IMG/VR virus record: IMGVR_UViG_3300033141_002782
Span: 1 to 24,483 of that record
DNA from: a virus
Strand: one strand, 5' to 3'
DNA: 24,483 bases
The notes beneath the pieces are model-generated. The model had not been told where the DNA came from and made no database searches. It saw only the letters and a list, made by a program, of their open reading frames with translations. Numbering within the stretch: the first letter of the stretch is position 1; each line of letters opens with the position of its first letter. The position numbers and the translations under genes were made by a program. Shown here in pieces: positions 1-24,483 of this stretch.

Positions 1-24
1 CTCGCCTGCGGGCGCCGATGATGA
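1..24 (+). other. Interrupted 5' part of terminase Walker A: two tandem TGA stops
   Basis: Read in the terminase frame, positions 1-18 encode LACGRR, positions 19-24 are TGA TGA, and from 25 the frame resumes as WGKTRLGS. Joining the two sides gives CGRRWGKT, a very typical large-terminase Walker A. The two stops sit in a GATGATGATGG run, so they look like an in-frame 6-base expansion. The other two forward frames do not offer a terminase-like alternative. This may be a real lesion, triplet slippage or an assembly error near the edge. Confidence 0.7.
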
Positions 25-51
25 TGGGGGAAAACACGGCTAGGATCAATT

Positions 52-1119
52 TTGTGCCTAGCGACAGCACTAAGAGGTGGGAGGTCTTGGTGGGTTGCCC
101 CCAATTATCCGGTATCAGAGATTGGATGGCGGATGATAAAGGCGCTTGCCATACAGATCGATGGAGCAACTATTAGAGAAGGCGATCATTTGGCAAAAAT
201 CCCTGGCGCCGGAATCATTCAGGTTAAATCCGCAGACCGGCCAGATAGTCTGCGCGGTGAGGGACTTGACTTCTGCGTATTGGACGAGTGCGCGTTTATG
301 CGCGAGGAAGCGTGGAGCGAGGCGCTGCGGCCCGCGCTGAGCGATAGGCAGGGCGGCGCAATGTTCATCTCGACGCCGAAGGGGCGCAATTGGTTCTGGC
401 GTTTGTATCAGCGCGGACAGGACGAGCATGAGCCCGACTGGGCATCATGGCAGCGGCCGACGTCTGAGAATCCGTTCATACCGGCGCAAGAGATCGCCGA
501 TGCCAAGCGCGACCTGCCCGAGCGGATATTCGAGCAGGAATACCTGGCTGAGTTCAAAGATGATGCGGGCGGCGTGTTTCGTCGCGTGATGGACGCGGCG
601 ACGGCGCAGGAGCAGGGGCCGATCGAGGGACACCAATATATAGCCGGCGTGGACGTCGCCGCAATGTCAGATTTTACCGTGATAAGCGTCATGGACGTTG
701 CCGCGAAACGCATGGTGTATCTCGACCGGTTCAGCCGCGTAGAGTACGAAACGCTAGAGGACCGGCTCGCGGCGTTGCATGAGCGATATCGGTTGAGCAG
801 CATGATCGTAGAGGCGAACAGCATAGGCCAGCCGGTGATAGACCACCTAGTAGCGCGCGGCATCCCAGCGCGGCCGTTTACGACGACGAACGTCACCAAG
901 CATGAGATTATAACGGCGCTACAGAGCGCATTCGAACACGGCGAGATTACGATACTATCTGACAAGGTACTGATCGCAGAGTTACAAGCGTTTGAGATGG
1001 AACGTCTCAAGTCCGGTCTGGTGCGCTATGGCGCGCCACAAGGGATGCACGACGACTGCGTAATGTCGCTAGCGTTGGCGTGGCAAGCGGTAGCGAGGCC
1101 GCGTTTTATCCTAGCGTGA
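52..1119 (+). CDS. terL: Phage terminase large subunit, C-terminal part (ATPase-nuclease), 5' end missing or broken
   Basis: This is the motor and nuclease subunit that pumps DNA into the procapsid and cuts it. The Walker A end (WGKT, coded at 25-36) lies just upstream in the same frame, and Walker B is visible as FCVLDECA. The C-terminal RNase H-like nuclease has its acidic residues in AGVDVAAMSDFTV, SMIVEANS and MHDDCVMSLA. The N-terminal segment is outside the window. The in-frame start at 52 is only a TTG without a clear ribosome binding site, so I read this as the remainder of a longer gene and not as a real start. The stop overlaps the strong AAGGAGG site of the next gene. Confidence 0.93.
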   Translation: MCLATALRGGRSWWVAPNYPVSEIGWRMIKALAIQIDGATIREGDHLAKIPGAGIIQVKSADRPDSLRGEGLDFCVLDECAFMREEAWSEALRPALSDRQGGAMFISTPKGRNWFWRLYQRGQDEHEPDWASWQRPTSENPFIPAQEIADAKRDLPERIFEQEYLAEFKDDAGGVFRRVMDAATAQEQGPIEGHQYIAGVDVAAMSDFTVISVMDVAAKRMVYLDRFSRVEYETLEDRLAALHERYRLSSMIVEANSIGQPVIDHLVARGIPARPFTTTNVTKHEIITALQSAFEHGEITILSDKVLIAELQAFEMERLKSGLVRYGAPQGMHDDCVMSLALAWQAVARPRFILA

Positions 1120-1131
1120 AGGAGGTTACTG

Positions 1132-1350
1132 CTGCGTAAATTCGTTCGCTGTGCTGAGTGCGGAATGCCGATAGCCGAGATTCAGGCGGGTTGCATTGTG
1201 GTAAAATCGAGGCACCACGGCGAGCGGCACGTAACGGTGCTGCGCCGAGAGGACGTACTAGCGCTATTCGAGAAGGATGACTGGTGCGTTTCTGGTGCTG
1301 AACAGGTGGGCGCGTCGGTATGCGGCGATGATGCTGTGGGCAGACAGTGA
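1132..1350 (+). CDS. Small Com-like zinc-finger phage protein, probable CTG start
   Basis: About 72 residues. The N-terminus RKFVRCAECGMPIAEI carries one CxxC pair and resembles the small zinc-finger proteins found beside terminase genes (Mu Com-like). A second CxxC pair is not visible, only single cysteines later, so the metal site is incomplete or unusual. The first ATG is at 1165, inside this motif and after both cysteines. A perfect AAGGAGG at 1119-1125 points instead to CTG at 1132, six bases away. I chose CTG because it keeps the motif intact. The function is unknown beyond the family resemblance. Confidence 0.6.
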   Translation: MRKFVRCAECGMPIAEIQAGCIVVKSRHHGERHVTVLRREDVLALFEKDDWCVSGAEQVGASVCGDDAVGRQ

Positions 1351-1435
1351 GGGCCGTAACGGTAGCGCGATACGGTTGAGGTCGGGGCGACGCGTGTATC
1401 ACATCTGCGCGGTAGGGACAGAGGAGGAAGCATGA
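1277..1435 (+). CDS. Possible small overlapping protein, 52 residues
   Basis: An open frame starts at ATG 1277 inside the end of the preceding gene and finishes with an ATGA overlap onto the next start. The product is basic in its middle (RRYAAMMLWADSEGRNGS, then RLRSGRRVYHICAVG) and ends in acidic residues. The 74-base overlap with the upstream gene is long for this genome, and AGAAGG lies too close to the ATG. Against that, it fills an otherwise empty 81-base gap and couples neatly to the next gene. I do not recognise it. Confidence 0.35.
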   Translation: MTGAFLVLNRWARRYAAMMLWADSEGRNGSAIRLRSGRRVYHICAVGTEEEA

Positions 1436-1626
1436 GCGACGAGCTGAACGAGAGGGGCTGGTACATCCACGGCGGTGAAGGCAAGGACCCGACCATAACG
1501 GTCACGATTACAGACACTATCGCCCAGATGCTTGAGAGCACTAGCGGGCGGGCGTGTTTTGGCTATACGGTGTGGGAAGCCTATCGCGCCTACAAGCGGG
1601 AGGCTGAAAAGCGGAAGGGACTGTGA
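1432..1626 (+). CDS. Small hypothetical phage protein, 64 residues
   Basis: The ATG at 1432 follows a strong GAGGAGGA site (1421-1428). The product is soluble and mixed in charge, with a beta-prone stretch (DPTITVTITDTI) followed by a helical, basic C-terminus ending in YKREAEKRKGL. It lies in the terminase-portal interval, where phages often keep small unassigned genes. Its stop overlaps the GTG start of the next gene (GTGA). I do not recognise a family. Confidence 0.65.
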   Translation: MSDELNERGWYIHGGEGKDPTITVTITDTIAQMLESTSGRACFGYTVWEAYRAYKREAEKRKGL

Positions 1627-1784
1627 ATAGCCTGCGCCGCGTGAGCATCCCGTCTATCGCCATCGCGCCGTTCTATGCGCTGGGATACGCGGTGGGGTTC
1701 CTCGCATGCGTTGTGTGGAGGGCGGTGTTGCGTTACGTGATTGGAGCGATTGCGCTGGGCGTACGGGACGCCTGGCAACGATAG
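1623..1784 (+). CDS. Small single-span membrane protein, 53 residues
   Basis: The GTG at 1623 overlaps the preceding stop as GTGA and is preceded by GGAAGGGA. After a short basic N-terminus (MNSLRRVS) there is a hydrophobic stretch of about 25 residues (IAIAPFYALGYAVGFLACVV), then an amphipathic part rich in Trp and Arg ending DAWQR. This fits one membrane helix with the N-terminus probably inside. The gene sits directly before the portal gene and in the same frame, separated by TAG. Its role is unknown. Confidence 0.7.
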   Translation: MNSLRRVSIPSIAIAPFYALGYAVGFLACVVWRAVLRYVIGAIALGVRDAWQR

Positions 1785-1793
1785 TGGTGGTGT

Positions 1794-4034
1794 ATGACAC
1801 TGATTGAGCGTGTTAACAAGCTGATGCCGGTTCGACGTGGGCGGCGTGTGCGCGGCGCCGTGCTGCCGGCTGAGCGCAAGCGATCACTGTTCGTATGGCC
1901 GGACTATCGCAGCGGCCAGCCTCTGCGTTGGGCTGTCGGAGACTTTAAGAACTACACGCACGAGGGATACGAGCGCAACTCGCTCATCTACTCGGCGATA
2001 CAGTACAAAGCGCGTGCTCAGCAGGCAGCGCCGCTGCGTGCGTACGGGGGCGATGCTAACCATCCCGAGCCGCTGGACGCCGACCATCCACTCGCGCAGA
2101 CGGTGGCGCGGCCGAACGAGTATCAGTCGTGGCCAGAGTTCCAAGGCGCGTGCGTCGTGTATCTGAATATCGCGGGCAACGCGTTTGTGCACGTGGACCG
2201 GCCGCGCGACCCGTCTGCGCCGCTGCGCCTGCGGCCACTGCGTCCGGACCGCGTGTACATTGTGCCTGACAATCGCAGAGGTGGCGCGGGGATCAAGGGC
2301 TACATTTACGTGCCTGAGGGCCGCGCACGCGAGGACGGTATGCCGATCTTGCCTAAGGATATGATGCACATTCGGCTGCCCAACCCGCTCGACCCGCTAG
2401 AGGGCATGGGATGGGGATTGTCGCCTCTGGCCCCGGTAGCCTACAGCGCTGACGTGGACAACTCGGTGAGCGACTACCTGCGTGACTTTTTTGAACATGG
2501 CGTAATGCCGACGGGGCTGCTCAAGGCCAGTCACGCTATCAGCGACAATGAGATTGAGCGCGCCAAGGAGAAGTGGCGCGAATTGTATGGCGGTCACGAC
2601 AACTGGGCCGACATCGCTGTCATGGGTGACGATATCGAGTATCAACGCCTATCACTCACGTTTGACGAGATGGGTTTTACCGGTCTCGACGAACGCAACG
2701 AGACGCGCATTGTGATGCCGTTCGGCGTGCCGCCAATCCTGCTCGGCTCACGGTATGGTCTAGCACGCTCGACGTACAGTAACTATTCTGAGGCCAAAGC
2801 CCAATTCTGGCAGGACACGATGCGGCCTGAGCTACAACTGTTCGAGGCTGAGTACCAGTTCTATCTGCAGGGCGAACACGGCGAGTTCGTTGCGTTCGAC
2901 TTTGGCGCGATACCCGAGTTGCAGGAGTCGAAAACAGAGGCCATCGACAACTACGTCAAACTGTTCGCAACCGGCGTGCCTCGTAGTGCGGCGGCTGAGG
3001 TGGCTGGCCTGGGGCTACCCGACTTGCCCGACGCCGACACGCAGTACATGACGGTGCAGTACCTGCCCATAGGCCAAGCGCGAGAGCCGGCCCCAGCGCC
3101 GAAGCCGACGAACGAGGGCGCACCAGAGGCTCAAGAGATGGCTGAGGACGAGGAAGAAGGTGCGAAAAGCGCACGTCCAACGTTCGAGGCAAAACAGCGG
3201 TATTGGCGCGCGTTCGATTGCACCGTGAGGGCCTGGCAGCGACGGTTCGCGCAGGCGGCAGAAGACGCGTTCGAGCATGACCGTCGTGAGGTGCTGGCCA
3301 TCGTGCGCGCCGCAAAGTCGGTCGCACTAAGCGAGAAGGCGACCGTGCGCTGGGAGACGCTCATTCAGGACCTACGCCAATATTTCTCGGGCAAGGGCCA
3401 GGAATACTGGCGTCAGGCGTTCGGGCCCGTCGTGCGAGGAGTTATCGAGGCGCAGGGCACGTCGTTGGAGATGCTGTACGGTATCGCGTGGGATGTAGAG
3501 AATCTGTTCGCACTGGAGTGGTACGCCGATTACATGCTCAAGTTCGCGCAGCCGATAACCAAAACATCTGCCGACCACCTAAGCGAGTTGCTGTACAACG
3601 CCGAGCGTGAGGGCGCCAGTATCGACCAGGCGACGCGGGATATAGGTGCGTTGTTCGAGGGCTGGATTACGGGCGCCGTGCCAGACGCGCCAGAACGGGG
3701 CTGGCTATTCGAGCGTCTGCCACTGCACCGGCGAGAGTTGATTGCGCGCACAGAGACGATTCGTGCTAGTAACGCGGGCAGCATGGCGCTGTATCGCGAG
3801 AACGCCGTCGAGCGCAAAGAGTGGCTCGCGACCGCCGATAATCGTACGCGTGATAGCCACTTGCAGGCGTGGGCCGACTATCGTGAGGGGGGCCGAATAG
3901 GGCCCATCCCGATAGACCAGCCGTTCATGGTCAACGGCATTGCGATGCAGTATCCCGGCGATCCGACTGCGCCAGTGGGTGAAGTGGTGAACTGTCGATG
4001 CACCGTGCTGCCGTATTTTGGCGAGGTGACGTAA
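1794..4034 (+). CDS. Portal protein fused to a C-terminal MuF-like head morphogenesis domain
   Basis: 746 residues, well above the roughly 400-500 usual for an HK97-type portal. Residues ~25-430 read as a phage portal: the dodecameric ring at the packaging vertex through which DNA passes (NSLIYSAIQYKA, FGVPPILLGSRYGLARSTYSN). A Pro/Glu-rich acidic linker follows at ~430-465, then a helical segment. Residues ~640-743 form a MuF-like minor head domain (LIARTETIRASNAGSMALY, WLATADNRTRDSH, ending NCRCTV). In most phages these are two genes. The ribosome binding site is weak. ATG 1794 is the first possible start, because TAG lies in frame four codons upstream. Confidence 0.93.
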   Translation: MTLIERVNKLMPVRRGRRVRGAVLPAERKRSLFVWPDYRSGQPLRWAVGDFKNYTHEGYERNSLIYSAIQYKARAQQAAPLRAYGGDANHPEPLDADHPLAQTVARPNEYQSWPEFQGACVVYLNIAGNAFVHVDRPRDPSAPLRLRPLRPDRVYIVPDNRRGGAGIKGYIYVPEGRAREDGMPILPKDMMHIRLPNPLDPLEGMGWGLSPLAPVAYSADVDNSVSDYLRDFFEHGVMPTGLLKASHAISDNEIERAKEKWRELYGGHDNWADIAVMGDDIEYQRLSLTFDEMGFTGLDERNETRIVMPFGVPPILLGSRYGLARSTYSNYSEAKAQFWQDTMRPELQLFEAEYQFYLQGEHGEFVAFDFGAIPELQESKTEAIDNYVKLFATGVPRSAAAEVAGLGLPDLPDADTQYMTVQYLPIGQAREPAPAPKPTNEGAPEAQEMAEDEEEGAKSARPTFEAKQRYWRAFDCTVRAWQRRFAQAAEDAFEHDRREVLAIVRAAKSVALSEKATVRWETLIQDLRQYFSGKGQEYWRQAFGPVVRGVIEAQGTSLEMLYGIAWDVENLFALEWYADYMLKFAQPITKTSADHLSELLYNAEREGASIDQATRDIGALFEGWITGAVPDAPERGWLFERLPLHRRELIARTETIRASNAGSMALYRENAVERKEWLATADNRTRDSHLQAWADYREGGRIGPIPIDQPFMVNGIAMQYPGDPTAPVGEVVNCRCTVLPYFGEVT

Positions 4035-4062
4035 TCGTACGCTAACGGCAACCGCATAGACC

Positions 4063-4127
4063 AGAGCGCCCAGAGCGCCTATCACAGACCGCCACTATGG
4101 AGCGGCCAGAGATGGGCGCTCTTTCTG
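4063..4127 (+). promoter_or_regulatory. Structured RNA element, copy A, in front of the protease/capsid genes
   Basis: A nested hairpin lies in the 107-base gap after the portal gene. The 3' arm (4113-4122, TGGGCGCTCT) can pair perfectly with 4063-4072, or its last eight bases can pair with 4072-4079. An inner CCGC/GCGG stem (4089-4092, 4102-4105) sits in the loop. A short T-rich tail follows, and the protease ribosome binding site (GGAGG, 4133-4137) starts about ten bases later. A diverged copy with the same layout is at 15849-15904. It could be a terminator or attenuator, or a 5' structure that stabilises the mRNA. Confidence 0.6.
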
Positions 4128-4141
4128 TCGTTGGAGGAAAT

Positions 4142-5395
4142 ATGAGTGAGATGGAACACAAAACGCTGCGCACCGACACGGTGGTGGTAGATGAGGACAA
4201 AGGCATTGTCGAGGCGATATTCGCCGTGTTCGGCAACGTCGACATGGGCGGCGACCGGATTCATCCGGGTGCGTTCACCAAGACGTTCAGCGAGCGCGGC
4301 GGCAAGGTGAAGGTGCTCGACGCGCACAACACGAACTCGACGGCCAGCGCCGTCGGCAAAACGTTGGAGCTGCGCGAGGTTGGCCCTGATGCGCTGCCAG
4401 ACAAGACGCGGGCGATGTACCCAGAAGCGACAGGTGGCGCCTATGCCAAGATGCAGATATTGCTCGACACGCCCGAGGGGGCCGGCGTGTTCAAGCGCCT
4501 CAAGTCGGGCGTTATCGACGAGTGGTCTTTCGGCTACGACACGATTCAGCATGAGTACACGAAGGACGCCGAGGGCAACACGATTCGCGAGCTGAAGGAA
4601 GTACGGCTGCACGAGATATCGCCGGTGCTGTGGGGTATGAACGACGCCACGGCGACAGTGAGCGCGAAGGCCAAATGGAGCACCGCGTATATCAACGACT
4701 TGCCCGACAGCGCGTTTCTGTACATCGAGCCGGGCGGCGAGAAAGATGAGGAGGGCAAGACGGTCCCTCGCTCGCTGCGGCACTTCCCGTACAAGGACGC
4801 GAATGGCGATGTAGACCTACCACACCTGCGAAACGCCATTGCGCGAATCCCGCAAAGCAGCCTGAGTGACGACCTGAAGGAGCGCTTGCAGGCGCGCGCA
4901 CGGCGCATCCTGGAGCGCGAGAACGCGAAGGCACTTGAGGCGCAGGTGGCCGCGCTGACGAAGCGCGTCGAGGCGCTGGAGAGGAAGGAGCCATCGCTAG
5001 AGGAACGCCTACGGGCCCTAAACGAAGCTCTTGAAGAAGCTTACCCGCGCGATCCTGAGACGGGATATTGGCGCTACTACGTGCGGGAGACGTTTGACGG
5101 CTACGTGATTGTGGATGCCAGGGATGAGGAGTATGACTGTTACCGCGTCGCCTATAGCCGCAACGAGAACGGCGATATCACGTTCGCGCCGCGCGAGTCA
5201 TGGGTTGGCGGCACATACCAGTTTGTACCAGGGGCTAAAGCCGCCAGTGGAGCGGATAGCAATAGAGAGCGAGCGACTGACGAGGCCGGGCCGGTGAATC
5301 CACCCACCTCTGAGATGCTGACGACTCTCGAACTTGAGTTGGCAGAAATCGACCTATTGGAGGCGGATGATGGACTATCGGGAAAGACTAGCTAA
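4142..5395 (+). CDS. HK97-type prohead protease with extra C-terminal domains
   Basis: 417 residues, about twice a minimal prohead protease. Residues ~1-175 are the serine protease that trims scaffold and capsid during maturation, with probable catalytic His62 (VLDAHN) and Ser129 (DEWSFGY). Residues ~183-265 (YINDLPDSAFLYIEPGG, RSLRHFPYKDANG, LPHLRNAIARI) match a domain often appended to phage proteases. A coiled coil (~262-300) follows, then a small Tyr/Trp-rich module (YWRYYVRETFDGYVIVDA) and an acidic tail. The coiled coil may act as scaffold, since no separate scaffold gene is seen. I chose ATG 4142 with GGAGG nearby over an in-frame ATG at 4097 that lies inside the hairpin element. Confidence 0.9.
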   Translation: MSEMEHKTLRTDTVVVDEDKGIVEAIFAVFGNVDMGGDRIHPGAFTKTFSERGGKVKVLDAHNTNSTASAVGKTLELREVGPDALPDKTRAMYPEATGGAYAKMQILLDTPEGAGVFKRLKSGVIDEWSFGYDTIQHEYTKDAEGNTIRELKEVRLHEISPVLWGMNDATATVSAKAKWSTAYINDLPDSAFLYIEPGGEKDEEGKTVPRSLRHFPYKDANGDVDLPHLRNAIARIPQSSLSDDLKERLQARARRILERENAKALEAQVAALTKRVEALERKEPSLEERLRALNEALEEAYPRDPETGYWRYYVRETFDGYVIVDARDEEYDCYRVAYSRNENGDITFAPRESWVGGTYQFVPGAKAASGADSNRERATDEAGPVNPPTSEMLTTLELELAEIDLLEADDGLSGKTS

Positions 5396-6662
5396 GGCCA
5401 AGAGCCTGTTCACCGAGGCCCGCGCCATTCTCGAAAATGAGAAGGCGACGGCTGAGGACAAGGCGAAGGTCCCCAAGATGCTTGAGGACGCCAAGGCGCT
5501 AAAGGCCGAGGCCGCGCAGCTCAAAGACATCATGGAGAGCGGCGTTGATGAGTTGCTGAAGCAGGTTGAGGACAAGCAGAAGAACGACAAGGAGACCGGG
5601 AGCTCCGGCGAGTTCAAGGAGTGGGGCGACTTCCTGCAGGCCGCATTCAGGGCAGGCAGCCCGCGCTACAAAGGTCCACCGGACCCGCGTCTCGTGTGGT
5701 TCGAGGACGAAAAAGCGGCCGGCCACGAGCAGAAGGACATGGTGGAGAACGTCGGCGCGTCCGGCGGGTTCCTAGTGCCCACTGAGCAGATGAACGAGCT
5801 GCAGGGCGTGCTGGGCGAGAACGCAATCGTGCGGCCGCGCGCGACGATCATTCGTATGCGCAGGCGACAAATCTCTCTGCCCGTGCTCGACCAGACCGCT
5901 ACGACCTCAGGAATCCCGCACTGGTTCGGCGGTCTCCAGTTCTACTGGGCTGAGGAAGGGGCCGAGAAAACCGAGAGTGACGCCTCGTTCCGCGAGGTGA
6001 CGCTGAGTGCGCACAAGTTGATCGGCTACACGCGCGCCAGTGATGAGCTGGTGAGCGATGCGGCAATCTCTCTGGGCGACTTTCTGGCCGGCCCGATGGG
6101 GTTTGGCGGTGGTGTCCGGTGGATGGAGGACTATGCGTTCCTGCACGGCACGGGCGCTGGTCAGCCTCTCGGCGTGGTCAACGCGGGTGCGACCATCACG
6201 GTCAACCGTGCGGCAACCAACGCGATCGGATATGCCGACCTGTGCAATATGCTAGAGTCGTTCCTGCCCTCTGGGCGGGGCGTCTGGATCATTACGCAGT
6301 CGGCGCTGTCCGACCTCGTGCAGATGAGCGGCCCGACCGGCAACGCGTCCTATATCTGGGGCAGTGCCGTCGAGGGTGCGCCCAACCGACTGCTCGGATT
6401 GCCCGTAATCTGGTCAGAGAAGGCCAGCGCACTCGGGACTGCCGGCGACGTGATCCTGGCAGACTTCAACTACTATCTGCTCGGTGACCGCCAGGCCACG
6501 ACCGTAGAGTCCACACAGTATGACTACTGGCGATACGACAAGACCTCTTGGCGCGTCGTGCATCGAGTTGACGGCCAGCCGTGGCTGTCAGCCCCGCTCA
6601 CGTATCAGGACGGCAGCACGCAGGTGTCTCCGTTCGTGATTCTGGGCGACAAGTCCACGTAG
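5370..6662 (+). CDS. HK97-fold major capsid protein
   Basis: 430 residues. The N-terminal ~100 residues are a charged coiled coil (RERLAKAKSLFTEARAIL and on), the delta/scaffold region normally removed by the protease. The capsid fold starts near GASGGFLVPTEQMNEL and continues through the typical QPLGVVNAGA, RLLGLPVIWSE and DVILADFNYYLLGDRQ segments. The gene overlaps the protease gene by 26 bases. Of two adjacent ATG codons (5367, 5370) the second is better spaced from GGAGG (5359-5363). The product should be the most abundant protein of the virion, and the gene is flanked by hairpins on both sides of the protease-capsid unit. Confidence 0.96.
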   Translation: MDYRERLAKAKSLFTEARAILENEKATAEDKAKVPKMLEDAKALKAEAAQLKDIMESGVDELLKQVEDKQKNDKETGSSGEFKEWGDFLQAAFRAGSPRYKGPPDPRLVWFEDEKAAGHEQKDMVENVGASGGFLVPTEQMNELQGVLGENAIVRPRATIIRMRRRQISLPVLDQTATTSGIPHWFGGLQFYWAEEGAEKTESDASFREVTLSAHKLIGYTRASDELVSDAAISLGDFLAGPMGFGGGVRWMEDYAFLHGTGAGQPLGVVNAGATITVNRAATNAIGYADLCNMLESFLPSGRGVWIITQSALSDLVQMSGPTGNASYIWGSAVEGAPNRLLGLPVIWSEKASALGTAGDVILADFNYYLLGDRQATTVESTQYDYWRYDKTSWRVVHRVDGQPWLSAPLTYQDGSTQVSPFVILGDKST

Positions 6663-6688
6663 ACCTAGCCGATAGAGAATGAATAGCC

Positions 6689-6711
6689 GGGGCCGGTGCG
6701 TTACCGGCCCC
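6689..6711 (+). terminator. GC-rich perfect hairpin between capsid and decoration genes
   Basis: A 9-bp perfect stem (GGGGCCGGT at 6689-6697 with ACCGGCCCC at 6703-6711) closes a 5-base loop. It sits 26 bases after the capsid stop and just before the decoration gene. No T-tract follows (TGAGACC), so it may be a partial or Rho-assisted terminator or an mRNA 3'-end stabiliser, not a classic intrinsic terminator. Confidence 0.5.
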
Positions 6712-6729
6712 TGAGACCAGGGAGGAAAC

Positions 6730-7161
6730 ATGGCCTATATGGAGCGGTTCACTGAACACGCGGCGTTGCTGGCGACCATTGACCCCGCATCCTACAGTAC
6801 TGAGCAGAACACGGGGTACGTGTCGCTGGCGAACTATCACCGCGCTGTGGTGCTGATTCACTGTGGTGTCATCGGCGGCAACCTTGATATCGACATCGAG
6901 CAGGCCACCGACACCAGCGGGACCAGCGCCAAGTCGTTCGATAGCGGCGGAAAGGACATCGCGAAAACGGCAACAACGGACAACAACACGGTCTCAGCAA
7001 TCGAGATTCGCAACGAGGAACTGGACATCGCTAACAAGTTCGATTGCATCAATGTCGAGGTCACGCCGGCCTCGGCCGGCATCTTCGGCGTTCAGGTGTA
7101 CGGACTTGCCCCACGGTTCAAGCCGGTTCCTACGACCAATCTGGACACCGTGACTGACTAG
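6730..7161 (+). CDS. Probable capsid decoration or head-stabilising protein
   Basis: 143 residues, starting at ATG 6730 after GGGAGGAAAC. It has the pattern of a protein widely found directly after the capsid gene: TEQNTGYVSLANYHRAVVLIHCG near the N-terminus, a central beta-rich part with DIDIEQATDTSGTSAK, and a C-terminal VQVYGLAPRF segment. No signal peptide or membrane helix is visible. The position between capsid and connector genes, with a hairpin on each side, fits a high-copy capsid surface protein. The decoration role is inferred from context and pattern. A minor head protein is the alternative. Confidence 0.7.
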   Translation: MAYMERFTEHAALLATIDPASYSTEQNTGYVSLANYHRAVVLIHCGVIGGNLDIDIEQATDTSGTSAKSFDSGGKDIAKTATTDNNTVSAIEIRNEELDIANKFDCINVEVTPASAGIFGVQVYGLAPRFKPVPTTNLDTVTD

Positions 7162-7174
7162 TAATGGCGGGTAT

Positions 7175-7197
7175 GGGGCGGGTTCTCTGCCCGCCCC
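7175..7197 (+). terminator. GC-rich hairpin after the decoration gene
   Basis: An 8-bp perfect stem (GGGGCGGG at 7175-7182 with CCCGCCCC at 7190-7197) encloses a 7-base loop in the 57-base gap between the decoration gene and the cargo block. No T-tract follows: the ribosome binding site GAGGAGG comes next (7204-7210). It may reduce read-through from the abundant capsid transcripts into the cargo genes. Confidence 0.5.
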
Positions 7198-7218
7198 GCC
7201 TCAGAGGAGGGCAGCCGC

Positions 7219-7836
7219 GTGTGGGTTCAACTGCTGTCGGTAAAACAGATTGAAGTTCGCGGCGTTTCGCGCACCTACCACGCCGGCGACTGGGTAGAGG
7301 TTGGACGCCACATCGCGACCCAATGGCTGGCCGACGGTTCGGCGCGCACGATGCCGGCGGAGTTGGCGCGCAACCTGCCCGGTTGTGGCGTCGTGTTGAC
7401 CGGCGACGGTGCTGCGCCTGGCCTGCAGGATGCGCTGGACGTGATGCGGGGCGAGCCGTCCCTGCCGTACCCTCGTACCCTCATCTGGGACCCTGCGCAA
7501 ACGCTGCGACGCGAGTTACTGCCAAGCGGCTTTCATCTGCTCGACACATGGGACGCGGCCTGTCCTCTGTACGATTATAACCTGCTGGCGCGTGACTACG
7601 GAGACGAGTCTGATCGTGCTCAGACGGCAGCAGTGATACGAGACCTACGGGTGATGCTGTACGAGCCGCGCGTACTGTTCGTGCGCCGGTGTGAGGCGTC
7701 GCTGCGGTTGGTGGAGACGTGGCAGAAGGAACGAGAGCGGGGCGACGACCGGCTGGCGTTCCTGCGTGCGTTCTATCGGGTGAAGCCGCGATTGTGCGCG
7801 TTACCGGTGACGTGGATCGGGAAGCAGGTGGAGTGA
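7219..7836 (+). CDS. Phage N-terminal domain fused to a degenerate GT-A glycosyltransferase-like domain
   Basis: 205 residues, starting at GTG 7219 behind GAGGAGG. Residues 1-~55 (YHAGDWVEVGRHIATQWLADG) look like a small domain I associate with phage structural regions. From about residue 86 the protein aligns by eye with the two GT-A domains downstream: TLIWDPAQ matches TLYLDADT, SGFHLLDTWDAA matches NGFALLADGWDMA, and VLFVRRCEASLRLVETW matches VLFWRRNEATTRLFERW. The catalytic DxD is replaced (D91 remains in WDPAQ, the second Asp is lost) and the N-terminal nucleotide-binding half is missing. It is probably not an active transferase and may be a scaffold or target adapter. Confidence 0.7.
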   Translation: MWVQLLSVKQIEVRGVSRTYHAGDWVEVGRHIATQWLADGSARTMPAELARNLPGCGVVLTGDGAAPGLQDALDVMRGEPSLPYPRTLIWDPAQTLRRELLPSGFHLLDTWDAACPLYDYNLLARDYGDESDRAQTAAVIRDLRVMLYEPRVLFVRRCEASLRLVETWQKERERGDDRLAFLRAFYRVKPRLCALPVTWIGKQVE

Positions 7837-7847
7837 GAGGAGACGCC

Positions 7848-7991
7848 GTGTCCGAGAAGGAGTTACTACGCCAGATTGAGGAGTTGCGGCGGCGCGTACG
7901 TGAGTTGGAGGCCGATGTGCAGCGGTTGCGCAGTTGCGAGCAAGGGCCGCACTACATCACCAAGTGGCCGCCGGAGATGGAGCGAAAGTGA
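7848..7991 (+). CDS. Small coiled-coil protein, 47 residues
   Basis: GTG at 7848 follows GAGAGGAGA with good spacing, and the stop overlaps the next GTG start as GTGA, so it appears translationally coupled to the glycosyltransferase. Residues 2-~30 (EKELLRQIEELRRRVRELEA and on) form an Arg/Glu-rich leucine heptad coiled coil. The tail has one Cys and ends KWPPEMERK. It may help the neighbouring enzyme oligomerise or tether. No known family is recognised. Confidence 0.65.
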   Translation: MSEKELLRQIEELRRRVRELEADVQRLRSCEQGPHYITKWPPEMERK

Positions 7992-8611
7992 CCCGTGGTG
8001 TCGTCTACGTCGCCTACGGGGAGCCGGCACGAGCAGAAGCGCGGGCGAGTATCGCGTCTCTGCGCCAGCACAACGACCTGCCCGTGAGTGTGATTGCGGA
8101 AGAGCCGATAGCGGGCGTGGCGCATATCCCGTTTGCCGACGGCCATCCGGGGGCGCGCTGGGCGAAACTGAACGCCGATCGCTTGTCGCCGTACGACGAT
8201 ACACTCTATCTCGACGCAGACACGCGGGTACACGGCGACGTGAGTAACGGGTTTGCGCTGCTGGCCGACGGCTGGGATATGGCACTCACGGCGTCACGGT
8301 CACAGGGCAGCGCAGCGTTCTGGCATCTGTCGCCAGATGATCGCCAGGAGACCTACGGTGTGGTTGGGCCGATAGTGGTGCAATTACAGGGCGGCGTGCT
8401 GTTCTGGCGACGCAACGAGGCAACGACGCGGCTATTCGAGCGGTGGCGCGCAGAGTGGGCACGCTATCGACAGCAGGACCAAGGCGCACTACTGCGAGCG
8501 CTCTACACTGAGCCGGTGCGCGTGTGGTTGCTGGGGCGACCGTGGAACGGCGGCAATCTAATAGAGCATCTGTGTGGACGTGCGAAACGATGGCCGAGAG
8601 ACACACACTGA
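7988..8611 (+). CDS. GT-A fold glycosyltransferase (stand-alone copy)
   Basis: 207 residues from GTG 7988, which forms a GTGA overlap. The N-terminus TRGVVYVAYGEPARAEARAS is the first strand-loop-helix of a GT-A nucleotide-sugar fold, DAD (76-78, in TLYLDADTRV) is the metal-binding DxD, and VQLQGGVLFWRRNEATTRLF plus QQDQGALLRALY follow as in GT8-like enzymes. It should transfer a sugar from a nucleotide donor. The acceptor is unknown. Unlike the paralogous domain downstream, it ends early after WNGGN with a different tail and lacks the IVHHQ segment, so activity is less certain. It overlaps the next gene by 22 bases. Confidence 0.8.
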   Translation: MTRGVVYVAYGEPARAEARASIASLRQHNDLPVSVIAEEPIAGVAHIPFADGHPGARWAKLNADRLSPYDDTLYLDADTRVHGDVSNGFALLADGWDMALTASRSQGSAAFWHLSPDDRQETYGVVGPIVVQLQGGVLFWRRNEATTRLFERWRAEWARYRQQDQGALLRALYTEPVRVWLLGRPWNGGNLIEHLCGRAKRWPRDTH

Positions 8612-10218
8612 ACGTACACATCGTCTGTCGAGACGCGAATAGCAACTGGATCTGCGCACGACTAGCGCAGCATCTCGTGCGCGTCAACGGCTGGAGCATC
8701 GGCGACCAACCGCGCAGAGACGTGGACGTGAATGTGTACTTTCCCTATCTCGAGTACGTCAACTGTGGACGGTTCGCCGACACGCTGACTGTGGGTTGGT
8801 TCACCCACCGGGAGACGCAGCGACCGGCCAAGGTCACTATGTACGACGAGACGGCGAGTGCCGTAGATTTGCGCGTGACGCCCTCAGCGATGTGCGCGGC
8901 AGACTTGAGTAAGCACGGGGCGACGGCGCACATCCCGCACCCGATAGAGTTGGATCTGTTCACGCTGGGCGCACGGCCGGCAAACGAGCGGCCGACGATA
9001 GGCGTGTCTGGTACCGTCTACCAGGGCGGCCGCAAGGGTGAGTGGATGGTGCAGCGGCTGGCGTTCGAGCATCCTGAGTGGCACGTTATCGCGTCGGGCA
9101 AGGGCTGGCCCGTGGAGACGACGTGGCGTGAGTGGAGCGAGATGCCGGCCTATTACCGCAGCCTCGATGCGTATCTGTGCACGTCACTCTGCGAGGGAGG
9201 ACCCGTACCACCGTTCGAGGCGCTGGCCTGTGGCACGCCAGTTGTGGTACCCTCTGGTGTCGGCCAGATGGACGAGTTGCCTGAACGCGCCGGTATCCGC
9301 CACTATCCCGCAGGCGACTATGACGCGATGGTGGGCGCAATCGAGCGCGTACTGGCTGACGATATCGGCGGCCTTCGCGCTGTGGCCGCGCAGTACACGG
9401 TGCAGCGTTGGTGTGACGCTTGGTTGCTGGCGCTAGAGCACCTGGCGACGCCGGCAGAGGACGAGACGCGACCTGACTGGCGCGGGCGTGCCGGCGTGTA
9501 CGTCGTGGCCTATGGCGGGCCGTCACGCAAGTGTGCGCGTCGCTGCATAGAGAGCGTGCATCGACACATGCCCGGCGTACCCGTGGCGCTGGCGTCTGAG
9601 GCGCCACTGGGTCCAGAGGACGTCTATCTCGATGAGCCGGACGCCGATATCGGCGGACGCAGCGTGAAGACGCGTGTCTACGACGTGACGCCAGCAGAGT
9701 GGGCGTATGCGCTCTATCTCGACGCCGATACTGAGTTGACCGCGCCTGTGCCGTACCTATTCGACGCGCTGCAGGACGGGTTCGATATGTGCATCTGCAC
9801 GAATCCGGGGAAGTACCACGTCACAACGCAGATGTACAGACCGGACAACCGCGACGAGGTAGATACGACATTTGACGAGATTGGCGCGCAAGAGTTAGAG
9901 CAGTTGCAGGGCGGCGTGTTCTCGTTCTATCGCAACGAGCGCACAGCGACGCTGCTCAGAGCGTGGCATACTGAGTGGCAGCGATGGGGCAAGCGCGACC
10001 AGGGCGCGCTACTCAGAGCGATGTACAAACACCCGGTGCGTCTGAATCTGCTTGGCATTGAGTGGAATACGAGCAACCGGTATCCGGCCCCCAACGGTAC
10101 GGCCGGTATCGTACATCACCAGATGGAGGCGCGGCGGCACGCCGGCATAGTCTGGGGGCGCAATGACAGTGAGGAGGCGTGGGCGGCCGTGCACAAGTGG
10201 GAGGCGGGGCAACGGTGA
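8590..10218 (+). CDS. Two-domain glycosyltransferase: GT-B (GT4-like) followed by GT-A
   Basis: 542 residues. Residues 1-~290 form a GT-B enzyme: IPHPIELDLFTLG, IGVSGTVYQGGRKGEWMVQ and the donor-site motif CEGGPVPPFEALACGTPVVV (~200-218, with the family's Glu). Residues ~300-525 form a GT-A domain (VYVVAYGGPSRKCARR, DAD at 378-380, ELEQLQGGVFSFYRNE, DQGALLRAMY, IVHHQMEARR) that is a clear paralogue of the preceding gene. Each half could add one sugar, giving a two-step product. ATG 8590 has a weak ribosome binding site, and an in-frame GTG at 8572 is the alternative. The stop overlaps the next GTG start. Confidence 0.88.
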   Translation: MAERHTLNVHIVCRDANSNWICARLAQHLVRVNGWSIGDQPRRDVDVNVYFPYLEYVNCGRFADTLTVGWFTHRETQRPAKVTMYDETASAVDLRVTPSAMCAADLSKHGATAHIPHPIELDLFTLGARPANERPTIGVSGTVYQGGRKGEWMVQRLAFEHPEWHVIASGKGWPVETTWREWSEMPAYYRSLDAYLCTSLCEGGPVPPFEALACGTPVVVPSGVGQMDELPERAGIRHYPAGDYDAMVGAIERVLADDIGGLRAVAAQYTVQRWCDAWLLALEHLATPAEDETRPDWRGRAGVYVVAYGGPSRKCARRCIESVHRHMPGVPVALASEAPLGPEDVYLDEPDADIGGRSVKTRVYDVTPAEWAYALYLDADTELTAPVPYLFDALQDGFDMCICTNPGKYHVTTQMYRPDNRDEVDTTFDEIGAQELEQLQGGVFSFYRNERTATLLRAWHTEWQRWGKRDQGALLRAMYKHPVRLNLLGIEWNTSNRYPAPNGTAGIVHHQMEARRHAGIVWGRNDSEEAWAAVHKWEAGQR

Positions 10219-11087
10219 GGGTGGCGCTGGTTCACCGAGACAACCCGCGCTGTATCGAGCGCATGGGCGGTGCGTTCTGCTACGACGTGCCTGAGTTTGA
10301 GGTGACGCATTTCCCCACGGCGAAGTTCGGCGTGGTGGACAGAAACGAGTTGGCCGACGCTGGTTACGACGTCATCTACTATGAGGACGGCAAATGCTGG
10401 CCGACGTTTGAGGGCGATGCCGATATTCCGGTCATCTACCAGGTGCAGGACAGCACGCTTTCAGAGGAGCACTATCGTCTGCGTTACGAGAAGGCGGCTG
10501 AAGTCGCCGATCTGGTGCTGGTGGATTGGGACGACCTGACGCGATTCGAGGGTGTGGGCGCGCCGGTTCGCCGCCTGTCGTACAGCGTGAACGATTGGCT
10601 GTTCTGTGACTATGGCCTAGAGCGCGACATCGACGTGGCGTTCCTCTGCCACACCAAGGACTGTCCTGCGCGTGCGGCGCTGGACGTGCAATTGACCGAC
10701 CTATGCCTGCGACGCGGCTGGGAGTACGAGTCGGGCACGCGGTTGGGGCGGCGGTATGCGCAGGCGTTTAACCGAGCGCGCGTGTGTGTGCACATGGAGC
10801 GGACGCCGACAACGCGGGCGCATCGCGTATTCGATGTGATGGCGGCTCGATCGTGCCTGCTCACCAGCGTGCAGCCGTACGTGTCGGGCGAGGAACAGGT
10901 TGCGGGCGTCCACTACGTAGACTATGAGACCCCGGCCGAAATAGATGAGCGGTTGGCGTGGCTGCTTGACTCCGGCGCATGGGAGACGATAGCGGATGCG
11001 GGGCACGAATACGTGATGACGCATCACACGTGGAGCGTGCGGGCGCGAGAGTTGCGCGACATGATCCGAGAGGAACTGGGGCTTTGA
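10215..11087 (+). CDS. CgeB-like GT-B glycosyltransferase
   Basis: 290 residues from GTG 10215 (GTGA overlap, GGGAGG upstream). The N-terminal half (MRVALVHRDN, DVIYYEDGK, ADLVLVDWDDL) is an alternating alpha/beta domain. The C-terminal half has the shape of CgeB/Glyco_trans_1_2 proteins: DIDVAFLCHT, YAQAFNRARVCVHME, RAHRVFDVMAARSCLLTS and a closing THHTWSVRARELRDMI helix. It is a probable glycosyltransferase with unknown donor and acceptor, the third in a row. It overlaps the radical SAM gene by TTGA, so the two are probably translated together. Confidence 0.8.
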   Translation: MRVALVHRDNPRCIERMGGAFCYDVPEFEVTHFPTAKFGVVDRNELADAGYDVIYYEDGKCWPTFEGDADIPVIYQVQDSTLSEEHYRLRYEKAAEVADLVLVDWDDLTRFEGVGAPVRRLSYSVNDWLFCDYGLERDIDVAFLCHTKDCPARAALDVQLTDLCLRRGWEYESGTRLGRRYAQAFNRARVCVHMERTPTTRAHRVFDVMAARSCLLTSVQPYVSGEEQVAGVHYVDYETPAEIDERLAWLLDSGAWETIADAGHEYVMTHHTWSVRARELRDMIREELGL

Positions 11088-12067
11088 GAGAATCGCCGAT
11101 AGCGCCAACGCAGAAGATACTGAGATTCCCCGAGACGCTGCGGCGGCTGCAGACGGGCGAACGCGTCTGGCCGCTGCACGTGGAGATGGACCTGTCTGAC
11201 CAATGCAACCTGCGCTGTGCCTGGTGTCGATTCGCAGACCGCCTCGGTGAGGCAACGGTGGACCTGCCGTTCGCACGGTCCGTGCTCGACCAGTTGCGCG
11301 CTGTGGGTGTGCGCGCGGTGACGTTCTCCGGTGGTGGGGAGCCGACACTATGCCCAGCATTCGCGACGATTGCGCGCTACGCGGCGAGCATCGGGCTGGA
11401 CGTGGGCATCTACTCCAACGGCACGAATACGCGTGCGCTGCTGGACGCGGCCGACGTGTGCGAGTGGATATACGTCAGCCTCGACGCGGTGAACGCGGCT
11501 CAGTACGAGGCCATCAAGCACAAGCCATACTACGACCGCGTGTGTGAGTCTGTTCGTAGACTATCTGCGCGTGATTGCATCGTCGGCGTCGGTTTTCTCA
11601 TTACCGGCGAGAACTGGCGCGACGCCGAGCGCATGGCAATGTTGGCGGGCAGCCTCGGCGCTGATTATTGCCAACTGCGCGCATGTGCCGGTCTCGACGA
11701 TTATAGCTGGGTGCCGGTCGCGCTACCGTGGCTAGAGCACCTGGCTGGGCCACGTACGCTCATCTACAGTCGGAGATTCCGCGACCTGTACGACGCGTGG
11801 TCCGGCACATATGAGCGTGGGTACACCGTCTGTCGTGGCTCTGAGATTGTGCCCGCTATCACGGCCGACGGTATGGTGTGGGTATGCCCGAACACGCGAC
11901 GGCTGCGGCCGCTGGGCAATCTGCGCGAGGAGCCATTCACGGCAATCTGGGAGCGCCGCGCGGAGCAGCACGTGGGCGACGACTGCGAGCCGACCTGCCG
12001 CAATCATGCGCTGAATCGCACGCTAGAGTACGTTTGTTCGCAGCATTTGCACGAGAGGTTTGTGTGA
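11084..12067 (+). CDS. Radical SAM enzyme with SPASM/twitch-like C-terminal cysteines
   Basis: 327 residues, with TTG 11084 overlapping the upstream stop and GAGG before it. CNLRCAWC (Cys41, Cys45, Cys48) is the 4Fe-4S/SAM motif, and FSGGGEPTL (81-89) is the SAM-binding GGE motif. SNGTNTRALL, IYVSLDAVNAAQYEAIKHK and VGFLITGENW follow the TIM-barrel order of the family. The C-terminus has Cys250, Cys268, Cys301, Cys305 and Cys318 (TVCRGSE, WVCPN, CEPTCRNHALN), enough for an auxiliary cluster. SPASM-type enzymes modify peptides or sugars. The neighbours favour a sugar or glycan substrate, but this is inference. A start further upstream would run into the previous gene. Confidence 0.9.
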   Translation: MRESPIAPTQKILRFPETLRRLQTGERVWPLHVEMDLSDQCNLRCAWCRFADRLGEATVDLPFARSVLDQLRAVGVRAVTFSGGGEPTLCPAFATIARYAASIGLDVGIYSNGTNTRALLDAADVCEWIYVSLDAVNAAQYEAIKHKPYYDRVCESVRRLSARDCIVGVGFLITGENWRDAERMAMLAGSLGADYCQLRACAGLDDYSWVPVALPWLEHLAGPRTLIYSRRFRDLYDAWSGTYERGYTVCRGSEIVPAITADGMVWVCPNTRRLRPLGNLREEPFTAIWERRAEQHVGDDCEPTCRNHALNRTLEYVCSQHLHERFV

Positions 12068-12082
12068 GAGAGGAGGGGGACG

Positions 12083-12466
12083 ATGTTCGAGAGAATGCTT
12101 GAGGCTATAGGTGGGCCGCCCAAAATCGAGATCACCATTGAGCCAGAAAAGACATGTGCGATAGTGGCGCTTCGTGTTCGAGTCTCGTGTACCTATACGC
12201 CTGGGGCTTCTGGTGAGGCAGAGAGTAGTTGGCCGAAACACGCGCCTGCAGAGGAAGTCGAAACGCGCATTGCGTTGGCGCTGAGCATGGCCTATGCCCG
12301 TATGCTCGATGCTAGACGCCAATACTACGAACGGGAAGAGCAAGAGGACAACCCGTTTGTTGAAGAGCGAAAGCGCTTCCCATATATCGGCGAGTTGGGT
12401 GCCGCAGGCGATCTGAGCATCGAGACTCTTACTGGAGACGACAAGAATGCCGCAATCGCATCCTGA
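12083..12466 (+). CDS. Hypothetical protein, 127 residues, inside the sugar cargo block
   Basis: ATG 12083 follows a strong GAGGAGGGGG site, and the gene overlaps the dehydrogenase gene by 20 bases. The first half has a beta-strand pattern (KIEITIEPEKTCAIVALRVR), the middle is a helix (RIALALSMAYARMLDARRQY) and the C-terminal part is acidic. No catalytic motif, signal peptide or membrane segment is visible. By eye its codons look a little less GC-rich than its neighbours. I do not recognise it. Confidence 0.75.
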   Translation: MFERMLEAIGGPPKIEITIEPEKTCAIVALRVRVSCTYTPGASGEAESSWPKHAPAEEVETRIALALSMAYARMLDARRQYYEREEQEDNPFVEERKRFPYIGELGAAGDLSIETLTGDDKNAAIAS

Positions 12467-13307
12467 GGTCGTAAATCGACAACCGCGCACGCTCATTGTG
12501 GGCTATGGCCACGTGGGCCAACAGATTGGGCGTTACTTCACCGAGGCCGACTGGGTAGATGAGCACAACATCATCTGCCGCGTCGCCGATAACGAGGTTG
12601 CAGACGTTACGCCGCACTGGGCCGTCGGCGGCTCTGTCGTAACACATCTGACGCGAAATGGCGAGCCGTTCACGTACGACCTGGCGTTTATCTGTGTGCC
12701 GACGCCAGAGGGCGAGGGCGGGCGGTGTGATACGTCGCTAGTGCGCTGTGTCTATCATTGCTGGAACGCCGTGGCGCGGTACTGGTGCATCAAGTCCACG
12801 GTAGAGGTCGGCACAACAGCGTCGCTTGGTGGCGCGGTCTGTTTCTCGCCCGAGTACTACGGCGAGACGCTGGGGCATCCGTTGGCCGGAGCGCCTAGAG
12901 ACACGTTTGTCATTCTAGGCGGACCGCGTGACGTGACGCGCGTATTCGCTGAGGCGTGGACGCTGGTAACCAACTCCTATACGCGTATCTACCAGACAGA
13001 TAGCCGCACGGCGGAACTCTGCAAACTGGCTGAGAACGCATGGATAGCGACTAAGGTCACGTTCTGCAGCGACCTGAGACGTATTGCCGAAAACGCGCAT
13101 ATTGATTGGCACGAACTGCGTGAGTTGTGGCTGGCTGACCCGCGTATATCGCGTAGCCACACCTATGCCTATGCCGACAACCCGGGGTGGGCTGGCAAGT
13201 GTATACCGAAGGACACTGCAAACCTATGCGCGTGGACGCGGGCCCTGGGACAACCAGCGCGACTGTTGGAGGCCGTGCGGGAGGTTAATCGTGCGCATCG
13301 AGAATAG
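12447..13307 (+). CDS. Shortened UDP-glucose/GDP-mannose dehydrogenase family protein
   Basis: 286 residues. The family oxidises a nucleotide sugar to its uronic acid with two NAD+. NAD-binding GYGHVG is at 19-24, and AFICVPTP and KSTVEVGTT (Thr118) follow. SPEYYGET (Glu136), AELCKLAENAW (Lys193, Asn197) and GWAGKCIPKDT (Cys252, Lys255, Asp256) supply the usual catalytic residues. The protein stops where the third, UDP-binding domain of the usual ~390-450-residue enzyme would begin. It may therefore need a partner or use another substrate. GGAG precedes ATG 12447. It overlaps the methyltransferase start by 17 bases. Confidence 0.88.
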   Translation: MPQSHPEVVNRQPRTLIVGYGHVGQQIGRYFTEADWVDEHNIICRVADNEVADVTPHWAVGGSVVTHLTRNGEPFTYDLAFICVPTPEGEGGRCDTSLVRCVYHCWNAVARYWCIKSTVEVGTTASLGGAVCFSPEYYGETLGHPLAGAPRDTFVILGGPRDVTRVFAEAWTLVTNSYTRIYQTDSRTAELCKLAENAWIATKVTFCSDLRRIAENAHIDWHELRELWLADPRISRSHTYAYADNPGWAGKCIPKDTANLCAWTRALGQPARLLEAVREVNRAHRE

Positions 13308-13923
13308 CAGCGCAGAGGACATTCTCTGCAGGCTCTATGACTATCACAGTGAGTTGCCCGAGGTGCTGACGCGGGTACGTGAGCGCGTAGTGCAATCCAA
13401 GCGCGAGATTAGCGAGTACCAGGCTGCGGCGCTCTACGCACTTGCGCGGCCGTTTGACGGTGGGTGCGTGCTGGAGATAGGGACGGCGTTCGGCTATTCA
13501 GCGTCGGTACTAGCCGAGGCGTGTCCGCAGGCGCAGATTGTGACGCTGAATCCAAAAGAGAAAGAGTATCCACATGCTGTGAAGGCGCTGAGCGCGTATC
13601 CCAACGTGACGCCGCTGATGGTGCGGTCGTGGGATTATCTCGCGCAGTATGACGGGAAGCCACTGAGCCTGGTCTGGGTAGATGGCGACCACGAGCGCGT
13701 CAGGCGTGATTTCCCTTGGTGGAATCACCTGCATGTTGGCGGGCTCATGCTGTATCACGACTATTCGCCAGCGGATTCATGGCGACCAACCGTGTGCGTA
13801 TACGACGCGCTGAACGAATTGCGCGAGCAGATGGGGCGCGACTTTGACGTGCTGATAACGGACGACGGCGGCGTAGGTATGTGCGGCTGGTATCGCCGTG
13901 AGGGTGAGACGTATGGCGAATGA
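13291..13923 (+). CDS. Class I SAM-dependent methyltransferase (Methyltransf_24-like)
   Basis: 210 residues from GTG 13291, which lies inside the end of the dehydrogenase gene with GGGAGG before it. Motif I is VLEIGTAFGYSAS (60-72), and LVWVDGDHERVRRDF (127-141) and GGLMLYHDYS (150-159) provide the Asp/His pattern of small O-methyltransferases of this family. In this setting a sugar O-methylation is plausible, though the acceptor cannot be read from the sequence. It is the last gene of the cargo block and overlaps the connector gene by 11 bases. An in-frame ATG far upstream (13084) lies fully inside the dehydrogenase gene and was rejected. Confidence 0.87.
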   Translation: MRIENSSAEDILCRLYDYHSELPEVLTRVRERVVQSKREISEYQAAALYALARPFDGGCVLEIGTAFGYSASVLAEACPQAQIVTLNPKEKEYPHAVKALSAYPNVTPLMVRSWDYLAQYDGKPLSLVWVDGDHERVRRDFPWWNHLHVGGLMLYHDYSPADSWRPTVCVYDALNELREQMGRDFDVLITDDGGVGMCGWYRREGETYGE

Positions 13924-14569
13924 CTATGCGACAATAGTGGAGTTAAAGGCCGAGTTGCAGAAGACTGACAGCGACGATGACGCCAGTCTGCAGCGGGTTC
14001 TAGACGCGGCGGCGACGCATATCGATCGGTATTGCAACCGGCCTGATGGGTTTGTGGCCAATAGCACCGCCTCCGCGCGGTACTACCCTGGTTCCGGCGG
14101 CAAGTACCAGCGCATTGACGAGTGTATTGCGGTGACAGCCGTTGCGGTCAAAGATGCCGCCTTTGATGATGAGGACGCGTATGAGACATGGACGTTGGGC
14201 ACGATCGGCAGCACAACGGAAGCAGATGTGTTCCCGGCGACGGGTAGCGAGAAGTGGCCTGAGTACAACCGCACACCGTACACTCTGCTGGTCATTGGCG
14301 CCAACGGTGACTATACGCTGTTCCCGCACGACATCTACGGCCGGCCGACGGTTCAGGTGACGGCAAAATGGGGCTATGCGGAAACGGTGCCCGACGACAT
14401 TAAGACGGCGACGATTATGCAAGCGGCGCGCTGGTGGAAGCGGTTACAGATAGCGATGGCCGACGCGACCGGCGGCGGAGAGTTGGGCGTGCTGCTCTAC
14501 CGACAGCGGCTGGACCCTGATATCGCCGCCATTCTGGATGACGGCGGATACCGGCGGCTGGTCGTATGA
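13913..14569 (+). CDS. Head-tail connector (gp6-like adaptor)
   Basis: 218 residues from ATG 13913. The N-terminal helices (YATIVELKAELQ, LQRVLDAAATHIDRYCNRP) are typical of phage head-tail connector proteins, which form a ring under the portal. The middle is an insert of beta structure with PTVQVTAKWGYAETVPDDIK, and the C-terminal helix TATIMQAARWWKRLQIA also matches the family. It marks the return to standard virion genes after the cargo block. It ends in an ATGA overlap with the next gene. Confidence 0.85.
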   Translation: MANDYATIVELKAELQKTDSDDDASLQRVLDAAATHIDRYCNRPDGFVANSTASARYYPGSGGKYQRIDECIAVTAVAVKDAAFDDEDAYETWTLGTIGSTTEADVFPATGSEKWPEYNRTPYTLLVIGANGDYTLFPHDIYGRPTVQVTAKWGYAETVPDDIKTATIMQAARWWKRLQIAMADATGGGELGVLLYRQRLDPDIAAILDDGGYRRLVV

Positions 14570-15120
14570 GTGATGACTGGCGCGTCGAGGTGAAGGGCCT
14601 CCGCGAGACGCAAAAGAAGATGGAGCAGGTCGTCAAAGACCTTGCCGCGCAGAGGGGCAGCAAACTGTGGTCCACGATAGCGAAGGCGACCATGCTGGTG
14701 CAGCGCGATGCCCGCAAGAATGCACCGGTGAACACGGGCCGGTTGCGCGCCAGTATCGTACCCGAGGTGCGGGGCGTGTATCCAGCAACGGTGAAGGGCG
14801 TCGTGGGGTCCAAGGTGAAATACGCCGCAGCGGTTGAGTTCGGAAGCAAACCGCACTGGGCGCCTATCGCGCCGCTCATTCGCTGGGTGCATCTGAAGAA
14901 GTTGGCTGGCACATACAGTATTAGGACGCATCGCCGTACAGGCGGCAAAGCGACGCAGGCGGCTCAGGACGAGAGCGTGGCACGCGCTATCCGATTCAAA
15001 ATCGCCCACTACGGCACACGAGCGCGGCCGTACCTGCAGCCGGCGTTCGACAAGAACGTGGGGCGCATCAAGAAACTGATTGGTGACGCGGTGAGCAAGA
15101 TTGTGAGCAAGAAACCATGA
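14566..15120 (+). CDS. HK97 gp10-like head-tail/tail completion protein
   Basis: 184 residues, starting in an ATGA overlap. The family signature is clear: helix RETQKKMEQVVKDLAA, then KNAPVNTGRLRASI, KYAAAVEFGSKPHWAP and near the end GTRARPYLQPAFDKN. Members lie at the head-tail joint of siphoviruses. The region ~110-145, with basic and Lys/Arg/Thr residues, is a little longer than in compact members. It is coupled to the next gene by another ATGA. Confidence 0.9.
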   Translation: MSDDWRVEVKGLRETQKKMEQVVKDLAAQRGSKLWSTIAKATMLVQRDARKNAPVNTGRLRASIVPEVRGVYPATVKGVVGSKVKYAAAVEFGSKPHWAPIAPLIRWVHLKKLAGTYSIRTHRRTGGKATQAAQDESVARAIRFKIAHYGTRARPYLQPAFDKNVGRIKKLIGDAVSKIVSKKP

Positions 15121-15563
15121 GCGGACCAACGACAACCACAGTGACGCTGGCGCAGATATGTGACGCGATAGCGGCCGTGCTCGGGGGCGTGACCGGTGTG
15201 AGCCAGGCGCAGTCGTATGACGACCTAACCGACGGCATGAACACGACGCCGACGGTGCAGGTCTACCCAGACTCGTGGTCACAGGAATACCACACATCCG
15301 GCGGCGGCGTGACCATCACCGACGCGGTTATCAACGTGGACCTTTACGCGCAGGCACGGGGCAGCATCGGGCAGAATATGGCCGCGCTGATGCCGGTCGC
15401 CGACGCTATCAATGCGGCACTCATCACGCAGCAAGCGGCCAAGCCACCATTCGCACTCGCTGGCATGAAGCGGTTTTCGTGGAGTGCCGATAGGGTGTCA
15501 TTCGACTACGGCGGACACCAGTATCTCGGCGTCCGCTATGCACTGACGGTGAGGGTATTCTAG
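15117..15563 (+). CDS. Probable tail terminator protein
   Basis: 148 residues from ATG 15117 (ATGA overlap). A helix near the N-terminus (LAQICDAIAAVLGGV) and alternating strands (PTVQVYPDSW, AVINVDLYAQ, YLGVRYALTVRVF), with a helical segment (MPVADAINAALI) between them, match the small alpha/beta proteins that cap the tail tube. The position between the gp10-like gene and the tail-tube gene agrees. No catalytic residues are expected. Assignment rests on fold pattern and order. Confidence 0.65.
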   Translation: MSGPTTTTVTLAQICDAIAAVLGGVTGVSQAQSYDDLTDGMNTTPTVQVYPDSWSQEYHTSGGGVTITDAVINVDLYAQARGSIGQNMAALMPVADAINAALITQQAAKPPFALAGMKRFSWSADRVSFDYGGHQYLGVRYALTVRVF

Positions 15564-15832
15564 TGCTATATCGCGTGTTGGAGAATCTGGCGACGACGCC
15601 TGAGACGCGCGCCGGCACTATCTCGACGCTGAGCGACCTGAGCGAGCGTAGCCGTGCGATACTGCTAGAGCGCGGTCGTATCGCTGTATTACCGCCGGTG
15701 CCTCTGGCTGTGTTCGGCGATGAGTGGGTGAAGCGCGGCGCAGCACTGGGCATCGACAACGCAGTAGACCTGCTGACAGACGAGCGGGCGGGAGAGTGGC
15801 ACGATGAGCTAAAGCGATTGCTCAGTCTATAG
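15563..15832 (+). CDS. Hypothetical protein, 89 residues, before the tail-tube gene
   Basis: GTG 15563 shares one base with the preceding TAG. The product is mostly helical, with Leu/Arg/Glu-rich stretches (ERSRAILLERGRIAV) and a central Pro-Val segment (VLPPVPLAVF), and it lacks membrane spans. Because no head-closure protein was identified between connector and gp10-like protein, this one could fill a joint role, but nothing in the sequence proves it. Confidence 0.6.
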   Translation: MLYRVLENLATTPETRAGTISTLSDLSERSRAILLERGRIAVLPPVPLAVFGDEWVKRGAALGIDNAVDLLTDERAGEWHDELKRLLSL

Positions 15833-15848
15833 ATAACGGCATAGCGGG

Positions 15849-15904
15849 AGCGTCCAGAACGCCTATATCAGCGCCAGAGAGCGCCAGCATTGGGCGTTTT
15901 TGTG
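15849..15904 (+). promoter_or_regulatory. Structured RNA element, copy B, in front of the tail-tube gene
   Basis: In the 93-base gap before the tail-tube gene, AGAACGCC (15856-15863) pairs with GGCGTTTT (15893-15900), with one G-U pair. The overlapping upstream arm AGCGTCCA (15849-15856) can also pair with TGGGCGTT (15891-15898) using wobbles. An inner GCGC/GCGC stem (15871-15874, 15881-15884) sits in the loop. Five T's and GTG follow, then GGAGGA (15911-15916). The layout and much of the sequence match copy A at 4063-4127. Confidence 0.6.
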
Positions 15905-15925
15905 CGTTATGGAGGAATAGGAACA

Positions 15926-16378
15926 GTGGCACAGGCAACAGGAGTAGAGACGTTCAAAGACTGCAAGGTCGAAACGAGCACTGACGGTAGCACCTGGACC
16001 GACATTAGCGGGTACGCCAGCAGTGTCGCGGTGGACGGGTTCGAGCGGGCGCAGGGCGAGGCGTACACGTTCGATGGCGACTATCCAATCGTCGGCACGG
16101 GCAAAATGCAGCGCGGCACGGTTACCGTGAGAATTGCCTATACCGAGGGTGAGAGCGATCCATTCAAAGCCGCGTGGGACGCGTACGAGGGGAACACACA
16201 ACTGCAGGTGCGCTACTGGCCTGAGGGTGGCGACACGGGCGAGTTCGGGTTCTATACCGACACCGATAGCCGCATCGTTGCGCCGCCAACCGTCGCGGGC
16301 GAGGCGAACAGCGCCGATCCGATAATGGTCGAGTTTCAGGTGGTATCGAAGCGCCTGCAGCGTACGACCGCTACGTGA
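15926..16378 (+). CDS. Major tail tube protein
   Basis: 150 residues from GTG 15926, nine bases after GGAGGA. The sequence (VETSTDGSTWTDISGYASSV, GTVTVRIAYTEG, LQVRYWPEGG, YTDTDSRIVAPP) is a beta-rich tail-tube pattern. Its place just before the G/GT chaperone pair is where the tube gene is normally found. The structured RNA element upstream fits a gene needing high output. A close paralogue forms the C-terminal part of the product of 20375-20989. I rejected an in-frame TTG at 15890 because it lies inside the hairpin. Confidence 0.82.
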   Translation: MAQATGVETFKDCKVETSTDGSTWTDISGYASSVAVDGFERAQGEAYTFDGDYPIVGTGKMQRGTVTVRIAYTEGESDPFKAAWDAYEGNTQLQVRYWPEGGDTGEFGFYTDTDSRIVAPPTVAGEANSADPIMVEFQVVSKRLQRTTAT

Positions 16379-16403
16379 GAGCGAGCATAGAGGAGGGTAG
16401 ACC

Positions 16404-16763
16404 GTGAAACTATCACTGACGCTGCCGGGTGAGGCGGAGCAGTACGTCATCTGCAAGGACAAGTGGACGCGGCGCGATCTGCGGGCATGGTATGACGCCA
16501 TGTCGGCGACACCGGAGGGCAAGCCAACGCCACTGGAGACCGCATCCTACCGGCTAGAGCGGGCGCTGGAGTTGCTGCGCGGCTGGTGTACGTCGTGTCG
16601 CATCGAGGATGTGGACGGCAACGTCTATACATCTCTGGACGACATCACTCCGGACGCTATCGAGAATATGGACGGGCCCGTCGCTGACCTTCTGACGAAT
16701 CTGTGCCCCACGGCGCTGGCGGAGCGTAGCAAACTGGGGGAAGTGAAGAGCAGCGTGTCGTAG
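16404..16763 (+). CDS. Tail assembly chaperone, G-type short product
   Basis: 119 residues from ATG 16404. In long-tailed phages the gene between tube and tape measure makes a chaperone that loads the tape measure, plus a longer frameshift form. The protein has a compact alpha/beta start (MKLSLTLPGEAEQYVICKDK) and helices (ASYRLERALELLRGW, GPVADLLTNLC). It ends at TAG 16761-16763, inside the 5' arm of a strong hairpin. The overlap with the -1 frame from 16730 onward provides the window for frameshifting. Confidence 0.85.
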   Translation: MKLSLTLPGEAEQYVICKDKWTRRDLRAWYDAMSATPEGKPTPLETASYRLERALELLRGWCTSCRIEDVDGNVYTSLDDITPDAIENMDGPVADLLTNLCPTALAERSKLGEVKSSVS

Positions 16764-17023
16764 ATGCACTGGTACTAGACGACACGCTGCCAGACGTATT
16801 GCTGGACGAGTACCTGCTGCGGCAGTTTCCGGGGCGAACGTTGGATGAGCTAGACGAGATGGACCTGGGGCGGCATCTGCGGGCGTTCCGGGCTCGCTCG
16901 ATACGGACTGACGTCGAGATCATGGAGCGAGACTTGGGACATATGGCAGTCGGCTGGGGCGATGTGCCAGCACGAATACGCCGAATGCACGCGAATGCGT
17001 ACAAGCGGAAGAGGTCGAGATAG
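16404..17023 (+). CDS. Tail assembly chaperone, GT-type fusion made by -1 frameshift
   Basis: Slipping back one base at GGGGGAA (16736-16742) joins the first 112 codons of the G-type gene to an open -1 frame that runs to TAG 17021-17023, giving about 206 residues. The T part (LPDVLLDEYLLRQFPGRTLD, MDLGRHLRAFRAR, ending YKRKRSR) has no convincing start of its own: a TTG at 16799 lacks a good ribosome binding site. The longer form is expected to bind the tape measure while the G form binds tube subunits. The last base of its stop is the first base of the tape measure GTG. Confidence 0.8.
16736..16790 (+). promoter_or_regulatory. -1 ribosomal frameshift signal: slippery run plus 12-bp hairpin
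   Basis: The slippery run G GGG GAA (16736-16742, zero frame: CTG GGG GAA) is followed after seven bases by a perfect 12-bp stem: GCAGCGTGTCGT (16750-16761) pairs with ACGACACGCTGC (16779-16790) around a 17-base loop. The zero-frame stop lies at the top of the 5' arm. P-site re-pairing on GGG is perfect. A-site re-pairing (GAA to GGA) is not, so the heptamer is not fully canonical. Confidence 0.82.
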
Positions 17024-19074
17024 TGGCGAACGTAATTGAGATAATCATAAAGGCGCGGAACCAGGCTGGCGATGTGCTGAACGAGGTTGGCGGCAGCCTC
17101 GACAAACTGAGCAACCTGCTCGCCAGCGGCGTATTCGCCTACGCCGGCTCACAGTTCGCGCGGTTGACGTTTGAACTTGGGCAGACTGCGTCTGAGGCTC
17201 AGCGGCTAGAAGCGGCGTTTACTGGTCTCGCTGGAGCCGACGTCGCGTCTGGGATGCTGCAACAATTGCGGCGGGTCTCGCAGGGCACCATCTCGCAGAC
17301 AGACCTCATGCTCTCGGCCAACCGCGCGATGATGCTTGGCGTTACCGACAATGCGGACGAGATGGCGCGCCTGCTTGAGATCGCCATTGTGCGCGGGCAG
17401 GCGATGGGCGTGAGCGCGACGCAGGCGTTTGACAACCTGATGACTGGTATCGGACGCATGTCGCCGCTCATCTTGGACAACCTCGGTATCATCACCGGCG
17501 GGCAGAGGGTCTACGACGAATACGCCGCCAGTATCGGCAAGGCGGCGGACGCGCTGAGCGACATGGAGAAGCGGCAGGCGCTGGTGCAACTGGTGCTCGA
17601 ACAGGGCGAGGGCATGACGTTTGAGCCCGATGACGCCTCCTCGTGGGAACGTGCCGCAGCCGCATTCGCTGACCTTAAGGTGCAGCTCGGCCTGCTCATC
17701 AACGAGTTTATGCGCTTGCCGGAGATACTAGGGCTCGCTGCGGATGCATTGACCGGCCTGAACAATGCGCTTGACGAAGGTATGACGCGGCAGGAGCGAG
17801 CAACGCAGCGCTACCATAACTTCAGAAACGAACTTGAGAAACAGCGGGCTGAGGGCAAGCTGTCTGAGGCGCAATACTGGGCGCAATTGCGAGCAGCGGA
17901 GGCGTTGTTCGCTGCCTGCTACACCGGCGTTATCTCATTCAGCAAGATGGGCGAAGAGCTGGCAAGACTCAATGCTAAGGCGAACATTAATGCCTATCTA
18001 ATGGAAAAACAGGCGCTCAGCACACAGGCTGCCGCCGATGCAACCAATAACCTCGCTGATGCAGAGCAGAGGCTGCTACCTGGCGCAGACAAAGTGATCG
18101 CGGATGCGCAACTTGCTTCTATCTCCAGACAGCTAACCCTGGCAAGAAACGAGAGGCTTGCAGCCGTTTACGCCTGGCTAGGCGAGCGCGATACGGGCAC
18201 GAAACTGCGCGAGAAGTACGACGAGCAGGCGCAGTCGTTACGCGACCTCAACTATGCGATGGCGGACTATAACGGCAAGCTCGCTATACTCAATAGCGAA
18301 TTGGCTGAGTTGACGCCGGGTTCCACTGAGTACAACCGCAAACTGACAGAGATAGTCAATCTCCAGAACAGCGCCGCGACATCCACAAGCAATTTGGCCT
18401 CTGAACTCGAATCGCTAGTATCCGCCGTGCTGAAGCCGACGCAAGTCACGTGGGATGACGTCGTCTCCACACAACTTGGCGACTATATGAACAAGTGGGA
18501 TGAGAACGCGCGCCGGCTCGCTGACATCGCCAACAGAGGCACAGAATCACCATGGGCGGCGTACTTTGAGATACCGCCCGAGGTCTTGGCGCAAGGAGAC
18601 CTTGCTATCCGGCGGTGGGCATCTAGGCTGGCCGACCGTATTCGCACGGGCCTTGAGCCGGGCATGATTGACATTGGCGCTCTCGACAGAATGCTGCTGG
18701 AAGAGGCTGAGAGACGGCGTGGCATGGAGAGTTTGCGGCAACTCGGCCTGCAGCGCGCGGCGGCACTGGGGCTCGATCTATCAGCGACAGAGGTACAGTC
18801 AATGTTCGGCGACCCGGCAGAGTCGGCGGGGCTAGTGATGGCTGAGACGTTGACGGCGACGGTGAGTGACACCGACTTTGGCGGCGTTGTGTCAGGGGCG
18901 TTTGAGGCGCAGATCCGCGCTGAGCGCGCCGTGTTTGTACGCAGCGGCGAGAACGCCATGAGCGGGTTTACGGAGGGTCTGCGCGTCGGCATGACGCCGA
19001 GTATGGCTAATGAGATAGCGGCATGGATTGCGCCATTCGTCGCGGACAGGCTTGAGTCGAGGGTAACACCATGA
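17023..19074 (+). CDS. Tape measure protein
   Basis: 683 residues from GTG 17023, behind GAAGAGG. It starts MANVIEIIIKARNQAGDVLN and is dominated by long Ala/Leu/Glu/Gln-rich helices (SEAQRLEAAFTGLAGADV, LMLSANRAMMLGVTDNADEM, FDNLMTGIGRMSPLILDN), as in tape measure proteins that set tail length and help eject DNA. By the rough rule of 0.15 nm per residue it predicts a tail near 100 nm. It follows the chaperone genes, as expected. No lytic transglycosylase or peptidase motif was noticed. The stop overlaps the next ATG (ATGA). Confidence 0.9.
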   Translation: MANVIEIIIKARNQAGDVLNEVGGSLDKLSNLLASGVFAYAGSQFARLTFELGQTASEAQRLEAAFTGLAGADVASGMLQQLRRVSQGTISQTDLMLSANRAMMLGVTDNADEMARLLEIAIVRGQAMGVSATQAFDNLMTGIGRMSPLILDNLGIITGGQRVYDEYAASIGKAADALSDMEKRQALVQLVLEQGEGMTFEPDDASSWERAAAAFADLKVQLGLLINEFMRLPEILGLAADALTGLNNALDEGMTRQERATQRYHNFRNELEKQRAEGKLSEAQYWAQLRAAEALFAACYTGVISFSKMGEELARLNAKANINAYLMEKQALSTQAAADATNNLADAEQRLLPGADKVIADAQLASISRQLTLARNERLAAVYAWLGERDTGTKLREKYDEQAQSLRDLNYAMADYNGKLAILNSELAELTPGSTEYNRKLTEIVNLQNSAATSTSNLASELESLVSAVLKPTQVTWDDVVSTQLGDYMNKWDENARRLADIANRGTESPWAAYFEIPPEVLAQGDLAIRRWASRLADRIRTGLEPGMIDIGALDRMLLEEAERRRGMESLRQLGLQRAAALGLDLSATEVQSMFGDPAESAGLVMAETLTATVSDTDFGGVVSGAFEAQIRAERAVFVRSGENAMSGFTEGLRVGMTPSMANEIAAWIAPFVADRLESRVTP

Positions 19075-19412
19075 CGACACAGATAGGTTTGAGCGGCTCG
19101 CAGGTGACGGTGCGAGATCCCGACGTACCGCATGGACCAACCTACATCACGGTGGGGGGCGCGCAACGAGCGGTAGACGGCACGCGGATACAGCACGATG
19201 TGGTGCAAAAACGCCGCTGGGAGGTCGTGTGGACGCAACTCACTAGCGCGCAGGAGTCAACGCTGATGACAGAACTGGTGCGCACGAGTGACTTGGCGTG
19301 GTCGCCGCCAGAAGGCGGCAGTTACACCGTGCAAGTGGTGCAGGGTTCGCTGAGCAGCCAGAAAACTGAGACTGAGCGCTACACCGTTAAGGTGACGTTG
19401 GAGGAAGTGTGA
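19071..19412 (+). CDS. Small tail protein, 113 residues
   Basis: ATG 19071 forms an ATGA overlap with the tape measure stop. The product is beta-rich (SQVTVRDPDVPHGPTYITVG, KRRWEVVWTQLTSAQESTL, YTVQVVQGSLSSQKTETERY), with the strand spacing of small tail-tip proteins. It could be part of the distal tail complex. The position after the tape measure supports a tail role, but I cannot name the family. Confidence 0.65.
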   Translation: MTTQIGLSGSQVTVRDPDVPHGPTYITVGGAQRAVDGTRIQHDVVQKRRWEVVWTQLTSAQESTLMTELVRTSDLAWSPPEGGSYTVQVVQGSLSSQKTETERYTVKVTLEEV

Positions 19413-19415
19413 TAG

Positions 19416-20375
19416 ATGGCGTTTATGGCTGATTTCGGCACAGGCTGGGAGCACGGCGCGATACCAACGCAGGCAGGAGAGCTGACTGATACCTATAGCT
19501 ATTCTGTTTCCGCTACGAATCCGCACTCAGGCAGCTACAAATTAACGTCCTTCAGTACGAGTGGGCGCTATTGCCGCTCGCTGCCAACTGCGCGCAGTGA
19601 TCTGTATATGAGTATCTGGGTCTACGGTACAGCGTATTCGCGCGTGCAGTTTCGCAGCAGCGACACAAACGTCATAGAACTCCGCCGAGACGCGGACGGC
19701 TATTGGGACGCCTATGTCAACAACTCGAAAGTCGCCGACGGGAGCATAGCCGTCAATCACGGTGTTTGGCATCGCCTGTCGTGTCACATTGTCGTAAGCG
19801 ATTCCGGCACCATCGCCACCAAAATCGACGGTATCGACGATCTGTCGTATAGCGGGGATACTCTGGTCTCGTCCTACAGCACAATCGACGCGATACGCCT
19901 GTACGGGGACACGGGTTGGGACGACTTCGTAGTCGGCTCTGGCGGCTGGCCTGGCGACTGGCGATTCGCTGGCCTCACCGTCAACAGCGACGTCGTGGCG
20001 GCATGGACGCCCAGCACAGGCACTGACAACTACGCCTGTGTGGATGAGGTGCCCGCGAGCGATACCGATTACGTCAGCATCACGTCTGACGCGACGGACC
20101 AGTACGGGTGCAGCGATTTCGATGACGATAGCGGCAACCGCGTGCCGGGGCTCGTGATGGCGTGGGCAAAGGTGAAAAAGTCCGACGCTGGCACGGACGA
20201 CAAAATCACACTCGGTCTTTCGGATGGCGTGAACAACGACGATGGCAGCGCACAGAGCGTGCTCACAACGTACGAGTATCGGTATCTGGCAAAAAACACT
20301 GCGCCAGACGGAGGCGCGTGGACTGACACTGACGTGGATAACCTAGAGGTTCGCCTAATCGGAGATATCGTCTAG
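19416..20375 (+). CDS. Tail protein with a concanavalin/LamG-like lectin domain
   Basis: 319 residues. Residues ~1-175 read as a jelly-roll carbohydrate-binding domain: SATNPHSGSYKLTSFS, DLYMSIWVYGTAYSRVQFR, GVWHRLSCHIV and DAIRLYGDTGWDDFVVG show the strand order of LamG-type folds. Residues ~190-319 (STGTDNYACVDEVPASDTDY, PGLVMAWAKVKKSDAGTDDK, GGAWTDTDVDNLEVRLI) form a second beta domain common in phage tail proteins. It may contact cell-surface sugars. ATG 19416 lies 12 bases after GGAGG, and ATG 19425 is an alternative. It shares one base with the next gene. Confidence 0.75.
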   Translation: MAFMADFGTGWEHGAIPTQAGELTDTYSYSVSATNPHSGSYKLTSFSTSGRYCRSLPTARSDLYMSIWVYGTAYSRVQFRSSDTNVIELRRDADGYWDAYVNNSKVADGSIAVNHGVWHRLSCHIVVSDSGTIATKIDGIDDLSYSGDTLVSSYSTIDAIRLYGDTGWDDFVVGSGGWPGDWRFAGLTVNSDVVAAWTPSTGTDNYACVDEVPASDTDYVSITSDATDQYGCSDFDDDSGNRVPGLVMAWAKVKKSDAGTDDKITLGLSDGVNNDDGSAQSVLTTYEYRYLAKNTAPDGGAWTDTDVDNLEVRLIGDIV

Positions 20376-20989
20376 TGACTACACTTACGACGTCACACGT
20401 ATCCGCAGAGGTCGGGTACGAGAAACAGGGCGCGCAAACGCTCTCGACGTCACACGTATCCGCAGAGGTCGGGTACGAACATTGCGCCAACCAGGTGCTC
20501 ACCGTATTGCAGGTGTTCGTTGAGATCGGGTATTACCCTAGGCCCAAAATCATCGTTCCCCTCGAATGCAATGGCGCGCTAGAGGTGAGCACAGATGGCA
20601 GCACGTGGACAGATATCAGCGGCTACTCCTGCGCTGTCGAATGGGATGGGTTCGAGCGACATGTGGGCGAAGCGCAGCCGTACGACGACGACGCGCCGGT
20701 GGTGGCAGTGGGCAAGCGGCAGCCAGGCACTATGACGGTGCGAGTGGCATATACAGAGGGTGCGGCCGACGTGTTCAAGACGGCGTGGGACGCGTGGCAG
20801 AACAACTCACAACTGCAGCTACGTTACTGGCCTGGAGGTGGGGACGCGAGCGACCAAGGGCTCTACACTGATACCGATAGCCGCGTCATTGCGCCGCCAC
20901 GGGTGCAGGGCGCAGCACACGAGGGAGACCCGATAACAGTGACGTTCAGCGTCGTGACCGGACGCCTCCAACTGGCGACACACACATGA
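20375..20989 (+). CDS. Second tail-tube paralogue with a repeat-bearing N-terminus
   Basis: 204 residues from GTG 20375. Residues 1-~55 hold three repeats of about 19 residues, two nearly identical (TSHVSAEVGYE) and one diverged (LQVFVEIGYY). Residues ~69-204 are clearly homologous to the tail-tube protein at 15926-16378: STDGSTWTDISGY, WDGFER, TVRVAYTEG, LQLRYWPGGGD and YTDTDSRVIAPP all recur. The gene stands between the lectin-like protein and the hub. It is probably a minor tail-tip protein derived from the tube gene. The short repeats resemble linker motifs I associate with phage tail proteins. Confidence 0.8.
   Translation: MTTLTTSHVSAEVGYEKQGAQTLSTSHVSAEVGYEHCANQVLTVLQVFVEIGYYPRPKIIVPLECNGALEVSTDGSTWTDISGYSCAVEWDGFERHVGEAQPYDDDAPVVAVGKRQPGTMTVRVAYTEGAADVFKTAWDAWQNNSQLQLRYWPGGGDASDQGLYTDTDSRVIAPPRVQGAAHEGDPITVTFSVVTGRLQLATHT
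20388..20478 (+). repeat. Two perfect 34-base direct repeats, 57-base period
   Basis: Positions 20388-20421 and 20445-20478 are identical, starting CGACGTCACACGTATC and ending GGTCGGGTACGA. The period is 19 codons, so the repeats stay in frame and encode TSHVSAEVGYE twice. The perfect DNA identity implies a recent duplication or ongoing homogenisation. A third copy downstream is recognisable only at protein level. Confidence 0.92.
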
Positions 20990-20998
20990 GGGTAGCGC

Positions 20999-22459
20999 AT
21001 GGCCTGGTCTGATTCGCATAACACGCCGTGCAGCAAGATAGAGGTGCAATGGGACGGCACCAACTGGACTGATGAGACGAGCCGATGCACACGCTGGTCC
21101 ATCAACGTGAGTCTGCGCGACTCGCGGACGGGGTTGCCGATGCTGGGAGCGGTGCATCCGGGTACCGCCACCGTCGTGATGGACAACAGCGACAATCGAT
21201 TCTCGCCGGATAACGTGAGCAGCCCGATTCACAGCGACATCAGCGACGGTATTTATCGCGTGCCCATCCGAATTAGCGCTGACTATGGCACCGCCACGAC
21301 GCGACAGTTTACGGGGCAGATAGAGACGCCATCTGAGTCTGAGACTCCGACTGGCCGCGAGGTATCGTTCAGTTGCGTCGATGATTCGCTGGATATGCTC
21401 GAATACGAGTACACCACGGCACTGTACAGAGACAAGCGCGTAGACGAATTCATGGCAACGCTCTTGGCGGAGGCGGGCGTTACCAGCACGAGCCTGGACA
21501 AGGGTTTCGCGTCGGTGCCGTACCTCTGGATGAACACGGACAACATCGCCTACGAACTGAGCCGACTGGCGCAGTCTGAGCTTGGCATGGTGTTTTTTGC
21601 TAAAGACGGTACGTACACGTTCTGGCGCATGACCGCGTTTCTGGAGAACGCGCGCAGCACGTCCTCACAGGCAACGCTGACGACGGGCACGCTGTTCCGC
21701 CTCAGCGACGCGATTGCCTGGCGCGACGCGTACACCGGTGTGCGCGTGACGATGGCGCCACTGACGCTGGGCGAGCTTGTGGATGTGTACGTGAGCAATG
21801 AGGACATCCTGATTGCGCCCGGCGATACGGTGACGCAGGACGTGCAGTACCGTTGGCCGGTAAGGTCCATTGTCACGCCCGAAGCGGGCGTAGACTACGA
21901 GGCGCTGTCATCTGGCTGCCGCGACCTATCCGGCGACCTGGTTGTGGACGTAACGTCCTACGCGCAGAGAGCTAGCGTGTCGTTCACGAATAACGCTAGC
22001 CTAAGCATGTACGTCACTGGATTCAAACTGCGGGGCAAACCGCTGCTGAGTGAGGCGTCTGAGGAACGACAGTACGACACGACGCTGTCACCGGCGAAGG
22101 TGCCCGGCACGAAGGTCTATGACTTGCGCGGCAATCCTTATTTGCAAACGAGAGCGCAGATGGAGCGCGCGGGCCAATTCCTGCGCGATCGCCTGGAGCG
22201 ACCGCGCCGCCTCTGGCAGTGGCGCGGGGTCTGCAATCCCGACCTTTGCATCGGCGACCGCGTGACCGTGCAGGACTCTGATATGGGCATCAACGCCGAC
22301 GCGTACGTGCTCGGGATTCAGCAGGAGTATCGCAGTAGCGCGGTCTACACGATGACGCTGGAATTGCTCCCCGTCGCGAACCTCTTTGCCGAGCCATCGT
22401 ACTTCATTCTGGGCACGTCCAGTTACGCGGATAGCGGCAGCGATCCACTGTTCTACTAG
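20999..22459 (+). CDS. Tail hub / baseplate-type minor tail protein
   Basis: 486 residues from ATG 20999 after GAGGGTAG. The N-terminus (KIEVQWDGTNWTDETSRCTR, PGTATVVMDNSDNRFSPDN) is typical of siphovirus minor tail proteins, and RQFTGQIETPSESETPTGRE, SCVDDSLDMLEYEY, LSRLAQSELGMVFFAKDGTY and GDRVTVQDSDMGINADAYVL follow the order seen in hub (gp27/Tal-like) proteins. Hubs close the distal end of the tail tube and carry the fibres. No peptidoglycan hydrolase domain is visible. The DG-WTD motif near the N-terminus echoes the tube proteins. Confidence 0.8.
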   Translation: MAWSDSHNTPCSKIEVQWDGTNWTDETSRCTRWSINVSLRDSRTGLPMLGAVHPGTATVVMDNSDNRFSPDNVSSPIHSDISDGIYRVPIRISADYGTATTRQFTGQIETPSESETPTGREVSFSCVDDSLDMLEYEYTTALYRDKRVDEFMATLLAEAGVTSTSLDKGFASVPYLWMNTDNIAYELSRLAQSELGMVFFAKDGTYTFWRMTAFLENARSTSSQATLTTGTLFRLSDAIAWRDAYTGVRVTMAPLTLGELVDVYVSNEDILIAPGDTVTQDVQYRWPVRSIVTPEAGVDYEALSSGCRDLSGDLVVDVTSYAQRASVSFTNNASLSMYVTGFKLRGKPLLSEASEERQYDTTLSPAKVPGTKVYDLRGNPYLQTRAQMERAGQFLRDRLERPRRLWQWRGVCNPDLCIGDRVTVQDSDMGINADAYVLGIQQEYRSSAVYTMTLELLPVANLFAEPSYFILGTSSYADSGSDPLFY

Positions 22460-22467
22460 AGGAGCGA

Positions 22468-23931
22468 ATGAGCAAAATCGCATTCCCAGCAATACCGGTA
22501 CTAGAGAACGGCATGGTGCTGAGTGCGGCGACGCTGAATCACGCGTTCACTGCCGCCGAGCGTTGGCTGCTGGGCGAGTCTCATGCGCCGCTGGCCTGCC
22601 AGCACACGCGGTTCGCCAGCACAGACGTGTACCAGGAGGACTACCAGACCATCTGGACGTGCTACCTGCGGCACACGTCGAACACGCTGGTCTACAAACT
22701 GCATATCAAAATCAATTATGGCAACGCTATCGACCGTGACTGGTACTACCAGATACAGGTCTATGATGGCTCGACCTGGTACACCGCGAAAACTGAAACT
22801 GGCACAGACAACACCTACCAGAACAAAGAGGGCACCGTTGACCTGACCACGGTGAGCGACGGTAGCGGCGGTTATATCGACGATCATCTGGTGGCAGGCA
22901 CGGTCTACCAGTGGCGATTGCAGGTGAAATGTGGGAGACAGGGCGAGCCAGCCGACTGCACCGTGCACTGTCTGCCCTGGACGCTGCGCCTGCGCAATAG
23001 CGTGAGCGGATGGCAAACACCGCCAACGTTCGCCGCTGCCACGAGTAGCGCTGACGATTTCAACGACATGCGGACCGACCTGAACGCCCTCTACGCGGCG
23101 ATGAGCGACGTGAACATTCACTCGACGCAGATGGCCGAGCACGAGATTACGAGTGTCGCCGACACGTGGGAGGAGTATACGTCCTGCGTCTATCGTTACC
23201 GTCCCGAGAGCATCTACTGCAACGTGCAGGGCTGTACGCAGACGCACAGCGATCCCGATACGCGGTACTGGAAATGGCGCCTGGCGGTCTACGACGATAC
23301 GACGCCGACAGCGAATGGGCCCGCCTATGTTTACACGAGCGATGCGCAATATGGGGCCGGGCTCGATCCGAACCAGTATACGTGGGATAGCGCGACCATC
23401 GACCTAACTGCAGGCGCGGCGGCCTCTGCGCTGAGCACGGCGGGCATCACACTCACGTTCGGCAACTACTATCGGCTTGTCATCGAGGTGTGCCGTGGGG
23501 ATGCCAATGAGGCGGCATATATCCGGCATGGCATTCTGCTGCGTTTGTCGGACAACACGCCGGATGCTGGCTGGGACACGCTCAACGACTGGGCGCACGG
23601 CGATACTGATGTAGGGCCGATGCATCTCAACAAGCTTGCTGACAATCTGACTGACCTGTACACCGGCAATGAGCGCCTTTGGAACGAGACGCTGGCCGTG
23701 GATACGACGTCGGGTGGCCTCGGCTGTGCGGGTGTCCATCGCAAACGTTATCTGCATTACATCGCCAGCGCTGCCCCTCGGGTGTACTATGGCGTGGCGT
23801 TTGACAGCACATACGACCTGAGCGCGAGCAACACGTGGACGAGTGTGGATCTGGGCGACGTGGGTGTGCCCTATGGTACGGTCTATTTCGTGGATAACGT
23901 CACCTGCGCGTTTGAGTGTGACGAGGAGTAA
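22468..23931 (+). CDS. Large repetitive tail-tip or receptor-binding-associated protein
   Basis: 487 residues from ATG 22468 behind GAGGAG. It appears to alternate helical segments (SAATLNHAFTAAERWLLGES; DDFNDMRTDLNALYAAMSD; LNKLADNLTDLYTGNERLW) with beta-sandwich segments (VYKLHIKINYGN, DWYYQIQVYDGSTWY; YWKWRLAVYDD, YYRLVIEVCRG). This reads as an internal duplication with a third helical segment after it. It lies between the hub and the fibre, so it is probably part of the tail-tip adhesin. I do not recognise a named family. Confidence 0.7.
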   Translation: MSKIAFPAIPVLENGMVLSAATLNHAFTAAERWLLGESHAPLACQHTRFASTDVYQEDYQTIWTCYLRHTSNTLVYKLHIKINYGNAIDRDWYYQIQVYDGSTWYTAKTETGTDNTYQNKEGTVDLTTVSDGSGGYIDDHLVAGTVYQWRLQVKCGRQGEPADCTVHCLPWTLRLRNSVSGWQTPPTFAAATSSADDFNDMRTDLNALYAAMSDVNIHSTQMAEHEITSVADTWEEYTSCVYRYRPESIYCNVQGCTQTHSDPDTRYWKWRLAVYDDTTPTANGPAYVYTSDAQYGAGLDPNQYTWDSATIDLTAGAAASALSTAGITLTFGNYYRLVIEVCRGDANEAAYIRHGILLRLSDNTPDAGWDTLNDWAHGDTDVGPMHLNKLADNLTDLYTGNERLWNETLAVDTTSGGLGCAGVHRKRYLHYIASAAPRVYYGVAFDSTYDLSASNTWTSVDLGDVGVPYGTVYFVDNVTCAFECDEE

Positions 23932-23934
23932 CGT

Positions 23935-24483
23935 ATGCCAAAAGATTATGCACCGCGACGATTGCACCTGCCGCCAAGCACGAGCACTGGTGGCGGCGGT
24001 GCGGGCGGCGGAGGCGGTACGAGCAGCGCGCCAGACACCTGCGACGTCGATACGGGCAACGCCATATCGGACGGGAAACACACACACCAGATTGACGCGG
24101 CGGCCTCTGGTGAAAATGAGCATCTAGTCAAAACCGACAGCGACGGTGATGTGACATTCCGCGACGTGAACGTGCGCAACGTAGAGGCATCGCAGCAACT
24201 CAAGTCGACTGTCACCACGGGCACAGCGCCACTGGACGTGGCTAGCGAGACACTGGTAGAGAACCTCAACGCGGACCTGCTGGACGGCAACGAGGCGACG
24301 GCATTCACAGCCCCATCCTATATCACGGTCGAACACGAATCCGTATTGTCCAACGAACGGACCCTCGCAGCCGGCAACAATGTGACGCTCACAGACGGCG
24401 GTGTGGATGGCGATATCACGATTGACGTTGATACAGTGCCCGACCACGATCACACGGGCGATACGGGCGACGGCGGCACGGTG
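23935..24483 (+). CDS. Tail fibre protein, N-terminal part (runs off the window)
   Basis: The frame from ATG 23935 is open to the window end (183 codons). It begins MPKDYAPRRLHLPP, followed by a very Gly-rich linker (GGGGAGGGGGTSS) that should be flexible. VTTGTAPLDVASETLVENLN followed by ADLLDGNEAT is the fibre pattern found in many phage tail fibres, and TLAAGNNVTLTDGG and DHDHTGDTGDGG are typical of beta-structured fibre shafts. The receptor-binding end lies beyond 24483. Confidence 0.82.
   Translation, partial: MPKDYAPRRLHLPPSTSTGGGGAGGGGGTSSAPDTCDVDTGNAISDGKHTHQIDAAASGENEHLVKTDSDGDVTFRDVNVRNVEASQQLKSTVTTGTAPLDVASETLVENLNADLLDGNEATAFTAPSYITVEHESVLSNERTLAAGNNVTLTDGGVDGDITIDVDTVPDHDHTGDTGDGGTV

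Follow-up and report, generated by a model that had tools for sequence, protein, structure and literature searches.

The segment from 7,219 to 13,923 of the window (the whole stretch of 24,483 nucleotides of viral DNA analyzed here) appears to be a modular glycan-assembly island, located in the late virion operon of uncultivated siphoviruses that form a widespread group, and acting on one or more virion proteins. We assign this reading a probability of about 0.68. That these genes could build, tailor and attach an unusual glycan, as a sequence-only reading of the DNA had proposed, is well supported by the identities of the genes and by an enrichment of sugar-related domains in the island. The virion as the target, the other half of that proposal, we infer from the strong linkage to the capsid and decoration genes and from finding neither membrane export genes nor markers for DNA modification or O-antigen conversion.

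Eight plausible genes, rather than the nine counted earlier, lie on a single strand in this segment and mostly overlap by 4-22 nt. Gene starts were set by Shine-Dalgarno sites or by homology to the starts used in relatives, and those of c2, c3, c4, c5, c8 and the connector gene listed below are revised. The overlapping starts described in the sequence-only reading are real, but their large extents came from longest-ORF starts and were exaggerated; ribosome-binding sites and the starts of homologs rule out huge overlaps. The overlapping of reading frames suggests coupled expression. Domain or profile matches recovered every element that had been named in a block of sugar genes between decoration-type and connector genes:

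5334 to 6662, plus strand: major capsid protein, HK97-type, the upstream anchor of the island (phrog_10, E 1.7e-52)
6730 to 7161, plus strand: decoration-type gene directly upstream of the island (phrog_28483, which has no PHROG function; role assumed from position)
7219 to 7836, plus strand: c1, pseudo-glycosyltransferase with an N-terminal module of about 45 aa and a shrunken GT-A fold (Shine-Dalgarno AGGAGG 8 nt upstream)
7988 to 8611, plus strand: c2, GT8-like GT-A glycosyltransferase (invariant DxD, Asp and C-terminal His; Foldseek)
8590 (approximate start) to 10218, plus strand: c3, bifunctional GT4 (GT-B) and GT-A glycosyltransferase (PF00534, E 5e-10; DAD motif)
10215 to 11087, plus strand: c4, GT4-like glycosyltransferase (PF13524, E 7e-12)
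11084 (approximate start) to 12067, plus strand: c5, radical SAM/SPASM enzyme (Radical_SAM PF04055, E 2.5e-17; SPASM PF13186, E 6e-6)
12083 to 12466, plus strand: c6, small protein with no family assigned
12447 to 13307, plus strand: c7, nucleotide-sugar dehydrogenase without the C-terminal domain (PF00984 central domain, E 3.5e-21)
13291 to 13923, plus strand: c8, SAM methyltransferase, Methyltransf_24-type (E 1.2e-11)
13913 to 14569, plus strand: head-tail connector, the downstream anchor of the island (PF05135; phrog_442, PHROG head-tail adaptor)

In most relatives the decoration-type gene separates c1 from the capsid gene, and a profile search of solved structures gave no relative of its protein.

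Domains, motifs and fold identified c2, c3 (which carries two domains) and c4 as the three glycosyltransferase genes that had been predicted. The AF2 model of c2 (pLDDT 94.9) has a GT-A fold and Foldseek matched it to LARGE1, UGGT, LgtC and glycogenin with E values of 1e-8 to 1e-7 (best GT-A match, E 8.5e-9), while its score of 12 bits against Pfam GT8 is below the cut-off of 24.3. Residues D76, D78, D164 and H194 of c2 are invariant in 62 sequences. In c3, the C-terminal half is paralogous to c2 and bears a DxD, and the DAD of this GT-A domain is kept in A3 and in 44 of 45 relatives.

The first gene of the island, c1, had been taken for a degenerate relative of these transferases. A decaying gene is ruled out, since the family is conserved and its loss of DxD is uniform: the motif expected of an active GT-A enzyme was missing at the aligned site in all of the 62 sequences of the c1 alignment. 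No patterns suited to scanning genomes came out of this alignment. The c1 profile matches c2 (probability 98.9, E 1.4e-17), and the AF2 model of c1 (pLDDT 94.4) is without the first two long helices seen in the nucleotide-binding half of the c2 model. No family was found for c1 in Pfam or PHROGs and no tblastn match in 50,697 phage records. Its N-terminal module resembles small free-standing phage proteins, among them a DUF7210 protein; a matching 64-aa protein of phage Charlie fits gp10, within the head-tail connector block of that phage. Judged from these comparisons, c1 is a conserved pseudo-glycosyltransferase, a DxD-less paralog of c2 fused to a phage head-block-type module.

The radical SAM enzyme, shortened UDP-sugar dehydrogenase and methyltransferase reported earlier are all present in Pfam searches as c5, c7 and c8. 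Homologs of c4 occur in about 26 contigs. The c5 protein has the CX3CX2C core and the SPASM cysteines, and both of its Pfam domains exceed the cut-off; relatives are found in loci L020/L040, L064, L021 and L022. No relative of c6 was found among the fetched loci. The NAD-binding N-domain of c7 falls just below the cut-off of 27 (24.7 bits, E 2e-5), and the NAD-binding and active-site positions GxGxxG, KLAEN (Lys/Asn) and GKCIPKD (Cys/Asp) are kept. The protein ends after the central domain, and a UDP-binding C-terminal domain was not found. The activity of c7 is uncertain because this domain usually binds the nucleotide sugar. A truncated ortholog, 61% identical, is present in L020, while the homolog in L056 is full length. 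The set of radical SAM enzyme and truncated dehydrogenase had been thought distinctive, but the pair recurs in L020.

A search for the same gene order in relatives, one of the checks suggested for this DNA, recovered the order capsid, decoration, c1, c2, c3 in dozens of contigs, so the arrangement is not due to chance. In a capsid-driven search, c1 lay downstream of the capsid and decoration genes in 72 of the 74 relatives that could be evaluated from the sequence available, a figure that describes this clade and not all phages because the capsid query alignment was built mostly from c1-bearing contigs and the contigs are not fully independent. A c2-like glycosyltransferase was present in 57 of the 60 contigs having at least 2.5 kb past c1, and a GT4 c3 in 38 of the 43 having at least 5 kb. 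The block had been described as cargo; it is present, but it is not a one-off acquisition, and its front genes are near-constant companions of this type of capsid. Evidence for co-evolution with the capsid gene is limited to this conserved order, since correlations of pairwise distances with the capsid gene were weak (0.13 for c1 and nil for c2; the protease and decoration genes themselves reached only 0.18). In Bradyrhizobium phage ppBdUSDA122-1 the slot is empty, and the capsid gene and decoration homolog are followed by the PF05135 connector.

In the relatives c1 usually precedes c2 and c3, and then comes a phage-specific part; islands complete from c1 to the connector gene (n=23) spanned 2.6-13.7 kb. 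The phage-specific part contained methyltransferases, sulfotransferases, epimerases and other glycosyltransferases and sometimes a radical SAM/SPASM enzyme with a UDP-sugar dehydrogenase. Among 92 variable island ORFs, domain matches were to Methyltransf_24 (20), glycosyltransferases, sulfotransferases (3), epimerases, TylF and radical SAM; no such sugar domains were seen in 92 matched ORFs outside the islands, which had just virion and housekeeping domains. The island was found in about 90 distinct uncultivated contigs as opposed to none of the sequenced phage records searched. One 7.1 kb island contig was inside an Anaerolineae MAG, a possible pointer to the host, although low-coverage contigs can be misbinned. 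A search of 396 Anaerolineae genomes gave two more with weak or partial matches, too few for Anaerolineae to be named as the host.

The recurrence of the front part beside the capsid gene, together with finishing enzymes that differ from phage to phage, suggests that the particles of these phages carry a coat of varied sugar chains made by the phages themselves. In the mechanism we propose, the front genes c1, c2 and c3 would initiate and lengthen a sugar chain on one of the virion proteins encoded in the operon; the likeliest candidates are the neighboring decoration protein, the capsid protein and c1. The c1 protein may be a non-catalytic adaptor or acceptor, whose head-block-type N-terminal module would recruit the soluble transferases to their substrate on the virion. 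Further extension and decoration would then fall to the variable genes; in this phage c4 would add a sugar, c7 might oxidize a nucleotide sugar in the direction of a uronic acid, c5 might alter a sugar and c8 might methylate one. By analogy with mycobacteriophages, such a glycan might mask the particle from antibodies. A bolder version, which we consider rather doubtful, makes c1 a virion-resident glycan carrier in which the dead c2 paralog and the head-block module serve as a glycogenin-like primer. In that version each particle would be anchored to a surface polysaccharide specific to its lineage, and phages would exchange the composition of this polysaccharide in the manner of a capsule locus.

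Phage glycosyltransferases often modify the surface glycans of the host in lysogens. Modification of the host surface by such enzymes has also been proposed for other phages (PMC10202952). Superinfection exclusion or serotype conversion by the island during infection is unlikely. Variable tailoring would fit variable host surfaces, and a place in the late operon could also suit enzymes whose target is the host as infection ends. However, a GtrA-type flippase and a tyrosine integrase were found in 0 of 15 large relatives (44-100 kb, records that may be incomplete), which argues against Gtr conversion; just 2 of 179 island ORFs had even one crude hydrophobic segment; and the island has a fixed position beside the capsid and decoration genes, not near a lysogeny module.

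Still less probable is an accessory-gene hotspot, with morons acquired singly and sharing no joint pathway. The strong differences in gene content across phages and the weak distance correlations would fit such a history, but the content and order of c1, c2 and c3 are kept in most contigs, identifiable variable genes are almost exclusively sugar-related and the overlaps point to coupled expression. A small glycosidic metabolite or a nucleotide sugar as the product of the island, used within the infected cell (to counter host defence, for instance), is very unlikely. Nucleotide-sugar and radical SAM enzymes are also known in natural-product pathways, and the solved radical SAM structures nearest c5 include DesII and cytosylglucuronate decarboxylase, yet this leaves the late virion location and the head-block module of c1 unexplained. 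Glycosylation of modified bases in the phage DNA has the slimmest chance, for phage glycosyltransferases can act on hydroxymethylated bases (as in T4) but no thymidylate-synthase-family protein that could be the hydroxymethylase was found in the 15 large relatives, sulfotransferases, epimerases and multiple O-methyltransferases are atypical of DNA modification, and c2 resembles GT8-like enzymes acting on proteins and glycans.

On the best reading, then, the island is a new form of phage virion glycosylation, of a kind known from a few cultured phages. If so, virions in part of the virosphere may carry glycans as a standard trait that changes fast, with sulfation or methylation in some lineages. 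The c1 protein would represent a new family of pseudo-enzymes in a capsid-coupled island, and the set to be expressed for a direct test is small, namely c1, c2, c3 and the decoration protein.

Mycobacteriophages are an established case of virion glycosylation by phage glycosyltransferases (Freeman et al. 2023, as cited in PMC12363180 and PMC11256854), and the latter two sources give capsid and tail-tube proteins of Che8, Corndog and Myrna as accepted targets. Like these phages, the island encodes its own glycosyltransferases (c2, c3 and c4). None of the three had a tblastn match to transferases of characterized phages among the 50,697 records, and we therefore claim functional likeness, not membership by descent. 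The same sources describe one or two glycosyltransferases (Che8 gp110, Corndog gp38; in the related Maravista near the genome end), whereas the island is multi-enzyme, fixed beside the capsid gene and equipped with a pseudo-glycosyltransferase. The Gtr serotype-conversion cassettes also encode glycosyltransferases, but neither a GtrA-type flippase nor a membrane-protein set was found here. LgtC, glycogenin, LARGE1 and UGGT share the fold, DxD and C-terminal His of c2, which differs from GT8 enzymes in its sub-threshold Pfam score and in having as partner c1, a paralog that has no DxD and carries a phage module. Microbacterium phages encode UDP-glucose dehydrogenases (Jayden gp85, 261 aa, for example) that are short like c7 and lie beside a glycosyltransferase, but these are about 30% identical to c7 and are encoded near the right genome end, not in the virion block. 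The unrelated Podovirus sp. ctQWt234 (MW202801), a phage of another type, has genes for a radical SAM enzyme (26% identical to c5 over 88% of the query), a glycosyltransferase, PhyH, a methyltransferase, NodB and a second glycosyltransferase just after its capsid gene; it is without c1, c2 and c3 and has the PhyH and NodB-like genes in addition.

Domain and profile annotation places the late block of an HK97-type siphovirus on this uncultivated virus record (24.5 kb), in the order terminase part, portal-MuF fusion, protease, capsid protein, decoration-type gene (named from its position beside the capsid gene), sugar genes, connector, neck and tail. The sugar genes fill 6.7 kb after the decoration-type gene and before the connector.

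1-1119: terminase large subunit, partial; N-terminal Walker A part absent
1794-4034: portal and MuF-like head morphogenesis domain, fused in a single 746-aa ORF
7219-13923, plus strand: sugar island, genes c1 to c8
15890-16378 and 20375-20989: two copies of a tail-tube-like protein, 62% identity over 137 aa

The partial terminase gene has an in-frame stop immediately before position 25, at the edge of the contig. Portal and MuF-like domain are separate in some relatives (e.g., loci L040 and L064 on other contigs). The second tail-tube-like copy, sited after the tape-measure region, carries a fused N-terminal block of imperfect repeats.

The sugar-modification block that the sequence-only reading had placed among the virion genes is real, its domains being found by search between the decoration-type and connector genes. 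The proposed enzymes were all supported: three glycosyltransferase genes encoding four domains between them, a methyltransferase, a radical SAM/SPASM enzyme and a nucleotide-sugar dehydrogenase that lacks the C-terminal domain. The plausible genes number eight rather than nine, but the overlapping starts held, mostly at 4-22 nt between neighbors when starts were picked by ribosome-binding site or homolog alignment.

A profile search of the viral collection with c1, the first island gene, gave 93 relatives, of which 80 were kept. The shared gene order that the earlier reading had suggested looking for recurs in contig after contig by HMM mapping: protease, capsid, decoration, c1, c2, c3, variable genes, connector and neck. 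Because this search had started from c1, it was repeated from the capsid protein. c1 lay downstream of the capsid gene in 72 of 80 capsid-driven loci; six ended too early and two did not pass, one of them (L130) having a weak match at its end. This count describes the clade, since not every contig is independent and c1-bearing phages supplied most of the capsid query. Among 94 distinct c1 loci, a c2-like gene was present in 57 of the 60 that extend 2.5 kb or more past c1 and the GT4 gene, c3, in 38 of the 43 that extend 5 kb or more; 23 islands were complete (2.6 to 13.7 kb). The sugar island is more general than one sequence had made visible. It is dispensable in a distant lineage, since Bradyrhizobium phage ppBdUSDA122-1 has capsid and decoration homologs and an empty slot. 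Locus L004 (10985-15045) has a 59% capsid relative and the decoration gene, and no c1; its stretch past the decoration gene seems unrelated and in part of low complexity, perhaps an assembly fault. The sole match in a genome collection was a low-coverage 7126-base contig of an Anaerolineae (Chloroflexota) MAG, ordered protease-capsid-decoration-c1-c2-c3 as in other relatives, which is a weak hint of the host.

The variable part of the islands is sugar chemistry. Pfam matches among 92 variable ORFs included 20 Methyltransf_24 and three sulfotransferases, with further methyltransferases, GT families, epimerases, TylF and radical SAM. In the same scan, 92 ORFs outside the islands on the same contigs had none of these sugar families; they matched domains of capsid, protease, portal and tail proteins, plus a few housekeeping ones. 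Single relatives carry sulfotransferase, cupin, SDR epimerase, GT2 and nucleotidyltransferase genes. A GH113-type glycoside hydrolase ends the island of locus L020 (12704-14254).

c1 had been taken for a degenerate glycosyltransferase relative. That description did not survive: the family is conserved, and DxD is missing at the aligned site in all 62 members. Profile alignment joins c1 to c2 (probability 98.9, E 1.4e-17) with DPA opposite the DxD site of c2, whereas DxD is kept in 59/64 c2 and 44/45 c3 sequences. The c1 structure model is confident (pLDDT 94.4); the two long helices that come first in the nucleotide-binding half of the c2 model are missing from it. Residues 1-45 match small free-standing phage proteins. 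One of these bears the name DUF7210; another, from mycobacteriophage Charlie, has a length (64 aa) that fits gp10, which is encoded among the head-tail connector genes. Caulobacter phage W2 gp7, sited between capsid and connector, has a similar stretch, judged only from an alignment and by eye. No Pfam or PHROG family matched c1 at a meaningful score, nor did any of 50,697 phage records.

The c2 model (pLDDT 94.9) matched LARGE1, UGGT, LgtC and glycogenin, and the invariant D76, D78, D164 and H194 are consistent with a GT8-like enzyme that depends on metal. The c7 dehydrogenase keeps its active-site motifs and lacks the C-terminal domain. This short form is conserved, as the 61% identical L020 ortholog is truncated likewise; the dehydrogenase of locus L056 is full-length. 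The nearest solved relatives of c5, the radical SAM enzyme, include the sugar-acting DesII and cytosylglucuronate decarboxylase, at modest E-values. Related genes lie inside the L020/L040 and L064 islands, near the capsid gene in locus L021 and directly after it in podovirus MW202801.

On our best reading, suggested by gene content and linkage, soluble enzymes would glycosylate one or more virion proteins, with core genes conserved and tailoring genes exchangeable between phages. Linkage points to a virion target through the fixed site beside the capsid and decoration genes and the head-block module of c1. Also counted toward it are the near absence of membrane proteins from the islands and the lack of GtrA, tyrosine integrase and thymidylate synthase in 15 large relatives. 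The most novel feature may be the role of c1. In mycobacteriophages, capsid and tail-tube proteins are glycosylated by phage transferases (Freeman et al. 2023, as cited in PMC12363180 and PMC11256854).
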